DNA of 64,000 nucleotides from Mitsuaria sp. GD03876 (lineage in GTDB: Bacteria; Pseudomonadota; Gammaproteobacteria; Burkholderiales; Burkholderiaceae_C). A model generated the notes under the pieces. The model worked only from the letters and a program-made list of their open reading frames with translations, had not been told where the DNA came from and ran no database searches. The stretch spans positions 1 through 64,000 of the forward strand of contig NZ_JAOCCU010000010.1 of the NCBI RefSeq assembly GCF_029840635.1, given 5' to 3'. A program made the translations under genes and the position numbers. Positions 1-64,000 of this stretch are shown here, piece by piece; position 1 is the first letter of the stretch; each line of letters opens with the position of its first letter.

Positions 1-243
1 GCCACGGCGTCGACGTCGGCCGCTGGATCGACGGCCTCCACGCCGTCCGCCGCCAAGCCGGCGGCGTCCCGGCCCGCGGCCGCGCGGGCTCCGATGACCG
101 CGGTGCGGCCGGGTTCGAACGGCGCGGCGCATGGCGTCGTCAAGCCGCCGGTCCCCAAGCCGGTCACGACCGCGCCGGCGACGGCCCCCGCCCCCCGCCC
201 GGCCCCCGCCGCGGCGGACGACGGCGACTGGGAAACCTTCTGA
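1..243 (+). CDS. Methyl-accepting chemotaxis protein, C-terminal end only (partial)
   Basis: Frame 1 is open from the window edge to a TGA at 241-243, giving the last 80 residues of a protein that starts outside the window. The tail is almost entirely Ala, Pro, Thr and Lys, a flexible linker, and ends in the pentapeptide DWETF. That matches the xWxxF tether (NWETF in E. coli Tar/Tsr) that recruits the methyltransferase CheR and methylesterase CheB to chemoreceptors. The signalling domain itself is not visible, so the call rests on the terminal motif and the linker. If right, this is a receptor of the tethered, adaptation-competent class, unlike the chemoreceptor at 20396, which lacks the motif. 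Confidence 0.7.
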   Translation, partial: ATASTSAAGSTASTPSAAKPAASRPAAARAPMTAVRPGSNGAAHGVVKPPVPKPVTTAPATAPAPRPAPAAADDGDWETF

Positions 244-397
244 CCCTGCCGGCCATCGCCGGACAATCCGCGCCCCGTACGGGGAAGCTCCGGGCTTGAT
301 AGCCCGGGGCGCATCCCCACGATAGAGATCTCCCGCGCATCCGCGCGCGAAAGGCTGAGACACTGTCCCGGCATTTCGTCAGACTCACGAGGCCTGC

Positions 398-2458
398 ATG
401 ACCGATTCCACCGCCGCCGCGCCCGCCGCGAACCCGCTGCTGTCGACCGCGCCGCTGCCCGACTTCGCCGCGATCGATCCCTCCCACATCCAGCCCGCCA
501 TCGCCGAGCTGCTGGCCCAGGCCCAGCAGGCGCTGGACCGGGTCACCGCGCCGGATTCGCCGGTCGACTACGACGCGCTGTCGCGCACCGCCAACGTCCC
601 CATCGAACGCCTGAGCACCGCGTGGGGCGCCGTCGGCCACCTGAACGCGGTGGCCAACACGCCGGCGCTGCGCGAGGCCTACAACGCGATGCTGCCGGCG
701 GTGACCGAGTTCTACACGGCGCTGGGCGCCAACGAGGCGCTCTACGCCAAGTACAAGGCGATCGCCGCCCAGCCCGGCCTGACGCCGGAGCGCGCCCAGC
801 TGCTCAAGCACGCGATCCGCGATTTCGTGCTGTCGGGCGCCGAACTCGAGGGCGAGGCCAAGGCGCGCTTCGCCAAGATCCAGGAGCGCGGCGCCGAGCT
901 CGGCCAGGCCTTCTCCGAACACGTGATGGACGCGACCGACGGCTGGTCCTGCATCGCCACGGCGGCGGAGCTCAAGGGCGTGCCGGCCGACGTCGTCGCC
1001 AACGCGCGCGCCGCGGCCGAGAAGGACGGCAACACCGATCCCGACGCGCACAAGCTGACGCTGCACTTCCCGGTCTACATGCCGGTCATGCAGTACGCCG
1101 AGGACCGCGCGCTGCGCGAGCGGCTGTACCGCGCCTACGTGACGCGGGCCAGCGAGCTCGGCGACAAGCCGGACTGGGACAACGGGCCGCTGATGCAGGA
1201 ACTGCTGATGCTGCGCCAGGAGGAGGCGAAGCTGCTGGGCTTCGCGAACTTCGCCGAGGCCTCGCTGGTGCCGAAGATGGCGACGTCGCCGGCGCAGGTG
1301 CTGGAGTTCCTGCGCGACCTGTCCGCCCGCGCCCGTCCGTACGCGCAACGCGACCTCGACGAGCTGCGCGACTTCGCCAAGGCCGCGCTGCGGCTGGACG
1401 ACCTGCAGGCCTGGGACACGGCCTTCGTCTCGGAGAAGCTCAAGGAGGCGCGCTACGCGTTCTCCGACCAGGAAGTGCGGCAGTACCTGACGCTGCCGCG
1501 GGTGCTGGATGGGCTGTTCCGCATCGTCGACCGGCTGTTCGGCGTCCAGCTGGTGCCGGCGAAGGCGTCGGTGTGGCACGAGTCGGTGCAGTTCTGCGAG
1601 CTGCGCCGCGACGGCCAGCTGATCGGACAGGTCTACCTGGACCTGTACGCGCGCAACGGCAAGCGGCCCGGCGCGTGGATGGACGAGGTGCGCAGCCGCT
1701 GGGCGCGGCCGGACCTGGCCGGCAGCGGCACCGAGCAGATCCCGGTGGCGCACCTGGTGTGCAACTTCCCGCAAGGCGCCGATGGCAAGCCGGCGCTGCT
1801 GACGCATGACGACGTCACCACGCTGTTCCATGAATGCGGCCACGGCCTGCACCACCTGCTGACGCGGGTGGCGGAGCTGGGCGTGTCGGGCATCTCCGGC
1901 GTTGAGTGGGACGCGGTCGAGCTGCCGAGCCAGTTCATGGAGAACTTCTGCTGGGAGTGGGAGGTGATCCAGCAGTTGTCGGCGCACGTGGACACCGGCG
2001 CGCCGCTGCCGCGCGCGCTGTTCGACAAGATGCTGGCGGCGAAGAACTTCCAGGCCGGGCTGCAGACGCTGCGCCAGATCGAGTTCGCGCTCTTCGACAT
2101 GCGGCTGCATGCGGAGCCGGGCGCGGAGGCGCGGGTGCAGGACGTGCTGGACGAGGTGCGGGACGAGGTCTCGGTGCTGAAGCCGCCGGCGTTCAACCGC
2201 TTCCAGCACAGCTTCTCGCACATCTTCGCGGGCGGCTACGCGGCGGGGTACTACAGCTACAAGTGGGCGGAGGTGCTGTCGGCCGATTGCTGGAGCGCCT
2301 TCGAGGAGGAAGGCGTGTTCAATCCCGCCACCGGCCGCCGCTACCTGGACGAGATCCTGTCGATGGGCAGCGTCCGCGACGCGATGGACAACTTCAAGGC
2401 CTTCCGCGGCCGCGAGCCGACGATCGACGCGTTGTTGCGGCACCAGGGCATGGCTTGA
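398..2458 (+). CDS. prlC: Oligopeptidase A, M3 family zinc metallopeptidase
   Basis: Cytosolic zinc endopeptidase that degrades short peptides, including cleaved signal peptides. The product is 686 residues, close to the roughly 680 of the E. coli enzyme. The HEXXH zinc motif is present as HECGH at residues 478-482, and the third ligand is probably Glu508 in the VELPSQ segment that follows, as in thimet-type M3 peptidases. The C-terminal region carries the usual FSHIFAGGYAAGYYSY substrate-binding stretch. It stands alone, 155 bases after the chemoreceptor end, with no obvious operon partner. The family call is secure; the exact substrate range is not visible. Confidence 0.95.
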   Translation: MTDSTAAAPAANPLLSTAPLPDFAAIDPSHIQPAIAELLAQAQQALDRVTAPDSPVDYDALSRTANVPIERLSTAWGAVGHLNAVANTPALREAYNAMLPAVTEFYTALGANEALYAKYKAIAAQPGLTPERAQLLKHAIRDFVLSGAELEGEAKARFAKIQERGAELGQAFSEHVMDATDGWSCIATAAELKGVPADVVANARAAAEKDGNTDPDAHKLTLHFPVYMPVMQYAEDRALRERLYRAYVTRASELGDKPDWDNGPLMQELLMLRQEEAKLLGFANFAEASLVPKMATSPAQVLEFLRDLSARARPYAQRDLDELRDFAKAALRLDDLQAWDTAFVSEKLKEARYAFSDQEVRQYLTLPRVLDGLFRIVDRLFGVQLVPAKASVWHESVQFCELRRDGQLIGQVYLDLYARNGKRPGAWMDEVRSRWARPDLAGSGTEQIPVAHLVCNFPQGADGKPALLTHDDVTTLFHECGHGLHHLLTRVAELGVSGISGVEWDAVELPSQFMENFCWEWEVIQQLSAHVDTGAPLPRALFDKMLAAKNFQAGLQTLRQIEFALFDMRLHAEPGAEARVQDVLDEVRDEVSVLKPPAFNRFQHSFSHIFAGGYAAGYYSYKWAEVLSADCWSAFEEEGVFNPATGRRYLDEILSMGSVRDAMDNFKAFRGREPTIDALLRHQGMA

Positions 2459-2525
2459 GTCAGCAAGACCTCGAAATCCACTGATCCGGGCCAGTACCAA
2501 ATCGGCTGCACTTGAATCGTCCTGA

Positions 2526-2557
2526 CCATCCGGTGGCTAGCATCGACCGCTGGATGG
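2526..2557 (+). other. Hairpin upstream of the EEP gene
   Basis: Two 11-base arms (2526-2536 and 2547-2557) can pair with two or three wobbles around a 10-base loop. The hairpin ends 18 bases before the ATG at 2576, just upstream of an AAGGA ribosome-binding site. There is no T run, so it is not an obvious terminator of prlC. It could be a protein-binding site or an RNA element controlling the two genes downstream. No function is established. Confidence 0.35.
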
Positions 2558-2575
2558 TGAAGGACGAGACAGTCG

Positions 2576-3478
2576 ATGCAACTGACCCTGGCCTGGTGGA
2601 ACGCCGCGTTGTCGCCGACGCGCAAGGGGGACCGCGCGACGACGCCTGAACTCTCGACGGCCGCGAACGTGATTCGCCGCCTGATCGAGGCCCAGGCCGA
2701 TGTCATCGTCCTGTGCGAGGTCTCCGAGCGGGACATCGCCGCGATCGAGCAGCAATTGCTCGATCGGCTCGATGCCTTCTCGGTCCTGCCGGCACAACGT
2801 CCCGCCGGAGCCAGCCGCTTCGACACCGCCGTTCTTCATCGCCGTGCCCTACCCCTGGCCGAGTCGTCGCCGGTACTGCTTCATCACGGGTCAAGGACCT
2901 TCCGGGCCGCTCAGCGTTTCTCGCTGCGCCTGCCCGATGCCACCGCGCTCAGTCTCTACGCGTCGCATTGGCCCAGCAGGATCCATGTCGCCGCACAGTC
3001 GCCATTGCGATCCATGCTGGGGCAGACCTTGCGGGCGGCGGTGGCCGACGAGCTCCATGAGTCGCCCGGCGCGCCGTTGATCCTCATGGGGGACTTCAAC
3101 GACGAGCCCTTCGATCCCGCGCTGAGCGACTGCCTGCTGTCCTCGCGAGATCGCGAGTTCGTCGAGCAGCATGTCCATCTGCTCTACAACCCCTTCTGGC
3201 GTCACATGACGTCCTTCGAGCCGCTCGATCCTGGCCAGCGCGTCAGCGACAAGGGCAGCTACTTCCACGGCCAGGGCGATGTCACGCGCTGGCGCACCTT
3301 CGACCAGATGATGGTCAGCGCCTCCCTGCTGACCGGCCGATGCGGGTGGCGCCTCTCCGAAGCAGAGACCCGCGTCGTGGCGGACGTCGAACTCATGCCC
3401 ATGCTGCGCGGGCGGAACTGCCCCTTCGACCATCTGCCCATCTTGGGACGAATCTTCAGGAGTACCGGGAATGAATGA
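2576..3478 (+). CDS. Endonuclease/exonuclease/phosphatase (EEP) family protein
   Basis: A 300-residue protein with the four hallmark motifs of the EEP fold (DNase I, exonuclease III, inositol-phosphatase relatives). These are WN (Asn9), the metal-binding Glu48 in VLCEVSE, GDFND at about 172-176 (Asp173, Asn175) and the final catalytic FDHLP (Asp285-His286). No signal peptide is seen, so it should act in the cytoplasm. The family cleaves phosphodiester or phosphomonoester bonds; the substrate cannot be read from sequence. The stop codon lies inside the start of the next gene (8-base overlap), so the two are probably translationally coupled. By eye its GC content is lower than that of prlC, consistent with an accessory pair. 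Confidence 0.8.
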   Translation: MQLTLAWWNAALSPTRKGDRATTPELSTAANVIRRLIEAQADVIVLCEVSERDIAAIEQQLLDRLDAFSVLPAQRPAGASRFDTAVLHRRALPLAESSPVLLHHGSRTFRAAQRFSLRLPDATALSLYASHWPSRIHVAAQSPLRSMLGQTLRAAVADELHESPGAPLILMGDFNDEPFDPALSDCLLSSRDREFVEQHVHLLYNPFWRHMTSFEPLDPGQRVSDKGSYFHGQGDVTRWRTFDQMMVSASLLTGRCGWRLSEAETRVVADVELMPMLRGRNCPFDHLPILGRIFRSTGNE

Positions 3479-3896
3479 CTTTCAAGAGGCGCTCGAGATC
3501 GGGCTCCAGGCCGCCGACATGGCCGCGCGGGCGCGTACCGAGATCGACGCGGTCTTTGTCGAGCTCAATGCGGCGGTCGACGCGTCGACCCGGGGCCGGG
3601 CGCGAATCGCGCTCACGAGCATGCCCTTCCATGACGACAAGGTCTCGCGATCGATCGCCTTGTCCGGCGACGACATGCCGACCGCGCTGGCCGTCTTCAA
3701 GACAAGCGGCGATCCGCCGGCCCGTCGCCAGATCGCCAGGTGGCGCGCCTCTCCGCACGGCTTTCCCTGCACCTTGATCTGGGACGATCGCCACGTCATG
3801 TGCGGCGACGCCGAAGCGCTGCGCGACGAACTCGTCGACCTGATGAGGACGCCCGCGGTCGGCTTCGCGATCAAGGCCATCGTCGGGACGGAGTGA
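3471..3896 (+). CDS. Unknown 141-residue protein coupled to the EEP gene
   Basis: Not recognised. It starts at an ATG eight bases before the end of the EEP reading frame, an arrangement typical of partner proteins made in fixed ratio. The product is soluble, without signal peptide or membrane segment. An N-terminal helical, Ala-rich region (residues 1-35) is followed by a mixed region with a short WDDRHVMCGD segment near residue 105. The C-terminal segment RDELVDLMRTPAVGF looks helical. It could be a regulator, inhibitor or substrate-recognition partner of the nuclease-like protein; that is inference from gene order only. Confidence 0.75.
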   Translation: MNDFQEALEIGLQAADMAARARTEIDAVFVELNAAVDASTRGRARIALTSMPFHDDKVSRSIALSGDDMPTALAVFKTSGDPPARRQIARWRASPHGFPCTLIWDDRHVMCGDAEALRDELVDLMRTPAVGFAIKAIVGTE

Positions 3897-3915
3897 ATGG
3901 CGACGGTCCGGATCC

Positions 3916-6900
3916 TCACGGGCTCATGGAGGCCGGCGGCTTCTTCCACGGCACCGTCTGGATGAGGCGTTTCGCCTCGTCCGCCGGCAGGGCCTTGGCG
4001 AACAGCCAGCCTTGCGCCACCTGCACGCCCAGTTCCTCCAGCAGCACGGCCTGGGCCTCGTCCTCGACGCCCTCGGCCAGCGTCTGCTTGCCCAGCGCGT
4101 CGGCCAGGCCGACGATCGTGCGCACGATCTCCCGCGCCTCGCGGCCCGCCCCCAGCCGCATCACGAAGCTGCGGTCGATCTTCAGCGTGTCGAACGGGAA
4201 CCGGTGCAGGTAGGCCAGCGATGAGTACCCCGTCCCGAAATCGTCGATCGACAGCTTGAAACCCAGCCGCGCCAGCTCCTGCAGCACCTCGGCGCTGCGC
4301 TGCGGATTGGCCATCGCCATGCTCTCGGTGACCTCCAGCTTCAACTGCGCCGCCGGCACGTCGCCCAGCGCCTTGAGCGTCTCGCGCGCGTCGTTCAGCA
4401 GCTCGACGTCGCGTTCGAGCTGCACGCCCGAGACGTTGACCGCGATCTCGCCCTTGAAGCCGATGTCGCGCCAGCGGCGCAGCTGCAGCGCCGCCTCGAT
4501 CAGCGTCCACCGGCCGATCTCGACGATCTGGCCGCTCTCCTCCGCCACCGGGATGAAGTCGCCCGGCATCACCATGCCGCGCGTCGGATGCTTCCAGCGG
4601 ATCAGCGCCTCGAAACCGAGCAGCGCGCGGTCCGACAACCTCACGAAGGGCTGGTAGTGGAGCTGGAACTCGCCGGCCTCCAGGCCGCGCGCGATGTTCT
4701 CCTTCACCCAGCGCCGCGATTGCTCGACCAGTTGCCGCGCCGGATCGAACAGGGCGACCTGGCCGGTGCCCGCCGCCTTCGCCCGGGCCAGCGCGCTCTC
4801 GGCGGCGGCCAGCAGGTCGTCCGGACTGAAGTTGCCCTGCCCCGTGTAGGCCCAGCCCGCGCTGGCCGTGAGGCGGTGCGCGCCGGTGCGGGAGGGCCGG
4901 GAAGGTCCGCCTGAGGCCGCGTCCGCGGTTGTTCCATCGGCCGGAGCAGCCGCGGCCGTTCCGGGCCCAACGGGACCAACGCCGGGCGACGACGCCGCCG
5001 TCGAAGTCGAAGTCGAAGTCGAGGCCGAGGTCGCGCGGCCCGCGTCGACGGTCTCGAACAGGAAAGGATCCTCGACCCGCGCCAGCGCCCATTCGGGCAC
5101 GCGGTCGACCAGGGCGCCGGCCTCGATGCGGGCGTCGAAGAGGATCGCGAACTGGTCCGCGCCCAGCCGCGCGACGACGCGGCCCGAGCGCGCCGCGCGG
5201 CCGGTGCCGCCGGCCAGCCGCGTGGCGCATTCGACCAGCACGGCATCGCCGGCCGGCAGGCCGTGGCTCTCGTTGAAGGCGCGGAAGTCGTCCAGGCCCA
5301 CCAGCACCAGGCCGACCGGCACGCCGGGCACCGGCGTGGCCAGCCGCTGCGCGACCAGCGCCATGAACAGCGAGCGATTGGGCAACCCGGTCAGCCGGTC
5401 ATGCAGCGCGTCGTGCGCGACCTGCGCCTGCAGCCGTTCGTTCTCGCTGATGTCGGTGAGCGAGCCCGCCATCCGGACCGGCTTGCCCTCGCGGCGCACC
5501 GCGACGCCCCGGGCCAGCAGCGCGCGCGCCTGGCCGCCCTGCCCGAAATGCAGCACGTGGTGGAACTGGTGGCTCCGGCCTTGCAGATGCGCGTCGAGCT
5601 CGGCCCGGAACAGGCCGGCCGCCGCTTCGTCCAGCGGGCGCGTGAAACGGCCGATGCCTGCGTCGCCCTCGGCGCGCGTGCCGTCGGCGTCGCCCATCAG
5701 CGCGCGCCAGCGCGAGGAGACGTCCAGCCGGTCGGCGACGACATCCCAGTCCCAGAGCCCGTCGTTGGCGCCCTGCGCGGCGAGCGCGTAACGCTCCTCG
5801 CTGATCGTCAGCCGGCGCAGCGCGTCGCGGCGGCGGGACTGGTCCGCCAGCGCGCGCAGGGTCAACGCGCCCAGGCTGGCGGCGGCGACCGCCAGCAGCG
5901 GATAGGCCAGCGAGAGCACCAGGTATTGCGTTTCGAAGGCCCATTGCGCGGCGTACAGGCCGCCGCCCACCAGCAGCGCGACGACCAGCAGCCCGCGCCA
6001 CAGCGCGCCGCGCGCCAGCAGCAGCGCGCACAGCAGCGGCAGCAGGAGCAGCGCCGACAGCTCGGCCAGCGAGGCCCAGGACGGGCGCGTCAGCGTGCGC
6101 GCGGTCAGCACGTTGTCGACGACCGTGGCCAGCCGTTCCATGCCGGGCAGGCCGGCGTCGAAGGGACTCGGGAAATGGTCGCCGGCGCCGAGCGCCGACA
6201 CGCCCAGCAGCACGATGCGGTTATGGAGCGCGTCCTCGGGCACCTTGCCGTCGACGAGGTCGGCCAGCGACACCGAGGCGAAGGTGCCGGCCGGGCCGTA
6301 GTAGTTGACGCCCTGGCGCGACAGCAGGTCCAGCGGCACGCGCAGCGAGCCCCAGCGGACGTCGCGGCTCCAGCGCACGCTGGCCTCGGACCAGGGCTGG
6401 CGCATCGCGTCGCCGGCGATGCGCAGCGCCAGCGAGGGATAGACCTCGCCGTCCAGCGGCAGCGCGGGCAGGTCGTGGCGCAGCGCGCCGTCGACCTCGC
6501 GATCCGCCTGCACATGGCCGAGCGACCGGGCGGCGGACAGCAGCGGCTCGGGCGGCGCGTCGGCGCGTTCGGGCACCAGCGCGCTGCGTGGCGTGCCTTC
6601 CGACCGCATGAAGGCCTGCGCGAGCAAGGCGGCCGGCGCGCTGGCCGCGAGCGGCGGCGCACCAGCACCAGCACCAGCACCAGCACCAGCACCCGCGCCA
6701 GCGCCAGCGCCAGCGAGAGTGCCGGCACTCGCGCCCCCGGTGGGCGGCGGCAAGACGCCGGTCGCCGGCGGCAGCGCGAACGGCAGCAGCACCGGCGCGC
6801 CGCCGCGCATCGCGGCGGCGAGCGCGGGATCGCTGTCCGGTTTCGCATCCAGCAGCAGCATGTCGACGGCGATCAGCCGCGGCTTCGCGGCCTGCGCGCG

Positions 6901-7296
6901 CGCGATCGCCTCGGCCAGCAGCGGGCGGCCCGGCGCCATGCCGCCGAAGCGCGCGGCGCTGGCGTCGTCGAAGCGCACCAGCAGGATCGGATAGGTCGTG
7001 CCCGGGGCGAGCCGGCCGCGCCACTGCGCCTGCGCGTCCTGCACCAGCCCGTCCAGGCGCGCCAGCGGCCCGGCCTGGAAACGCGAGAACCACAGGCCGG
7101 CCACCGCCGCCGTCACCAGCAACGCGACGATCACCTGCGCCCAGGCCCAGCGCGACGGCCAGCGCCAGCCACCGCGCTGGGCGGCGGGTCGAGCCGGTGC
7201 CCGCGGCGCAAGGTCGCCGCCACGCGCGAGCCGTCCATCGCCGCGTCGTGGCGGGCGCGTGGGCGTGGCGCGCTGGCGCCGGTCGTCCGCCGCCAT
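3916..7296 (-). CDS. CHASE2-PAS-GGDEF-EAL c-di-GMP phosphodiesterase
   Basis: A 1126-residue membrane sensor expected to hydrolyse cyclic di-GMP. In order: an Arg-rich cytoplasmic start, a membrane helix near 47-67, an extracytoplasmic CHASE2 sensor to about 430, a cluster of membrane helices, a PAS segment, GGDEF and EAL. The GGDEF active site reads GADQF at 712-716, so cyclase activity is unlikely. The EAL domain keeps EAL at 896-898, the NVS, EVTES, DDFGTGYSS and KIDRSF motifs, so it is probably an active phosphodiesterase. The ATG at 7296 overlaps the FecR stop by one base (TGATG), which fixes the start although the frame stays open further upstream. Two hexamer repeats encode Gly-Ala and Ser-Thr runs. 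Likely the output of the CHAT-FecR operon. Confidence 0.88.
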   Translation of the reverse strand: MAADDRRQRATPTRPPRRGDGRLARGGDLAPRAPARPAAQRGGWRWPSRWAWAQVIVALLVTAAVAGLWFSRFQAGPLARLDGLVQDAQAQWRGRLAPGTTYPILLVRFDDASAARFGGMAPGRPLLAEAIARAQAAKPRLIAVDMLLLDAKPDSDPALAAAMRGGAPVLLPFALPPATGVLPPPTGGASAGTLAGAGAGAGAGAGAGAGAGAPPLAASAPAALLAQAFMRSEGTPRSALVPERADAPPEPLLSAARSLGHVQADREVDGALRHDLPALPLDGEVYPSLALRIAGDAMRQPWSEASVRWSRDVRWGSLRVPLDLLSRQGVNYYGPAGTFASVSLADLVDGKVPEDALHNRIVLLGVSALGAGDHFPSPFDAGLPGMERLATVVDNVLTARTLTRPSWASLAELSALLLLPLLCALLLARGALWRGLLVVALLVGGGLYAAQWAFETQYLVLSLAYPLLAVAAASLGALTLRALADQSRRRDALRRLTISEERYALAAQGANDGLWDWDVVADRLDVSSRWRALMGDADGTRAEGDAGIGRFTRPLDEAAAGLFRAELDAHLQGRSHQFHHVLHFGQGGQARALLARGVAVRREGKPVRMAGSLTDISENERLQAQVAHDALHDRLTGLPNRSLFMALVAQRLATPVPGVPVGLVLVGLDDFRAFNESHGLPAGDAVLVECATRLAGGTGRAARSGRVVARLGADQFAILFDARIEAGALVDRVPEWALARVEDPFLFETVDAGRATSASTSTSTSTAASSPGVGPVGPGTAAAAPADGTTADAASGGPSRPSRTGAHRLTASAGWAYTGQGNFSPDDLLAAAESALARAKAAGTGQVALFDPARQLVEQSRRWVKENIARGLEAGEFQLHYQPFVRLSDRALLGFEALIRWKHPTRGMVMPGDFIPVAEESGQIVEIGRWTLIEAALQLRRWRDIGFKGEIAVNVSGVQLERDVELLNDARETLKALGDVPAAQLKLEVTESMAMANPQRSAEVLQELARLGFKLSIDDFGTGYSSLAYLHRFPFDTLKIDRSFVMRLGAGREAREIVRTIVGLADALGKQTLAEGVEDEAQAVLLEELGVQVAQGWLFAKALPADEAKRLIQTVPWKKPPASMSP
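5000..5035 (+). repeat. Hexanucleotide repeat (GTCGAA type) inside the GGDEF-EAL gene
   Basis: Six consecutive hexamers: three exact GTCGAA copies, then variants with one or two changes. On the coding (minus) strand it gives a Ser-Thr run between the GGDEF core and its C-terminal part. It is a candidate slipped-strand length polymorphism that stays in frame. Confidence 0.75.
6661..6714 (+). repeat. Hexanucleotide repeat (ACCAGC/GCCAGC) inside the CHASE2 domain
   Basis: Nine hexamers: five exact ACCAGC, one ACCCGC, three GCCAGC. On the coding strand they encode an alternating Gly-Ala stretch inserted into a loop of the extracytoplasmic CHASE2 domain. Changes in copy number would keep the frame and alter only loop length. 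Confidence 0.85.
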
Positions 7297-7961
7297 CAGA
7301 CCCCCGCCAGCCGGTCCATCGCCGAGCGCACGCGCTCGGCCGGCCAGGGCGTCGAGGCGGTGCAGCCTTGCGAGACGTCGCAGTCGGTGCCGCCGGCCCG
7401 CTCCACGACGACCGGCAGTTGCGCGCCCAGGCCGCGCGTGCGTCCCGCGGCGCGCGGTCCCGGCAGCACCGCCACCTGGCCCGACTGCACGTGGACCGAG
7501 GTCTGCTCGTTGTCGCCGACCTCGACCAGGAACTCGGTGCCGCGCACCGCCGTCACCGCCGACGGCGTGCGCACCTCCCACTTGCCCGCGGCCGAGGGCG
7601 CGACCTTCTGTCCGAGCAGCCCGCGTTCGAGCAGCAGCGACACGTCGCGCGCGCCGTAGCCGGCGCCGCCGGCGCCGAGGTTCAGCTTCGTCAGCGTCAG
7701 CTGGCTGCGATCGCCGACGACCAGGCTGGAGCCATCCGGACAACGCAGCCGGACGCGGCCGTTGGCGCCGGTGCGCAGCTGGACGCCCTCGCCCACCGCC
7801 TCGCCGACCTTCAGCGGCTGAGCCTGGCCCGCGACCACGCGCGCGGCCTCGCCGGCCAGCGCGGCCACCTCGCAAGCCTGCGCCCGCGCGGCCAGCGGCA
7901 CGGCCGCCAGCAGGGCCGCCAACGCGGTCGTCGTCATCGTCATGTGCATCCCTCGCTTCAT
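7296..7961 (-). CDS. FecR-domain exported protein
   Basis: A protein of about 221 residues with a signal peptide (Lys-Arg, then a hydrophobic ALAALLAAVPL stretch ending in ARAQA) and a FecR domain. The domain has the typical order GEAVGEGVQLRTGANGRVRL, a SSLVVGDRSQL turn, and RTPSAVTAVRGTEF. Such domains sit in the periplasm; in these contexts they appear as stand-alone sensory or binding modules rather than iron regulators. The start is uncertain: the 5' end is crowded with in-frame ATG codons back to 8039, two bases after the CHAT stop. I chose 7961 because it gives a normal basic n-region. It lies between the CHAT gene and the CHASE2 gene, overlapping the latter by one base. Confidence 0.8.
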   Translation of the reverse strand: MKRGMHMTMTTTALAALLAAVPLAARAQACEVAALAGEAARVVAGQAQPLKVGEAVGEGVQLRTGANGRVRLRCPDGSSLVVGDRSQLTLTKLNLGAGGAGYGARDVSLLLERGLLGQKVAPSAAGKWEVRTPSAVTAVRGTEFLVEVGDNEQTSVHVQSGQVAVLPGPRAAGRTRGLGAQLPVVVERAGGTDCDVSQGCTASTPWPAERVRSAMDRLAGV

Positions 7962-8041
7962 CGTCATGCGCTCGTTCATTGCTTGGTTCATCCGCGTCAT
8001 CCGCATCATCGGCATCGGCATCTGTGTCGTCGTGGGCATCT

Positions 8042-11000
8042 TCACTGCGCCGGGTCGCCGAACAGCGCGTAGGCCGCCCAGTAGTACGGGTGCGTCCAGC
8101 GGCCCTGCCCGTCCTGGCCGTCGGCCATCGCGAGCTGGGCCCGGCGCAGGCCGGCGGCGCGTGTGTCGGCGGGCGCCAGTGTCGCTCCGGTCAGCGCGGC
8201 CGCGGACGCCGATTCCACCGCCCAGTGCGTGGCCAGCACCGACCGCGCGCCGGCGAAGAAGAAGCCGCGCACCAGCCCGGACATCGCCGCCCCGCCCTGC
8301 TCGCCGGCGGCCGTGTTGCAGGCCGACAGCAGCACCCATTGCGCGTTCATCCGCAGCGTCAGCACGTCGTCGAGTTCCAGCAGCGGCGAGGCGCCCTCGT
8401 CGGCCTCGGCCGCCATGGCCAGCGCCGGCTTGGAGATCCCGGGCAACTCGCCCGGCATCAGCCCGTGGGTCGCGAAGGCAAGCACGCGGCGGTCCGCCAG
8501 CGGCGTCGCCAGCACCGCGCTGCGCGTCGCCGCGGCGCCGAGCCGCAGGTCGACCGCCGGGTCCGCGCCGAGCGCGCGCGCGATCGTCAGCAGCTCCGCG
8601 CGGGTCTCGGGCAGCGGCGGGATGTCGGCATAGCGGAAACCGAGTTGCGCGTCGTAGCGCCCCGAACCGCGCGTCGGCGTCGGCGCGAGCAGATGCCTCG
8701 CAGTCTTCGCCGACGTCGACGCCGCCGTCGCCGTCGCCGTGCCTCCGGCGCGGTCGAACGCCGGATCGCCGAAGCCCAGCAGCGCCTTGGGCGCTTGCGC
8801 GGGCGCGGCCGCGCGGCGCAGCGCCTGCAGCGACGCGCCGGACGGCAGCTGCACCACCGCCTGCTGCCGCAGCAGCCAGGCGACCGGCCGGCCAGCCACC
8901 GGCGGCTCGGTGACCAACGCCGCCAGCGGCAGCCCGGCCAACGGCCCGTCCCCGGCGACGATCAGCGTGTTCAGCCCCTGCCGGTTCAACGGCGCCAGCA
9001 ACTCGCGGTACAGCGCATGCAGCTCGGGCAGTGCCTGCGCCAGCGGCGTCTCGCGGCCCGCCGGCATCGTGCTGAGGTCCACCCGTTGCCGCAACGCCGT
9101 CACGCGCGCCGCCAGCGCCGCCGCGCCCGCCGGCATCGCGCGGAACTGCGCCGGCGCATCGGCGCGCAGCAGCCAGACCAGCGTCTGGTCCTCCAGCGCC
9201 TGCACGACCAGCAGCCCCTCGCCGGGCCGCAGCCGGCCGCTGAGCGCCACCGCCCCCGGCGTCGCCGGCGTGATCAGGTCGGCATAGGCCGGATAGGCCG
9301 ACGCCAGCCGTTGCCGCTGCGCCGCGAGCGCCTCGCGCGCGGTCGCCGCCTCGCCCTGGCGCGCCTGCAGTTGCTGCCGCAGCGCCTTCAACGCGTCCTC
9401 GCGCGGCTTGCGCTGCTCCTTGGGCAGCGCCTTGAAGGCCTCGGTCGACAGCTCCTTGCGCAGCTTGTCCTCGTCCGCGATCAGCGCGGCCACCTGCCCG
9501 TACTGGCCCGAGGCCGCCTTGCGCAGCGTCTGTTCCTCGTCGAGCAGCGCACGCAGCGCCGGCGTCGCCGCCAGCAACCGCGCGGTGCTGTCGGCCAGCG
9601 CCCGCTGCGTGCTGCCGAGCTTGCGCCGGTCGGCGATCTGCAGCGCCCGGTCGACGACCGCCGGCGGCAGCGCCTCGCCCGCCAGCGCGCGCCGCGCCGC
9701 GTGCGCCAGGAATTCGTCGAACGCCAACCCCAGCACGAAGCCGCGGAAACCCCGCGCGTCCAGGTCCACCCAGCCGTCGCTGCGATCCAGCGTGGCGGCG
9801 AACAGCTGCTCGTAGTCGCTCATCGCGCCGCCGGCGTCGCCGCGCAGCAGCCGCACGACCGCACGCACGCCGGCGCTCTCGCGGGTCTGCGGATGGTCCT
9901 GGCCGTAGATCCGGGTGCGGTAGCGCAGCGTGCGCTCGGCCGTCTCCAGCGCCTCGTCCAGCCGGCCGCTCTTGGCCGCGAGCAGCGCGGCGAGCCGGTT
10001 GTCCTGCGCCCGCGTGCGCGCGACGCCGTCACCGCCCAGTTCCTCCAGGAACTGGCGGTAGGCCTGGTCGGCCTCGGTCCAGCGCTTCAGGCCGAGCAGC
10101 GCGCGCAGGATCTCCTGGCGCGCCAGCCAGCGCGTCTGGCTCGCCGCCGACGCGTTGGCCCGGGCCAGCATCGCCTCCGACTGCCGCGCCGCGGCCAGCG
10201 CCTCCTCGTACTGCTGCGACGCGTTGAGCGCCGTCGCCGCGCGGTAGTTCCAGCGCGCGCCCTGGCCGTCGTCGAGCTGCCCGGCGCGCCACAGCGCGAG
10301 GTTGTCCTGCGCGATGTCGGCCGCCTCGCGGGTGCGGCCCTGGCCGACCAGCGCGTAGATCAGCATGCCCTGAGAGCCGTCGAGCCAGCCCTGCCATTGC
10401 CTCAACTGCTCCTCGCCGACGCGCTGCGCGAGGCCGCCGGCCACCAGCTCGCGCGACCGCGCCACCGCCTGGCGCAGCGTGGCGATGGCCGCCGGGCCGT
10501 CGCCGGTGAGCCGTTCGGTCTCGGCCCGCACCTGCAGCCGGTCGATCGTCAGCGGCAGCGAGGGCTGCTGCTTGAGCGCCTCGGCGGCGAGCGCGTCGGC
10601 GCGGCTCCAGGCGCGCAACATCACCTGGCGGTCCTGCCCGGCATTGGCCAGGAAGTAGGTCTGGCGCAGCGCGACGCCGGCGCGCGCCGCCGGGCTCAGC
10701 TGCTTGTCGGCCAGCAGCGGCTCGCAGGCGGCGAGCGCGGCGCCGGAGCTGCCCCAGGTGAATTCGGTGGTCAGGTAGAGCCGGATCCAGCCCTCGCCGT
10801 CCGGACGGCCGCGGCCGAGCGGCACCAGCGCCTTGGCGACCTCGATCTGGCGGCCGCGGTCCTCGAGCCGGCGCGCCGCCAGCCATTGGCGCTTGAGCAG
10901 CGCGTAGCGCGCGTCGGGGGAATCGGGCAGCGGCTCGGCGAGCAGGCGTCGGGCGTCGTCGGCGGACAGGCCGTAGGCCTCGCCGATGTCGCCATCCTCG

Positions 11001-11260
11001 GCGGCCGCGACCGGCGTGGGGTCTTCCTGGGCCAACACGGCAACCGGCGACGCGATCAGCAGGGTCGCGGCGGCCAACGAAAGGGCCGAGCGAGCCAGGC
11101 TCGTGGCGGCCAGAGCGACCAGCGAGCGGCCCCCGCGAGGGACGGCCGGCACGCGCCGCGCGGGGACCCTGCCCCCGATATCCAGTTCCGCCACGCGAGC
11201 AGCCTGGCGGCGGGGCGGCGCGCCACGGCGCCGCGTCGGTGTCCGGCGCGTTCCCAACAT
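8042..11260 (-). CDS. Secreted TPR-CHAT protein (caspase-like protease fold)
   Basis: A 1072-residue protein. After an Arg-rich N-terminus, a hydrophobic segment ending in VAVLAQE (about residues 48-78) looks like a signal peptide or anchor. The middle 700 residues are helical, Ala/Leu/Arg-rich and tetratricopeptide-like. The C-terminal CHAT domain (about 690-1070) has the catalytic pair expected of the caspase-like fold: His932 in FATHGLM and Cys981 in LSACNT. The ATG at 11260 is preceded by AGGAG at normal spacing. It heads the operon with the FecR and CHASE2 genes. CHAT proteins cleave partner proteins in several bacterial systems; the target here is unknown. Confidence 0.88.
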   Translation of the reverse strand: MLGTRRTPTRRRGAPPRRQAARVAELDIGGRVPARRVPAVPRGGRSLVALAATSLARSALSLAAATLLIASPVAVLAQEDPTPVAAAEDGDIGEAYGLSADDARRLLAEPLPDSPDARYALLKRQWLAARRLEDRGRQIEVAKALVPLGRGRPDGEGWIRLYLTTEFTWGSSGAALAACEPLLADKQLSPAARAGVALRQTYFLANAGQDRQVMLRAWSRADALAAEALKQQPSLPLTIDRLQVRAETERLTGDGPAAIATLRQAVARSRELVAGGLAQRVGEEQLRQWQGWLDGSQGMLIYALVGQGRTREAADIAQDNLALWRAGQLDDGQGARWNYRAATALNASQQYEEALAAARQSEAMLARANASAASQTRWLARQEILRALLGLKRWTEADQAYRQFLEELGGDGVARTRAQDNRLAALLAAKSGRLDEALETAERTLRYRTRIYGQDHPQTRESAGVRAVVRLLRGDAGGAMSDYEQLFAATLDRSDGWVDLDARGFRGFVLGLAFDEFLAHAARRALAGEALPPAVVDRALQIADRRKLGSTQRALADSTARLLAATPALRALLDEEQTLRKAASGQYGQVAALIADEDKLRKELSTEAFKALPKEQRKPREDALKALRQQLQARQGEAATAREALAAQRQRLASAYPAYADLITPATPGAVALSGRLRPGEGLLVVQALEDQTLVWLLRADAPAQFRAMPAGAAALAARVTALRQRVDLSTMPAGRETPLAQALPELHALYRELLAPLNRQGLNTLIVAGDGPLAGLPLAALVTEPPVAGRPVAWLLRQQAVVQLPSGASLQALRRAAAPAQAPKALLGFGDPAFDRAGGTATATAASTSAKTARHLLAPTPTRGSGRYDAQLGFRYADIPPLPETRAELLTIARALGADPAVDLRLGAAATRSAVLATPLADRRVLAFATHGLMPGELPGISKPALAMAAEADEGASPLLELDDVLTLRMNAQWVLLSACNTAAGEQGGAAMSGLVRGFFFAGARSVLATHWAVESASAAALTGATLAPADTRAAGLRRAQLAMADGQDGQGRWTHPYYWAAYALFGDPAQ

Positions 11261-11464
11261 ATTGTTCGGCTCCTGGCCCGGGGCGCCGGGCTGGCGATCA
11301 TCCTAGGCGATGGCGTCAGCCCGCCCAACACCGCGAGTGCGGGAGCGCGACCGTCCCTAGCGCCAGCCTCGCCGCACGCCCGGACGCGGTCTTGTCCGAC
11401 AGATCCGGCGGTCCCGCGGACTTAAGGTGAATCAAGGCCCACGGGTAGCGGCACGGAGTTCGCC

Positions 11465-12400
11465 ATGCGTTCGATCCCCCACGTCCACCGGAAGCACGCC
11501 GTCCATCACGGCGTGCTGTTCTGGCTGTCTCACGCGGCCGTGCTGCTCGCGCTGCTGCTGATCGCCACCGAGGTCTCCGCCCAGCAAGGCGCCGGCCTGC
11601 GCGCCCAGTACGACCAACTCGCGCCGCAGCTGTCGAGCAGCCCGTTCCAGCGCCCGATCGTGTTGAGTTCGGTCGACGACACCGAGCACCCGACCGGCGA
11701 GATGCACGCCGTCGTCCAGCACGGCTTCGGCGCCCTGTCCGGCGCGCTGCAGCGCGCCGACGCCTGGTGCGAGTTGCTGACGCTGCCGGCCAACGTCAAG
11801 CGCTGCGTCGTCGAGGACGATGCCGCGCCGGGCGCGCAGCTGCACATGGCGGTGGGCCGCAAGTTCGATCAGCCGGTCGAGGACGCCTACGCGCTGGACT
11901 TCCGCTTCCAGGTGATCGCGGCGCAGCCGCAGTACCTGCTCGTCGAGATGAGCGCGGGCAAGGGCCCGATGGGCACCAGCAACTACCGGCTGACGCTGGA
12001 GGCGGTGCCGCTGGATGCGCGGCGCAGCTTCGTGCGGCTGCGTTATGCCTACGTCAACAACCTGGCCGCGCGGGTCGCGACCACCGCCTACCTGGCGACC
12101 TCGGGGCGCGACAAGGTCGGCTTCACCGTCGTCGGCAAGGGGGAGGACGGCAAGCCGCGTTTTGTCGGCGGCATCCAGGGCATCGCCGAGCGCAACACGA
12201 TGCGCTACTTCCTGGCGATCGAGTCCTACCTCGACACGCTGCCGGCACCGGCGGACCAGCGCCTGGACAAGCGGCTGCGCGACTGGTTCGCGGCGACGGA
12301 GCGGTATCCGCGGCAACTGCATGAGCAGTCGCTGGAGGAATACGTCGCGATGAAGCACAAGGAAGCGCGGCGTCAGGTGGCCGTGGCGCCTGGGGAATGA
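11465..12400 (+). CDS. Exported protein of unknown function (311 residues)
   Basis: Not recognised with certainty. The N-terminus has a basic, His-rich n-region, a hydrophobic core (VLFWLSHAAVLLALLLIATEV) and a likely cleavage after VSAQQ, so the protein is exported. The remainder resembles a lipid-binding-type beta sheet with helices (QADAWCELLTLP, then repeated strand patterns such as YLLVEMSAG and SFVRLRYAY). Two cysteines at about 101 and 112 could form a disulfide. It is transcribed away from the CHAT operon, with about 200 bases between starts. A periplasmic role is inferred only from the signal peptide. Confidence 0.7.
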   Translation: MRSIPHVHRKHAVHHGVLFWLSHAAVLLALLLIATEVSAQQGAGLRAQYDQLAPQLSSSPFQRPIVLSSVDDTEHPTGEMHAVVQHGFGALSGALQRADAWCELLTLPANVKRCVVEDDAAPGAQLHMAVGRKFDQPVEDAYALDFRFQVIAAQPQYLLVEMSAGKGPMGTSNYRLTLEAVPLDARRSFVRLRYAYVNNLAARVATTAYLATSGRDKVGFTVVGKGEDGKPRFVGGIQGIAERNTMRYFLAIESYLDTLPAPADQRLDKRLRDWFAATERYPRQLHEQSLEEYVAMKHKEARRQVAVAPGE

Positions 12401-12442
12401 GTCGAGGTTGTCCCGCAGCGCGGGAGAGGGGCAAGAGCAGCG

Positions 12443-13645
12443 TCAGCGCGTGGGCGTTGGCGCGCCAAGGCGGCGGGCGGCGAACTGCGCGCCGATCAGC
12501 ACCGAGGCCATGAGCCACAGCGGCGCCGCCGCGACGCTGGCCGCGGCCAGCACGCCGAAGCCCAGCGGCATCGCCACCGTCGCGCCGTTGGACGCCAGCA
12601 TGCGCAGCCCCAGCGCCTGGCCGTGGCGGTCCGGCGGCGTGACCTGGTGCATCGTCGCCAGCACCATCGGCTGCACCGCGCCGAGCGCCAGTCCCAGCAC
12701 CGCCGATCCCAGCATCAGCCCCAGCGTGCCCGGCAGCCACGCGTAGACCAGCAGCGTCAGCGTCGCCACCGTCATCGCCGCGCGCAGCGCCTTGACCTCG
12801 TCGAGCCGATGGGCCCAGCGCACGATGGCCAGGCGCACCACCGTCGCCGCCGCGGCGAAGCTGCCCAGCACCAGCCCGATGCTCGACGCCGACAGCCCCT
12901 TCGCATGGCCGACCACCGGCACCACGAAACTGTGGGCATCCCAGCACGACGACATCGCGACGTTCACGATCAGCAGGTTGCGCAGCCCCGGATCGCGCAG
13001 CAGGTCCCAGGCCGGCCGCGGCTTGGCCAACGACGCGACGTGATCGGTCGGCCGCCGCGGCACGCGCAGCGCGACCGCCCAGGCCGCCAGCGGCAACAGC
13101 GTCGACAGCACCAGCGCGGCGGTGAAGCCGGCGGTGTCGATGACGATGCCGGTGATGACGGGCGCGAGCGCGTTGGACAACGCCGGCCCGAGCGCGACCC
13201 AGCTGAACACCCGCTTGAGCTGCGCCGGATCGACCGCCATCAGCCCGGCCTCGCGCTGGATCGCGACGGCCGAGACGGCCACCGCGCCGCCGCACAGCAG
13301 GCAGCCCAGCGCGAGCAGCCAAAGCCAGCCCAGCAGCTGCGCGACCAGCGCGAGCACCGCGCCAGCGAAGGCCATCGTCACGCCGATGCCCACCGGCCGG
13401 TGGAAACCGTGCCGGTCAGCCAACCGGCCGGCCCACATCGACAGCCCCAGCGGCGCGACCGCGAACAGGCTCAGCAGCACGCCGACGTAGCCGCCGCCGT
13501 AACCCTCATGCAGCACCCACAGCGTCGCGGCCACGCGCGTGGTCGCCATGCAGGCATGCACCGCCACCAACGACGCGATCACCGCGGCGAAACCGGCGCT
13601 CAGGCCGGTGTAGCCGCCGCGCGGCGCTGGCGCGTCGTCGTTCAT
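12443..13645 (-). CDS. MFS transporter
   Basis: A 400-residue integral membrane protein with about twelve hydrophobic segments and the MFS loop 2-3 signature as MWAGRLADRHGFHRP. It belongs with drug/proton antiporter or small-metabolite exporters of the major facilitator superfamily; the substrate cannot be inferred. The ATG at 13645 overlaps the rmuC stop by four bases (ATGA), so it is the third gene of a dehydrogenase-rmuC-MFS unit. Confidence 0.85.
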   Translation of the reverse strand: MNDDAPAPRGGYTGLSAGFAAVIASLVAVHACMATTRVAATLWVLHEGYGGGYVGVLLSLFAVAPLGLSMWAGRLADRHGFHRPVGIGVTMAFAGAVLALVAQLLGWLWLLALGCLLCGGAVAVSAVAIQREAGLMAVDPAQLKRVFSWVALGPALSNALAPVITGIVIDTAGFTAALVLSTLLPLAAWAVALRVPRRPTDHVASLAKPRPAWDLLRDPGLRNLLIVNVAMSSCWDAHSFVVPVVGHAKGLSASSIGLVLGSFAAAATVVRLAIVRWAHRLDEVKALRAAMTVATLTLLVYAWLPGTLGLMLGSAVLGLALGAVQPMVLATMHQVTPPDRHGQALGLRMLASNGATVAMPLGFGVLAAASVAAAPLWLMASVLIGAQFAARRLGAPTPTR

Positions 13646-15078
13646 CCGTTGGTGCCTTCCTCATCGGCCGCCGCGTCCGCGGCACCGAGCTGCAGCACGC
13701 GCGACATCTGGTCCTCGGGCAGCGCCTCGACCGTCTTCAGGCGGCGCGTCATCGCGCGGGTGCGCACCTCGGCGGCGTCGATCGTGTTGCTGGCTTCCTC
13801 GAGCTTCTTCTTCGTCTTGGCCAGCACGTCGCCGAACTTGCCGAACTCGGTCTTCACCGCGGACAGCACTTCCCAGACCTCGGCCGAGCGCTTCTCCAGC
13901 GCCAGCGTGCGGAAGCCCATCTGCAGGCTGGACAGCGTGGCCAGCAGCGTCGTCGGGCCGACCAGCATCACCTTGTGCTCGCGCTGCAGCGCCTCGGTCA
14001 GGCCGGGGCGGCGCAGCGCCTCCGCGTACAGGCCCTCGGTGGGCAGGAACAGCAGCGCGAAGTCGGTCGTGTGCGGCGGGCCCAGGTACTTCTCGCGGAT
14101 GCTCCTGGCCTCCAGCCGCAACCGGGTCTCGATCGCGCGGGCGGCGAGTTCGGCCGCGGGCGCGTCGGCGCGTTCCTGCGCCTCGATCAGGCGCTCGTAG
14201 TCCTCGCGCGGGAACTTGGCGTCGATCGGCAGCCAGATCGGCTTGCCGTCGTCGCGCTGACCGGGCAGCTTCAGCGCGAACTCGACGCGCGCGCCGGTGT
14301 TGGGCACGGTCTCGACGTTGGCCGCGTACTGCTCCGGCGTGAAGACCTGCTCCAGCAGCGCCGCGAGCTGCACCTCGCCGAAGATGCCCCGCGTCTTCAC
14401 GTTGGTCAGCACCCGGTTCAGCGAACCGACGTCGCGCGCCAGCGTCTGCATCTCGCCCAGGCCGCGGTAGACCTGCTCGAGCCGCTCGGCGACCTGCTTG
14501 AAGCTCTCGCCCAGGCGCTGCTCCAGCGTCGCGTGCAGCTTCTCGTCGACGGTGGCCCGCATCTGCTCGAGCTTCTTCTCGTTGTCCTGCTGGATGGACT
14601 GCAGCCGCGCCTCGACGGTGCGGCGGGTCTCGGCCAGGCCGGCCTCGTTGCGCTGGGCGAGCGCCTGCAGCTGTTCGGTCAGCAGCGTGTTGGTGCGGGC
14701 GGAGGCGGCGTCCTGCGCCTCGCGCGCGGTGGCGGCCTGCTGGCCCAACGCCTGCTGCAGCTGCGCGAGCTGCACGCGGAACGCGTCGATCTGCTCGTTC
14801 TGCGAGCGCGCCGTGTCGCCGCCCTGGGTCAGCAGCGCCTGCTGGAACTGGGTCAGCGTGGTCAGCGTCTCCTGGCGCAGGCCGGCGTTGCCGCGGCCCA
14901 TCTCGTCGCGCAACGCGCGCTCCAGGCGCTCGATCCGTTCGCCCGACTGCTGCATCAGCGGCGCCAGCGCCGCCGCCGGGTCCCCGCCGGCCTGCCGCCG
15001 CAGCGTCACGAACACCACGATGAGCAGGATCAGGATCAGCCCGGAGAGGGCGAGCAGCAGCAGGTCGGGAAAGGTCAT
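13642..15078 (-). CDS. rmuC: DNA recombination protein RmuC
   Basis: A 478-residue RmuC family protein. An N-terminal membrane helix (residues 4-25) is followed by a long coiled coil rich in Gln, Glu, Arg and Ala (30-200) and the nuclease-like RmuC domain (about 210-430), with GIFGEVQLAALLEQ, LPIDAKFPREDYERL and EGLYAEALRRPGL motifs. RmuC limits inversions and rearrangements at short inverted repeats. It starts 12 bases after the dehydrogenase stop and overlaps the MFS gene downstream. The assignment is firm. Confidence 0.93.
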   Translation of the reverse strand: MTFPDLLLLALSGLILILLIVVFVTLRRQAGGDPAAALAPLMQQSGERIERLERALRDEMGRGNAGLRQETLTTLTQFQQALLTQGGDTARSQNEQIDAFRVQLAQLQQALGQQAATAREAQDAASARTNTLLTEQLQALAQRNEAGLAETRRTVEARLQSIQQDNEKKLEQMRATVDEKLHATLEQRLGESFKQVAERLEQVYRGLGEMQTLARDVGSLNRVLTNVKTRGIFGEVQLAALLEQVFTPEQYAANVETVPNTGARVEFALKLPGQRDDGKPIWLPIDAKFPREDYERLIEAQERADAPAAELAARAIETRLRLEARSIREKYLGPPHTTDFALLFLPTEGLYAEALRRPGLTEALQREHKVMLVGPTTLLATLSSLQMGFRTLALEKRSAEVWEVLSAVKTEFGKFGDVLAKTKKKLEEASNTIDAAEVRTRAMTRRLKTVEALPEDQMSRVLQLGAADAAADEEGTNG

Positions 15079-15090
15079 CCGCCGATTCTC

Positions 15091-16074
15091 TCAGCGCTTG
15101 AGCACCTCGGGATTCAACGCCGTGGGCGGCACGCCGCCGGTGAGCGCGGCGATCAGGTTGTCGACCGCGAGGTCGCTCATCGCGCGCCGCGTGGCGATCG
15201 TCGCGCTGGCGATGTGCGGCGTGAGCACGACGTTCTCGCAGGCCAGCAGGTCCGGGTGCACCGTCGGCTCGCCTTCGAACACGTCCAGGCCCGCGGCCGC
15301 GATCGTGCCGGCCTTGAGCTCGGCGGCCAGCGCCGCGTCGTCGACGACGCCGCCGCGCGCGATGTTGGTCAGCGTCGCGGTCTTCTTCATCAGGCGCAGC
15401 TCGCGCTGCCCGATCAGGTGGTGCGAGGACGCGCTGTACGGCACCACGATCACGAGGTGGTCGGCGCGCCGCAGCAGCTCGTCCTTCTCGACCCAGGTCG
15501 CGCCCAGCGGCCCTTCCTGGTCGGCCGGCAGCCGCGAGCGGTTGTGATACAGCACCGGCATGCCGAAGCCCAGGTGCCCGCGCCGCGCGATGGCCGCGCC
15601 GATGCGGCCCATGCCGAGCACGCCCAGCGTCGCGCCGTGCACGTCGGCGCCGGCGAACATCGTCACCGACCACTGCTGCCACTCGCCGCGGCGCAGGAAG
15701 TGTTCGCTCTCGGTGATGCGCCGCGCGGTGGCCATCATCAGCGCGAAGCCGAAGTCCGCGGTCGTCTCGGTCAGCACGTCCGGCGCGTTGGTCACGACGA
15801 CGCCGCGCGCGGTGCAGGCCGCCACGTCGATGTTGTTGTAGCCGACCGCCATCGTGCACACGGCCTTCAGGTCCGGGCAGGCGTCGAGCAACCGGGCGTC
15901 GATCCTGTCGCCGCCGGCGATGTACACGCCGGCCTTGCCCTGCAGCCGCCGGATCAGCTCGTCCTGGGACCAGCCGAGGTCGTTGTCGTTGGCTTCGACC
16001 TCGAAGTGCGGGCGCAGCCGGTCGACGATGTCGCCGAAGGTCTTGCGGGCCACCAGGACGCGGGGCTTGCTCAT
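15091..16074 (-). CDS. D-2-hydroxyacid dehydrogenase (glyoxylate/hydroxypyruvate reductase type)
   Basis: A 327-residue NAD(P)-dependent reductase of 2-keto acids. The Rossmann motif GVLGMGRIGAAIARR is present, as is the catalytic triad context: Arg in NIARGGVVDD, Glu in FEGEP, His in LTPHIASAT. The family includes GhrB and D-glycerate dehydrogenases. I placed the start at 16074 (MSKPRV) because AGGAG lies seven to eight bases upstream; the frame is open to an ATG at 16104 but that start lacks a ribosome-binding site. It is the first gene of a unit with rmuC and the MFS gene. Confidence 0.9.
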   Translation of the reverse strand: MSKPRVLVARKTFGDIVDRLRPHFEVEANDNDLGWSQDELIRRLQGKAGVYIAGGDRIDARLLDACPDLKAVCTMAVGYNNIDVAACTARGVVVTNAPDVLTETTADFGFALMMATARRITESEHFLRRGEWQQWSVTMFAGADVHGATLGVLGMGRIGAAIARRGHLGFGMPVLYHNRSRLPADQEGPLGATWVEKDELLRRADHLVIVVPYSASSHHLIGQRELRLMKKTATLTNIARGGVVDDAALAAELKAGTIAAAGLDVFEGEPTVHPDLLACENVVLTPHIASATIATRRAMSDLAVDNLIAALTGGVPPTALNPEVLKR

Positions 16075-16205
16075 GGACGGATCTCCTAACCGGGGGATCG
16101 CCAACTGTATGCAGCGCCGCCGCCCTCGCGTCCGCCGGCGGCCCCGGCGCAGCCGCGGATCGCCCAGGCCGTGGCGCGGGCGCCGCGGGCCGGGCGCGGA
16201 TCAGC

Positions 16206-16925
16206 TCACTCGTGGAAACGGGTGAAGGCGGCGACCGCGTCGCGCTCGGTGACCAGCGTGTTCTCGACCGCCGCCGGATCCGCGTAGCCCAGCGACATGC
16301 CGCACACCACCTGCTGGCGCGCGTCCAGGCCGAGCTCCTCGGCGATGACGCGGTGGAACTGCGTGAACGCCGCCTGCGGGCACGTGTGCAGGCCGTGGCC
16401 GCGCGCCGCGATCATCAGCGTCTGCAGGAACATGCCGTAGTCCAGCCAGCTGCCCTGCTGCATGACGCGGTCGATGGTGAACATCAGCCCGACAGGCGCG
16501 TCGAAGAAGCGGTAGTTGCGGCCGTGCTGCTCGTGCATGCGCAGCTTGTCGCCCTTGGTGATGCCCAGCAGCCCGTACAGGTCCCAGCCGACCTTGCGGC
16601 GGCGGTCGATGTAGGGCGAGACCCATTCGCGGGGGTAGTAGGCGTACTCCTCGGCGTGGGTGGCGAGCTCCTCGGGATCGTCGTAGACCGACTGGATGCG
16701 CGAGACGAGCCGCTCCTTGGCCGCGCCGGTGAGCACGTGGACCTGCCACGGCTGCGTGTTGGTGCCCGAGGGCGCCCGCGCGGCGACGGCGAGCAGTTCC
16801 TCGATCAGCGCGCGCGGCACCGGCGTCGGCAGGAAGGCGCGCATCGAATGGCGCGTGACGATGGCCGCGTCGACGGCGGCGGTCTGCTCGGGCGTGGGCG
16901 GGACGAACGGATCGGGGAAGGTCAT
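16206..16925 (-). CDS. Nitroreductase family protein
   Basis: A 239-residue flavin-dependent oxidoreductase. The N-terminal signature RHSMRAFLPTPVP and the FMN-contacting RAPSGTNTQPWQVHVL are clear, as is the C-terminal GLDARQQVVCGMSLGY. These enzymes reduce nitro groups, quinones or related compounds with NAD(P)H. The ATG overlaps the thioesterase stop by four bases (ATGA), so the two are coupled. The frame runs open far upstream, but the start is fixed by the overlap and by the family alignment. Confidence 0.9.
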   Translation of the reverse strand: MTFPDPFVPPTPEQTAAVDAAIVTRHSMRAFLPTPVPRALIEELLAVAARAPSGTNTQPWQVHVLTGAAKERLVSRIQSVYDDPEELATHAEEYAYYPREWVSPYIDRRRKVGWDLYGLLGITKGDKLRMHEQHGRNYRFFDAPVGLMFTIDRVMQQGSWLDYGMFLQTLMIAARGHGLHTCPQAAFTQFHRVIAEELGLDARQQVVCGMSLGYADPAAVENTLVTERDAVAAFTRFHE

Positions 16926-17401
16926 GGCAGCTCCAGGGCGGCAAGGGCCCGCTGGTAGGACTCGGGCAGCGCGGCGACGGGACGGCGGCTCTCCCGGTCC
17001 ACGTAGACATGCACGAAGTGGCCGCGCGCGGCGCACAGCGCCTCGCCCTCGGCGAACAGGCCGATCTCGTAGCGCACGCTGGATCGGCCCCGCGACGCGA
17101 CCCGCAGGCCGGCCTCGACCGCCTGCGGGAAGGCCAGCGAGGAGAAGAAGTTGCAGTGGGTCTCGACGACCAGGCCGATGACCTCGCCCTGGTGGAGGTC
17201 GAGCGCGCCCTGCTCGATCAGGTAGCGGTTCACGGCGGTGTCGAACAGCGAGTAGTAGACGACGTTGTTCAGGTGGCCGTAGACGTCGTTGTCCATCCAG
17301 CGGGTCGGGACCGGGACGAAGCGGGCGAAGGCGGCGCGGGGCTCGGGCGCCGGGCGGGCGTCCGGGGCGGGGGCCGTGGAGGGAGAGCGATCGGCGGTCA
17401 T
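16922..17401 (-). CDS. Acyl-CoA thioesterase, 4-hydroxybenzoyl-CoA thioesterase (hot-dog) family
   Basis: A 159-residue hot-dog-fold thioesterase. The catalytic signature RWMDNDVYGHLNN (about 35-47) matches the family D-x-D-x-x-GHxNN pattern. A Pro/Ala-rich extension of about 25 residues precedes the domain. It lies between the HDAC-like gene and the nitroreductase gene, overlapping the latter. It hydrolyses acyl-CoA thioesters; chain length is not predictable. Confidence 0.88.
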   Translation of the reverse strand: MTADRSPSTAPAPDARPAPEPRAAFARFVPVPTRWMDNDVYGHLNNVVYYSLFDTAVNRYLIEQGALDLHQGEVIGLVVETHCNFFSSLAFPQAVEAGLRVASRGRSSVRYEIGLFAEGEALCAARGHFVHVYVDRESRRPVAALPESYQRALAALELP

Positions 17402-17446
17402 GGCGGCGATTCTTCCATCGCCGCGCGCGGTCCGGTGTCGCGCGGG

Positions 17447-18394
17447 CTACTGGGCGCCGGCCGCCTGCCAGCGCGCCCAGGCCTCGGCCGCCGCGCTCAG
17501 CGTCTGCCGTTGGATGTCGACGGTGACGGCCAGGTCCTCGCCGTAGCCGCCGGCCATGCTCAGCGCCACCGGGATGCGCCGCTCGAGCAGCGCGTCCAGC
17601 ACCCGCCGGTCGCGCCGCAGCAGCGCGTCGGCGCTGAGCTTGAGGCGGCCGAGGCGATCGCCCTCGTGCGGATCGGCGCCCGCGAGGTAGAACGCCAGCC
17701 CCGGCGGCCGGTCCGCCATCCGGGTCCACACCTCGGCCAGCGCGCCCTCGAGCGCGTCCAGGTAGACCGCGTCGCCGCAGGCGTCGGGCAGGCCGACGTC
17801 GAGGTCGCTGGCTTCCTTGCGGAACGGGAAGTTCTTTTCTCCATGCAGCGAGAGCGTGAACACGCTGTCGTCGTCCCGGAAGATGCTGGCCGTCCCGTTG
17901 CCCTGGTGGACGTCCAGGTCCACCACCAGCACGCGCAGCCCGGGGCCGCCGGGATGGCGGCGATGCCATTCGGCCTGCATCAGCCGCGCGGCCACCGCCA
18001 CGTCGTTGAAGACGCAGAAGCCGCTGCCCTTGTCCGCGCAGGCGTGGTGCGTGCCGCCCGCCAGGCTGGCGGCCACGCCCTCTTCCAGCGCGGCCCGCGC
18101 CGCGGCGACGGTCGCGCCGACCGAGCACAGCGAGCGCCGCGGCAGCCCCGGCGCCCAGGGGAAGCCGATCTCGCGCTGCGCGGCGGCGCTCAGCGTGCCG
18201 TGCAGCACCGCGTCGATGTAATCCGGCGTGTGGACCAGCGCCAGCGCCTCGGGCGTCGCCGCCTCGGCCACGCGCAGCCGCAGCCGGCCGGGCTCGCGCT
18301 CGACGCGTTCGCGCAGCATCTGGTACTTGGACTGCGGGAAGCGGTGCCCCGGAGGCAGGGCCAGGGTCAAATGGTCGTAATGGAACGCGAGCAT
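17447..18394 (-). CDS. Histone deacetylase family (acetoin utilisation/acetylpolyamine amidohydrolase-like) protein
   Basis: A zinc amidohydrolase of about 315 residues. It contains GGTHHACADKGSGFCVFND (the His-His and Tyr/Phe region) and DLDVHQGNGT (zinc-binding Asp and His), plus the later LAGADPHEGDRLG zinc-ligand Asp and AGGYG. Bacterial members deacetylate small molecules or protein lysines. The start at 18394 (MLAFHYDH) matches where the family begins; the frame is open to 18481 with a second candidate ATG at 18406. It is divergent from the phasin, with that gene's promoter in between, and is followed after 45 bases by the thioesterase. Confidence 0.88.
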   Translation of the reverse strand: MLAFHYDHLTLALPPGHRFPQSKYQMLRERVEREPGRLRLRVAEAATPEALALVHTPDYIDAVLHGTLSAAAQREIGFPWAPGLPRRSLCSVGATVAAARAALEEGVAASLAGGTHHACADKGSGFCVFNDVAVAARLMQAEWHRRHPGGPGLRVLVVDLDVHQGNGTASIFRDDDSVFTLSLHGEKNFPFRKEASDLDVGLPDACGDAVYLDALEGALAEVWTRMADRPPGLAFYLAGADPHEGDRLGRLKLSADALLRRDRRVLDALLERRIPVALSMAGGYGEDLAVTVDIQRQTLSAAAEAWARWQAAGAQ

Positions 18395-18453
18395 GGTGCG
18401 GATCATGCCGCCGGCCCGGTTTCCCGCGCTTCCGGCACCGTTTCCAGCACTTT

Positions 18454-18526
18454 TGCTGCATTGCACAAAAAGTGCTTGCAATCGCCCGCGACGGTCCTAT
18501 ACTGCCTTCATGCTGCACTGCAACAA
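18454..18526 (+). promoter_or_regulatory. Phasin promoter with repeated TGC-rich operator-like boxes
   Basis: A sigma-70-type promoter is visible: TTGCAA (18476-18481), 16-base spacer, TATACT (18498-18503). Two copies of a TGCTGCA(T/C)TGCA element lie at 18454-18468, just upstream of the -35, and at 18511-18526, over the expected transcription start. A third partial TGC/GCA element overlaps the -35. PHA granule regulators of the PhaR type bind TGC/GCA-rich sites at phasin promoters, so PhaR control is likely but is inference. Confidence 0.75.
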
Positions 18527-18594
18527 AGGTGCGGCGACGGCGCTCAGCCTGCCGCGTATTCCCTGGCTGACCTCATTTCTCAAGGAGATCTCGC

Positions 18595-19155
18595 ATGCTG
18601 ACCGCTGACCAAGTGCTCGACCAACAAAAGAACCTGCAAGCCTCTTTCTTCGGCCTGACCGCCAAGGCGTTCGAAGGCTATGAAAAGCTGGTCGAGCTGA
18701 ACCTGCAGGTCGCCAAGACCGCGCTCGGCGAAGTCGCCGAAACCGCCCAGCAGGCCATCGCGGTCAAGGATCCGCAGGAACTGTGGGCCCTGCAGGCCTC
18801 GCTGCTGCAACCGACCGCCGAGAAGGCCGTCGCCTACAGCCGCCACCTGTACGACATCGCGTCCTCGACCTCCTCCGAATTCGTCCGCCTGGCCGAGGCC
18901 CAAGTCGCCGACGCGCAGCAGAAGTTCGGCGCCGTCGTCGACAACGCGACCAAGAACGCTCCGGCTGGCACGGAAAATGCTGTTGCTCTGGTGAAGTCGG
19001 CGGTCGCCGCGGCCAACAACGCTTACGAAAGCCTGCACAAGGCCGCCAAGCAGGCCTCCGAGATCGCTGAATCGAATTTCAACGCCGTGACCAGCACGGC
19101 GGTGAAGGCAACCCAGAACGCCACCCGCACCGCCACGAAGCGCACCGCGGCCTGA
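18595..19155 (+). CDS. phaP: Phasin, PHA granule-associated protein
   Basis: A 186-residue phasin of the Burkholderiales type (phasin_2 family). It coats polyhydroxyalkanoate granules and controls their size and number. The sequence is wholly helical and amphipathic, starts MLTADQVLDQQK, contains ELNLQVAKTALGEVAE, and ends in an Ala/Thr/Lys-rich tail. An AAGGAG ribosome-binding site lies seven bases before the ATG. It is monocistronic: its own promoter lies upstream and a perfect terminator downstream. No PHA synthase gene is in the window. Confidence 0.95.
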   Translation: MLTADQVLDQQKNLQASFFGLTAKAFEGYEKLVELNLQVAKTALGEVAETAQQAIAVKDPQELWALQASLLQPTAEKAVAYSRHLYDIASSTSSEFVRLAEAQVADAQQKFGAVVDNATKNAPAGTENAVALVKSAVAAANNAYESLHKAAKQASEIAESNFNAVTSTAVKATQNATRTATKRTAA

Positions 19156-19224
19156 GCGAACGACAGTTGCCACAACGGTTGTCTCCTCGGTACCCACGGA
19201 AGCCTGGCTTCCCAAGTGCCCTTC

Positions 19225-19252
19225 AAGCCCAGCGCCCGCTGGGCTTTTTTTT
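19225..19252 (+). terminator. Rho-independent terminator of phaP
   Basis: Perfect 9-base-pair stem (19225-19233 with 19238-19246), four-base loop, then a run of eight T. It is 70 bases after the phaP stop. Confidence 0.95.
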
Positions 19253-19479
19253 GCCCGTGCTTTTGCTCGCGCCTTTAGCCGCGCCTTTAGCCGCGCTTTT
19301 GCCCGCGCGTTCGGGTGCCCCGTCCCGTGGCACCACCAGCACCTGCGCGGTGCCCGCGGGCTGACGCCCTTCGCACGGATGCCCGGGACGCGGGCGCGCG
19401 ACGACCGGCGAGTGACCGGCGCGAGTGACGACCGGCGGGCGATCGACCTGGGACCGGCGCCTGGCCGCGCCAGGCCCAT
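19253..19479. other. Intergenic stretch with short degenerate repeats
   Basis: No gene is supported between the phaP terminator and the TetR stop. The first 60 bases hold imperfect tandem units of about 12 bases (GCGCCTTTAGCC type). Read on the minus strand, two frames give Lys/Arg/Ala-rich strings that look histone-like but have no start or ribosome-binding site. Confidence 0.5.
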
Positions 19480-20220
19480 TCAACCGTTGGACGACGGGCT
19501 GGGCTGGGCCGGCGGGACGCCGTTCTGCGTCGCCGACGCCAGCGGCGCGCCGGCACCCGAGGCACGGCCGAACTCGTCCGCGACGTCGCGCAACACGCCC
19601 TGCACCGTGTGCTCGCGCAGCGCCTCGCGGTCGAACAGCGGATAACGCGGCAGCCCGATCACCATCATCAGGTAGCCCATCGTGCGCACCGACATCTGGT
19701 CGCACAGCGACCGGATGGCCGGCTCGTCGGGATCGATGCCGTCCGGCGCGCAGGCCGCGACCCGCTCGCGCATCAGCCCGAGCAGCCGGTTGTAGACCGG
19801 CTGCTGCGACTGGCCGATCTCCTCGAGCGTGCCGGTCTGCGTCAGCGACATGTAGATCATGCGGAACTGCTCCGGATGGCGCTCCCAGAAGTCCAGCAGA
19901 CAGCGGGTGTGGGCCTCCAGCACCTTGCGCGGCCCGCGCTGGCCCTTGGACGCGTCCAGCAGTTCGTCGGTCAGCGACTCGAACACCTCGATCCACAGGC
20001 CGTCCAGCAACGCCTTCTTGCTCTCGAAGTAGCTGTAGATCGCCATCGTCGAGATGCCCAGCTCCTGCGCCAGGCGCCGCATGCTGAGCGCCTCGACGCC
20101 CTCGTCGCGGTAGATCTTGCGTGCGCGCTCCAGCATCTCGCGCTTGAGCGCCGCCATCTCGGCGGGCCCGCGGCGCAGCCGGGGCCGCTCGCGGTCGGAG
20201 TCCTGATCGGTGTTTCGCAC
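19480..20220 (-). CDS. TetR/AcrR family transcriptional regulator
   Basis: A 246-residue repressor. The TetR helix-turn-helix is at about 30-75 (ARKIYRDEGVEALSMRRLAQ, then ISTMAIYSYFESKKALLDGL); the C-terminal ligand-binding domain follows and ends in a Ser/Pro/Ala tail. The start is a GTG at 20220, supported by an AGGA about seven bases upstream; no ATG is available in frame. It is divergent from the chemoreceptor at 20396, and a palindrome in the shared 175-base region is a candidate operator. Its ligand and targets are unknown. Confidence 0.9.
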   Translation of the reverse strand: MRNTDQDSDRERPRLRRGPAEMAALKREMLERARKIYRDEGVEALSMRRLAQELGISTMAIYSYFESKKALLDGLWIEVFESLTDELLDASKGQRGPRKVLEAHTRCLLDFWERHPEQFRMIYMSLTQTGTLEEIGQSQQPVYNRLLGLMRERVAACAPDGIDPDEPAIRSLCDQMSVRTMGYLMMVIGLPRYPLFDREALREHTVQGVLRDVADEFGRASGAGAPLASATQNGVPPAQPSPSSNG

Positions 20221-20319
20221 GGCGTTCCTGTCTCAATTGGTTATTGTCGGCGTACGTTATCTCATACCGGGAGTCACGTTAAATCCTCACGAACCCTGGT
20301 TGTGAAGGACGTTTGCTGG

Positions 20320-20334
20320 ACGCGTACGCGTACG
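20320..20334. promoter_or_regulatory. Palindrome in the TetR/chemoreceptor divergent region
   Basis: Two overlapping perfect 12-base palindromes, ACGCGTACGCGT (20320-20331) and CGTACGCGTACG (20323-20334), lie between the divergent genes. Symmetry and position fit an operator for the TetR protein; binding is inference. Confidence 0.4.
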
Positions 20335-20395
20335 AAAATGACTGCAAACGGCATGCCCGCGCCTGGCGGGTCCTTCCCCCACCCGAGAGTCCGTC

Positions 20396-21934
20396 ATGCT
20401 CGATCGTCTGTCCGTCGGCGCCAAGCTCAGCCTGGCCTTTTGTTGCGTCCTCCTGATCACCGCGCTGCTGGGCGTGGTGGCCACCTTCCAGTTGAGCCGT
20501 GTCAACGACACCGCCTCCGACATGGCCGAGAACTGGTTGCCGTCGGCCCGCGCCGCCCAGGCGATCAACCAGGACGTCACCCGCTTCCGCACCCGGGAGT
20601 ACCGGCTCTTCCTTTCCGAGGGCAATTCGCGCGCCAGTGACGCGGACAAGGTCGAGCAGGCCCGCCAGTCGATCGAGCAGCGCCTGAACGCCTACGAGAA
20701 GCTGGCGTCCTCGCCGGCCGAGGGCGAGAAGCTGCGCCAGATCCGCGCGCTGTGGGCGGAGTACCTCGCGCACAGCACCCGGATGGTCGAGGCCGCGCGC
20801 GGCGGCGACGAGGAGACCGCCAAGCGCATGCTGGCCGTCGACGGCCTGCCCCGCTACGAGGCGCTGGGCAAGGCGCTGGAGGACCTGGTCGAGCTCAATG
20901 CCCAGGGCGCCGCCGCGGCCGACCGGCTCGGCGACGAGATCTATGCCCGCAGCCGCTGGCTGGTCGGCGGCATGACGCTGCTGGCGGTGGCGATCGGCGC
21001 CGGGCTCGGCCTGCTGATCACCCGCAGGATCACCCGCCCGCTGGCCGACTCGGTCGTGCTGGCCGAGGCGGTCGCCGCCGGCGACCTGACCCGCACGCTG
21101 CGCGTGCGCGGCCGCGACGAGGTCGCCCAGCTGCAGACCGCGCTGCTGCGCATGGTCGGCCAGCTGCAGTCGGTGGTGGCCCAGGTGCGCGACGGCGTGG
21201 AGTCGGTCTCCAGCGCCTCGTCGCAGATCGCCGTCGGCAACCAGGACCTGTCGGCCCGCACCGAGCAGACCGCCTCCAACCTGGAGGAGACCGCCTCCAG
21301 CATGGAACAGCTGACCGGCGCGGTCGGCCAGTCCGCCGACACGGCCCGCCAGGCCAACCAGCTGGCCGGCAGCGCCGCCGAGACGGCCAGCCGCGGCGGC
21401 CGCGTGGTGGCGCAGGTGGTGACGCGGATGCAGGAGATCAGCGCCTCCTCGACCCGCATCGCCGACATCATCGGCACGATCGACGGCATCGCCTTCCAGA
21501 CCAACATCCTGGCGCTGAACGCGGCCGTGGAAGCGGCCCGCGCCGGCGAGCACGGCAAGGGCTTCGCAGTCGTGGCCTCGGAGGTCCGCACGCTGGCGCA
21601 GCGCAGCGCCGAGGCGGCCAAGGAGATCAAGACGCTGATCACCCGCTCGGTCGAGACGGTCGAGGCCGGCACCTCCGACGTGGCCGAGGCCGGCCGCACG
21701 ATGGACGAGATCGTGCACGGCGTGCGCCGCGTCACCGACCTGATGGGCGAGATCGCCGCGGCCGCGACCGAGCAGCGCGACGGCATCGGGCAAGTCAACC
21801 AGGCGGTCGCGCACCTGGACCAGATGACGCAGCAAAACGCCGCGCTGGTGGAGGAATCGACCGCCGCCTCGGGCTCGCTGCGCGAGCAGGCGCAGCGCCT
21901 GGCCGAGGTGGTCTCGGTCTTCAAGGTGGCGTGA
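20396..21934 (+). CDS. Methyl-accepting chemotaxis protein
   Basis: A 512-residue chemoreceptor. N-terminal membrane helix (about 10-32), periplasmic four-helix-bundle ligand domain (33-185), second membrane helix (about 190-212), HAMP linker, and cytoplasmic coiled coil with the conserved tip GIAFQTNILALNAAVEAARA. The protein ends FKVA and lacks the CheR-binding pentapeptide seen in the partial receptor at the window start, so its adaptation would need assistance from other receptors. The ligand is unknown. It is divergent from the TetR gene and unlinked to other che genes here. Confidence 0.95.
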   Translation: MLDRLSVGAKLSLAFCCVLLITALLGVVATFQLSRVNDTASDMAENWLPSARAAQAINQDVTRFRTREYRLFLSEGNSRASDADKVEQARQSIEQRLNAYEKLASSPAEGEKLRQIRALWAEYLAHSTRMVEAARGGDEETAKRMLAVDGLPRYEALGKALEDLVELNAQGAAAADRLGDEIYARSRWLVGGMTLLAVAIGAGLGLLITRRITRPLADSVVLAEAVAAGDLTRTLRVRGRDEVAQLQTALLRMVGQLQSVVAQVRDGVESVSSASSQIAVGNQDLSARTEQTASNLEETASSMEQLTGAVGQSADTARQANQLAGSAAETASRGGRVVAQVVTRMQEISASSTRIADIIGTIDGIAFQTNILALNAAVEAARAGEHGKGFAVVASEVRTLAQRSAEAAKEIKTLITRSVETVEAGTSDVAEAGRTMDEIVHGVRRVTDLMGEIAAAATEQRDGIGQVNQAVAHLDQMTQQNAALVEESTAASGSLREQAQRLAEVVSVFKVA

Positions 21935-21959
21935 GGGCCGCGGGGCATACTCGCGCCCC

Positions 21960-22529
21960 ATGGCCACCCGCACCCCGATCTTCTTCGTCGACGCCGCGGC
22001 CTTCCGCGCCTGGCTCGATGAACACGCCGCCACGGCCACCGAGGTCGTGGTCGGTTTCCACAAGCGCGCCACCGGCGAGCCCAGCCTGGCCTGGCCCGAG
22101 TCGGTCGACGAGGCGCTGTGCCACGGCTGGATCGACGGCGTGCGCACCCGCATCGACGACAAGCGCTACAAGATCCGGTTCACGCCGCGCAAGGCGGTGT
22201 CGATCTGGAGCGCGGTCAACATCGGCCGCGCCGAAGCGCTGATCCGGGAAGGCCGGATGACCGCGGCCGGCCTGGCCGCGTTCGAGCGCCGGCAGGAAGA
22301 GAAGTCCCGCGTCTATGCGTTCGAGCAGCCCAAGGAGCTGGTCGAGCTGTCGCCGGCGCACGAGGTGATCTTCATGCGCAACGGCGACGCCTGGGCCTTC
22401 TTCCAGGCGCAGCCCGACGGTTACCGCCGCACCGTCATCTGGCACATCCTCAGCGCGAAGAAACCCGAGACGCAGCTCGCCCGGCTGGACAAGCTGATCG
22501 AGGCGAGCGCGCGCGGCGAACGGCTGTAG
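21960..22529 (+). CDS. YdeI/OmpD-associated family protein
   Basis: A 189-residue cytosolic protein of the YdeI/OmpD-associated (DUF1905-related) family, with the characteristic ESVDEALCHGWIDGVRTRIDD, YKIRFTPRK and WSAVNIGRAEALI motifs. Family members are linked to stress and antimicrobial-peptide resistance in some bacteria, but the biochemical role is unknown. It starts 25 bases after the chemoreceptor stop and may be read through from it. Confidence 0.88.
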   Translation: MATRTPIFFVDAAAFRAWLDEHAATATEVVVGFHKRATGEPSLAWPESVDEALCHGWIDGVRTRIDDKRYKIRFTPRKAVSIWSAVNIGRAEALIREGRMTAAGLAAFERRQEEKSRVYAFEQPKELVELSPAHEVIFMRNGDAWAFFQAQPDGYRRTVIWHILSAKKPETQLARLDKLIEASARGERL

Positions 22530-22654
22530 CGGCGAGGCCTCCTCGTCCGGGCCTCCGGACCTCTGGGCCACCGAACCGCCAGACCTTCGCATTGGCCATG
22601 TCGGCCCGCCGGCTTCGGCCACTGATCGGCCTCCTTGTCCCTGGAGGTCCGACC

Positions 22655-23950
22655 TTGCCCTTCCCATCCCCTGTTTTCACGCGCCACCTCCTGGCGGCGC
22701 TGTCGCTGGGCGCCGCCAGCGGTTTGGCGGCCGCCGAAGACGAGCTCGCGTCGATCGACGCCGCCGTCGAATCGCACAAGAAGCACTTGCCGCACCGGCG
22801 GCCCGAGCCGGTGCCGCAACCGTCCCCGGCGGCGAGCGCGCCGGCGCCCGTCCCGGGCCCGTGGACGCCTTGGAACAACCTGCACTTCCGGCTGGACGAG
22901 ACCGGCGAGGTCCAGTGCTACAGCGAGGACGGCGAGCGCTGCAGCCTGAACATGCCGGACCCCGCCCTGGCCCGTCCCGTCCGTTGCGACCAGCCCGACG
23001 ACGACCGCCGGACGGGTTACGAGCGGCTGGACCACTGGTGCAACGACGCGTACGCCAACCTGTTCGCGAAATGGACGAACTACCGGCCCTTGGGCTATCC
23101 GGTGATCCTGGCCACCAATCCCCGCGGCGACGTGATGTGCAAGTCCCTCGACGCCACCACCTGCCTGGCGCCGGGCGAACACGGCCCCCTCGCGCCCAAG
23201 GTGCTGCGGCCGGTCGTCTGCGGGGCCCCGCTGAGCCGGCGCGCCGGCATGACCGGCTACCACCAGCCCGGCCATTGGTGCGCGTCGCCGGAACTGGTGC
23301 GCAGGATCAAGGCGCCGGCAGGCGGCCCGCTGTGGGTCAGCAAGGACCGCAGGGTGCTGACCCAGCGGTATCAGGTGACGCTGCCGGGCTGGCAGGCGCA
23401 CGAGCAACCGACCTGGATCGTCCGTTTCAAGATGCCTCACCCTGACCGCTCCGGCGTCCACCTGGAAGCGTCCGGCAAGCTCCTGTCGTGGCAACCGGAG
23501 AGCGGCAACCGCCTTCCGTTCTACGACTTGCGCCAGGGCGGCAAGGTCCGGACGGCCAGCGTCGAGATGACCGGCGGCAAGCGCCAGGTGGTGATCGACG
23601 ACGACGGCCAGAGCGGCGGAAGCCGCATGCCGGTCCTGGACAGGCAGGGCCGGGGCATGCTGGCCCTGCGCATCGACGATCCGGGCCGCGTGCGCTTCTT
23701 CCAGGACAGCGGCTGGCACCACGACACGCTGTCGCGGCTGGACCTGGACCAGGAAGGGCGGCTGCTGCCGCTGCACGAGCGCGTCCGCTGGCCCGAGAGC
23801 CCGGCGATGGCGCTGAACATCGTCACCTCGTTCTGGCCGGCGGAGGGCCGCCGGCGGACGCTGGACGCGTCGGACCTGCTGCCCGCGCGGCTGCCGGTCC
23901 TGCACGACATCCTGGTGACGCGCCAGCGGCCGCGTCCCGGGACGCGCTGA
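22655..23950 (+). CDS. Exported protein with a duplicated Cys-containing module, unknown function
   Basis: Not recognised. I start it at a TTG (22655) because GGAGGT lies six bases upstream and the product then begins with a proper signal peptide (TRHLLAALSLGAASGLAAAED). An ATG at 22598 is in frame but lacks a ribosome-binding site. After a Pro-rich linker, two similar modules follow. Each has the order G-(E/D)-V-x-C, S-x-D, C, RPV-x-C, TGY and HWC: first at about 70-130, second at about 150-210. A beta-rich C-terminal half (220-420) follows. The four cysteines per module suggest disulfides in the periplasm or outside the cell. Product is 431 residues. Confidence 0.75.
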   Translation: MPFPSPVFTRHLLAALSLGAASGLAAAEDELASIDAAVESHKKHLPHRRPEPVPQPSPAASAPAPVPGPWTPWNNLHFRLDETGEVQCYSEDGERCSLNMPDPALARPVRCDQPDDDRRTGYERLDHWCNDAYANLFAKWTNYRPLGYPVILATNPRGDVMCKSLDATTCLAPGEHGPLAPKVLRPVVCGAPLSRRAGMTGYHQPGHWCASPELVRRIKAPAGGPLWVSKDRRVLTQRYQVTLPGWQAHEQPTWIVRFKMPHPDRSGVHLEASGKLLSWQPESGNRLPFYDLRQGGKVRTASVEMTGGKRQVVIDDDGQSGGSRMPVLDRQGRGMLALRIDDPGRVRFFQDSGWHHDTLSRLDLDQEGRLLPLHERVRWPESPAMALNIVTSFWPAEGRRRTLDASDLLPARLPVLHDILVTRQRPRPGTR

Positions 23951-23963
23951 CCGGCCGCCGCGC

Positions 23964-24962
23964 TCAGCGCGTCTTCGCCGCGATCTTGCGACGGATCTCC
24001 GGCAGCATCGCCGTCGCCACGTCGCGCCCCAGCGCGATCGCGCGGCGGCGCGTCGTGAAGTCCGCGCCGCTGAAGCCGTCCAGCTTGGGCCGCAGCACCA
24101 CGTCGGCGCCCTGCAGCTCGTACTGGTTGATCGACTTGCCCATGATCGAGAAGGTCTGCATCAGCATGCGCATCGCGTCGCCCGGGATCTTGGGATCGGG
24201 CGGCTCGCCGATGTCGACGGCGATGACGAGGTCCGCGCCCATCTGGCGCGCGAAGCGCACCGGCACCGGCGCGACCAGGCCGCCGTCGACGTACTCGCGG
24301 TTGCCGATCTTGACCGGCTGGAACACCGCCGGCACCGCGCTGGACGCGCGCACCGCGGTGCCCACGTCGCCCTGGCGGAACAGGATCGGCGACCCGTCGC
24401 CCAGGTCGGTCGCCACGATGCCCAGCGGCAGCGGCAACTGCTCCAGGCCGCGGTTGCCGGTCATCTGGCGGACGTAGCGGGCCAGCGCCTCGCCGCGGAT
24501 CAGGCCGCGCATCGGGAAGGTCCAGTCGGTGATCGCGCCCTCGTCCATCTGCTCGGCCACCGCCTGCAGCTCCTTGCCGCTGCGGCCCGCCGCGTACAGC
24601 GCCCCGACCAGGCTGCCGGCCGAGGTGCCGCACACCAGGTCGACCTTGATGCCCTGTTCCTCCAGCACCTGGATCACGCCGATGTGGGCGAAGCCGCGGG
24701 CCGCGCCGCCGCCCAGCGCCAGGCCCACGCGCGGCGGCTTGGGCACGGGCTTGGGCGTCACCGGCGTGGGCAGCCCGGGATCGGGCGTCGCGACGACCGG
24801 TGGCGGCGACGAGGTCGTCGTCGGCGTCGAGCAGGCGCCCAGCAGCGTCAGGCCGAGCGCGCCGGCGGCGCCCAGCCAGCGGCGGCGGGACGGGTGGGTC
24901 GGCGGCATGACGGCAGGCTGAGGGACAGGGGATGCGGTAGGGTCGCGGTCGTCTCGGGACAT
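23964..24962 (-). CDS. Patatin-like phospholipase lipoprotein
   Basis: A 332-residue patatin-family serine hydrolase of the RssA type. It has the oxyanion motif GGGAARG, the nucleophile motif GTSAGS (Gly-x-Ser-x-Gly) and the catalytic Asp in DGG. The N-terminus carries a twin-arginine-like stretch (SRRRWLGAAG) and a lipobox LGAC, so it is probably an exported lipoprotein. The start at 24962 is the outermost plausible ATG; 24908 (MPPTHPSRRR) is an alternative that keeps the signal. The frame is open far upstream by GC bias only. It is divergent from the penicillin-acylase gene. Confidence 0.88.
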   Translation of the reverse strand: MSRDDRDPTASPVPQPAVMPPTHPSRRRWLGAAGALGLTLLGACSTPTTTSSPPPVVATPDPGLPTPVTPKPVPKPPRVGLALGGGAARGFAHIGVIQVLEEQGIKVDLVCGTSAGSLVGALYAAGRSGKELQAVAEQMDEGAITDWTFPMRGLIRGEALARYVRQMTGNRGLEQLPLPLGIVATDLGDGSPILFRQGDVGTAVRASSAVPAVFQPVKIGNREYVDGGLVAPVPVRFARQMGADLVIAVDIGEPPDPKIPGDAMRMLMQTFSIMGKSINQYELQGADVVLRPKLDGFSGADFTTRRRAIALGRDVATAMLPEIRRKIAAKTR

Positions 24963-25040
24963 GGCGCGCGATTCTAGGGAAACGCTGTAGCAGGCCTGTT
25001 GCAGGCCGCACGCACAATCGCGCGCCCAACTGGAGTGCAC

Positions 25041-27500
25041 ATGAGTCGAACGAGCGCGCTGCGGCGCTGGACCGTCCGCGGCCTGATCGGGCTGCCCATC
25101 CTGCTGATCGCCGCGGCGATCGCGGCCTGGGCGTCCGTGCGCGCGAGCCTGCCGCAGCTCGACGGCGACGCCGAGATCCCCGGCCTGAGCGCGCCGGTGA
25201 GCCTGGGCCGCGACGAGCGGGGCACGCTGGTGGTCGAGGGCCGCACGCGGCTGGATGTCGCCCGGGGCCTGGGCTACGCGCATGCGCAGGAACGCTTCTT
25301 CGAGATGGACCTGACGCGGCGCTCGGCCGCCGGCGAGCTGTCGGCGCTGTTCGGGGAAAAGGCGCTGGACCGTGACCGGACGCGGCGCGTGCACCGCTTG
25401 CGCGCGCGGCTGACCGACCGCTTCGAGCAGCTCTCCGGCGAGGACCGGCTGCTGCTGCTGGCCTACGCCGAGGGCGTCAACGCCGGGCTGCACGCGCTGC
25501 CGATGCGGCCTTGGCAGTACCTGCTGCTGCGCGCGCGGCCGCAGGACTGGACGCCGGTCGACTCGCTGCTGGTGATCGCGGAGATGTACTTCATGCTGCA
25601 GTCCGGCAGCGTGGAGGTCGGCTTCGAGCGCGCGCTGCTGCGCGAGCGCGCCGGCGACGCCGTCTTCGACTGGCTGTATCCGCGCGGCGGGCGCTGGGAC
25701 GCGGCGCTGGACGGCAGCGAGCTGCCGCCGCCGGCGATCCCGACGCCGGCGCAACTGGACGTGCGCCGCAAGGTGGAGGCGCCGCTCGATGGCGCCAGCA
25801 CCCCCGCCGGAGCGACCGGCGCGACCGGTGCGAGCGGCCCGGCGAGCGCGGTCACGCGCTCCGGCGCGCCGTCCGCCGCGATGCTGACCGCGACCGAGGA
25901 CGACGACAGCGACGGCGACGACGAGCCGCCGGTGATCGGCAGCAACAACTGGGCGGTGGCGGGTTCGCGCACCACGCACGGCGGCGCGATCCTGGCCGAC
26001 GACATGCACCTGGGCCTGGGCGTGCCCAGCATCTGGTACCGCGCGCAGCTCCAGATCGGCGCCGGAGCGAGCGGCGTGCGCGCCGCCGGCGTGACGCTGC
26101 CGGGGCTGCCCGCGCTGGTGGCCGGCTCCAACGGCACGGTGGCCTGGGGCTTCACCAACGCCTACGGCCAGTGGTTCGACTGGGTCGAGGTGCCGGCCGA
26201 CGCGAAGCTCGAGACCCGCACCGAGACGCTGGAGGTCCAGGGCCGGCCGGCGGTGACGATGGAGGTGCGCGAGATCGGCGGCGCGCCGGTGGTGACGGTC
26301 GACGGCCAGCGCCGCTTCGCGCTGCACTGGATCGGCCACCAGGGCGCGGCCTACAACCTCGAGCTGGACCGGATGCTGGGCGTCAAGCACGTCAGCGAGG
26401 CGCTGTCGCTGGCGCAGCGCGCCGGCATGCCGCACCAGAACCTGCTGGCGGCCGACCGCGACGGCCAGATCGGCTGGACGATCGCCGGCCGGTTGTGGGC
26501 GCAGCCGGGCCTGCCCGAGGCCTACGGCCGCTTCGTCGCGCCGTCGGCGATGCGGCGCGACTGGCTCGACCCGGACCGCGCGCCGCAGGTGCTGTCGCCG
26601 GCCCGGGGCCAGCTGTGGACCGCCAACAACCGGCAGCTCGACGGCACGCCGGGCGAGCTGATCGGCGACGGCGGCTTCGACCTCGGCGCCCGCGCGCGCC
26701 AGATCCGCGACCGGCTGTCCGAGCGCGACAAGCACGACGAGGCCTCGATCGGCGCGATCCACGCGGACGACGAGGCGCGATTCCTCAAGACCTGGGCGGC
26801 GCGGCTGCTCGCGGCCGCGCGCACCGACGCGGCCACGCACCCGACGCACAAGGCCTTCGTCCAGCTGCTGGAGAACTGGAACGGCCGCGCCGATGCCGAT
26901 TCCGCCGCCTACCGGCTGGTGCGCCAGGCGCGGCTGCGGGTGCTGGACACGCTGTGGGACGCCTGGACGCTGCCGGCGCTGGGCGAACGGCAGCTCGATC
27001 CGAAGCGCCACATCCGATGGCGCGGGCAGTTCGAGTACAGCGCCGCGCGCGCTGTCGACGAGCGGCCCGCCCACCTGCTGCCGGGCGCCTTCGCGGACTG
27101 GAACGCGCTGCTGCTGGCGCAGCTGGACGGCGCGGCCCGGGAGATCGCGCCGGACGGCAACCTCGGCGCCGCGACCTGGGGCGCGCAGAACGCCAGCCGC
27201 ATCCAGCATCCGCTGGCCAAGGCGATCCCGCTGCTGTCGCGCTGGCTGGACATGCCGTCGGTGCCGCAGTCGGGCGACAGCAACCTGCCGCACGTGGCGG
27301 GCCCGGCGTTCGGGCAGTCGGAGCGGCTGGTGGTGTCGCCCGGGCGCGAGGAACACGGCAGGCTGTCGATGCCCGGCGGGCAGAGCGGCCATCCGATGTC
27401 GCCGTTCTACGGCGCGGGACACCAGGATTGGGTCGAGGGCAAGCCGACGCCGCTGCTGGCCGGGCCGATCGTCCATCGGATCACGGCGCACCGGGACTGA
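25041..27500 (+). CDS. Penicillin acylase family protein (S45 Ntn-hydrolase)
   Basis: An 819-residue precursor of an N-terminal nucleophile hydrolase. It has a membrane helix or signal at about 10-33, an alpha-chain region with RDERGTLVVEGRTRLDVARGLGYAHAQERF-type motifs, and a low-complexity Gly/Ala/Thr spacer (about 255-295). The beta chain begins at GSNNW with Ser301 as predicted nucleophile after self-cleavage. The beta chain keeps ADDMHLGL, GLPALVAGSNG and QNLLAADRDG. Substrates of the family include acyl-homoserine lactones and beta-lactam side chains; which applies is unknown. The ATG at 25041 has TGGAG six bases upstream; an in-frame ATG at 24999 does not. Confidence 0.9.
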   Translation: MSRTSALRRWTVRGLIGLPILLIAAAIAAWASVRASLPQLDGDAEIPGLSAPVSLGRDERGTLVVEGRTRLDVARGLGYAHAQERFFEMDLTRRSAAGELSALFGEKALDRDRTRRVHRLRARLTDRFEQLSGEDRLLLLAYAEGVNAGLHALPMRPWQYLLLRARPQDWTPVDSLLVIAEMYFMLQSGSVEVGFERALLRERAGDAVFDWLYPRGGRWDAALDGSELPPPAIPTPAQLDVRRKVEAPLDGASTPAGATGATGASGPASAVTRSGAPSAAMLTATEDDDSDGDDEPPVIGSNNWAVAGSRTTHGGAILADDMHLGLGVPSIWYRAQLQIGAGASGVRAAGVTLPGLPALVAGSNGTVAWGFTNAYGQWFDWVEVPADAKLETRTETLEVQGRPAVTMEVREIGGAPVVTVDGQRRFALHWIGHQGAAYNLELDRMLGVKHVSEALSLAQRAGMPHQNLLAADRDGQIGWTIAGRLWAQPGLPEAYGRFVAPSAMRRDWLDPDRAPQVLSPARGQLWTANNRQLDGTPGELIGDGGFDLGARARQIRDRLSERDKHDEASIGAIHADDEARFLKTWAARLLAAARTDAATHPTHKAFVQLLENWNGRADADSAAYRLVRQARLRVLDTLWDAWTLPALGERQLDPKRHIRWRGQFEYSAARAVDERPAHLLPGAFADWNALLLAQLDGAAREIAPDGNLGAATWGAQNASRIQHPLAKAIPLLSRWLDMPSVPQSGDSNLPHVAGPAFGQSERLVVSPGREEHGRLSMPGGQSGHPMSPFYGAGHQDWVEGKPTPLLAGPIVHRITAHRD

Positions 27501-27511
27501 AGGGGACCGCG

Positions 27512-28726
27512 CTAGGTCGGCGTCGGCACGTTGAACACCTGCCGCAGGTAGGCCAGGAAGGTCTGGTCCTCGCACATCGTCTTGCCGGGGCTGTCGGACA
27601 GCTTGGCCACCGGCTGCCCGTTGACGTGGGTCAGCTTGATGACGATGTTCAGCGTCGGCAGCCCGACGTCGTTGCTGAGCTGCGTGCCGATGCCGAAGCC
27701 GAGCTGCACCCGGTCCGCGAAGTGCCGGTACAGCGACAGCGCCTTGGGCATGTCCAGCGCGTCGGAGAAGACCAGGCGCTTGGTGTTGGCGTCGATGCGC
27801 AGCTTGTCGTAGTGCGCCAGCGCCTTCTCGCCCCATTCGACGGGATCGCCCGAGTCGTGGCGCAGCCCGTCGAACAGCTTGGCGAAGTACAGGTCGAAGT
27901 CGGCCAGGAACGCGTCCATGCCGATCACGTCGGTCAGCGCGATGCCCAGGTCGCCGCGGTACTCCTGCACCCAGTCCTCGAGCGCGGCCTTCTGGTGGTC
28001 GCGCAGCCGCACGCCGGTGGCCTGGTAGGCCTGCAGGTACTCGTGCGCCATCGTGCCGATCGGGATCAGGCCCAGCTCCTTGGCCAGCAGCACGTTGGAC
28101 GTGCCGCGGAAGGTCTGCGGCAGCTCGTCGCGCAACGTGCGCAACACCTCCTCGTGCCAGGCGCCGGAGAAGCGCCGGCGCAGGCCGAAGTCGAAGAACA
28201 GGAACGGGTGGCGGCGCGGCGCCTCGTCGCGCTCGAAGGCGCGGATCGTCTCGATCTTGCGCGCCAGCCGGCGGCGGCCCTCCTCGATCGCGGCGCCGTG
28301 GTCGAAGCGCCGGAAGTACAGCTCGTTGACCATCGCCAGCACGAAGATCTCGAACCCCATCACGTGCACCTGCGGCCCGCGCACGACGATCTCGAGCCGC
28401 TCGCCGTCGGCGCGCACCGAGATGAAGTCGCGCTGGAACCGGAAGATGCGCAGCAGGTCGATGAAGTCGGGCCGCATGAAGCGCAGGCCGCGCAGGTAGT
28501 CGAGCTCGTCGGCGCGCAAGCTCAGCCCGCACAGGTGGTCGATCTCGCGCTCCAGGTCCGGCACCAGCTCCGCGAGCGGGTACTGCGGCGTGTTGCGGCA
28601 GGCGAAGCGGTACTCGGCCTGCGCCTGCGGATGGCGATGCAGCATCGCCTGCCACATCGTGAACTTGTAGAGGTCGGTCTCCAGCAGGCTGCGGATCACC
28701 GGGGCATCGGTCGAGGGACGGCTCAT
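27512..28726 (-). CDS. pncB: Nicotinate phosphoribosyltransferase
   Basis: A 404-residue enzyme that converts nicotinate and PRPP to nicotinate mononucleotide in NAD salvage. Diagnostic segments include [20 protein letters not shown] near the start, [23 protein letters not shown] (catalytic His region), [11 protein letters not shown] and [12 protein letters not shown] (phosphate-binding). The start at 28726 (MSRPSTD) fits the family; the frame is open to 28837 without support. It is convergent with the penicillin-acylase gene, 11 bases apart. Confidence 0.95.
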
Positions 28727-28785
28727 GGGCGGGGAATGTAGCGGCTCGGCGATGATGGCGCCTTCGCCCGACCGACGAGACCCTC

Positions 28786-29613
28786 GTGCCGCCTCCCCCT
28801 GCCCTCGCCCGCCGCGCCGCGCGGCTCCTGCGCGCACTCGCGCCGCTGGCCGCCGCCGCCGCGCAGGCCCAGGTGCCCATCGCCATCGACTCGCCGCCCA
28901 AGCCGGACGTCGCGATGAAGATGGTCTACGGCGGCAACGCCTGGCGCGACGCGAAGGTCGCCGCCTTCTTCGGCGGCCGCTCGCCGACGCTGCGCGCCGA
29001 GGTGCGCGAGGTCTTCCGCGCCCGCTACGTGGAACGCGACGTCGACAAGCTGATGCTGGTCTACCAACTCACGCCGGGGCCGCGCGAGCAGTTCCGCTGC
29101 GCCGCGTGCGTGCCGGCGCTCGGCGCGGCGGTGCTGGCCGCCGACGCGCAGGGCCGCTGGCAGCTGCGCGCCAAGGGACTGCTGCTGATGCCGGGCGCGC
29201 CGGGCTCGGGCGACGAGGACCTGCAGCTGCTGCAGCTCGACGACCAGCGCTGGGCGCTGCGCAGCCGCCGGCACGACATCGACCGCGGCCGCGAATCGCG
29301 CGGCGAGCGGCTGCTGCTGGAACGCGGCGGCGAGGTGCAGCTCGCGGCCGAGCTCGGCTTCGACGACAAGCCCGGCCCGCTGGCCTGCGGCGCGGGCGCG
29401 GCGCCGCAGACCTCGGGCGTCAGCGTGCTGAGTCCGGGCCGCGGGCCGCGCGTGGAGATCGTGCTGCGCTTCAACGAGGGCGACTGCCCGTCGCCGCGGC
29501 CGGTGGTGCAGCGCACGCGGATCGAGTTGATCGACGACCGCTTCCAACTCGTGCCGGACGCCCCGGAGCCGGACGACGACCCCGGCCCCGCCGCGTCGGC
29601 GCCCCCGCCCTGA
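28786..29613 (+). CDS. Exported protein of unknown function (275 residues)
   Basis: Not recognised. It starts at a GTG (28786) and begins with an Arg-rich n-region, an Ala/Leu hydrophobic core and an AQAQ cleavage site, so it is probably periplasmic. The mature part has three cysteines near CAACVP and ACGAG and a fourth near GDCPS, and ends in an acidic Asp/Pro/Ala tail. It is divergent from pncB with 59 bases between starts. No conserved motif indicates a function. Confidence 0.65.
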
Positions 29614-29683
29614 TCCCGCGCTGATCACACGTCGATCGCGGCGCCCCTCGGCTGCCTCTCTGGCGCCCGCGGGCTCATGCCCG

Positions 29684-30109
29684 TCATCCCAGCTTGTAGG
29701 TCTGCAGGTGGATGCTGGTCTCGGTCGCGCCGATGCCCTTGATCAGGCGCACCCGCTCCAGGATCTCCGCCAGCTCCTGGAGGTTGTCGGCGCGCAACTC
29801 GGCCAGCAGGTCCCAGCGTCCATTCGTGTCGAACAGGCCCGCCACGCCGGGCTCGCCCAGCAGGATGCCGACGACTTCGCGGGTGCGGTTGCCCTCCACG
29901 GCGATGCTCATCCACGCGGCGATGTGCGGCTGGGCCACGTCCGCGCGCAGCTTGACCGTGTAGCCGACGATCTGTCCGCTGTCCTCCAGCCGGGTGAGCC
30001 GGTTGGTCACCGTCCCGCGCGACACCTTGAGCTTGTGCGCCAGCGTGGCGATGCTGGCCCGCGCGTCCTGGCGCAGCAGCGCGATCAGTTGATGGTCGAG
30101 GGTGTCCAT
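29684..30109 (-). CDS. Lrp/AsnC family transcriptional regulator
   Basis: A 141-residue Lrp/AsnC regulator with an N-terminal helix-turn-helix (DHQLIALLRQDARASIATLA, then KVSRGTVTNRLTRLEDSG) and a C-terminal RAM effector domain (GEPGVAGLFDTNGRWDLLAE). These respond to amino acids. The start at 30109 (MDTLDHQ) matches the family and has GGAG just upstream; the frame is open to 30190. It is divergent from ornithine cyclodeaminase, which it most likely controls, using ornithine, lysine or arginine as signal (inference). Confidence 0.92.
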   Translation of the reverse strand: MDTLDHQLIALLRQDARASIATLAHKLKVSRGTVTNRLTRLEDSGQIVGYTVKLRADVAQPHIAAWMSIAVEGNRTREVVGILLGEPGVAGLFDTNGRWDLLAELRADNLQELAEILERVRLIKGIGATETSIHLQTYKLG

Positions 30110-30183
30110 GGGGCTCCGTCCACGCTGTTCGCTGGATGCACCACGATGGCGCATCGCGCGCACAGCGCCCAGGGTTAACCCGG

Positions 30184-30219
30184 ATTTCACGTCAAAACGT
30201 CAATCGACTCTGACGAAAT
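30184..30219. promoter_or_regulatory. Inverted repeat in the Lrp/ornithine cyclodeaminase divergent region
   Basis: ATTTCACGTCA (30184-30194) faces TGACGAAAT (30211-30219), an inverted repeat with a two-base insertion in one arm and an AT-rich centre. Two further ACGTC(A) elements lie between. Position and symmetry fit an Lrp-type operator serving both genes. Confidence 0.5.
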
Positions 30220-30301
30220 GCACAGGCGTCTTCGATTATTGATCAGTTCTTTGGCTTCCTGCTGACAGGCGGATCCGAAGAATGGAGGCATTCCCACTGC
30301 G

Positions 30302-31378
30302 ATGAGATCGCCGATGACGACCCTCCTGCTCACCCTCGACGTCGCCCGCGTCGTCCGCCACGACGGCCTGGCCACCACGTTCGAGACCCTCGCCCGCTAC
30401 ATCGCCGACGACTACGTCCGGTGGAGCGAATTCGACAAGAGCGCCCGCACCGCCAACCACTCCGAGGACGGCGTGATCGAGCTGATGCCGATCTCCGACA
30501 CCTCGCAGTTCAGCTTCAAGTACGTCAACGGTCACCCCAAAAACCACCGCGTGGGCCTGCCCACCGTCATGGCTTTCGGCGTGCTCGCGGATGTCGCCAC
30601 CGGCACGCCGACGCTGCTGTCGGAACTGACGCTCAGCACGGCGCTGCGCACCGCGGCCACCTCGGCGCTGGCGGCGCGTTCGCTGGCCCGCCAGGGATCG
30701 CGCTCGATGGCGCTGATCGGCAACGGCGCGCAGGCCGAGTTCCAGGCGCTGGCCTTCCATTACCTGCTCGGCATCACCGAGATCCGCCTGTTCGACGTCG
30801 ACCCGGCCGCGACCGACAAGCTGGTCCGCCACCTGTCGCGCATCGACGGCCTGACGCTGGTCCGCGCCCGCGACACCGCCGAGGCGGTGCGCGGCGCCGA
30901 CATCGTCACCACCGTCACCGCCGACAAGCGCAACGCGACGATCCTGACGCCGGAGATGGTCGAGCCCGGCATGCACATCAACGGCGTCGGCGGCGACTGC
31001 CCGGGCAAGACCGAGCTGCACCGCGGCGTGCTGGAGCGCGCCAGCGTGTTCGTCGAGTACGAGCCGCAGTCGCGCATCGAGGGCGACGTGCAGCAGATGC
31101 CGGCCGATTTCCCGGTCACCGAGTTCTGGCGCGTGCTGCGCGGCGAGGCCCCGGCGCGCCGCTCGGCCGAGGAGGTCACCGTGTTCGACTCGGTCGGCTT
31201 CGCGCTGGAGGACTTCGCGACGCTGCGCTGGCTGGGCGACCGCGCCCAGGCGCTGGGACTGGGCCGTCAGCTGGCGCTGGTGCCGGACATGGCCGATCCG
31301 AAGGACCTGTTCGGCGAGCTCGGCCTGCCGACCGCGCCGGCGGCCGCGGAAGCCCGCCCGGCGGCCGTCGCCGCCTGA
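30302..31378 (+). CDS. Ornithine cyclodeaminase family protein
   Basis: A 358-residue NAD-dependent enzyme of the ornithine cyclodeaminase/mu-crystallin family, which converts ornithine to proline and ammonia. It has the substrate-binding FKYVNGHPKN, the Rossmann GNGAQAEFQALAF, and the INGVGGDCPGKTEL region typical of true ornithine cyclodeaminases. A GGAGG lies 13 bases before the ATG at 30302; a second ATG at 30314 is possible but farther away. It is divergent from the Lrp-type gene, fitting amino-acid-induced expression. Confidence 0.9.
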   Translation: MRSPMTTLLLTLDVARVVRHDGLATTFETLARYIADDYVRWSEFDKSARTANHSEDGVIELMPISDTSQFSFKYVNGHPKNHRVGLPTVMAFGVLADVATGTPTLLSELTLSTALRTAATSALAARSLARQGSRSMALIGNGAQAEFQALAFHYLLGITEIRLFDVDPAATDKLVRHLSRIDGLTLVRARDTAEAVRGADIVTTVTADKRNATILTPEMVEPGMHINGVGGDCPGKTELHRGVLERASVFVEYEPQSRIEGDVQQMPADFPVTEFWRVLRGEAPARRSAEEVTVFDSVGFALEDFATLRWLGDRAQALGLGRQLALVPDMADPKDLFGELGLPTAPAAAEARPAAVAA

Positions 31379-31471
31379 GGTCGCGGCGACCCGCGCCGTG
31401 ATCGGGAGGCTCCGCTGACGAGCCCCGGACGGCACCCACCCCATGAGGCGCGCTCGTAAGATGCGCGCCTC

Positions 31472-32392
31472 ATGCTTTATGCCCCTCTCCTCAAGGAAAT
31501 CGGCCGCGGCGCCCGAGGCGCCCGCGACCTGACGCGCGACCAAGCCCGCGAGTTGTTCGGCCAGTTGCTCGACGGCACGGTGCCGGACCTGGAGCGCGGC
31601 GCGATCCTCATCGCGATGCGCATCAAGGGCGAAAGCCTCGAGGAGCTGCTCGGCTTCGTCGAGGCGATGCAGGCCGGCGCGGCCCGCGTCGAAGCCCCGG
31701 CGGGTCCCCGGACCGTCGTGCTGCCGACCTTCAACGGCGCCCGCAAGCAGGCCAACCTGATGCCGCTGGTGGCGATGCTGCTGGCGCGCGACGGCATCCC
31801 GGTGCTGATCCATGGCCGGCACGACTTCGACAGCCGCATCAGCCCCTTCGAACTGTTCGAGGCGCTCGGGTTGCCGGTGGCGGCGGACGTCGCCGAAGCG
31901 GGCCGGCGGCTGGCCGCCGATCGCCTGGCCATCCTGCCGACCGCCGCGATCCACCCCGGCCTGGACGCCATGATGGCGCTGCGCCCTCGCCTGGGCCTGC
32001 GCAACAGCAGCCACAGCGTGGCCAAGCTGCTCGATCCGCTGCCCGGCCGCAGCGTGCGCGTGGTCGCGGTCACCCATCCCGAGTACGTCGACAGCATGGG
32101 CGAGGCGCTTCCGGCGCTCAGCGCCGACGGCGGCAGCGCGTTGCTGATGCGCGCCAGCGAGGGCGAGGCCTACCTGCACCTGCGCCGCAAGGCCCACCTG
32201 CAAGGCTTCGCGAACGGGCAAGCGCTCGATCTCAACCCGGCAAGCAACGAGGACCTGGACTGGCCGCTCTCCCCCGCCTGCGAGCCCGCGGCGAACGCGG
32301 CGTTGATCCGGGCGATCCTCGACGGGATTGAGCCGTTGCCGCCCCGCATCGCCGATCAGATCGCGGCGCTGCGTCGGCTGGCCACCGGCTGA
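31472..32392 (+). CDS. ybiB: DNA-binding protein YbiB (TrpD2 family)
   Basis: A 306-residue protein related to anthranilate phosphoribosyltransferase (TrpD), the YbiB/TrpD2 group. It keeps the helical N-terminal domain (LTRDQARELFGQLLDGTVPDLERGAILIAMRIKGES) but lacks an intact phosphoribosyl-binding GTGGD motif; the equivalent segment reads VLPTFNGARKQANL. E. coli YbiB binds nucleic acid without sequence preference and is LexA-regulated. In Burkholderiales it often sits just upstream of the sulfite reductase genes, as here. Confidence 0.88.
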   Translation: MLYAPLLKEIGRGARGARDLTRDQARELFGQLLDGTVPDLERGAILIAMRIKGESLEELLGFVEAMQAGAARVEAPAGPRTVVLPTFNGARKQANLMPLVAMLLARDGIPVLIHGRHDFDSRISPFELFEALGLPVAADVAEAGRRLAADRLAILPTAAIHPGLDAMMALRPRLGLRNSSHSVAKLLDPLPGRSVRVVAVTHPEYVDSMGEALPALSADGGSALLMRASEGEAYLHLRRKAHLQGFANGQALDLNPASNEDLDWPLSPACEPAANAALIRAILDGIEPLPPRIADQIAALRRLATG

Positions 32393-32437
32393 GGGGCGAA
32401 AGCGGGCGGGATGAGGCGCTTTGCAACCCCGCTCATA

Positions 32438-32490
32438 TGCTTATTCACCCATAAGCAATCTACGAATTTGTAGTTCTCATATATATAAAG
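32438..32490 (+). promoter_or_regulatory. Probable regulated promoter region of the cys operon
   Basis: An AT-rich stretch in GC-rich surroundings. It contains a perfect inverted repeat TGCTTAT-N6-ATAAGCA (32438-32457) and a TATATATAAA tract (32480-32489) that could supply the -10. No good -35 is visible, which suits an activator-dependent promoter. CysB-type regulators activate such operons; CysB binding here is inference. Confidence 0.6.
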
Positions 32491-32590
32491 CGTTCATAGA
32501 GTCCAGACTCCCGGCCAGCCCAGGGCGCCAGCCGCGGTGTCAGATGACGCGGCGGGCCCTTCATGAAACCCCGCCGGACCCGCTGACGCC

Positions 32591-34282
32591 ATGTACGCCT
32601 ACACCGATTTCGACCGCCAGTTCGTCCACGCCCGCGCCGCGCAATTCCGCGACCAGCTCGAACGCCACCTGGCCGGCCAGCTCCCAGACGACGACTTCCG
32701 CGCGCTGCGCCTGCAGAACGGCTGGTACATCCAGCGCCACGCGCCGATGCTGCGCATCGCCGTGCCCTACGGCGTGCTGTCGTCGACGCAACTGCGCCAG
32801 CTGGCCCGCATCGCCCGCGAGCACGACCGCGGCTACGGCCACTTCACCACGCGCCAGAACCTGCAGTTCAACTGGATCCCGCTGCCGCAGTCGGCCGACG
32901 TGATGGACCTGCTGGCCGATGTCGACATGCACGGCATCCAGACCAGCGGCAACTGCATCCGCAACATCACCAGCGACGTCACCGCCGGCGTGGCCGCCGA
33001 CGAGCTGATCGACCCGCGCCCCTATGCCGAGGTGCTGCGCCAGTGGTCGACGCTGCATCCGGAATTCGCCTTCCTGCCGCGCAAGTTCAAGATCGCGATC
33101 TCCGGCGCGAAGGAAGACCGCGCCGCCATCGCCTGGCACGACATCGGCCTGCAGCTGCGCCAGGACGACGCCGGCCAGGTCGGTTTCCAGGTCTTCGTCG
33201 GCGGCGGCATGGGCCGCACGCCGATCGTCGGCCAGGAGATCCACGCCTTCGTGCCGTGGCAGGACATCCTGCTGTACCTCGAGGCGATCGTGCGCACGTA
33301 CAACCGCTTCGGCCGCCGCGACAACATGTACAAGGCGCGCATCAAGATCCTGGTGAAGGCCGAGGGCCAGGCCTTCTTCGACGCCGTCAACGCCGAGTAC
33401 CAGGCGATCCTGAGCGACGACGCCGGCAGCCATGAGCAGCGCATCCCCGAGGCCGAGCTGGCGCGCGTCGCCGCGAGCTTCGTCGAGCCGGCCGGCGTCG
33501 CGCCGGCCGCCTCGATCGACATCCTCGAAGGCGCGTCCCCGGCCTACCGCCGCTGGCTCGAGCGCAACGTCCACGCGCACCGCGTCGGCGGCTACCGCTC
33601 GGTGACGCTGTCGCTCAAGCGCGTCGGCCTGCCGCCGGGCGACATCACCGACGCGCAGATGGACGCCGCCGCCGCGCTGTCCGACCGCTACAGCCACGGC
33701 GAGCTGCGCGTGTCCCACGACCAGAACCTGCTGCTGCCCTGGGTCCGCGAGAGCGACCTGCCCGCGCTGTTCGAGGCCGCGAAGGAACACGGTTTCGCGA
33801 CCCCGAACATCGGCCTGCTGACCGACATGATCGTCTGCCCCGGCGGCGACTTCTGCGCGCTGGCCAACGCGCGCTCGATCCCGGTGGCGACCGAGATCAC
33901 CGAGCGCTTCCAGGACCTGGACGAGCTCTGGGACATCGGCGACATCGACCTGCACATCAGCGGCTGCATCAACAGCTGCGGCCACCACCACAGCGGCCAC
34001 ATCGGCGTGCTCGGCGTCGACAAGGACGGCAGCGAGTGGTACCAGATCACGTTGGGCGGCTCGGACGGCTCGACGCTGTCGGGCACCGCGGTGCCGGGCA
34101 AGGTGATCGGCCCGTCCTTCGCCGCCGACGAGGCCGCCGACGCGGTCGAGGCCGTGATCGCCACCTACCGCCGCGAGCGCGAGGCCGGCGAGCGTTTCCT
34201 CCAGACGGTCCGCCGCATCGGGCTGGACGCCTTCAAGCAGGCGACCAACGCGATCCGCCGCTCCACCGCTGTCCAACACTGA
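32591..34282 (+). CDS. cysI: Sulfite reductase hemoprotein (ferredoxin-type nitrite/sulfite reductase)
   Basis: A 563-residue siroheme/[4Fe-4S] enzyme that reduces sulfite to sulfide with six electrons. The four cluster/siroheme cysteines are at 416, 422, 459 and 463 (CPGGDFC and CINSC), in the family C-x5-C...C-x3-C pattern. The N-terminal substrate region RGYGHFTTRQNLQFNW is present. It is the first gene of the sulfate assimilation operon. No cysJ flavoprotein is present; a ferredoxin and a ferredoxin-NADP reductase at the end of the cluster may supply electrons. Nitrite as substrate is less likely in this context. Confidence 0.93.
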   Translation: MYAYTDFDRQFVHARAAQFRDQLERHLAGQLPDDDFRALRLQNGWYIQRHAPMLRIAVPYGVLSSTQLRQLARIAREHDRGYGHFTTRQNLQFNWIPLPQSADVMDLLADVDMHGIQTSGNCIRNITSDVTAGVAADELIDPRPYAEVLRQWSTLHPEFAFLPRKFKIAISGAKEDRAAIAWHDIGLQLRQDDAGQVGFQVFVGGGMGRTPIVGQEIHAFVPWQDILLYLEAIVRTYNRFGRRDNMYKARIKILVKAEGQAFFDAVNAEYQAILSDDAGSHEQRIPEAELARVAASFVEPAGVAPAASIDILEGASPAYRRWLERNVHAHRVGGYRSVTLSLKRVGLPPGDITDAQMDAAAALSDRYSHGELRVSHDQNLLLPWVRESDLPALFEAAKEHGFATPNIGLLTDMIVCPGGDFCALANARSIPVATEITERFQDLDELWDIGDIDLHISGCINSCGHHHSGHIGVLGVDKDGSEWYQITLGGSDGSTLSGTAVPGKVIGPSFAADEAADAVEAVIATYRREREAGERFLQTVRRIGLDAFKQATNAIRRSTAVQH

Positions 34283-34293
34283 GCGCCGTCATC

Positions 34294-34785
34294 ATGAAGT
34301 TCGTCTCCAAGGCCCAAGACCCCTGGCACACCTGCGCCGGCGAGGACGGCCCGCAACCGCATCCGGCCGCCGCCGACCACAAGCTGCTGACGCTCGAGCA
34401 GTGGCATGCCGTGCGCGACACCTGGCCCGACGGCCTGGCCACCGGCGTGATCCTGCCCAACGACCTCGACGTGATGGAGCTCAAGGCCGACCTGCCGCGC
34501 CTGGCGCTGGTGGTGCTGCAGTTCCCGAAGTGGGTCGACGGCCGCGCCTACAGCCAGGCGCACGTGCTGCGCTCGCGGCTGCGCTTCGCCGGCGAGGTCC
34601 GCGCGATCGGCGAGGTGCTGGTCGACATGCTCCCGCTGCTGCAGCGCTGCGGCGTCGACGCGGTCCAGCTGCGCGGCGACCAGAACCAGGCAGCGGCCGA
34701 GCGCGCGCTGGGCTTCTTCCCCGGCCATTACCAGGCGGACGTCAACGAGACGCGCCCGCTGTTCGCCCGCAAGGCGGAGGCCTGA
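34294..34785 (+). CDS. DUF934 family protein of sulfite reduction
   Basis: A 163-residue protein of the DUF934 family, nearly always found between cysI and cysH in beta-proteobacteria. It has the typical GVILPNDLDVMELKADLPRL, VLQFPKWVDGRAYSQA, LRFAGEVRAIGEVLVDMLPLLQRCG and FFPGHYQ segments. It is thought to assist sulfite reductase, but its biochemistry is not established. The ATG at 34294 is 11 bases after cysI. The frame is open further upstream within cysI but the family starts here. Confidence 0.92.
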   Translation: MKFVSKAQDPWHTCAGEDGPQPHPAAADHKLLTLEQWHAVRDTWPDGLATGVILPNDLDVMELKADLPRLALVVLQFPKWVDGRAYSQAHVLRSRLRFAGEVRAIGEVLVDMLPLLQRCGVDAVQLRGDQNQAAAERALGFFPGHYQADVNETRPLFARKAEA

Positions 34786-34786
34786 G

Positions 34787-35629
34787 ATGAGCGGCGAGGT
34801 GTCGTCGCTGGACGTCACGCCGATCGCCGGCCCGGACGCGGTCTCGGCCCTGCCCGGCGCGGGCGGCGCCGGCTCGGCGATCGGCCTCTACGCGCGCAAG
34901 ACCGCGGGCTTCGACGAGCGCCTGGCGCGCACGGTCGAGGTGCTGCGGCAGGCCGCGGCCGACTTCGGCCCGGGCGCGCTGCAGTCGACCTCGCTGGGCG
35001 TGGAGGACATGGTCATCACCGACCTGATCGCCCGCCACGGCCTGCCGATCGCGCTGGCGACGCTGGACACCGGCAAGCTGCACGGCGAGACGCTGGCGCT
35101 GATCCCCCGCATCCAGGAGCGCTACGGCCTGGCGGTCGAGGTCTTCGCGCCGGTGGCCGAGCAGGTCGTCCACTTCGTCCGCGCCAACGGCGAGGAGCCG
35201 ATGTTCCGCAGCGTCGAGCTGCGCAAGGCCTGCTGCGGCGTGCGCAAGCTCGAGCCGCTGGCGCGCATGCTGCAAGGCCGCACCGCCTGGATCACCGGCC
35301 TGCGCCGCGAGCAGAGCGCCAACCGCGCCGAGGTGCCCTTCCGCGAGACGGAGACGACCGCCGACGGCCCGGGCCGCGTCAAGGTCAATCCGCTGGCCGA
35401 ATGGACCTGGGCCGACGTCTGGCACTACGTCCAGCAGCACGACGTGCCCTACAACCCGCTGCATGACCAGTTCATGCCCAGCATCGGCTGCGCCCCCTGC
35501 ACCCGCGCGATCGCCGTCGGCGAGGATTTCCGCGCCGGCCGGTGGTGGTGGGAAGATAGCTCGAAGGAATGCGGTCTCCACGCGACCCACACCCCCGAAT
35601 CCCCAGAGACCTCCGGAGCTCCGGCATGA
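34787..35629 (+). CDS. cysH: Adenylyl-sulfate (APS) reductase
   Basis: A 280-residue CysH family reductase that makes sulfite using thioredoxin. The iron-sulfur-binding cysteines are at 149-150 (CCGVRKLEPL) and 235/238 (GCAPC), and the catalytic cysteine is Cys262 in ECGLH. The paired-cysteine motif marks the APS-reducing type rather than the PAPS type of E. coli. That agrees with the absence of an APS kinase (cysC) gene and of a CysC fusion on CysN in this operon. It starts two bases after the DUF934 stop and overlaps cysD by four bases. Confidence 0.93.
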   Translation: MSGEVSSLDVTPIAGPDAVSALPGAGGAGSAIGLYARKTAGFDERLARTVEVLRQAAADFGPGALQSTSLGVEDMVITDLIARHGLPIALATLDTGKLHGETLALIPRIQERYGLAVEVFAPVAEQVVHFVRANGEEPMFRSVELRKACCGVRKLEPLARMLQGRTAWITGLRREQSANRAEVPFRETETTADGPGRVKVNPLAEWTWADVWHYVQQHDVPYNPLHDQFMPSIGCAPCTRAIAVGEDFRAGRWWWEDSSKECGLHATHTPESPETSGAPA

Positions 35630-36585
35630 ACGCCCCCGTGAACCTCGAACAACTGCTGCCGCTGGCGGACCACCGCCACCTCGACCACCTCGAGGAAGAG
35701 GCCATCTTCATCCTGCGCGAGGTCGCCGCCGCCTTCGAGCGCCCCGCCCTGCTGTTCTCCGGCGGCAAGGACTCGTGCGTCGTGCTGCGCCTGGCCGAGA
35801 AGGCCTTCAAGCGCCGAATCGCCGGCAACGACTTCAGCGGCAAACTGCCCTTCCCGCTGGTGCACGTCGACACCGGCCACAATTTCCCCGAGGTGATCGA
35901 GTTCCGCGACCGCCGCGTCGAGGAAATGGGCGAGCGCCTGGTCGTCGGCCACCTGGAGGACTCGATCAGGAAGGGCACGATCCGCCTGTCGCATCCGCTG
36001 GAGTCGCGCAACGGCCACCAGACGGTGACGCTGCTGGAGACGATCGAGGAGCACCGCTTCGACGTGCTCATCGGCGGCGCCCGCCGCGACGAGGAGAAGG
36101 CGCGCGCCAAGGAACGCATCTTCAGCCACCGCGACAGCTTCGGTCAGTGGCAGCCCAAGGAGCAGCGGCCCGAGCTGTGGAACCTGTTCAACACCCGCAT
36201 CCGCCCGGGCGAGCATTTCCGCGCCTTCCCGATCAGCAACTGGACCGAGCTGGACGTGTGGCTCTACATCGCCCGCGAGAACATCCCGCTGCCGTCGCTG
36301 TACTTCGCGCATGACCGCCAGGTCATCCGCCGCAAGGGCCTGCTGGTGCCGCTGACCGAGGTGACCCCGCCGGAAGCGGGCGAGACCGTCGAGACGGCGC
36401 AGGTGCGCTTCCGCACCGTCGGCGACATGACCTGCACCTGCCCGGTGGAGAGCCCGGCCGCCAACGCTGCGGACATCGTGGCCGAGACGCTGACGGTCAC
36501 GGTCTCCGAGCGCGGCGCGACCCGCATGGACGACCGCACCTCCGACGCCTCGATGGAGCGCCGCAAGAAGGAAGGTTATTTCTGA
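35626..36585 (+). CDS. cysD: Sulfate adenylyltransferase subunit 2
   Basis: A 319-residue small subunit of ATP sulfurylase, which forms APS from sulfate and ATP. It has the PP-loop SGGKDS (about residues 45-50), HVDTGHNFPE, GGARRDEEKARAKER and the C-terminal GDMTCTCPVES. The ATG at 35626 overlaps the cysH stop (ATGA), with GGAG eight bases upstream; the frame is open from 35569 inside cysH. It works as a complex with CysN encoded next. Confidence 0.96.
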   Translation: MNAPVNLEQLLPLADHRHLDHLEEEAIFILREVAAAFERPALLFSGGKDSCVVLRLAEKAFKRRIAGNDFSGKLPFPLVHVDTGHNFPEVIEFRDRRVEEMGERLVVGHLEDSIRKGTIRLSHPLESRNGHQTVTLLETIEEHRFDVLIGGARRDEEKARAKERIFSHRDSFGQWQPKEQRPELWNLFNTRIRPGEHFRAFPISNWTELDVWLYIARENIPLPSLYFAHDRQVIRRKGLLVPLTEVTPPEAGETVETAQVRFRTVGDMTCTCPVESPAANAADIVAETLTVTVSERGATRMDDRTSDASMERRKKEGYF

Positions 36586-37925
36586 TGAGCGCCGTCCTGA
36601 ACGCCCCGAGCACCGCGAGCACTCCGAGCCCCGCCAGCACCGTGAACAAGATCCATCAATCCGACGTCGACACGACGCACCGCGCGCTGCGCTTCCTGAC
36701 CGCCGGCAGCGTCGACGACGGCAAGAGCACGCTGATCGGGCGCCTGCTCTTCGACAGCCGCGCGATCCTGGCGGACCAGCTCGACACGCTGGCCAAGCGC
36801 GCCGCGGGCCAGCCGATCGACCTGAGCCTGCTGACCGACGGCCTGGAGGCCGAGCGCGAGCAGGGCATCACCATCGACGTGGCCTACCGCTACTTCGCGA
36901 CCAAGCAGCGCAAGTTCATCATCGCCGACGCCCCCGGCCATGAGCAGTACACCCGCAACATGGTCACCGCCGCCGCCGGCAGCGACGCCGCGGTCGTGCT
37001 GGTGGACGTGACCAAGCTGGACCTGTCGGTCGAGGACGTGCCGCTGCTGCCGCAGACGCGCCGCCACAGCCTGCTGGCGCACCTGCTGCGCGTGCCGAGC
37101 ATCGTCTTCGCGATCAACAAGATCGACGCGGCGGCGAATCCCGGCGACGCCTTCCGCAAGGTCTCGGCCGCGCTGGAGAAGTTCGCCCAGGCCGCCGGCA
37201 TCCGCGTCACCGCGGTGGTGCCGGTGTCCGCGCTGCGCGGCGACAACGTGACCCAGCCGCTCGAGGCGGACTGGTACGACGGCCCGTCGCTGCTGCAGGT
37301 GCTGGAGTCGCTGCCCACCGTGCAGGAAACCGTCGAGGCGCCGCTGGCGCTGCCGATCCAGTACGTGGCCAAGGACGGCGACGGCACCGGCAACAACCCG
37401 CGCGTGCTGTGGGGACGGATCGCGCAGGGCCAGGTGCAGGTCGGCGACGAGGTGCAGGTCCTGCCCAACGGCCAGACCGCGATCGTGGCCGAGCTGCGCC
37501 GCGCCGGCGAGGCGGTGGCCGCGAGCGTGGCCGGCGAATCGGCCGGCCTGCTGTTGGACCGCCAGATCGACGTGTCGCGCGGCGACTGGGTCGTCGCGCC
37601 GGGCGCGGCCACGCCGCGCCGCGCGTTCGAGGCCACGCTGGCCTGGCTGGACACCGAACCGGCCGTCATCGGCCGCAAGTACTGGGTGCGTCACGGCAAC
37701 CGCTGGGTCCAGGCCCGCATCGCCGCGATCGATCACCGCGTCGACATCCAGACGCTGGCCGAGACCGAGGCGCATGAGCTGTCCGTCAACGAGATCGGCC
37801 ATGTCACCGTCGAGCTGCAGGCCGAGCTGCCGCTGCAGCCCTACGCGGACAACCGCGTCGGCGGCGCGCTGATCGTCGTCGACCCCACCAGCAACCGCAC
37901 CAGCGGCGCGCTGCTGGTGCGCTGA
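36585..37925 (+). CDS. cysN: Sulfate adenylyltransferase subunit 1 (GTPase)
   Basis: A 446-residue GTPase subunit that drives APS synthesis by CysD. GTP-binding motifs are clear: GSVDDGKSTLIG (P loop), DAPGHEQY (G3) and NKID (G4), followed by two beta-barrel domains as in EF-Tu. There is no C-terminal CysC kinase domain, so the product stays APS, consistent with the APS-type reductase. It overlaps the cysD stop by one base (TGATG). Confidence 0.96.
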   Translation: MSAVLNAPSTASTPSPASTVNKIHQSDVDTTHRALRFLTAGSVDDGKSTLIGRLLFDSRAILADQLDTLAKRAAGQPIDLSLLTDGLEAEREQGITIDVAYRYFATKQRKFIIADAPGHEQYTRNMVTAAAGSDAAVVLVDVTKLDLSVEDVPLLPQTRRHSLLAHLLRVPSIVFAINKIDAAANPGDAFRKVSAALEKFAQAAGIRVTAVVPVSALRGDNVTQPLEADWYDGPSLLQVLESLPTVQETVEAPLALPIQYVAKDGDGTGNNPRVLWGRIAQGQVQVGDEVQVLPNGQTAIVAELRRAGEAVAASVAGESAGLLLDRQIDVSRGDWVVAPGAATPRRAFEATLAWLDTEPAVIGRKYWVRHGNRWVQARIAAIDHRVDIQTLAETEAHELSVNEIGHVTVELQAELPLQPYADNRVGGALIVVDPTSNRTSGALLVR

Positions 37926-37945
37926 GCCGGAGCCCGGAGACCGCC

Positions 37946-38794
37946 ATGGGACGCGTCCTCTTCGTCAGCGCCGGACCCGGCGCCGCCGACCTGATCACGC
38001 TGCGCGGCGCGCGCGCGCTCGCCGCGGCGGACGTCGTGCTGTACGACGCGCTGACCGATCCGGCGCTGCGCGAGATGGCGCCGCGGGCCACCTGGATCGA
38101 CGTGGGCAAGCGCGGCTTCTGCCACTCGACCAAGCAGACGGCGATCAACGCGGCGCTGGTCCGCGAGGCGCGGGCGCATGCGGTCGTCGTGCGGCTCAAG
38201 GGCGGCGACGCCAGCATCTTCGGCCGGCTGGAAGAGGAACTGCAGGCGCTGGCCGAGGCCGGCATCGCCTACGAGGTCGTGCCCGGCGTGACCGCCGCGA
38301 TCGCCGCGGCGGCGCAGACCGGCCGGCCGCTGACGCGCCGCGGCGCGGGCCGCAGCGTCGCGCTGACCACCGCGATGACGCGCGAAGGCGAGCTCCAGGC
38401 CGGCAAGTCGGCCGACACCGAGGTGTTCTACATGGCCGGGCAGCAGCTGGCCGCGCTGTCGCGCCGGCTGGTCGCCGCCGGCTGGGACGCCGGCACGCCG
38501 GTGAGCGTCGTGTCGCGGGCCGGCTGCGCGGACGCGCTGGCCAGCGAGCATGACGTCGCCTCGCTGGGCGCCGCGTCGATGCTGCACCGGGGGCGGCCGA
38601 CGGTCGTGATCGTGGGCGCCGGCGCCGCGCCGACCGGGTCGACGCCGGCGCGAGGCCTGGCCGCGGCCGGCCTCACCGACGCGGCGGGCGCCCAGGGCGC
38701 CGGGGACGCGGTGGGCGAATACGCGACCGAGGCCTCGGCCCAAGACCTTGGCGCCAAGGGGCCGTCAGCCCGGGCGCAAAGCCCGAACGATTAA
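37946..38794 (+). CDS. cobA: Uroporphyrinogen-III C-methyltransferase
   Basis: A 282-residue SAM-dependent methyltransferase that makes precorrin-2, the precursor of the siroheme needed by CysI. It has the glycine-rich [15 protein letters not shown] start, [14 protein letters not shown], and [24 protein letters not shown]. It carries the methyltransferase only; no CysG-type dehydrogenase/chelatase domain is fused. A disordered Ala/Gly tail of about 50 residues extends past the usual end. It starts 20 bases after cysN. Confidence 0.94.
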
Positions 38795-38901
38795 AATCTC
38801 CCGTTTTCCGTCAGCGCCGACCGGTCCCGTCGTCAGGGGATCGCCCGGGGATCGCTGATTTTCCAGGGCCCCGAGCCGGCCCCGCCACTAGAAGAGCCGC
38901 T

Positions 38902-39225
38902 ATGACCCACGTCGTCACCGAAGCCTGCATTCGCTGCAAATACACCGACTGCGTCGATGTCTGCCCCGTCGACTGCTTCCGCGAGGGCCCGAACTTCCTG
39001 GCCATCGATCCCGATGAATGCATCGACTGCGCGGTCTGCATTCCGGAGTGCCCGGTGAACGCGATCGTGCCGGAGGAAGACGTGCCCGGCGACCAGCAGA
39101 TCATGATCAAGCTGAACGCGGACCTGGCCAAGAAGTGGCCCAGCATCACCAAGCGCAAGACGCCCCTGCCCGACGCCGACGAGTGGAAGGACAAGACGGG
39201 CAAGATCGACCAGCTGGTGCGCTGA
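38902..39225 (+). CDS. fdxA: Ferredoxin FdxA, seven-iron type
   Basis: A 107-residue ferredoxin. It has [18 protein letters not shown] (the [3Fe-4S]-type half) and [16 protein letters not shown] (the [4Fe-4S] half), with the C-terminal extension [15 protein letters not shown] typical of FdxA. It is an electron carrier in the cytoplasm. Its place between the siroheme gene and a ferredoxin-NADP reductase suggests it donates electrons to the sulfite reductase, which is inference. Confidence 0.95.
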
Positions 39226-39252
39226 CCGATCTTCCCCTCCTCTCGAAAAAGA

Positions 39253-40356
39253 ATGGAAACGCAAGTGACTGAAGCGACCTCGGCCCCGCACGCGGGCGTG
39301 ATCGAAACCGATGCCGTCATCGTCGGCGCCGGCCCGGTGGGCCTGTTCCAGGTGTTCGAACTGGGCCTGCTCGAGATCAAGGCCCACATCATCGACTCGC
39401 TGGCCTATCCCGGCGGCCAGTGCATCGAGCTCTATCCCGACAAGCCGATCTACGACATCCCGGCGCTGCCGGTGGTGACCGGCAAGGAACTGACCGACAA
39501 CCTGATGAAGCAGATCGAGCCCTTCGGCGCGACCTTCCATCTGGGCCAGGAGGTCACGACCGTCGAGAAGCAGGAGGACGGCCGCTTCTTCGTCGCCACG
39601 AGCAAGGGCACGCAGTTCCTGACCAAGACCATCTTCATCGCCGGCGGCGTGGGCTCGTTCCAGCCGCGCACGCTGAAGGTCGAGGGCATCGACAAGTACG
39701 AGGGCTCGCAGGTCCATTACCGGGTGCGCAACCCGGCGCAGTTCGCCGGCAAGAACCTGGTGATCATCGGCGGCGGCGACTCGGCGCTGGACTGGGCGCT
39801 GAACTTCTGCGCCGGCAATGCCGACGGCAACCCGCACAAGGCCGAGAGCGTGATCCTGGTGCACCGCCGCGACGGCTTCCGCGCCGCGCCGGCCTCGGTG
39901 GCCAAGATGAAGGAGCTGTGCGAGGCCTACGAGATGCAGTTCATGGTCGGCCAGGTGGCGGACGTGGACGAGGGCGAGGACGCGCTCAAGGGCCTGAAGA
40001 TCACCGGCGGCGACGGCGTCACGCGCGTCGTGCCGGCGGACCAGGTGCTGGTGTTCTTCGGCCTGTCGCCCAAGCTCGGCCCGATCGCCGAATGGGGCCT
40101 GGCGCTGGAGAAGAAGCAGATCCAGGTCGACACCGAGAAGTTCCAGACCAGCGTGCCCGGCATCTTCGCGGTGGGTGACATCAACACCTACCCGGGCAAG
40201 AAGAAGCTGATCCTGTCGGGCTTCCACGAGGCCGCGCTGGCCGCGTTCGGCGCGATGCCGATCATCAACCCCGAGAAGCGCGTCCACCTGCAGTACACGA
40301 CCACCAGCCCGAAGCTGCACAAGGTGCTGGGCGTGGAGACGCCGGTCTTCGACTGA
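39253..40356 (+). CDS. Ferredoxin-NADP reductase (thioredoxin-reductase-like flavoprotein)
   Basis: A 367-residue FAD/NAD(P)H flavoprotein of the TrxB-like ferredoxin-NADP reductase group. It has the FAD-binding [17 protein letters not shown], the [20 protein letters not shown] segment characteristic of this group (no CxxC redox pair), the NADPH-binding [13 protein letters not shown], and the FAD-closing FAVGDINTY. It starts 27 bases after fdxA. Together they could transfer NADPH electrons to CysI, replacing CysJ. Confidence 0.93.
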
Positions 40357-40375
40357 ACCTCGCGACCCAAGGACA

Positions 40376-40406
40376 AAAGCCCGCCAGGCTCACGCCGGCG
40401 GGCTTT
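40376..40406 (+). terminator. Terminator after the ferredoxin reductase gene, overlapping the convergent gene end
   Basis: A ten-base-pair GC-rich stem (40376-40385 with 40397-40406), 11-base loop and short T-rich tail. It lies 20 bases after the reductase stop, and the loop holds the stop codon of the convergent 68-residue gene, so it may end transcription from both sides. Confidence 0.85.
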
Positions 40407-40596
40407 CTTGCTGCTCCTCGAGCTCGCTGGCCAGGCCCTGGAGCAGCGAGGCCACGTCGCGGAACTCGAAGGCCCGGCCGGTGGCCAGGTTCTCGAGCCG
40501 CCCGCTGACGGCGCCCTGCCCCGGCGCGGCGTCGCGGTCGAGCTTGAGCACGTACTGCCGGCGGGCGGGATGCGGGACATCGGGGTCGAGGGTCAT
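40390..40596 (-). CDS. Small conserved-type protein downstream of emrB (68 residues)
   Basis: A short soluble protein whose pattern YVLKLDRDAAPGQGAVSGR, LENLATGRAFEF and a Leu-rich helix (VASLLQGLASELEEQQ) resembles small Burkholderiales proteins of unknown function. It starts 15 bases after the transporter stop and so is probably the last gene of the efflux operon. No role is known; regulation of or assembly with the pump would be speculation. Confidence 0.7.
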   Translation of the reverse strand: MTLDPDVPHPARRQYVLKLDRDAAPGQGAVSGRLENLATGRAFEFRDVASLLQGLASELEEQQESPPA

Positions 40597-40611
40597 CGCG
40601 TCCCCGCGCGC

Positions 40612-42150
40612 TCAGTGACCGGCCTCGCTCATCTCCACCGTGCGCGTGGGCCGCGGCGCGAGCCAGATCGCGAAGGCGGAGACCAGGAACAGCGCCGCCA
40701 CGATCCACAGGATCTGGTTGGTCGCCAGCATCACGCTCTGGCCGGTCAGCAGGCTGTCGAGCATCCCGTTGCGGGCGTCCGGCGCCAGGCCCAGGCCGGT
40801 CAGCGAGCGCATCACCTCGCCCGAGCGGTCCAGGTCGCCGACCAGGTCGGCGTGGATCGCGGTGGTGCGGTTCTCCCAGCTGGTGGTGACCAGCGAGGTC
40901 GCGACCGCGCCCGACAGCGTGCGCACGAAGTTCTGCAGGCCGGCGGCGGAGGCGGTCTCCTGGGGCTCCACGCTGCCCAGCGACAGCGCCGTCAGCGGCA
41001 CGAAGAAGAAGGGCATGCCCACGCCCATCAGCAGCAGCGGGATCGAGACCTGCCAGTAGCCCATCTGCGTGGTGCCCACCGTGCGCAGCACCATGACGGC
41101 GCCCAGCCAGGCCAGGCCGAAGAACACCAGCGGCCGCGGATCGATCTTGCCGGCGAGCTTGCCGGCGATCGGCGCGGCGGCGACCGCGAGCACGCCGGAC
41201 CAGGCCGTGGCCAGGCCCGCCCAGGTCGACGTGTAGCCCATGTAGCTCTGCAGCCAGAGCGGCGTCAGCACGTTGGCGCCGAACATCGCGCCGAAGCCCA
41301 GCGCGATCGTCAGCACGCCGACGGCGAAGCCCCGGTGCCGGAACACCCGCAGGTCGACGATCGGATACGGCTCGGTGAGCTCCCAGATCAGGAAGGCGAC
41401 GAAACCGACGGCGGCGACGACGGCCAGCGCGATGATCTCGGTGGATTCGAACCAGTCCTTCTCCTTGCCCAGGTCCAGCATCAGCTGCAGCGCGCCGACG
41501 AAGACGATCAGCAGCACCAGCCCGACGCGGTCGATCGGCTTGCGCTCCAGCGGCGTCTCGTAGCGGCGCAGCATGCGCCAGGCCACCGGCGCGACGATCA
41601 GCGCGATCGGCACGTTGATGAAGAAGATCAGCGGCCAGGCGAAGGCGTCGCAGAGCCAGCCGCCGAGGATCGGGCCGAGGATGGGCGCGACCAGCGTCGT
41701 CATCGCCCACAGCGCCATCGCGCCGCCGGCCTTCTCCTTGGGGAAGATGCGCAGCAGCAACGTCTGCGACAGCGGCATCAGCGAGCCGCCGGACAGGCCC
41801 TGCAGCACGCGGCCGGTGACCAGCATGCCGAGCGTCGGCGAGAGGCCGCACAGCATCGAGCACAGGCCGAAGAGCACCATCGCGGTGGCGAAGACGCGGA
41901 CCGCGCCGAAGCGGCCGGCGATCCAGCCGGTCAGCGGCACGATGCAGGCCTCGGCCACCGCGTAGGAGGTGATGACCCAGGTGCCCTGGCTCGAGCTGAT
42001 GCCCAGGCTGCCGGCGATGTCGGGGACGGAGACGTTGGCGATCGTCATGTCCAGCACCGCGATGAAGTTCGCGGCGGCGAGCACGATCGCGGCGAGCCAC
42101 AGCTGCCCGCCTTCGAGCGGGCGCTGGTCGTCGGGGACGGCGGCGTTCAT
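40612..42150 (-). CDS. emrB: DHA2-family multidrug efflux MFS permease, EmrB type
   Basis: A 512-residue inner-membrane drug/proton antiporter with about 14 hydrophobic segments. It has the EmrB/QacA signature TIANVSVPDIAGSLGISSSQGTWVITSYA, GRVLQGLSGGSLMPLSQ and PILGPILGGWL (motif C). It pairs with the EmrA adaptor upstream and the outer-membrane lipoprotein to form a tripartite pump. The ATG at 42150 has AAGGA eight bases upstream; the open frame beyond it is a repeat-driven shadow of the emrA end. Confidence 0.93.
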   Translation of the reverse strand: MNAAVPDDQRPLEGGQLWLAAIVLAAANFIAVLDMTIANVSVPDIAGSLGISSSQGTWVITSYAVAEACIVPLTGWIAGRFGAVRVFATAMVLFGLCSMLCGLSPTLGMLVTGRVLQGLSGGSLMPLSQTLLLRIFPKEKAGGAMALWAMTTLVAPILGPILGGWLCDAFAWPLIFFINVPIALIVAPVAWRMLRRYETPLERKPIDRVGLVLLIVFVGALQLMLDLGKEKDWFESTEIIALAVVAAVGFVAFLIWELTEPYPIVDLRVFRHRGFAVGVLTIALGFGAMFGANVLTPLWLQSYMGYTSTWAGLATAWSGVLAVAAAPIAGKLAGKIDPRPLVFFGLAWLGAVMVLRTVGTTQMGYWQVSIPLLLMGVGMPFFFVPLTALSLGSVEPQETASAAGLQNFVRTLSGAVATSLVTTSWENRTTAIHADLVGDLDRSGEVMRSLTGLGLAPDARNGMLDSLLTGQSVMLATNQILWIVAALFLVSAFAIWLAPRPTRTVEMSEAGH

Positions 42151-42172
42151 GGCGAGGTTCCTTGTCGGCGGG

Positions 42173-43492
42173 TCACTGGCCGGCGCCCGTGGCCCGGATA
42201 TCGGCGCTCTTGTCGGCGCTCTTGTCGGCGCTCTTGTCGGCGTTGTCGTCGGCGTTGTTGTCGGCACGAGCCTCCCCGTCGGCGCGGGCTTTGGCGCGGC
42301 TGTCGGCGCGGGTATCGACGGTGGCGGTCATCGACAGGCCGACCTGGAGCGGGCGCGCGGCGAGTTCCTTGGGGTCCAGCGCGATGCGCACCGGCACGCG
42401 CTGCACGACCTTGATCCAGTTGCCGGTCGCGTTCTGCGCCGGGATCGCGGCGAAGGCGGAGCCGGTGCCGCCGGACAGGCCCTGGACGGTGCCGTGGTAG
42501 ACGACGGCGCGGCCGTAGAGGTCGGACTCGACCTCGACCGGCTGGCCGATGCGGACCTTGTCGAGCTGGCCTTCCTTGAAGTTGGCGTCGACGTGGACCT
42601 GGCCGAGCGGGACGATGGCCAGCAGCGGCGCGCCGGCGGCGACCTGCTGGCCCAGCTGCACGGCGCGCTTGGCGACGACGCCGTCCACCGGGGCGCGCAC
42701 GACCATGCGCTCCAGGTTCACGCGAGCCTGGTCGCGCTTGGCGCGGGCCAGGGCGACCTCGGGGTTGGCGGCCTCGGTGGTGCCGGCGATCAGCGTGGCG
42801 TTGGCCTCGCGCTGGCCGACGGCGGCGACGCGGTTGGCGCTGCTCTGGGCGGCGGCGGCCTTGGCGGCGGCCAGCGCGGCGCTGGCGGTCTGGAAGGCGT
42901 TGCGGGCGCGGGTGACCTCGTCGGCGGAGACGGAGCCGGAGTCGGCCAGCGCCTCGCGGCGCTGCAGGTCGACCTTGGCGCGCTCGAGGTCCGAGGCGGC
43001 CGAGGCGAGTTGCGCGTCGGCGCGGCTGCGGTCGGAGTCGCGCGCGGCGATCTGCGCGGCCAGGCTGGCGTCGTTGGCGACGTAGCCGCGCACGCGCCGC
43101 TGCGCGCGGCCGAGCTCCGCCTCGGCCTGTTCCAGCGCGAGGCGGGCGTCGGTGTCGTCGAGCACGACCAGCACGTCGCCGCGGCGCACGGCCTGGGTGT
43201 CGGAGACCTTCACCTCGCGGACGATGCCGCCGACGAAGGGCGTGACCTGCGCGGTCTCGGCGGCGGTGTAGGCGTTCTCGGTCGTGACGTAGTGCGAGGC
43301 GAAGAAGTGTTCGTAGACGAAGACGCCGGCCGCCGCGGCGACGACGGTCAGCGCCAGCACCGTGAACAGCTTCTTGCGCGCCTCGGGACGCGCCGGGGCT
43401 GGCGCCGGCAGGTCATGCGCCGGATCGGCGGGATGCAGGGCGGACTTCGCGGACGGCGTGGCCGCGGCGCGCGGCAGGGTGGCTTCGGACAT
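42173..43492 (-). CDS. emrA: EmrA/HlyD-type membrane fusion protein
   Basis: A 439-residue periplasmic adaptor. One membrane helix (about 43-62), the lipoyl half TAAETAQVTPFVGGIVREVKV, a long helical hairpin rich in Ala, Arg and Glu (about 120-230), the second lipoyl half VVRAPVDGVVAKRAVQLGQ, and a beta-barrel end. It links EmrB to the outer-membrane channel. The last 50 residues are a repetitive Ala-Asp-Lys-Ser tail encoded by a 12-base tandem repeat, unusual for the family. The start at 43492 (MSEATLP) was chosen over 43570 from the family layout. Confidence 0.93.
   Translation of the reverse strand: MSEATLPRAAATPSAKSALHPADPAHDLPAPAPARPEARKKLFTVLALTVVAAAAGVFVYEHFFASHYVTTENAYTAAETAQVTPFVGGIVREVKVSDTQAVRRGDVLVVLDDTDARLALEQAEAELGRAQRRVRGYVANDASLAAQIAARDSDRSRADAQLASAASDLERAKVDLQRREALADSGSVSADEVTRARNAFQTASAALAAAKAAAAQSSANRVAAVGQREANATLIAGTTEAANPEVALARAKRDQARVNLERMVVRAPVDGVVAKRAVQLGQQVAAGAPLLAIVPLGQVHVDANFKEGQLDKVRIGQPVEVESDLYGRAVVYHGTVQGLSGGTGSAFAAIPAQNATGNWIKVVQRVPVRIALDPKELAARPLQVGLSMTATVDTRADSRAKARADGEARADNNADDNADKSADKSADKSADIRATGAGQ
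42201..42260 (-). repeat. 12-base tandem repeat in the emrA 3' end
   Basis: Five 12-base units: three exact (42201-42236, TCGGCGCTCTTG on the plus strand) and two variants. They encode repeated Ala-Asp-Lys-Ser and Ala-Asp-Asn tetrapeptides at the EmrA C-terminus. Length changes would stay in frame. Confidence 0.9.
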
Positions 43493-43541
43493 GGGGAACT
43501 CGCTTTCTCTCGGGGTTCTTGTCGGGTCGGTCGGGGCGGAA

Positions 43542-44981
43542 TCAGGAACGCGGCGCGGCGCCGTAGCCACCGCCCAATGCGCGCTTCAATGCGACGTCGA
43601 GGGTGAAGGCGCGCGAGCGCAGATCGGTCTGGGTGCGGCGGTTGGCGAGCCAGGCGTCCTCGGCCGTCAGCACCTCGAGGTAGGTGGACAGGCCGCCGGC
43701 GTAGCGGCGCTGCTGGATCTGCCAGGCTTCGCGCGCGGCGTCGACGCCGGCATCGGTGCTGGTCAGCTCGCCGCCGAGGGCGCGCTCGCTCGCCGCGATG
43801 TCGGCGACCTCCTGCAGCGCCTGCACGACCGCCTGGTCATAGCTGGCGACGGCGGCATCGGCGTCGGCGCGCGCGCCGCGCAACTGGCCGCGCAGCCGGC
43901 CGCCGTCGAAGATCGGCAGCGAGATCGCCGGGCCGATGCTGCCGGTGAAGGCGCCGCCATCGGTCAGCTTGGACAGGCCCAGCGACTGCATGCCGGCGAA
44001 GGCGGTCAGGTTGACGTCCGGATAGAAGGCGGCCGTGGCCGAGTCGACCCGGCCGAGCGCCGCCTCGACGCGCAGCCGGGCGGCGACGATGTCGGGCCGG
44101 CGGCCGAGCAGCTGGGCGGGGAGCTGCTCCGGCAGGCCGAAGTCGCGGGCGATGTCCAGCTGCGGCCGGGCCAGCGCCAGGCCACGGTCGGGACCGGCGC
44201 CGGCCAGCGCCGCCAGCCGATGCCGCTGCAATTGCAGCTGCTCGCGGGCCGACAGCAAATCGGCTTCGGCCATCGCGGCGCGGGCCTCGACCTGGCGCAC
44301 GCTGCCGAGCGTCTCCAGGCCGTTCTCGCGGCGCATCCGGAACAGGTCGACCGTCTTGGCGCGCACGGCGAGCGCGGCCTCGGCGGTGTCCTGCAGCGCC
44401 CACAGGCGGGCGAACTCGGCATACCCCGAGGCGATCGACGCGGCGAGCATCAGCCGTGCCTGCGCGGCGTCGGCGCGGGCGGCCTCGGCGTCGGAGAGCG
44501 CGGCGGCGAGCGCGGCGCGGTTGCGGCCCCAGAAGTCGAGGTCCCAGGAGAAGTCCAGCGTCGCGCGGCCGTAGTCCTTCCAGCCGTCGGGCGTCACGGC
44601 GCGCGGCGTCAGGTACTCGTAGCTCTGCTTCTGCCCGGTGATCGAGGCATTGGCCTTGAGCTGCGGGCGGGTGGCGGCGCGCGAGGTCTGCACCACCGAT
44701 TCGGCCCGAGCCAGGCGGGCCTGGGCGGTCGCGATCGAGGGCGAGCCGGCGAGCGCCTCGTCGACCAGCTGGTCGAGCTGCGCGTCGCCGTAGGCGCGCC
44801 ACCAGGCGTCGGCCGGCCAGTCGGCGCGGGCGGCCTCGAGGGCCCGGGTCGCGGCGTAGCCGTCGACGGGGCGCGGGGTGGCCAGCGGGCCGGTGTCGGG
44901 CAGCGCCGCGCAAGCGGCCAGGGCGAGCGCGACGGCCGAGACCAGCGCGAGGCGGGCGAAGCGGCGTGGGCAGGGGGACAT
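43542..44981 (-). CDS. Outer-membrane efflux lipoprotein, NodT/OprM type
   Basis: A 479-residue TolC-like channel lipoprotein. The signal peptide ends at a lipobox LAAC, and the mature protein has two repeats of the outer-membrane efflux domain with LPEQLPAQLLGRRPDIVAARLRVEAA and ISLPIFDGGRLRG, both diagnostic. It starts at 44981 with GGAG eight bases upstream. It is the first of three pump genes (channel, adaptor, permease) on the minus strand, 49 bases before emrA. Confidence 0.93.
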   Translation of the reverse strand: MSPCPRRFARLALVSAVALALAACAALPDTGPLATPRPVDGYAATRALEAARADWPADAWWRAYGDAQLDQLVDEALAGSPSIATAQARLARAESVVQTSRAATRPQLKANASITGQKQSYEYLTPRAVTPDGWKDYGRATLDFSWDLDFWGRNRAALAAALSDAEAARADAAQARLMLAASIASGYAEFARLWALQDTAEAALAVRAKTVDLFRMRRENGLETLGSVRQVEARAAMAEADLLSAREQLQLQRHRLAALAGAGPDRGLALARPQLDIARDFGLPEQLPAQLLGRRPDIVAARLRVEAALGRVDSATAAFYPDVNLTAFAGMQSLGLSKLTDGGAFTGSIGPAISLPIFDGGRLRGQLRGARADADAAVASYDQAVVQALQEVADIAASERALGGELTSTDAGVDAAREAWQIQQRRYAGGLSTYLEVLTAEDAWLANRRTQTDLRSRAFTLDVALKRALGGGYGAAPRS

Positions 44982-45134
44982 CGTCTTTTCTCCAGTCGTG
45001 GCGGCCGGCGCGGAGGGCGCATCGGCCATGGACTGAAGCGTAGGGACGAGGATCCGGGAAGTCGTTCGGGAACGGTCGGGAAACGGTCGGGATCGCGGTC
45101 GGCGCCGGATCCGTCCGGTCCACGGAAGCCGGCG

Positions 45135-48095
45135 TCAGGCGTCGGCGGAGAGCAACGCGTCAACGCGCGCGAGGGCCGGCCAGGGCGTCGTGTCATGCCA
45201 GCGGGCGCGCAGCGCTCGCAGGGCGTCGACGTCCGCGGGCGAGGCTCCCGGCAACTCGCATAGCGCCAGGCGGGCGACCAGTTCCGCCGTCAGCGCGCCC
45301 TGCTCCCGCGCCAGCCGCGCGGCGGTCCCGGCGGCCTCGCGCGCGCCGGCGGAATCGCCCTCGCGCGCGGCCAGCGCGGCGCGGGCGGTCCACAGGTCGG
45401 GCAGGTGCAGCGTCTCGCCGAACCGCTCCGCCATCGCGAAGCCGTCGTCGAGGTGACGCCGGGCCTCCGCGAGGTCGCCGACGGCCAACGCCGCGTCCGC
45501 CGCCATCCACCGCAGGCCCGAGGCCTCGAACCAGGCGCCGGTCGCCGCATGGGCGGCGCAGCCCTCCTCGACCTCGCGCAGGCCGGTCGCGTCGCCGGTC
45601 CGGGCGCGGGCCCAGCCCAGCATCGCGCGGCTCGGGCCTTCGCCCTGGCCCAGCTGATGCTCCCGCACCAGCTCGCGCATCCGCTGCGTCCGCGCGAGCA
45701 CCGCCTCCGCGCGCTCGAAGCGCACGTCGACGAGGTTGGCGCAGCGCGCCGCGAACCCACGCATCACCGGCAGGCCGATCTGGGTGGCGCGCGCGGTGCC
45801 CGCCTCGGCCCAGGACCGGGCGATGTCGACCTCGCCCGCGTAGGCATGCGAAACGGCGCCGACGCCGAGCGCCAGCGAGGACGGGTCATGCAGCACCATC
45901 GGCGGCAGGCGCGGATGGCCGAGCGCCTCGGTCAGCGCGCGGGCCCGGCGCACGAGCGGCATCACCTCCTGAATCCGCCCGCGCTGCAGCAGCGTCACGG
46001 CCAGCGACACGGCGCCGGCGGCGCGCAGCAGGTCGTCGTCGAAGGCGTCGGCCGCGGCGCACAGCCGCAGCGCGATCGCCTCGGCCTGTTGGTACTCGCC
46101 GGAGGCGGTGAACATCCAGACCAGCCCCGTCATCACCCAGGCGCGCGGCTGGGTCGGCGGGAGCAGCTCGCACAGCTCGGCGCAGCGGAGGTAGGCCGCG
46201 CGGCCTCCCGGCGTCGTCACGCCGGTGGACTGCGCGAGCGCCGCGCCGCGCAGCTGCTGCAACGCGAGCTCGGCCTCGCAGCGCGCCTCGCCGTCCGGAC
46301 AGCGCTCCAGCAACGCCAGCCCGCGCGTCACGAGCAACAGCGCCTCGCGCGGCGCGAAGCGGCCGAGCGCGCGTTCGCCGGCGGCGGCGTAGGCGCCCAT
46401 GGCGGCGAGCGCGTCCAGTCCGCGCTCATGGTGCAGCGCGAGCGCCGCGGCGATCGTCTCGATCCGGTCGGCGCGGAGCTGGCCGAGCGCGGCGGCCGCG
46501 CGGCGGTGCAGTCCCACGCGGGCGGACGGCGCGATGCGCTGGTAAAGCGCCTGCCGGTACAGCGCGTGGCGGAAGGTGAATCGCGCCTCCAGCGAGCCGT
46601 CGGCGAGGGTCTCCAGCGTCGAGGGGGCCAGCCAGGCCTGACGCCGCGCCAGCTCCTCGCAATCCGCCGCGACGGCGGCCGCGTCGTGGCCGAGCATGCC
46701 GGCGACGACGGAGCATTCGAACTCCACGCCGCAGACGGCGGCCGCTTCGAGGAGGGTCACGGCCTCCGGCGCCAGGCGCGCGCGCTGGCGCTCGATGACG
46801 CCGGCCAGCGAGTCCGGCACCGCCCAGTCGTCGGAGGGCGCCTCGCCGGCCGCGGCGCCCGTCGAGGAGGAGAGTTCGTCGACCGCGTTGGCGACGAACA
46901 GCGGCAGGCCGTCGGTCTGGCGATGGAGGCGGCGGACATGGGCCTCGTCGGCCACCAGGCCCGGGCGATGGCGCGCGAGGTAGGCGGCGAGCTCGGTCTC
47001 GCTGAACGGATCGAGCAGCAGTTCCTCGCACAGGCGACGGGCGCGCAACTCGTGACGCAGGCCGTTGAGCGGGTGGTCGTTGGCGACGAGCTCCGGCGTG
47101 CGGTAGGTCGCGAGCCACATCAGCCGCGCCGGCGGGCGGCGGCGGGCGACGTGGTCGATGAGCCGCACGGTGGCTTCGTCGCACCAGTGCAGGTCCTCGG
47201 TGATCAGCAGCAGCGGCCGCGCGGCGGTGAGCTGTTCGACGAGCTCGGAGAACTCGCGGAGCATGCGGTCCTGGGTCGAGCTGGCGAGGCCGGCCTGCAG
47301 GCGTTCCTGCTCGTCGCGGTCGATCAGCCAGGGGAGCTGCAGCAGCCAGGTGGGCGCGACGCGGCGCAGTTGCGCGACGAGCGTGGCGTCGCTGCGCGCC
47401 AGGCCGGCGAGCGCATCCAGCACCGGGAGATAGGGCTCGCCCTCGCCGACCTGCTCGATGCACTGGCCGTGCGCGGTCGCGGCGTCGCCGAGCGACGCGA
47501 CGAAGGCATCGATGAGGGCGGTCTTGCCGATGCCGGCCTCGCCGGCGACGCAGCACAGCTGCCGCTGGCCGCCGGCGGCGCGCGACCAGGCGCCGCGCAG
47601 GCGGTCGAGCTCGGTCTGGCGGCCGATCAGGCCGTCGTCGGCGGCGGGCAGGAAAGCCGGCGGGGCCCTGGTCGCCGCGGTCGCGGCTTCGGGTTCCGCA
47701 GCGCGCGGCGCGACAACGGAGGCCCACGCGGCGGTCGGCGCGGCACCGACCGCCGCCGAAGCCGCCTGGCCGTCGATCGGACCGATGAAGCGATAGCCTC
47801 GACGCGAGGCGGTCTCGACCCAACGGGGACTCTTGGCGTCGTCGCCGAGGACGGCGCGGAGTTCGCTGATGGTGGTCTTGAGGACGGATTCGCTGACGTG
47901 GCGATGGCCCCAGACGCTGTCTAGGAGCGCGTCCTTGGTGACGAGCTGCCCGGCATGCCGCAGCAGCTCGGCGAGCACCCCGAACGCCTTGGGCGCCAGC
48001 GCGAGCGCCCGGCCGTCGAGCATGAGCCGCGCATTCGCCTCATCGAAGGCGAACGGACCGAAGCGCAACGACAGGGGAGCTCGGGGATCGTCCAT
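45135..48095 (-). CDS. Winged-helix DNA-binding protein with AAA-type ATPase and TPR-like domains
   Basis: A 986-residue regulator. The N-terminus (about 5-105) is an OmpR/PhoB-type winged helix (RLMLDGRALALAPKAFGVLAELLR, SRRGYRFIG). A STAND/AAA ATPase follows with Walker A GEAGIGKT near 180 and Walker B-like LLLITEDLHW. The C-terminal half is helical and TPR-like. Such proteins integrate a signal through the ATPase/TPR part and activate nearby genes. It ends 153 bases before the efflux-channel gene on the same strand, so it is a plausible activator of the pump. The start at 48095 (MDDPRAP) is fixed by the winged-helix domain; the frame is open upstream. Confidence 0.88.
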   Translation of the reverse strand: MDDPRAPLSLRFGPFAFDEANARLMLDGRALALAPKAFGVLAELLRHAGQLVTKDALLDSVWGHRHVSESVLKTTISELRAVLGDDAKSPRWVETASRRGYRFIGPIDGQAASAAVGAAPTAAWASVVAPRAAEPEAATAATRAPPAFLPAADDGLIGRQTELDRLRGAWSRAAGGQRQLCCVAGEAGIGKTALIDAFVASLGDAATAHGQCIEQVGEGEPYLPVLDALAGLARSDATLVAQLRRVAPTWLLQLPWLIDRDEQERLQAGLASSTQDRMLREFSELVEQLTAARPLLLITEDLHWCDEATVRLIDHVARRRPPARLMWLATYRTPELVANDHPLNGLRHELRARRLCEELLLDPFSETELAAYLARHRPGLVADEAHVRRLHRQTDGLPLFVANAVDELSSSTGAAAGEAPSDDWAVPDSLAGVIERQRARLAPEAVTLLEAAAVCGVEFECSVVAGMLGHDAAAVAADCEELARRQAWLAPSTLETLADGSLEARFTFRHALYRQALYQRIAPSARVGLHRRAAAALGQLRADRIETIAAALALHHERGLDALAAMGAYAAAGERALGRFAPREALLLVTRGLALLERCPDGEARCEAELALQQLRGAALAQSTGVTTPGGRAAYLRCAELCELLPPTQPRAWVMTGLVWMFTASGEYQQAEAIALRLCAAADAFDDDLLRAAGAVSLAVTLLQRGRIQEVMPLVRRARALTEALGHPRLPPMVLHDPSSLALGVGAVSHAYAGEVDIARSWAEAGTARATQIGLPVMRGFAARCANLVDVRFERAEAVLARTQRMRELVREHQLGQGEGPSRAMLGWARARTGDATGLREVEEGCAAHAATGAWFEASGLRWMAADAALAVGDLAEARRHLDDGFAMAERFGETLHLPDLWTARAALAAREGDSAGAREAAGTAARLAREQGALTAELVARLALCELPGASPADVDALRALRARWHDTTPWPALARVDALLSADA

Positions 48096-48213
48096 GGCGG
48101 CCGGAATTATCGGCCGGGGTGGGGGACGGCGCTGGAGGTCGATGGACACGGAAACATGGCGCTTGCGCCGGTACAAGACAGTGCCCTTCGGGCTCGACCT
48201 CGCCCGGAAGCAC

Positions 48214-48243
48214 GAAGCCCGCTGGCTTTCGGCAGCGGGCTTC
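48214..48243 (-). terminator. Terminator of the 50-residue gene
   Basis: Perfect 11-base-pair stem (48214-48224 with 48233-48243) and eight-base loop, about 66 bases beyond the stop of the small minus-strand gene and before the regulator start. The tail is only moderately T-rich. Confidence 0.7.
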
Positions 48244-48309
48244 TTCATTTCAGCGTCGACGATCGGGCCAGGGGCCGTCGATCGTCGGGCGCCTCGCGGC
48301 GCGCGGGGC

Positions 48310-48462
48310 TCAGCCCGGCTTGTTCTTCAGCTTGCCCTTCGGCATCACGGAAGTCGTCGGGGCGACGGGCCGGTCGGAGACGAAGGACGACTCCTTCGAG
48401 TTGCCGCTGTCCTTCTTCGGCTTCATCTTGGCCTTGTCGTTGCGTTGTTCACCCTTGGGCAT
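48310..48462 (-). CDS. Small highly basic protein (50 residues), unknown function
   Basis: A short gene with a textbook AGGAG eight bases before its ATG and a terminator downstream. The product begins MPKGEQRNDKAKMKPKKD and ends in a second MPKGKLKNKPG, so the Met-Pro-Lys-Gly motif occurs at both ends. It has 12 Lys and 2 Arg in 50 residues and no hydrophobic core, suggesting nucleic-acid or ribosome contact (inference). It resembles short conserved proteins of proteobacteria that begin MPKGxQR, whose role is unknown. Confidence 0.8.
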   Translation of the reverse strand: MPKGEQRNDKAKMKPKKDSGNSKESSFVSDRPVAPTTSVMPKGKLKNKPG

Positions 48463-48673
48463 GTCGAAAACTCCTCAGCGTTCAATGTGATTCGGTCATC
48501 GCCGCGGGTCGCTCATCGGCTTCGATGGCCGGACCTCCGCGGCGAATGCGGCACTCTACCGCGATCGCGGAGGGAGCTCGAACAGGGATTGGCGCCACCG
48601 GCAGGCAAGTTCTTCAGGTTCCAGCGGCGACGCGGGACATGACCCCGCCAGCGCGCCGCATCAGAATCCGCGG

Positions 48674-49009
48674 ATGAGCAAGCCTTACCTCTACCTGGCC
48701 ATCGCCATCGTCTGCGAAGTCTTCGCGACCACCTGCCTCAAGTACTCCGAAGGCTTCACCCGCCTCGTGCCGGGCGCGCTCACGGTGCTGGGCTACGGCG
48801 CGGCGTTCTACTGCCTGTCCCAGACGCTCGGATCCATCCCGACGGGTATCGCCTATGCGATCTGGTCGGGCGTCGGCATCGTGCTGATCTCGGTGTTGGG
48901 GTTGTTCCTCTTCGACCAGAAGCTCGACCTGCCGGCGCTGGTCGGCATCGGTTTGATCCTGGCCGGGGTGCTGGTGATCAATCTGCTGTCGAAGTCGTCG
49001 GCGCATTGA
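48674..49009 (+). CDS. emrE: Small multidrug resistance efflux protein, EmrE type
   Basis: A 111-residue four-helix drug/proton antiporter. The essential membrane glutamate is present in the first helix (VCEVFATTCLKYSEGFTRL), and the sequence IPTGIAYAIWSGVGIVLIS is the family hallmark. It works as an antiparallel dimer that exports quaternary cations. It is monocistronic here. Overall similarity to E. coli EmrE is high over the full length. Confidence 0.95.
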   Translation: MSKPYLYLAIAIVCEVFATTCLKYSEGFTRLVPGALTVLGYGAAFYCLSQTLGSIPTGIAYAIWSGVGIVLISVLGLFLFDQKLDLPALVGIGLILAGVLVINLLSKSSAH

Positions 49010-49104
49010 GGGGGACTGGTCCGCCGATGGCATCGCAGGGCCTTGTGGCCAGCGGCTTTCCGGACGGAACTAGAATCCCACCCGCTCGCCGGCCTGTCCG
49101 GCGA

Positions 49105-49230
49105 GCCTCGCTAGGGGTGCTGGTCCTCCCGGACCGGCTGAGAAAGTCCCTTTGAACCTGATCGACGGCTCCGGCCGTCAGGCCGCGGCGACCACCGCGG
49201 CCCGAGGTAATCCTCGCGCAGGGAAGCATG
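49105..49230 (+). promoter_or_regulatory. TPP riboswitch (THI element)
   Basis: The conserved THI-box parts are all visible in order: CTAGGGGTGC (49111-49120), GGCTGAGA (49136-49143), CCCTTTGAACCTGATC (49148-49163), then GAGGTAATCCTCGCG and CAGGGAAGC near 49204-49227. Between the CTGATC and GAGGTAATCCTC blocks lies an insert of about 40 bases that can form two hairpins (GACGGC/GCCGTC and GGCCGCGG/CCGCGGCC), longer than usual. A perfect nine-base-pair hairpin (49084-49106) directly precedes the aptamer. It should repress the downstream receptor when thiamine pyrophosphate is abundant; the expression platform would be in 49231-49320. Confidence 0.93.
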
Positions 49231-49320
49231 CCTTCGACACCTCGTGTCCTCGCACGCCGCCTTCTCATCGGCGTGTCCGGTTTGCCGACCTGCCATCGTC
49301 CTTCTGGCTTCGGCACATCG

Positions 49321-51516
49321 ATGGCAACTTCGTCCCCTCTGACTCCCTTCCCGCCGCATCGCCTCGCGATCGCCGCGGCCGCGCTCGTCGCCGGCGGCCT
49401 CCCGCTGCTGGCCGCCGCCCAGTCCACCACCGGCCCCGAACTCCCCAGCGTCGTCGTCAAGGGCAACTCGGAAGCCGCCGTCACCGTCGGCGGCTTCGGC
49501 GACACGCCCGTGGCCAAGCTGCCGCTGCAGGCCAGCGTCGTCACCGCCGAGCAACTCACCGACCGCGGCCTGCTCAGCCTGGCCGGGCTGACGCTGCTCG
49601 ACGCGAGCGTGGGCGACTCCTACAACTCCGCCGGCTACGTCTCCTACCTGAAGATCCGCGGCTACGACCTCGACAACCGCTTCAACTTCCGCCGCGACGG
49701 CCTGCCGATCAACGCCGAGACCTACCTCCCGCTCTCCAACAAGAGCAGCCTGGAAGTGCTCAAGGGCACCAGCGGCATCCAGGCCGGCACCAGCGCCCCG
49801 GGCGGCCTGGTCAACCTGGTCATCAAGCGGCCGACCGTCGAGCTCACCAGCGTGCGGCTGGGCGTCGGCGAGCGCGGCACCGTCGACTCCGCGATGGACT
49901 GGAGCCACCGCTTCGGCGACGGCCACGGCAACGACAAGGCCTTCGGCCTGCGCGTCAACGTCGAGGCCGCCAAGATGCGTCCCCAACTGCGCGACGCCGA
50001 CGGCAACCGCTGGATGATGGCCGTCGCGGGCGACTGGCGCGTCACCCGCGACACGCTGGTCGAGGCCGAGGTCGAGCTCAGCCGCCGCAGCCAGCCCAGC
50101 CAGCCGGGCTTCAGTCTGCTCGGCGACCGGCTCCCGGACGCGAAGGCCATCGACCCGCGCACCAACCTGAACAACCAGTCGTGGAGCCAGCCGGTCGTCT
50201 TCGAGGGCCGCACCGCCTCGCTGCGCGTGCAGCATCGGCTCAACGCCGACTGGAAGCTGCAGGCTCATGCCGCGATCCAGCGCCTGACCACCGATGACCG
50301 CCTCGCCTACCCCTTCGGCTGCACCGCCGCCGACGGAACCTATTACGCGAGCACCTACTGCCCCGACGGCACCTTCGACCAGTACGACTTCCGCAGCGAG
50401 AACGAGCACCGCAACAGCGACGCGCTCGACCTGTCGGCGCAAGGCAAGCTGACCGTCGCCGGCCTGACGCACGAGCTGAGCACCGGCGTGCTGTTCTCGC
50501 GCTTCAAGAGCCGCTTCCAGGGCCAGGCCTACAACTGGGCCGGCACCGGCAACATCTGGGGCACGTCGCCGACGGTCGCCGATCCGACGCTCACCGGCAC
50601 CAACACGAATCGCACCGAACGCAGCACCGAGCTCTACCTGCGCGACGCGGTGCAGTTCAACGCGCGCTGGCAAGGCTGGCTCGGCCTGCGCCACACGCGG
50701 CTGCATCGCGACAGCGTCGCGGTCGGTCCCGAGGCCGGCCAGATCGGCACGCCCACGTCGTACGACCAGTCGTTCACCACGCCGTGGCTCGGCCTGAGCT
50801 ATGCGATCGATCCGCAGCTGCTGGCCTATGCGAGCTGGGGCCAGGGCATCGAGTCCTCGGTCACGCCCAACCTGCCGATCTACCTGAACGGCGGCCGCGC
50901 GCTGCCGGCGATCCGCAGCAAGCAATGGGAGATCGGCCTGAAGTCGGGCAGCCGCACGGTGGACTGGTCGATCAACTACTTCGACATCAGCAAGCCGGCC
51001 ACGCGCGACGTGGCGCTGGTGGTGGGCGGCGAGGACCGGCTGGACAGCCGCATCGACGGCGAGCAGAACCATCGCGGCCTCGAGGCGCAGGCGGACCTGA
51101 AGTGGACCGGCGGCGGCCTGATGGCCAGCGCGATGAAGCTGCATGCGCGCCGCGAGGGCAGCAGCGACGCGACGCTCAATGGCCTGAAGCCGACCAACGT
51201 GCCGGAGACGGTGCTGAAGCTGCAGGCGCGCCAGGCCTTGTGGCTGCCAGGCCTGGAGCTGCAGGCGGGCGTGGTCTACGAGGGCAAGCGCATGGTGCTG
51301 CCTGACAACTCGCTGTCGATTCCGAGCTGGACGCGGCTGGACCTGGGCGCGCGGTACGAGCAGGGCATCGGCCGGCAGCTGCTGATCTGGCGTGTCGGGA
51401 TCGACAACGTGACCGACCGCCGCGCGTGGCGCGAGTCGCCTTACCAGTACAACCATGTGTACCTCTACCCGCTCGCCAATCGCACATGGCGGGCCTCGGT
51501 GGAGTGGGTCTTGTGA
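49321..51516 (+). CDS. TonB-dependent outer-membrane receptor, probable thiamine (or precursor) importer
   Basis: A 731-residue TonB-dependent receptor. Signal peptide to about residue 36 (LAIAAAALVAGGLPLLAAAQ), plug domain with SVVVKGN, YLKIRGYDLDNRFNFRRDGLP, EVLKGTSGIQAGTSAPGGLVNLVIKRP, then a 22-strand-type barrel ending in an aromatic-containing WRASVEWVL. By sequence it falls with siderophore-type receptors, but the TPP riboswitch upstream indicates that thiamine or a derivative is the ligand. I chose 49321, which gives a clean signal peptide; an in-frame ATG at 49228 lies inside the aptamer edge. Confidence 0.9.
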   Translation: MATSSPLTPFPPHRLAIAAAALVAGGLPLLAAAQSTTGPELPSVVVKGNSEAAVTVGGFGDTPVAKLPLQASVVTAEQLTDRGLLSLAGLTLLDASVGDSYNSAGYVSYLKIRGYDLDNRFNFRRDGLPINAETYLPLSNKSSLEVLKGTSGIQAGTSAPGGLVNLVIKRPTVELTSVRLGVGERGTVDSAMDWSHRFGDGHGNDKAFGLRVNVEAAKMRPQLRDADGNRWMMAVAGDWRVTRDTLVEAEVELSRRSQPSQPGFSLLGDRLPDAKAIDPRTNLNNQSWSQPVVFEGRTASLRVQHRLNADWKLQAHAAIQRLTTDDRLAYPFGCTAADGTYYASTYCPDGTFDQYDFRSENEHRNSDALDLSAQGKLTVAGLTHELSTGVLFSRFKSRFQGQAYNWAGTGNIWGTSPTVADPTLTGTNTNRTERSTELYLRDAVQFNARWQGWLGLRHTRLHRDSVAVGPEAGQIGTPTSYDQSFTTPWLGLSYAIDPQLLAYASWGQGIESSVTPNLPIYLNGGRALPAIRSKQWEIGLKSGSRTVDWSINYFDISKPATRDVALVVGGEDRLDSRIDGEQNHRGLEAQADLKWTGGGLMASAMKLHARREGSSDATLNGLKPTNVPETVLKLQARQALWLPGLELQAGVVYEGKRMVLPDNSLSIPSWTRLDLGARYEQGIGRQLLIWRVGIDNVTDRRAWRESPYQYNHVYLYPLANRTWRASVEWVL

Positions 51517-51540
51517 GGCACTGGTTTTTCTGTGTATACT
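51511..51540 (+). promoter_or_regulatory. tRNA-Asn promoter
   Basis: TTGTGA (51511-51516), 18-base spacer, TATACT (51535-51540), with the mature tRNA beginning 13 bases later. The -35 overlaps the stop codon of the receptor gene. Confidence 0.75.
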
Positions 51541-51552
51541 CTTAGGCTCTGA

Positions 51553-51628
51553 TCCCCGATAGCTCAGTCGGTAGAGCGCCGGACTGTTAATCCGTAGGTC
51601 CCTGGTTCGAGCCCAGGTCGGGGAGCCA
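51553..51628 (+). tRNA. tRNA-Asn (GTT)
   Basis: A 76-nucleotide cloverleaf with anticodon GTT at 51586-51588, acceptor stem TCCCCGA/TCGGGGA, the TTCGAGC T-loop region and encoded CCA. A strong terminator follows ten bases later. Confidence 0.97.
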
Positions 51629-51637
51629 AGATCAGAT

Positions 51638-51668
51638 AACGAAGGTCTTCGGACCTTCGTTCTTTTTT
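51638..51668 (+). terminator. Terminator after the first tRNA-Asn
   Basis: Perfect ten-base-pair stem (51638-51647 with 51652-51661), TTCG tetraloop, then C and six T. Confidence 0.95.
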
Positions 51669-51731
51669 AGCCAGTGCCCTACCGAAGGTGCTGGCCCAAG
51701 AATTCAGATCGATTGGATCTGAGCAGACTTT

Positions 51732-51807
51732 TCCTCGATAGCTCAGTCGGTAGAGCGCCGGACTGTTAATCCGTAGGTCCCTGGTTCGAGCCCAGGTCGA
51801 GGAGCCA
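51732..51807 (+). tRNA. tRNA-Asn (GTT), second copy
   Basis: Same 76-nucleotide tRNA as the copy at 51553 except for one compensated pair in the acceptor stem (TCCTCGA/TCGAGGA, C-G replaced by T-A). Anticodon GTT; CCA is encoded. Between the two tRNAs, after the first terminator, two further small hairpins can form. Confidence 0.97.
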
Positions 51808-51812
51808 AATTG

Positions 51813-51847
51813 AAGCCCCATTCGTGCAAGCGAGTGGGGCTTTTTCT
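51813..51847 (+). terminator. Terminator after the second tRNA-Asn
   Basis: A 12-base-pair stem with one wobble (51813-51824 with 51831-51842), six-base loop, followed by a T run. Confidence 0.93.
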
Positions 51848-52007
51848 TTGTCCTCTGGGCCTCCCTTCAAGCGGGCCATGGCCGCGCGGGCCGCTATCGC
51901 CGCGTTGTCGGCGCGTTGTTGTCTCGTTGTCGCCGCTTCTTACACCGTACGCGTCGGACGCCGACCGGATCGCCGCAACTCCCTGTCGCGCAACCCATCT
52001 TTCGCGC

Positions 52008-52022
52008 TGGCACGCTTCATGC
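52008..52022 (+). promoter_or_regulatory. Sigma-54 promoter of the PEP-CTERM gene
   Basis: TGGCACG-CTTC-ATGC: a perfect -24 element and a one-mismatch -12 element with the required GG-N10-GC spacing. It lies 39 bases before the ATG. RpoN with PrsK/PrsR is known to drive PEP-CTERM genes in exopolysaccharide-forming beta-proteobacteria; its use here is inference from the site. Confidence 0.75.
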
Positions 52023-52061
52023 GAATGCCGTCCCGGAATCTCACAACGGGGAGCAAGGGAA

Positions 52062-52613
52062 ATGAGCAAGCTTCAAAAGGTCGTCGCCGGACTCGTCCTG
52101 GCCGGCGCTTCGCTGGCGGCGCAGGCGGATGTCGTGCTGCAAAACCTGTCGGCGACGTCGACCAACATCTCGTTCGACATCGTCGGAACGGTCACCAAGC
52201 TGGGCAGCGGTTTCCAGCACCAGTTCGGCTTCGGCCACGTCTCGGATCCGAGCCTGGACTGGATCAACAACTTCAATGACAGCGCCTCGTCGGTCACCGT
52301 CAGCGGCGCCACCAAGCAGCCCGTCTCGTCCATCTACGACCTGACCGGCACCTTCGGCGAAAGCGTGTGGACCAGCTCGGCCAGCGGCTGGGTCATCGGC
52401 GACGTGATCGCCCTGCACTACAACCTGGTCGGCGATTTCAACCTCGCGAACTTCCACGTCGACGGCCTCGGCTTCCAGGTCGGCTTCACGACTGGCCCCG
52501 CGATCGAGCGCGCCAACAACCTGCTGGTGAACGACGTGCCCGAGCCGCTGTCGCTGGCGCTGGTCGGCTTGGGACTGCTCGGCATCGCCGCCTCGCGTCG
52601 CAAGCACGCCTGA
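52062..52613 (+). CDS. PEP-CTERM sorting-domain protein
   Basis: A 183-residue exported protein. Signal peptide (KVVAGLVLAGASLAAQA), a beta-rich domain of unknown role, and a C-terminal sorting signal: VPEP, a hydrophobic helix (LSLALVGLGLLGIAA) and a basic SRRK end. Exosortase recognises this signal and processes the protein at the inner membrane, normally in cells making exopolysaccharide. No exosortase gene is in the window. The gene stands alone behind a sigma-54-type promoter and ends in a terminator. The frame is open upstream, but the start is set by the ribosome-binding site and signal peptide. Confidence 0.93.
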   Translation: MSKLQKVVAGLVLAGASLAAQADVVLQNLSATSTNISFDIVGTVTKLGSGFQHQFGFGHVSDPSLDWINNFNDSASSVTVSGATKQPVSSIYDLTGTFGESVWTSSASGWVIGDVIALHYNLVGDFNLANFHVDGLGFQVGFTTGPAIERANNLLVNDVPEPLSLALVGLGLLGIAASRRKHA

Positions 52614-52657
52614 GCCACACCGGCATCCGGTCCTGTCCAGGCGGAAGGACCGTCAAC

Positions 52658-52688
52658 GCCTCATTCGCCATCGCGGGTGAGGCTTTTT
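52658..52688 (+). terminator. Terminator of the PEP-CTERM gene
   Basis: An 11-base-pair stem (52658-52668 with 52673-52683, two wobbles), CATC loop, then a T run, 45 bases after the stop. Confidence 0.9.
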
Positions 52689-52725
52689 CTTTGGCCGCGA
52701 CGCTCGCGGGCTCACGCCGCGGACT

Positions 52726-54369
52726 TCACTTCTCGCGGTCGTAGCTCCCGCTCCCGATGTAGACGCTCTTCGCGTCCCCATCCACCGGGAAGCTGAGCAG
52801 CCGCTCCTTGTGCCCGTCGTCGTACTCAAGCGAGATCACATAGCCCTCGAGCTGATAACGGCCTCTGCGGCTGGCGCCGTCATCGGCGGTGCGCGTGCCG
52901 CTGGTCGCGCCCACCGTGCCGAGCCCCGTGCCCACTGTGCCGCCGCCGGTGCGGCTGCTGCCCTTCCCATCGCCATGCGACGACCCCGCGATCACCGTGC
53001 CCGTGATCGCCTGCAGGCTTCCGGTGCTCGACAGGGCGCTGAAGCTGCGCTCGAAGCGGCCGTCCTTGGTGAAGCGGATCCCGCGCGTCGACGACGTGCC
53101 GCCGGTCACCATGCTCCCGGTGAACGCGCTGCGCGTGAAGCTGCCTTCCAGCCGCGTGTCCTTGGGCCAGGGGCGCACCGCCTGGTGTTGCTCCGAGGCC
53201 CATTCGCCGGCGGGCCGGCCATCGTCGTCCTGCGCCTGCATCTCGTAGCCCTTGCCCGCGCTGCGCCACCGCCCCCACTGCTGCGGCTCCAGCCGGCGCG
53301 ACGCCGAGACGTCCAGTTCATCCGGCGGCATCTCGGTGCGGCGGTAGACGCTGCCATCGCGCAGCAGGAAACGCACGTCCTCCTCCCAGCGAGTGCCGAA
53401 GTTGTTGTTGGCATGGCCATGGACCACCACCGCCGCCAGGTCCTTGTCGCCGAGCCCCTTGCCGGGCGCGGTCGAGACACGCTGCAGCATCACCTCCCGG
53501 CGCGCCAGCGGCGCCTGGGCCAGCGGTGACACCGTCAGCCCCGACGCATCGTTGACCAGCGCCGCGTCGGCCAGGTCCATCGACAGGCGGCTCAGCGACG
53601 TGACCACGCCGCGCAGCACCACCTCGCGTCCCACCCAGGGCTCGGCGTTGAACTTCAGGAAGATGACCTGCTCACCGCGCCGGTCGCCCTGCTCCTGGAC
53701 GAGGAAGAACTGCTCCGGCCGGCGCAGGTCACGCGCCACGAGCCCTCGCACGTACACCGTGCCGAGCTTTCGCCGCGCGGCCTCCTCGGAGATCACCAGC
53801 CAGTTGCCGCGCTGCGTCGTGAGCGCGATCACCTGGCTGGGCAGCAGGACCTGGCCCCGCGCCGGCTCCACGGCCACGGGCAGCGGTGTCGTCGGCATCA
53901 CGAGGTTGGCCTGCACCAACGCGCGCGCCACGGCGCCGGCCTGCGGGTACTTGGCGCCGATGTCCATCCCGGGCCCTTGCCAGGCGCGCGCCAGTTCGGC
54001 GCAAGCCTGCTCGGGCGAGGGCTCGCTCAGCAGCCGCTTGCGCGTGGACTCGGTGATGGTTTCCCACGGTGGATCGCTGCTGCGGCGCTGCATCACGCGA
54101 GTCAGTACGACCCGCAACGGCGCGATCTGGTGACGGCCCCGCCACGCGACCCAGCCCTCGCGCATCTGGGCGGCCGCGCCGACGCCGAGGTCCTGGCAGG
54201 TGCCCAGCGCGGCTTCCGACATCACGTCCAGGCTGACCGCCTCGACCAGTTGCTTCATCGCCGCGGGGTCGGTCGCGATCGAGCGGGCATCCCCCGCCGC
54301 CAGCGCGTTCGTGGCGAGCGCCACTGCGATCCATGCGGCCATCGCCGCGCCAAAGGAAGTCGAACGCAT
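52726..54369 (-). CDS. Exported protein of unknown function (547 residues)
   Basis: Not recognised. A signal peptide (MRSTSFGAAMAAWIAVALATNALAA type) begins at 54369; the frame is open to 54474 but the signal fixes the start. The N-terminal third is helical with two cysteines (TCQDLG, ACAELARAW). The middle is beta-rich, with an OB-like stretch around VGREVVLRGVVTSLSRLSMDLADAALVND. The last 150 residues are Gly/Ser/Thr-rich with clustered GTVGTGLGTVGATSGT, then YQLEGYVISLEYDDGHKERLLSFP. That end resembles a beta-sheet domain behind a flexible linker. It is divergent from the spore-coat-U-like gene. Confidence 0.75.
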   Translation of the reverse strand: MRSTSFGAAMAAWIAVALATNALAAGDARSIATDPAAMKQLVEAVSLDVMSEAALGTCQDLGVGAAAQMREGWVAWRGRHQIAPLRVVLTRVMQRRSSDPPWETITESTRKRLLSEPSPEQACAELARAWQGPGMDIGAKYPQAGAVARALVQANLVMPTTPLPVAVEPARGQVLLPSQVIALTTQRGNWLVISEEAARRKLGTVYVRGLVARDLRRPEQFFLVQEQGDRRGEQVIFLKFNAEPWVGREVVLRGVVTSLSRLSMDLADAALVNDASGLTVSPLAQAPLARREVMLQRVSTAPGKGLGDKDLAAVVVHGHANNNFGTRWEEDVRFLLRDGSVYRRTEMPPDELDVSASRRLEPQQWGRWRSAGKGYEMQAQDDDGRPAGEWASEQHQAVRPWPKDTRLEGSFTRSAFTGSMVTGGTSSTRGIRFTKDGRFERSFSALSSTGSLQAITGTVIAGSSHGDGKGSSRTGGGTVGTGLGTVGATSGTRTADDGASRRGRYQLEGYVISLEYDDGHKERLLSFPVDGDAKSVYIGSGSYDREK

Positions 54370-54468
54370 GACACCTGCCTTGCCGCGCCTTGGGAGCTTC
54401 GCATCCTCCCCGTTTCCTTCGGATCCAGCCACAGCCCGAACGGTGAAGCGCTCGAATGGGACTTGACC

Positions 54469-54484
54469 CGGCATCGGCCTTGCC
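54469..54484 (+). promoter_or_regulatory. Possible sigma-54 promoter before the spore-coat-U-like gene
   Basis: CGGCATCGGCCTTGCC keeps the GG-N10-GC spacing and the GGCA and TTGC cores, 39 bases before the GTG start. The match is weaker than at the PEP-CTERM gene and could be chance in GC-rich DNA. Confidence 0.3.
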
Positions 54485-54522
54485 GCTCCCGGGACCCATC
54501 CCCCGGAAGAGCGAGGTGTCGA

Positions 54523-55011
54523 GTGAGAAAGCTGTCATGGTGCGTGGCCGCCGCGGGCCTGATCGCGAGTCCGTCCGCCTTCGCGCTGTGCACCTTGCTG
54601 TGCACCTGCACGGTCACGACGACCTCGCTGCAGTTCGGCACCTACAACCCGCTCGCCCATGCCGACGTCGTCAGCACCGCCAAGGTCCTGGTGAAGTGCG
54701 GCGGCGTCGTCGGCCTGGCGATCCCGCTCACCGTCTACCTCGGCCCGGGCAACGGCACGGTGGCGTCCCGGTTGATGGCCTCCGGTGCCAACCGGCTCCA
54801 GTACGGCCTGTACGCCGATCCGACCTTCACCGTGCCGCTGGGCGACGGCACGCAAGGCACGGTGACGATCGCGGGGAACGTCGACCTCGACCTGCTCGGG
54901 CTGTCCCCCGGCCTGGAATACACGATGTTCGGCCGCATCCCGTCCCGCCAGGTCACCACGCCGCCCGGCGTCTACGCGGACGCGATCCCGGTGACGCTCG
55001 AGTTCTACTGA
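54523..55011 (+). CDS. Spore coat U (SCPU) domain protein
   Basis: A 162-residue exported protein that starts at a GTG with GAGG six bases upstream. After the signal peptide (LSWCVAAAGLIASPSAFA), the mature part opens with a cysteine-rich CTLLCTCTVTT. Next come LQFGTYNPLAHADVVSTAKVLVKC, NRLQYGLYADPTFTVPLGDGT and a PGVYADAIPVTLEFY end, which matches the SCPU fold related to fimbrial subunits. SCPU genes usually sit in clusters with a chaperone and an usher; neither is present here. Confidence 0.88.
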   Translation: MRKLSWCVAAAGLIASPSAFALCTLLCTCTVTTTSLQFGTYNPLAHADVVSTAKVLVKCGGVVGLAIPLTVYLGPGNGTVASRLMASGANRLQYGLYADPTFTVPLGDGTQGTVTIAGNVDLDLLGLSPGLEYTMFGRIPSRQVTTPPGVYADAIPVTLEFY

Positions 55012-55126
55012 CCCCGCCCGTGGGCGAGCAGCGGCGATCGCGTGCCGCCCTGTCCCCGCGAAAGCGTTCACGCGGTCAACACATGCGAAAGTCAGCGCGT
55101 TCGATGGGCTTTCAGGGAGAACACAC

Positions 55127-55753
55127 ATGCCTGCGATCCGCCAAGCCGCCCTCGCCTGCCTGCTCGTCGCCGGCGCGACGGGCTTCACCGCCGCGCACGC
55201 CCAAGTCTGGAAATGCGTCGTCGACGGCAAGACCCACTACTCGGACCAGCCCTGCCCCACCAAGGGCGAACCGCTGAAATCCAGCGCGCTGCAGGGCAAC
55301 GTGATCGACACCTCGGCCGACCGCGCCGCCGCCGAGCGCGCCAAGGCGGCCGCGGACCAGCAGGCCGCGACCCCGCCCAACGGCGCGCCGGCCGCTCCCA
55401 ACGCGCCGGCGGCTTCCAGCAACGTCTGCCCGAGCGACCGCGACATCGCCGGCATGGAGACCAAGGCGAGCTCGATCTCGCTGAGCCCGGAGGCCAAGCG
55501 CTTCGTCCAGGACGAGATCCGCCGCGCGCGGCAATGCCAGAAGGGCCAGGGCAACTACTCGGCCGCGGACTGGAACGTCAGCAAGCAGGCCGTCGACGCG
55601 CAGAGCAGCCTGACCGGCGGCGCCGACGCGCGACGCCGCGCCGAGGCGATGCACAGCGCCGCCAACGCCAACGAGGGCGACCGCATCGCGCGTCAACGCG
55701 AGGTCGAGGACCGCGAGGCACAGCGCCGGCTGCAGCGCGGCGCCGCGCGCTGA
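55127..55753 (+). CDS. DUF4124-domain exported protein
   Basis: A 208-residue exported protein. Signal peptide to about residue 25 (ACLLVAGATGFTAAHA), then the DUF4124 pattern QVWKCVVDGKTHYSDQPCP, a short beta domain common in beta-proteobacteria. An Ala/Pro linker and a long charged helix (RRAEAMHSAANANEGDRIARQ) follow. AGGGAG lies 8 bases before the ATG. The function of the domain is unknown. Confidence 0.88.
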   Translation: MPAIRQAALACLLVAGATGFTAAHAQVWKCVVDGKTHYSDQPCPTKGEPLKSSALQGNVIDTSADRAAAERAKAAADQQAATPPNGAPAAPNAPAASSNVCPSDRDIAGMETKASSISLSPEAKRFVQDEIRRARQCQKGQGNYSAADWNVSKQAVDAQSSLTGGADARRRAEAMHSAANANEGDRIARQREVEDREAQRRLQRGAAR

Positions 55754-55835
55754 GGCGCGCCGGCAGCGTCTCCCGGACTCATCCCGGCCGCCTCCGGCGC
55801 GACCCGCTCAGGCGCATCGCCTCGGGGCCCGGCGC

Positions 55836-56597
55836 TCATCGCGGCCGGGCCCACGCGGCCCGCCAGCGTCCCCAGTCCTTCGACACCGGCGGCAGCGCCA
55901 GCACGAACAGCACCGCCGCCAGCGGCACCACGCAGACGAAGCCCAGGTGCTTGAACCCGAGCGCGCCCGCGACGCCGCCGAGCACGAACGCCGCCAGCAG
56001 CCCGCCGGCGCGCAGCGCGCGTTGGCGGTCATGCCGCACGGCGGGCCGCGGCGCGCCTGACCGGCGATTCCAGTACAGCAGCTTGCCCAGCTCCATCCCG
56101 AGGTCGGTGATGTTGCCCGTCATGTGGGTCGTGCGGATGCTGCCGCCCGAGGTCTTCGACCCGACCGCGTTCTGCAGGCCCATGATGAAGGCCAGCAGCA
56201 GCACCGTCAGCGGGACCGCGAACGGCGTGTGCCAGGTCAGCGTGATCGCGCCCATCAGCCCGAACGGGAACAGCAGCGCCGCCTCCAGCATCAGCGGCAG
56301 CGCGTAGACACTGCGCAGTCCGTGCTGGCGCGCCCAGTTCACCAGCATCGCGCAGACCGCCGCGCCGCACAGGAACGCCAGGATCGCGCCCAGCGCGTTC
56401 AGCACCAGCGTGCCCTGCCCCAGCACCGCGCCGTCCGCGAGCTGCGACGCGAAGCCGGTCATGTGCGAGGTATAGCGCTGCAGCACCAGGAAGCCGCCCG
56501 CGTTCACCGCCCCGGCGTTGAACGCGAGCAGCAGTCCCAGCGCCCGGTTCGTCGACGGCGCGCGATGGCGGCTGGTCAGGTGCAGCAGCCGCCTCAT
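55836..56597 (-). CDS. YoaK/DUF1275 family membrane protein
   Basis: A 253-residue inner-membrane protein with about six hydrophobic segments. It carries the DUF1275 pattern NAGAVNAGGFLVLQRYTSHMTG, LQNAVGSKTSGGSIRTTHMTGNITDLGMELG. The family has no established biochemical role. It is followed upstream on the same strand by the surface-antigen-like gene at 28 bases. Confidence 0.9.
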   Translation of the reverse strand: MRRLLHLTSRHRAPSTNRALGLLLAFNAGAVNAGGFLVLQRYTSHMTGFASQLADGAVLGQGTLVLNALGAILAFLCGAAVCAMLVNWARQHGLRSVYALPLMLEAALLFPFGLMGAITLTWHTPFAVPLTVLLLAFIMGLQNAVGSKTSGGSIRTTHMTGNITDLGMELGKLLYWNRRSGAPRPAVRHDRQRALRAGGLLAAFVLGGVAGALGFKHLGFVCVVPLAAVLFVLALPPVSKDWGRWRAAWARPR

Positions 56598-56625
56598 CGC
56601 AGGCGGCCCTCGGTCGGACGCGACC

Positions 56626-57018
56626 TCATTTCGCCGCGCTCAGCTCCCAGCGGCCCTCGGTCGACTTGCAGGCGTTCCAGACCGAGGCGGTCTCCGCGCG
56701 CTTCTTCGACGACACCCAGACGCGCATCCGCTTGCAGGTGCGGCCATCGGCGCCCGCGCTGCGGCGCAGTTCCTGGAAGCGGCCGCCGGCGCCGGTGGCC
56801 GGGTTGCTCCAGGTGATCACCTCGGGCGTGCCCTCGGCGTTCAACGCCTGGCCGGCGGCGTTCAGGAACATCTGGAGGTCCTCGGCGTCGAAGGCCTCGG
56901 CCGGCGTGTTCTTCAGCGCGGCCACCCAGCCGGCGGCCTGGACCGGCCCGACGGCCAACGCGCCCAGCAGGACGGCCGCGCCCAGCGCGGCGGACGGGAA
57001 TGTGAACAGGCGACGCAT
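56626..57018 (-). CDS. Exported surface-antigen-like protein (130 residues)
   Basis: A signal peptide (LFTFPSAALGAAVLLGALAVGPVQA) precedes a small domain. The pattern WSNPATGAGGRFQELR, GRTCKRMRVWVSSKK and ACKSTEGRWE resembles the C-terminal domain of RT0821/Lpp0805-type surface antigens. GGAGGAG lies six bases before the ATG at 57018. The open frame that continues upstream is a shadow. It is probably periplasmic or surface-associated; no function is known. Confidence 0.78.
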   Translation of the reverse strand: MRRLFTFPSAALGAAVLLGALAVGPVQAAGWVAALKNTPAEAFDAEDLQMFLNAAGQALNAEGTPEVITWSNPATGAGGRFQELRRSAGADGRTCKRMRVWVSSKKRAETASVWNACKSTEGRWELSAAK

Positions 57019-57080
57019 CGTGACTCCTCCCGGGTGACAACAACGGTGCGGGCCATGATACGAGCGCCGCCCGGCGCGCG

Positions 57081-57518
57081 TCACCCGCCGCGGGAGGCGG
57101 GCGGCGCGGCCGACGGCGCCGGCGCGACGGCGCCTTCGGCCGTCTTGGCGCCATGCCGCGTCAGCACCGCGTGCAGCCGGCCGAAGTCGATCGGCTTGAC
57201 GAAGTAGTCGTCGAAGACCAGGTCGTCGTCGGACGCGAAGTCGGTGTTCAGCGGCGTGCCGCTCACCGCGATCGCGACCAGCGCCGGCAGGCTCAGCTTG
57301 AGCCGCCCCGCGACGTGGCGTCCGTCGGCGTCGGGCATCGCGATGTCGGTGATCAGCAGGTCGGGCTCCCACTTCAGGCCGATCCGGATCGCTTCCAGCC
57401 CGGTCGGCGCGACCCGGAGCTCGAAGTTGTAGACGGTGAGCAGCTCGCGCAGCAGCTCCAGGGAATCGGGCTGGTCGTCGGCGACCAGCACCTTGAGGCG
57501 ATCCGGCATGGTGGACAT
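57081..57518 (-). CDS. Stand-alone response-regulator receiver protein
   Basis: A 145-residue single-domain receiver. It has the acidic pair in VLVADDQPDS, the phospho-acceptor Asp in LLITDIAMPD, the Thr/Ser in AVSGTP, and the Lys in FVKPID. There is no output domain, only a Pro/Ala tail, so it would act by protein contact or as a phosphate relay. No kinase gene is adjacent. The start is uncertain between 57518 and 57509; neither has a strong ribosome-binding site. Confidence 0.88.
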   Translation of the reverse strand: MSTMPDRLKVLVADDQPDSLELLRELLTVYNFELRVAPTGLEAIRIGLKWEPDLLITDIAMPDADGRHVAGRLKLSLPALVAIAVSGTPLNTDFASDDDLVFDDYFVKPIDFGRLHAVLTRHGAKTAEGAVAPAPSAAPPASRGG

Positions 57519-57601
57519 CGAGGGCAGTTTGGAGCCGCCAGAGCAATCGGCGGACCCGGTGCATTCTCCCCGCCCGCGCGGGAGTAGGATCACGCGACCT
57601 T

Positions 57602-57613
57602 GAAAGCGCTTTC
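57602..57613 (+). promoter_or_regulatory. LacI-type operator overlapping the LacI-family gene start
   Basis: GAAAGCGCTTTC is a perfect 12-base palindrome of the kind bound by LacI/GalR regulators, with the central CG they require. It ends three bases before the ATG of the regulator gene, in the position of the ribosome-binding site, so autoregulation is likely. Confidence 0.75.
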
Positions 57614-57616
57614 CCC

Positions 57617-58651
57617 ATGAAGAGAAAGAAGCCCCTCCTGTCGACCTCGAGCGACGTCACCCTGGGCATGGTGGCCGCGGCCAGCGGCGTCTCGCCCAGC
57701 ACCGTGTCCCGCGTGCTCAGCGGCAGCGCGCAAGTCAGCGCGGAGAAGTCCGAACGGGTCCGGCGAGCGATCGACGCGCTGGGCTTCGTGCCCAACACGA
57801 TCGCCCGGGCGCTCGCGGACGGCCGGACCTTCAACGTCGGGCTGCTGGCGCAGGTCTTCGAGAGCCCGTACTACGCGCTGCTGCTGCGCGGCATCGAGGA
57901 AGTGCTGACGCCCGCCGGCTACGGGCTGGTGGTCGCCAGCGGCCACTGGAATCCGGAGGAGGAACGGCGCTGCGTCGCCTCGCTGCGGTCGCGGCGGGTG
58001 GACGGGATCATCGTGTTGACCGGCGGGCTGACGGACGAGTTCCTCGTCGAGCTGGCGCGGGAGCTGCCGGTCGTGGTCACCGGACGGGCGTTGCGCGCGC
58101 CGGGCCTGCATGCGCTGAAGACGGACGACGTCGAAGGCGCCCGGGCCGCGACGCGCCATCTGATCGAGCGCGGCCACACGCGCATCGCCTTCATCGGCGG
58201 CGATGCGACGCACGCCGATTCGAGCGAGCGCGAGCGCGGGTATCGCCTCGCGCTGGCGGACGCCGGGCTCGAGGTGGACGAGGCGCTGATCGCCGGCGGC
58301 GACTATGTCGAGGACGGCGGCGCGCGGGCGATGACGCGGATGCTCGAGGCCGGGTCGCGCTTCACCGCGGTCTTCGCGGCCAACGACCAGATGGCGTCGG
58401 GCGCCGCGCGGGTGCTCCATGGCCGAGGCTTCCGCGTGCCCGAGGACATCTCGCTCGTCGGCTACGACGACCTGCTGAACACCGCCCACGCCAGTCCGCC
58501 CCGCACGACGGTCGATGTCCACATCGCGGAGCTCGGCCGGCGCGCCGCGTCCGCGATGCTGGACCTGCTGCGCACCGGCGGTTCGGCGGTGCTGCCGCCG
58601 GCGCCCCAGCTGATCGTGAGGGAGTCCACGCGCCGCCTGGGCGCGGCGTAA
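57617..58651 (+). CDS. LacI family transcriptional regulator
   Basis: A 344-residue LacI/GalR repressor. The helix-turn-helix is at about 13-40 (VTLGMVAAASGVSPSTVSRVLSG), then the hinge VPNTIARALADGRT, then a periplasmic-binding-protein-like effector domain with GGDATHADSSERERGYRLAL and GYDDLLNTAHASPPRTTV. It normally senses a sugar. A palindromic operator lies right before its start. No sugar-utilisation genes flank it, so its regulon must be elsewhere. Confidence 0.93.
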   Translation: MKRKKPLLSTSSDVTLGMVAAASGVSPSTVSRVLSGSAQVSAEKSERVRRAIDALGFVPNTIARALADGRTFNVGLLAQVFESPYYALLLRGIEEVLTPAGYGLVVASGHWNPEEERRCVASLRSRRVDGIIVLTGGLTDEFLVELARELPVVVTGRALRAPGLHALKTDDVEGARAATRHLIERGHTRIAFIGGDATHADSSERERGYRLALADAGLEVDEALIAGGDYVEDGGARAMTRMLEAGSRFTAVFAANDQMASGAARVLHGRGFRVPEDISLVGYDDLLNTAHASPPRTTVDVHIAELGRRAASAMLDLLRTGGSAVLPPAPQLIVRESTRRLGAA

Positions 58652-58704
58652 CCGACGGGTAAGCGCGATGCGGCGCCAGCCCGGCCTTCACGAATAATCG
58701 CGCG

Positions 58705-59694
58705 ATGCACATTCATCGCAAGCTCGGCAGCCTGGCGCTGCTCATGGGAACGCTCTGCGGCGCGCCGGCATTCGCCGAGGCGCCGCTGGTCGAGGACAAC
58801 GGCGCGGTGGCGCTGCGGACCATCCAGACGATGGTCGAGCCGATGATGCGCGGCAAGATCGACCCGGCGGCGAAGGCCTGCATGCAGGCGTTGCCGGCGG
58901 ACTCGTACCACGCGGTGATGCGCAAGTTCGCGGACCGCTTGAGCATCGAGGACCAGGCGCAGATCGACGCCTTCCTGCGCACGCCGATCGGCCGCAAGTT
59001 CACGCTGCGCCTCGAGCTGCAGACCTACGTCACGATGAAACAGCCGCTGCCGGAGCCGATGCCGGAATGGACGGCCGAGGACAAGCGCCAGCTGGACCAG
59101 GCCGCGACGGTGCCGGCGGTCCGGACCTATCTGCAAAGCGGGCTGATCCGGGGGACGCAGGCGAACGGCGAACTCAACCTGCGCACGCGCGAGTTGCTGA
59201 CGCAATGCAAGGTGGTGCCGCCGGGGTCTGCGGCCGTGGCGGCGACGACCTACAAGCCAGGTGGCGTCGGCACCGAGAGCCGGGATGCGGCGATGGGGGC
59301 GATCGGCACGGCGAACTTCGTCATCGGCCGCATCGGCCGGGAGTGCCTGGCGTTGCTCAAGCGCAGCGACACGCCGCAGGCGTTCGTCGCCGCGTGGAAG
59401 CAGCGCAACCAGTCCTTCGCGGACGCCTCGGTCCACTACTTCGACAAGCGCCTGACCGAGGCCGAAGCCGAGGGCGGCAACGCCCGCAAGGAGGCGGTCA
59501 TGCGCGAGTTCTCCGCCGCGGTGCAGCGCAACGGTGCGACGACCGTGCAGAACATGCTGGACCGGCCGGATCGCGAGGCGGCGTGCTCGCGCGCGGTGCA
59601 GATGGTCGAGATGGGCGCCTTCGACTTCAATCCGACGATGCCGATGTTCGATGAGCTGCAGGCGCTGGTGGCCTGGGCCAAGGCCAATCCATGA
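58705..59694 (+). CDS. Exported protein of unknown function (329 residues)
   Basis: Not recognised. It has a signal peptide (RKLGSLALLMGTLCGAPAFAEA) and an otherwise helical sequence. Four cysteines at about 53 (AKACMQ), 171 (TQCKVV), 214 (RECLAL) and 294 (AACSRA) could form two disulfides. The N-terminal half resembles the DUF2059-like pattern of exported helical proteins (SYHAVMRKFADRLSIEDQAQIDAFLRTPIGRKF), which is a weak similarity. It starts 53 bases after the LacI gene. Confidence 0.68.
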   Translation: MHIHRKLGSLALLMGTLCGAPAFAEAPLVEDNGAVALRTIQTMVEPMMRGKIDPAAKACMQALPADSYHAVMRKFADRLSIEDQAQIDAFLRTPIGRKFTLRLELQTYVTMKQPLPEPMPEWTAEDKRQLDQAATVPAVRTYLQSGLIRGTQANGELNLRTRELLTQCKVVPPGSAAVAATTYKPGGVGTESRDAAMGAIGTANFVIGRIGRECLALLKRSDTPQAFVAAWKQRNQSFADASVHYFDKRLTEAEAEGGNARKEAVMREFSAAVQRNGATTVQNMLDRPDREAACSRAVQMVEMGAFDFNPTMPMFDELQALVAWAKANP

Positions 59695-59878
59695 ACGGGC
59701 GGCGGTCCGGCGGCGCGGCAATCGCCCAAGGCTGGAACTGAGCCGGAGTCGCCAGGCTTTTCGTCAACTGGCCGTCACATGGGGCCGGCAGAATGCAAGG
59801 CATCCGAGACAACAACCGGCTGCGACATAGGGCAGAAAGCTGGAACCCGTCACCAGCGTCACGGATACCCTCTTCAGG

Positions 59879-59906
59879 AAGAAGCCACCCCGACGGGTGG
59901 CTTCTT
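59879..59906. terminator. Bidirectional terminator between the 329-residue gene and the microcin-like operon
   Basis: A 12-base-pair stem (59879-59890 with 59895-59906) with a CGAC loop and a TTTCATTT tail on the plus side; the minus side has an AAGAGGG-type tail. It begins six bases beyond the last gene of the minus-strand operon. Confidence 0.88.
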
Positions 59907-59911
59907 TCATT

Positions 59912-60133
59912 TCAGGGTCGGCGGCAGGAACGTGGTATCGATCGGCCACCACAGAGCATCGCCATGACAAGGCCATAGGCAACGCTGACGCCAAGTAGCT
60001 TCTCGTTTGCTTGGACTTGTCCATCCACAAGAATGCCAAGCGCGACGTAGCCGCCTAGAAACAGCGTCGACAGTTCGACGAAGCACAAGCAAAGAGCGAG
60101 CCCCCAAGCGGCTTTGGCGCTATTCATCGCCAT
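59912..60133 (-). CDS. Small two-helix membrane protein, possible immunity protein
   Basis: A 73-residue membrane protein with two hydrophobic segments (about 9-37 and 48-60), last gene of the island operon. Its start overlaps the end of the peptide gene: ATG at 60133 or, more plausibly for coupling, at 60127, inside the last codons of that gene. Size and topology are like those of microcin V immunity protein Cvi (78 residues, two helices), but sequence similarity cannot be judged. Immunity is inference from position and topology. Confidence 0.7.
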   Translation of the reverse strand: MAMNSAKAAWGLALCLCFVELSTLFLGGYVALGILVDGQVQANEKLLGVSVAYGLVMAMLCGGRSIPRSCRRP

Positions 60134-60428
60134 CGACGGTCTTATCGAGCCACTCGAGACCCTGGGCGATCCACCGTTGAACGGGGGTGTGGTCGTTCAG
60201 TGCTTGCCCCAACTTCCAGCCCCCGATTCCCGCCGCCATCAGACCTCCGGCGGTGGCGGCGCCTACCCCGGCCAGTCCGACAGCCTCTAGCGCGCCGAGG
60301 CCAAGAGTCGCGCCTCGACTCAGGCCAATCCCACCCCCTATTCCCGATGCCCAACCCATCAGGTCACCCGGCGACATATCGGCGCCGCCAAACACAAATT
60401 CGTATTCACTGACTTGCAGTTCTCGCAT
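60120..60428 (-). CDS. Microcin/class II bacteriocin-like precursor with double-glycine leader
   Basis: A 102-residue peptide. Residues 1-15, MRELQVSEYEFVFGG, match the double-glycine leader of class II microcins (microcin V: MRTLTLNELDSVSGG), with Leu, Glu and Val at the expected places before Gly-Gly. The predicted 87-residue core is rich in Gly and Ala (GIGGGIGLSRGATLGLG, AGVGAATAGGLMAAGIGG), without cysteine, and ends in an amphipathic, acidic tail. That is close in size and style to mature microcin V. AAGGAG lies six bases before the ATG, which overlaps the previous stop (TAATG). Export would need a PCAT-type peptidase-transporter, which is not in the window. Antibacterial activity is inferred. 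Confidence 0.75.
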   Translation of the reverse strand: MRELQVSEYEFVFGGADMSPGDLMGWASGIGGGIGLSRGATLGLGALEAVGLAGVGAATAGGLMAAGIGGWKLGQALNDHTPVQRWIAQGLEWLDKTVDGDE

Positions 60429-60697
60429 TACTTGCTCCTTGGAAACTTGAACACGCGACCGAATACCAGCCGCATTAAGGCATCGAATGGCCGCCGACCG
60501 CTTGCGATCTCGTCGATATTTCTTGCATTTACCCTAAGAAACCTCCAGAAGAAATAAACACCAGCAAGACCAAGAATCCCAAGAACGGGAATATTCTGAA
60601 GAATCCCCGCTTGAGACAAATCATCTCGAAAACAATAAACGACGAAGCCAAAACAGGCACCGCCACCCAACAAAAAACAGGCCATCGAACTTTTCAT
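60428..60697 (-). CDS. Small membrane protein of the microcin-like operon
   Basis: An 89-residue protein with two hydrophobic helices (about 5-22 and 34-54) and a basic C-terminal third (RVNARNIDEIASGRR, FGRVFKFPRSK) likely in the cytoplasm. The ATG overlaps the oxygenase stop by four bases (ATGA), with AAGGA seven bases upstream. Its stop overlaps the peptide start. It could be an immunity or export accessory protein. No family was recognised. Confidence 0.72.
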   Translation of the reverse strand: MKSSMACFLLGGGACFGFVVYCFRDDLSQAGILQNIPVLGILGLAGVYFFWRFLRVNARNIDEIASGRRPFDALMRLVFGRVFKFPRSK

Positions 60698-61830
60698 GAA
60701 CCCATCCTTTTTGGCCGCAAGATATCTCTTAGCGATAGCTCATTGATAAATCGCCGCCCTTCCGAATCAAGGACAGATTGCCTGCCCTTCAACGTTGCAG
60801 ACAGGGAGTGACGAGCCCGCTCATCCATTGCCAGCTTGACTCCATTGGCGATCACAGGAGACGACGTCGGATCCTGACGAAATGGTGAGTTGATTTCGAG
60901 CACCTCTTGCAGCGGCGCACCCAAGTCACTATTCCATTTCTCAATAAGAAATGCGGTCTCTTGCCTGACGCTATCGGCACGAAACTCCTGAAAGCGCCTT
61001 AGATTGGCAGGTTGAGAAACTTCCTCGCTGAAAGCAGCCAAGAACTCATTAGCTTTGCAATCCGCCTCGCGGTCTTGCCATTGCAACGAACGTCGGCTCG
61101 CCAAGTGATCTCCCATCACGTGCTCGCATAGCCAGCTCGCATAGTCCTTCACCCGAGGGGGATGAACACCCACAGCGATATGGAAGGACTCCTCACCAGG
61201 CGGTGTTTCAGTTGCGTGCCACCAGCCTCTTGGGACGTACAGAACGTCCCCCGGCTTCAGTAGTACCTCAAGTGCGTGCTGCGTCGGACATTCATCCTTC
61301 CTCTCCTTGCTGCGCTGCTCCGGCAAAGGGAGCTCTAGCGTCGGCTCAAATACCCGCCAGAGTTTCTGCCCAATCAACTGCACAGCGAATACATCATGCG
61401 TGTCCCAATGACGACCGAACGCCCCTGTCCCGCCGAAGCAGGCGTAGCCGTTCGACACCGTCTGTTCGCTCAAGAATGAGGCAACCCGGAAGTTGATCTC
61501 CGCAATATCGGGACATTTCAGCTCGAGCCTATTCATCACGAGGGTTGCGCCGTTGGCCATGTGCTCGCGAAGCCTATCCTTCATGATTCGAAATCTTCGG
61601 GATCCCAACTCTTCGACCAATTCAACGAATACGTCGACGGGCAAGAACTCTCCGTTGAATAGACGAAGCCTGCCGTCCGATGGGTCCCAGCCGAAAAGCC
61701 CACGATTGACTTGCTCCCAGCCATATCGAACGGCGCAGGCCCCTCGCGCCAGCCATGGCCTGCGCTCGTAATAGCCTTCCAGGAACTCGGTTGAATTCCA
61801 GTCATCACCTAGGGTCACACACCCCTCCAC
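60694..61830 (-). CDS. Cupin_4/JmjC-type iron oxygenase (RoxA-like)
   Basis: A 378-residue protein of the cupin_4 group, relatives of the ribosomal oxygenase RoxA/YcfD. The Fe(II) ligands are visible as H141-x-D143 in GRHWDTHDVF and His205 in YVPRGWWHATE. The flanking signature DVFAVQLIGQKLWRVFEP is typical. These enzymes hydroxylate a protein side chain using 2-oxoglutarate and oxygen; RoxA acts on a ribosomal protein. Position at the head of the microcin-like operon suggests the peptide or its receptor as substrate, which is inference. The start is a GTG (61830). The gene is far lower in GC than the surrounding genome. Confidence 0.85.
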   Translation of the reverse strand: MEGCVTLGDDWNSTEFLEGYYERRPWLARGACAVRYGWEQVNRGLFGWDPSDGRLRLFNGEFLPVDVFVELVEELGSRRFRIMKDRLREHMANGATLVMNRLELKCPDIAEINFRVASFLSEQTVSNGYACFGGTGAFGRHWDTHDVFAVQLIGQKLWRVFEPTLELPLPEQRSKERKDECPTQHALEVLLKPGDVLYVPRGWWHATETPPGEESFHIAVGVHPPRVKDYASWLCEHVMGDHLASRRSLQWQDREADCKANEFLAAFSEEVSQPANLRRFQEFRADSVRQETAFLIEKWNSDLGAPLQEVLEINSPFRQDPTSSPVIANGVKLAMDERARHSLSATLKGRQSVLDSEGRRFINELSLRDILRPKRMGS

Positions 61831-62236
61831 GAGTCTGCGTTTCTGGAAAATGAATAAGTCGGGGGAAAGCGACAGCAGCGCCCGACCTCGAAACTGTGCA
61901 GATCGTCAAGCGTTTGGCCAATCGCATGGGTCAGCACATGACTCATACGTCTTCCACCCATTCGAGGCAAATCTCACTTAAGGTGCTGGAAGACGTCGCG
62001 GGTGGTGGCCACGTTCATTCGGGTTTCCCCGAAGATTCGTCGCGCCCGCCCATCACCCCAGGTAAAGAAGCTTGAAAGTCCTTCCCGGGCTTAGAAACGA
62101 AACGTACAGCGTGCGATGCTTCCGCCCGTTTCGCCGCTGATCCCCGTCGATCGGCGCCGCTCCCGCTTCCAAGTTCTCCGCGCTTCCGTCCAGCCATCGC
62201 CAGATCGGCCGCGCTTGTCCCGCCATTGCTTCATCG
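61831..62236. other. Divergent intergenic region between oxygenase operon and TonB receptor
   Basis: No confident gene is seen in 406 bases. Composition changes from AT-richer near the oxygenase to genome-like near 62100. A 43-codon minus-strand frame (61815-61946) starts at an ATG with GGAAG just upstream and overlaps the oxygenase start by 16 bases, so it might be a leader peptide. A 14-codon frame precedes it. I see no recognisable -10/-35 pair or terminator. Confidence 0.5.
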
Positions 62237-64000
62237 ATGACAAGCCTCCGCCGCCCCGCCCTGACACCGCTCTCGGTCGCCCTGTTGCTCGGCCTGAGCA
62301 CACCCGCCTGGTCGCAGACCGCGCCGCCGTCCCCGCCCGCCGCGCCGCCGGCCAAGGCGCCTGCCCCCGCACCGGCCCCCCAGCGCGCGCGTCCCGCGCC
62401 GCCACCGGCCAGCAAGGACAACGCCGACGCCCCCACGCAGCTCGACCGCGTCGAGGTCCAGGGCACCTCGCGCGACGACGACCAGCGCCGGGCCTCCACC
62501 GCCTCCAAGATCATCATCGGCCGCGATGAGATCGAGCGTTACGGCGACTCCACCATCGGCGAGGTCCTCAAGCGCCTGCCCGGCGTCACCACCGGCGGCC
62601 GCCCGGGCCGCGGCGGCGAGGTCCGCATGCGCGGCATGGGCGGCGGCTACACCCAGATCCTGGTCAACGGCGAGCGCATGCCGCCGGGCTTCTCGCTCGA
62701 CGAGCTCCCGCCCGAGCAGATCGAACGCATCGAGGTCATGCGCGCCCCCACCGCCGAATACGGCGCCCGCGCCATCGCCGGCACCATCAACGTCGTCCTG
62801 CGCGAGGCGCTGCAGCGCCGCCTCAACGAGGTGCGCCTGGCCACCGCCTTCGAGCGCGACCACGTCACCCCGCACCTGAGCTGGACCCGCAACGACAAGC
62901 TCGACGACAACGGCGGCGCCTACAACCTCACCGTCAATGCGATGCAGCACAAGCGCGTCGACGACGTGGACTCGCACTCGCTCACGCAGACCTTCGATGG
63001 CGCCGGCGCGCTGCAGCGCCAGACGCTGCTGACCAACCTCGGCCAGTCGCGCGACGAGCGCAAGTCGCTGAACCTCACCGGCCGGCTGCAGCTGCGCCTG
63101 GACGGCGGCGACACCATCGCGATCCAGCCCTTCCTGATGGCCAATCGCGGCAAGAGCAGCAGCGTCTTCGCGCAGTCGCAGACGCCCGACCTGCCGCCCA
63201 CCGACATCGACCGCCTCGACTACGACGGCGTCCAGACCGACGGCACCAGCCGCGCCACCATGGCGCGGCTCAACGTCCAGTGGAACAAGCGCCTCGGCGA
63301 GCAGACCCGCATGGAGACGCGGCTCGGCGCGGGCCGCATGACGATGACCAGCGTCGCGCACCGCGAGGAGGACGACTCCCGCCGCACCGACGAGACCTTC
63401 TTCCGCCGCCAGGACGACACGACCAAGAGCCGCGACACGCAGTGGAGCTTCAACACCAAGCTCACGCACCAGATGGACAACGAGCACAGCCTCGTCGCCG
63501 GCGTCGAGGGGGAAGGCACCGAACGCAAGCAGACGCGCAGTTGCCAGCAGCTCTACGGCACCGATGCCGCCTGGTCCAACTGCGCCTTCCTGGCGGACTT
63601 CGGCGACAACGTCACCGCCTCCACGCGCCGCTTCGCCGCCTACGCGCAGGACGAGTGGAGCGTCGGCAAGCAATGGGGCTTCTACGCCGGGCTGCGCTGG
63701 GAGGGCATCCAGACCAAGAGCACCAACAACCAGGGGCCGGTCGACAACAGTTCCAGCGTCGTCACGCCGCTGCTGCACGCGGTCTACAAGCTCGACGAGA
63801 AGAGCCGCGAGCAGATCCGGGCCAGCCTCACCCGCAGCTACAAGTCGCCCAACCTGAACGACGTCGTCGGCCGGCTGAGCATCAGCAGCCGCTACAACTG
63901 CAAGCCGCCGGACATCCCTTGCGGCGAGAACCGCCTCGAGTCGCCCGACCGTCTCGGCAACCCCGACCTCAAGCCGGAGATGGCGACGGGTGTCGAGATC
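62237..64000 (+). CDS. TonB-dependent outer-membrane receptor (partial, runs off the window)
   Basis: The frame is open from an ATG at 62237 to the window edge, giving the first 588 residues. Signal peptide (LSVALLLGLSTPAWSQ), a Pro/Ala linker of about 40 residues, then a TonB-box-like QLDRVEVQG. The plug domain follows with KIIIGRDEIERYGDSTIGEVLKRLPGV, GGEVRMRGMGGGYTQILVNGERMPPGF and ERIEVMRAPTAEYGARAIAGTINVVLRE. The barrel has many Arg/Asp-rich strands. The ligand is unknown; no riboswitch or iron box was noticed upstream. It is divergent from the microcin-like operon. Confidence 0.92.
   Translation, partial: MTSLRRPALTPLSVALLLGLSTPAWSQTAPPSPPAAPPAKAPAPAPAPQRARPAPPPASKDNADAPTQLDRVEVQGTSRDDDQRRASTASKIIIGRDEIERYGDSTIGEVLKRLPGVTTGGRPGRGGEVRMRGMGGGYTQILVNGERMPPGFSLDELPPEQIERIEVMRAPTAEYGARAIAGTINVVLREALQRRLNEVRLATAFERDHVTPHLSWTRNDKLDDNGGAYNLTVNAMQHKRVDDVDSHSLTQTFDGAGALQRQTLLTNLGQSRDERKSLNLTGRLQLRLDGGDTIAIQPFLMANRGKSSSVFAQSQTPDLPPTDIDRLDYDGVQTDGTSRATMARLNVQWNKRLGEQTRMETRLGAGRMTMTSVAHREEDDSRRTDETFFRRQDDTTKSRDTQWSFNTKLTHQMDNEHSLVAGVEGEGTERKQTRSCQQLYGTDAAWSNCAFLADFGDNVTASTRRFAAYAQDEWSVGKQWGFYAGLRWEGIQTKSTNNQGPVDNSSSVVTPLLHAVYKLDEKSREQIRASLTRSYKSPNLNDVVGRLSISSRYNCKPPDIPCGENRLESPDRLGNPDLKPEMATGVEI

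Follow-up and report, generated by a model that had tools for sequence, protein, structure and literature searches.

The window, a 64,000-nucleotide stretch of DNA from Mitsuaria sp. GD03876, carries four minus-strand frames that run from 61830 to 59912 and overlap by 4, 1 and 14 bases in the list of open reading frames (Table 1), an arrangement already described by the first-pass annotation and borne out for all four. The precursor peptide has the short form and double-glycine (GG) leader of class II microcins, with 15 leader and 87 Gly/Ala-rich mature residues. The exporter genes of such systems are not found at the locus, since tblastn detects no C39 or HlyD homologue within 12 kb of the operon in the window; two pairs of HlyD and C39 exporter genes are located elsewhere in the genome, on contigs C1 and C23. 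Nor is there a siderophore-linking or glycosyltransferase gene among the four operon genes. The GC content of the operon patch is 56%, compared with 71% for the window, which suggests acquisition, and the operon was probably acquired.

Table 1. Features of the operon and its surroundings (positions in the window).
Feature	Position	Strand	Basis
JmjC_2 (cupin_4-like) oxygenase, 378 aa from GTG 61830	60694..61830	-	PF08007, ligands, AlphaFold2 model
89-aa protein, two hydrophobic helices, candidate immunity protein	60428..60697	-	Hydropathy; similar small proteins beside related peptides
102-aa precursor peptide, double-glycine leader and Gly/Ala-rich mature part	60120..60428	-	Homology of mature part
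Leader MRELQVSEYEFVFGG	60384..60428	-	Alignment with other leaders
C-terminal DGD, residues 99-101, proposed oxygenase site or recognition element	60126..60134	-	DGD in 17/17 peptides beside window-type oxygenases
73-aa hydrophobic protein, second candidate immunity protein	59912..60133	-	Hydropathy; 14-base overlap with peptide gene
12-bp hairpin, probable operon terminator	59879..59906	-	Folding energy versus shuffles
TonB-dependent receptor, divergently transcribed neighbour, continues beyond window	62237..64000	+	TonB receptor model matches

The terminator that had been placed behind the operon corresponds to a strong hairpin (-23 kcal/mol, z value of -5.15, equalled by none of 200 shuffles), but its T-run is weak and it is absent from the output of a consensus terminator scanner. 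A consensus scan reveals no promoter-like sites at the operon, and no Fur box stands out upstream of the oxygenase, where the best score is 10/19 against a mean maximum of 10.2 in 200 shuffles. Several TonB receptor models match the product of the divergent neighbour, each below its curated cut-off. A plus-strand frame at 61896-62075, which contains an 'AGGG' stretch, gives no significant family match and was set aside.

The oxygenase and its distribution

The product of the first gene matches the JmjC_2 model PF08007 with an E-value of 1.6e-27. Residues H141, D143, H205 and K156 are invariant in an alignment of 19 relatives, so that the ligands H141-x-D143...H205 had been assigned correctly. 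In a match to the solved structure, K156 aligns with a lysine of MINA that we take to be a 2-oxoglutarate ligand, and these ligands predict an Fe(II)/2-oxoglutarate-dependent enzyme. The AlphaFold2 model of the oxygenase shows a mean pLDDT value of 87.6 (22-row alignment). GTG 61818 is probably its start rather than GTG 61830, because it is positioned just behind a GGAGG sequence.

The window oxygenase belongs to the same JmjC_2 family as the ribosomal oxygenases RoxA/YcfD, MINA53 and NO66 and displays the same ligand set, but its matches to the solved chains of MINA, NO66 and the L16 hydroxylase extend over about 100-125 residues only, and those to L16 arginine hydroxylase chains encompass only residues 136-244. 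The possibility that it is the RoxA orthologue was rejected because the similarity is only local and the genome contains further JmjC_2 genes, four in all and thus three besides this one, of which the gene at C15 is likely to be the RoxA of this genome.

Oxygenases of this kind are rare at E <= 1e-40. With an alignment model at this threshold, and with the own or centre genome included in the counts, they are found in 3 of 398 genomes of the phylum, 7 of 399 of the order of the window (Burkholderiales), 2 of 390 of the order of Acinetobacter and 5 of 301 of that of Methylomonas; within the genus the count is 1 of 16, the other 15 species searched being without it. The third matching genome of the phylum set (G477, locus L166) lacks the peptide, HlyD and C39. 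A single-protein query at E <= 1e-15, which takes in distant members, matches 7 of 119 genomes of the genus Acinetobacter. At 1e-5 the window protein is matched in 73 of 100 relatives, with partial matches only and none better than 3e-16 outside its own genome; most of these weaker matches would be RoxA.

Gene neighbourhoods of related oxygenases

A scan of named genomes returned 80 loci, 25 of them with an E-value of 4e-39 or better. Gene maps were read for these 25 best loci, the paralogue in the same genome, loci of Acinetobacter, Neisseria and Moraxella and one genome of the family of the window, and four matches among the plasmid hits were examined as well. A tree of 48 of the 94 candidate oxygenases was calculated with IQ-TREE, and the loci were sorted into window-type oxygenases (S1), McaB-like oxygenases (S2) and a third group (N). 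The window oxygenase groups with those of L039, L043, L045, L046 and L053 (support 93/91), outside S2 (100/98), within which we infer the place of McaB itself. Group N is supported at 99/97 over 12 rows; its thirteenth locus, L051, lies outside the tree and was placed by its neighbours and similarity. The window group, the Methylomonas proteins, the C57 paralogue of the same genome and a Sphingomonas/Niveispirillum pair all emerge from an unresolved fan; S1 is accordingly a grouping of convenience and no single supported clade. The E. coli plasmid oxygenase forms a long branch of uncertain position.

Under a fixed leader rule (ATG start, same strand, within 6.5 kb), a GG-leader peptide is present near the oxygenase in 11 of 12 S1 loci and 10 of 11 S2 loci but in none of the 13 N loci; the corresponding counts are 9/12, 8/11 and 0/13 for C39 and 10/12, 10/11 and 0/13 for HlyD (L233, the same record as L046, was left out). 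Such peptides lie beside homologous oxygenases, mostly together with HlyD and C39, in Acinetobacter, Methylomonas, Variovorax, Achromobacter, Pseudomonas, Neisseria and Moraxella. The first-pass annotation had named co-occurrence with GG-leader peptides elsewhere as the test of its proposal, and it is indeed found in many genera; this recurrence supports the view that oxygenase and peptide form a system. The window is the sole S1 locus that has the peptide but neither HlyD nor C39. Its gene order of oxygenase, membrane protein and peptide is shared by L165, in a genome of the same family, where HlyD, a C39 exporter and a TolC-like protein follow.

The remaining loci are more heterogeneous. By the leader rule no GG peptide occurs at two S1/S2 loci, L053 and L234; the tail DDGDS at the Paraburkholderia locus L053 was not counted, having no leader and an in-frame stop, and neither was the interrupted second peptide of Methylomonas fluvii (L042). 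Looser or larger GG-leader proteins, outside the rule, are encoded at the Sphingomonas and Niveispirillum loci and at the C57 paralogue, whose peptide has a looser leader and only an internal EDGD. Distant Acinetobacter JmjC_2 members (L152-L154) lie outside GG-peptide loci: the L152 oxygenase ends a gene set with transglutaminase-like, Asn synthase-like and ABC transporter genes that reads as lasso-peptide-like, that of L153 is near a TylF-type methyltransferase, and that of L154 is beside a radical SAM gene.

Precursor peptides and their C-terminal tails

The double-glycine leader recognized in the first-pass annotation on the 102-residue peptide is real, as it aligns with the leaders of other loci; the Pfam MccV model does not match the window peptide. 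In searches of a small set, the mature part shows 38% identity over 86 residues to the Acinetobacter L151 peptide (7e-19) and 33-34% over 67 residues to Methylomonas peptides (1e-15 to 5e-15), and a stretch around GWxxGxxLNxxTPxQ is common to the window peptide and its homologues. Conservation of the frame as protein, on which the earlier reading had been made to depend, follows from this homology and from the dN/dS values of six closely related peptide pairs, 0.06-0.25, which indicate purifying selection. That the frames arise by chance in a GC-rich genome is ruled out by the homology, the dN/dS of the relatives and the low GC content of the patch.

Both flanking small proteins had been described as two-helix membrane proteins. 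Hydropathy agrees for the 89-residue protein, which displays two hydrophobic helices, but not for the 73-residue protein, which at the threshold applied shows a single clear helix. Neither gives a significant family match or shows detectable homology to the small frames of 19 related loci. Small hydrophobic proteins adjoin the peptides in many of the related loci, and both are candidate immunity proteins.

The window peptide ends in WLDKTVDGDE. With near copies counted and related sequences not independent, DGD occurs within the last ten residues of 17 of 17 S1 peptides, which by our reading come from six genera, and of none of 14 S2 peptides. Ten of these 14 carry instead a G-x-[ND]-Y tail (GxNY/GxDY), some of them twice, and four have neither tail. 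Both tails are absent from the peptides of Moraxella pLQ510, where the oxygenase is split into two ORFs, from those of the gonococcal locus and from one of the four peptides of L231. Part of these data had first drawn attention to the pattern. Before fresh loci were added the count stood at 14/14 for S1 against 0/8 for S2 (Fisher p value of 3e-6, kinship ignored), and the tail prediction was written down before three orders were searched. Seven places were fetched, typed by best BLAST hit outside the tree, of which one turned out to be the L046 record and another, G1127 (S2), yielded no peptide. The prediction held in the five new loci with peptides: G987, G1150 and G1234 (S2) and G1152 (S1) show the predicted tails, except that one of the four G1234 peptides has neither, as the prediction allowed, and G1536, a near copy of a known Methylomonas locus, agrees.

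The tail is not simply a property of the peptide family. Deprived of its leader and last 14 residues, the window core matches both S2 peptides (L229, 3.7e-11; L151, 1.5e-9; L150, 9e-7) and S1 Methylomonas peptides (2.7e-10 to 6e-10), the best match to shuffled decoys (18 cores, each shuffled 100 times) being 0.039. The same core family bears a DGD tail beside S1 oxygenases and a GxNY-type tail beside S2 oxygenases. From these comparisons the tail appears to follow the oxygenase type and not the core, one core family occurring with both types, an association that appears to be new. The Methylomonas loci L040 and L041 each combine a single oxygenase with two peptides that are alike in leader and tail and whose cores are not detectably alike (E-values of 0.10 and 0.08); at three other loci the two cores are related or possibly so (L044, 2e-6; L045, 0.001; L043, 0.11).

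C39 exporter stretches without an oxygenase served as a control. A DG[DGSN] tail is found in 17 of 22 GG peptides of the oxygenase loci and in none of the 8 GG peptides of the control, which come from 6 of its 19 stretches. Of the 26 exporter matches in other genomes, 16 were taken, giving 15 stretches, and 10, mostly on short contigs, were left out; second exporters of Methylomonas genomes provided the other four stretches. Frames inside or against other genes, or whose starts did not resemble leaders, were dropped (8 in the oxygenase set, 3 in the control set), as was L214, which is the locus of L055.

Proposed function and relation to known microcins

The first-pass annotation had held that known microcin loci carry no such oxygenase. 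This is wrong, as 'cupin-like' genes have been published in the loci of Mcc17978 and Mcc1229. The Mcc17978 system of Acinetobacter baumannii ATCC 17978, mcaABCD, combines a 'cupin-like' gene and a small peptide with a Gly-Gly/Gly-Ala leader, as at the window locus, and also has HlyD and a SunT-type exporter (PMC10333792). In that study mcaB alone, on a plasmid, protected a sensitive locus-deletion strain, and the microcin, raised by low iron, uses Fiu/PiuA as receptors (PMC10333792). The Acinetobacter plasmid pMC23.1 has the Mcc17978 gene set in the same order, and its oxygenase is of the JmjC_2 type with the ligands kept; since its leader ends at residues 14-15 and that of Mcc17978 at 15-16 (PMC10333792), it encodes a relative and not the same peptide. 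Like mca-type loci, the window has a JmjC_2 gene near a GG/GA-leader peptide with one small gene between, and its peptide has homologues among those encoded at such loci (Acinetobacter L151, Methylomonas). Its oxygenase, however, lies outside the McaB-like clade to which the A. baumannii plasmid proteins belong, and whereas the peptides beside pMC23.1-type oxygenases mostly have GxNY-type tails, that of the window has a DGD tail and no local exporter.

In Mcc1229 (mctABCDE), the plasmid-borne 'cupin' gene forms an operon with the peptide and an ABC transporter on E. coli p0.1229_3; deletion of mctC abolished activity, which a copy in trans restored, immunity came from mctDE, and the microcin, raised by low iron, uses CirA as receptor (PMC8853679). 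An E. coli plasmid whose annotation lists the mct gene set encodes a cupin that matches the window oxygenase with 31% identity (7e-18). This protein is a distant relative, and Mcc1229 differs further in its Cys-rich peptide end and its immunity genes. The mcbABCI locus of Moraxella catarrhalis has a GG-leader peptide, HlyD and a C39 exporter (PMC2761928), and an oxygenase homologue lies just upstream of mcbA; the main text of that report contains neither 'cupin' nor 'JmjC', the homologue reads as two ORFs and McbC has neither tail. Another likeness, by description, is with BpmG and PbsQ, JmjC/cupin-type enzymes that hydroxylate the side chain of Orn in a ribosomal peptide of the biphenomycin type (PMC12257519), a different peptide class with other surrounding enzymes.

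Class IIb microcins (MccE492, MccH47 and MccM) have a GG leader, a small Gly-rich mature peptide and a modified C-terminal tail. The window peptide resembles them in the first two respects and, if the tailoring model is right, in the third; its tail is the acidic DGD instead of a Ser-rich sequence, and its operon lacks a siderophore-linking gene. No description of oxygenase-tailored microcins or of a DGD tail was found in the titles and abstract openings among the matches listed for microcin/bacteriocin cupin-JmjC literature, which include few subscription papers.

The explanation that we favour, at about even chances, is that of a class II microcin-like operon whose oxygenase hydroxylates the peptide's C-terminal tail before export. 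The 102-residue precursor would be made in the cytoplasm, where the JmjC oxygenase would hydroxylate its acidic tail, most likely by beta-hydroxylation of an Asp in DGD, which is our best guess of the chemistry. A C39 ABC exporter and HlyD, whose genes lie at another site of the genome, would then act in trans to cleave the leader at Gly-Gly and export a presumably antibacterial peptide, and one or both small membrane proteins would provide self-protection.

Of the two ideas raised in the first-pass annotation, hydroxylation before export and protection of the producer, the former is now better supported because the tail follows the oxygenase type, one oxygenase stands with several peptides and mctC is needed for activity; the latter keeps the mcaB result. 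An immunity enzyme that hydroxylates the producer's own target or the incoming peptide, as claimed for McaB from the protection conferred by mcaB alone (PMC10333792), seems unlikely to us. Cellular targets are conceivable, given that one JmjC_2 relative of known structure bears the name 50S ribosomal protein L16 arginine hydroxylase. However, immunity against one peptide should track the core, the part expected to meet the target, while the oxygenase tracks the tail, so that tailoring is likelier. In addition, one oxygenase may stand beside peptides that differ in core and each have small membrane proteins close by, Mcc1229 needs mctC for activity and has its immunity in mctDE (PMC8853679), and McaB itself is placed in the oxygenase tree only by extrapolation.

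It is similarly improbable that the enzyme modifies the leader or the Gly/Ala-rich core and that the tail serves only in recognition, receptor binding or export. Where one oxygenase lies beside peptides of unlike cores, these do share leader as well as tail, and JmjC-type RiPP hydroxylases act on a core residue (PMC12257519), but leaders of the same kind are present in C39 loci without an oxygenase, and inspection by eye of an alignment of 18 peptides reveals no core residue that tracks the oxygenase. We regard as quite improbable a relic, acquired without its exporter, with an unsecreted peptide and genes heading for loss. The missing C39 and HlyD homologues within reach of the operon in the window and the restriction of the oxygenase to one of the genus species searched at E <= 1e-40 would fit such decay, yet the four frames are intact and overlapping, leader, ligands and hairpin are kept, and two HlyD and C39 exporter pairs lie elsewhere in the genome.

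The available text of the reports assigns no chemistry to the 'cupin-like' genes that published microcin loci contain, and published views differ, one paper calling such a gene immunity and another allowing modification. Recognizing these genes as JmjC oxygenases with ligands kept, whose type predicts the peptide tail, makes a direct and cheap test possible. Beta-hydroxyaspartate is present in iron-binding cupriachelins (PMC10484230), and the two microcins in print that have a gene of this kind are induced at low iron and employ catecholate-type receptors. This led us to the speculative idea, which we consider improbable, that the oxygenases turn DGD or GxNY tails into beta-hydroxy-Asp/Asn iron ligands, a siderophore mimic for Trojan-horse uptake through catecholate-type TonB receptors; if true, this would be a one-enzyme route replacing the siderophore that is attached to class IIb microcins. 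The coupling of oxygenase and tail offers a way to search the Proteobacteria for oxygenase-tailored microcins.

Oxygenases in the genome of the window and in related loci

The genome that carries the window encodes a second oxygenase (L002/L119), which shares 38% identity with that of the window operon. The ORF that precedes it codes for 131 aa, beginning with a GG leader of looser type and containing SEDGDT internally, and a weak C39-like match lies ~8 kb away. The window operon has a TonB-dependent receptor gene as its divergent upstream neighbour, and TonB genes of siderophore-receptor-like type are likewise found close to the operons of Methylomonas fluvii (L042) and Acinetobacter (L151).

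Features in the window and at related loci
Feature	Position	Remark
L002/L119 oxygenase	G000:C57:18006-19133	second oxygenase in the window's genome
TonB-dependent receptor	window 62237-64000	divergent start, directly upstream of operon
Two ORFs, ~205 aa each	7943-8560 and 9451-10074 of L231 (G1234:C1:2254700-2268800)	repeat oxygenase C-terminal half
GG-leader proteins, at least 200 aa	L048 6093-6884; L049 12652-13266	Sphingomonas and Niveispirillum
Oxygenase homologue	39-1120 of L157 (Moraxella pLQ510)	upstream of mcbA; read as two ORFs
Lasso-peptide-like gene set with distant JmjC_2 oxygenase	330-5969 of L152 (G178:C12:34000-44500)	genus Acinetobacter

Other settings of JmjC_2 oxygenases

No microcin genes were found in the surroundings of the related group N oxygenases (L047, L050-L052, L054, L056-L063), several of which lie near large frames resembling RND efflux proteins. 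The pLQ510 bacteriocin has neither the DGD nor the GxNY/GxDY tail. Record NZ_CP119142.1 (L159) is labelled a Neisseria gonorrhoeae plasmid, yet its 2.17 Mb is the size of a chromosome. The Acinetobacter L152 set comprises a 55-aa ORF, transglutaminase-like and Asn synthase-like proteins and an ABC transporter, with the oxygenase at its end.

Large GG-leader proteins and repeated oxygenase halves

Oxygenase, HlyD and C39 exporter accompany the large GG-leader proteins of L048 and L049, whose mature part starts with EGEDTDD. At L231, a locus with a McaB-like oxygenase, GG peptides and small membrane proteins flank both oxygenase-half ORFs, and the layout looks as if entire cassettes had been duplicated.
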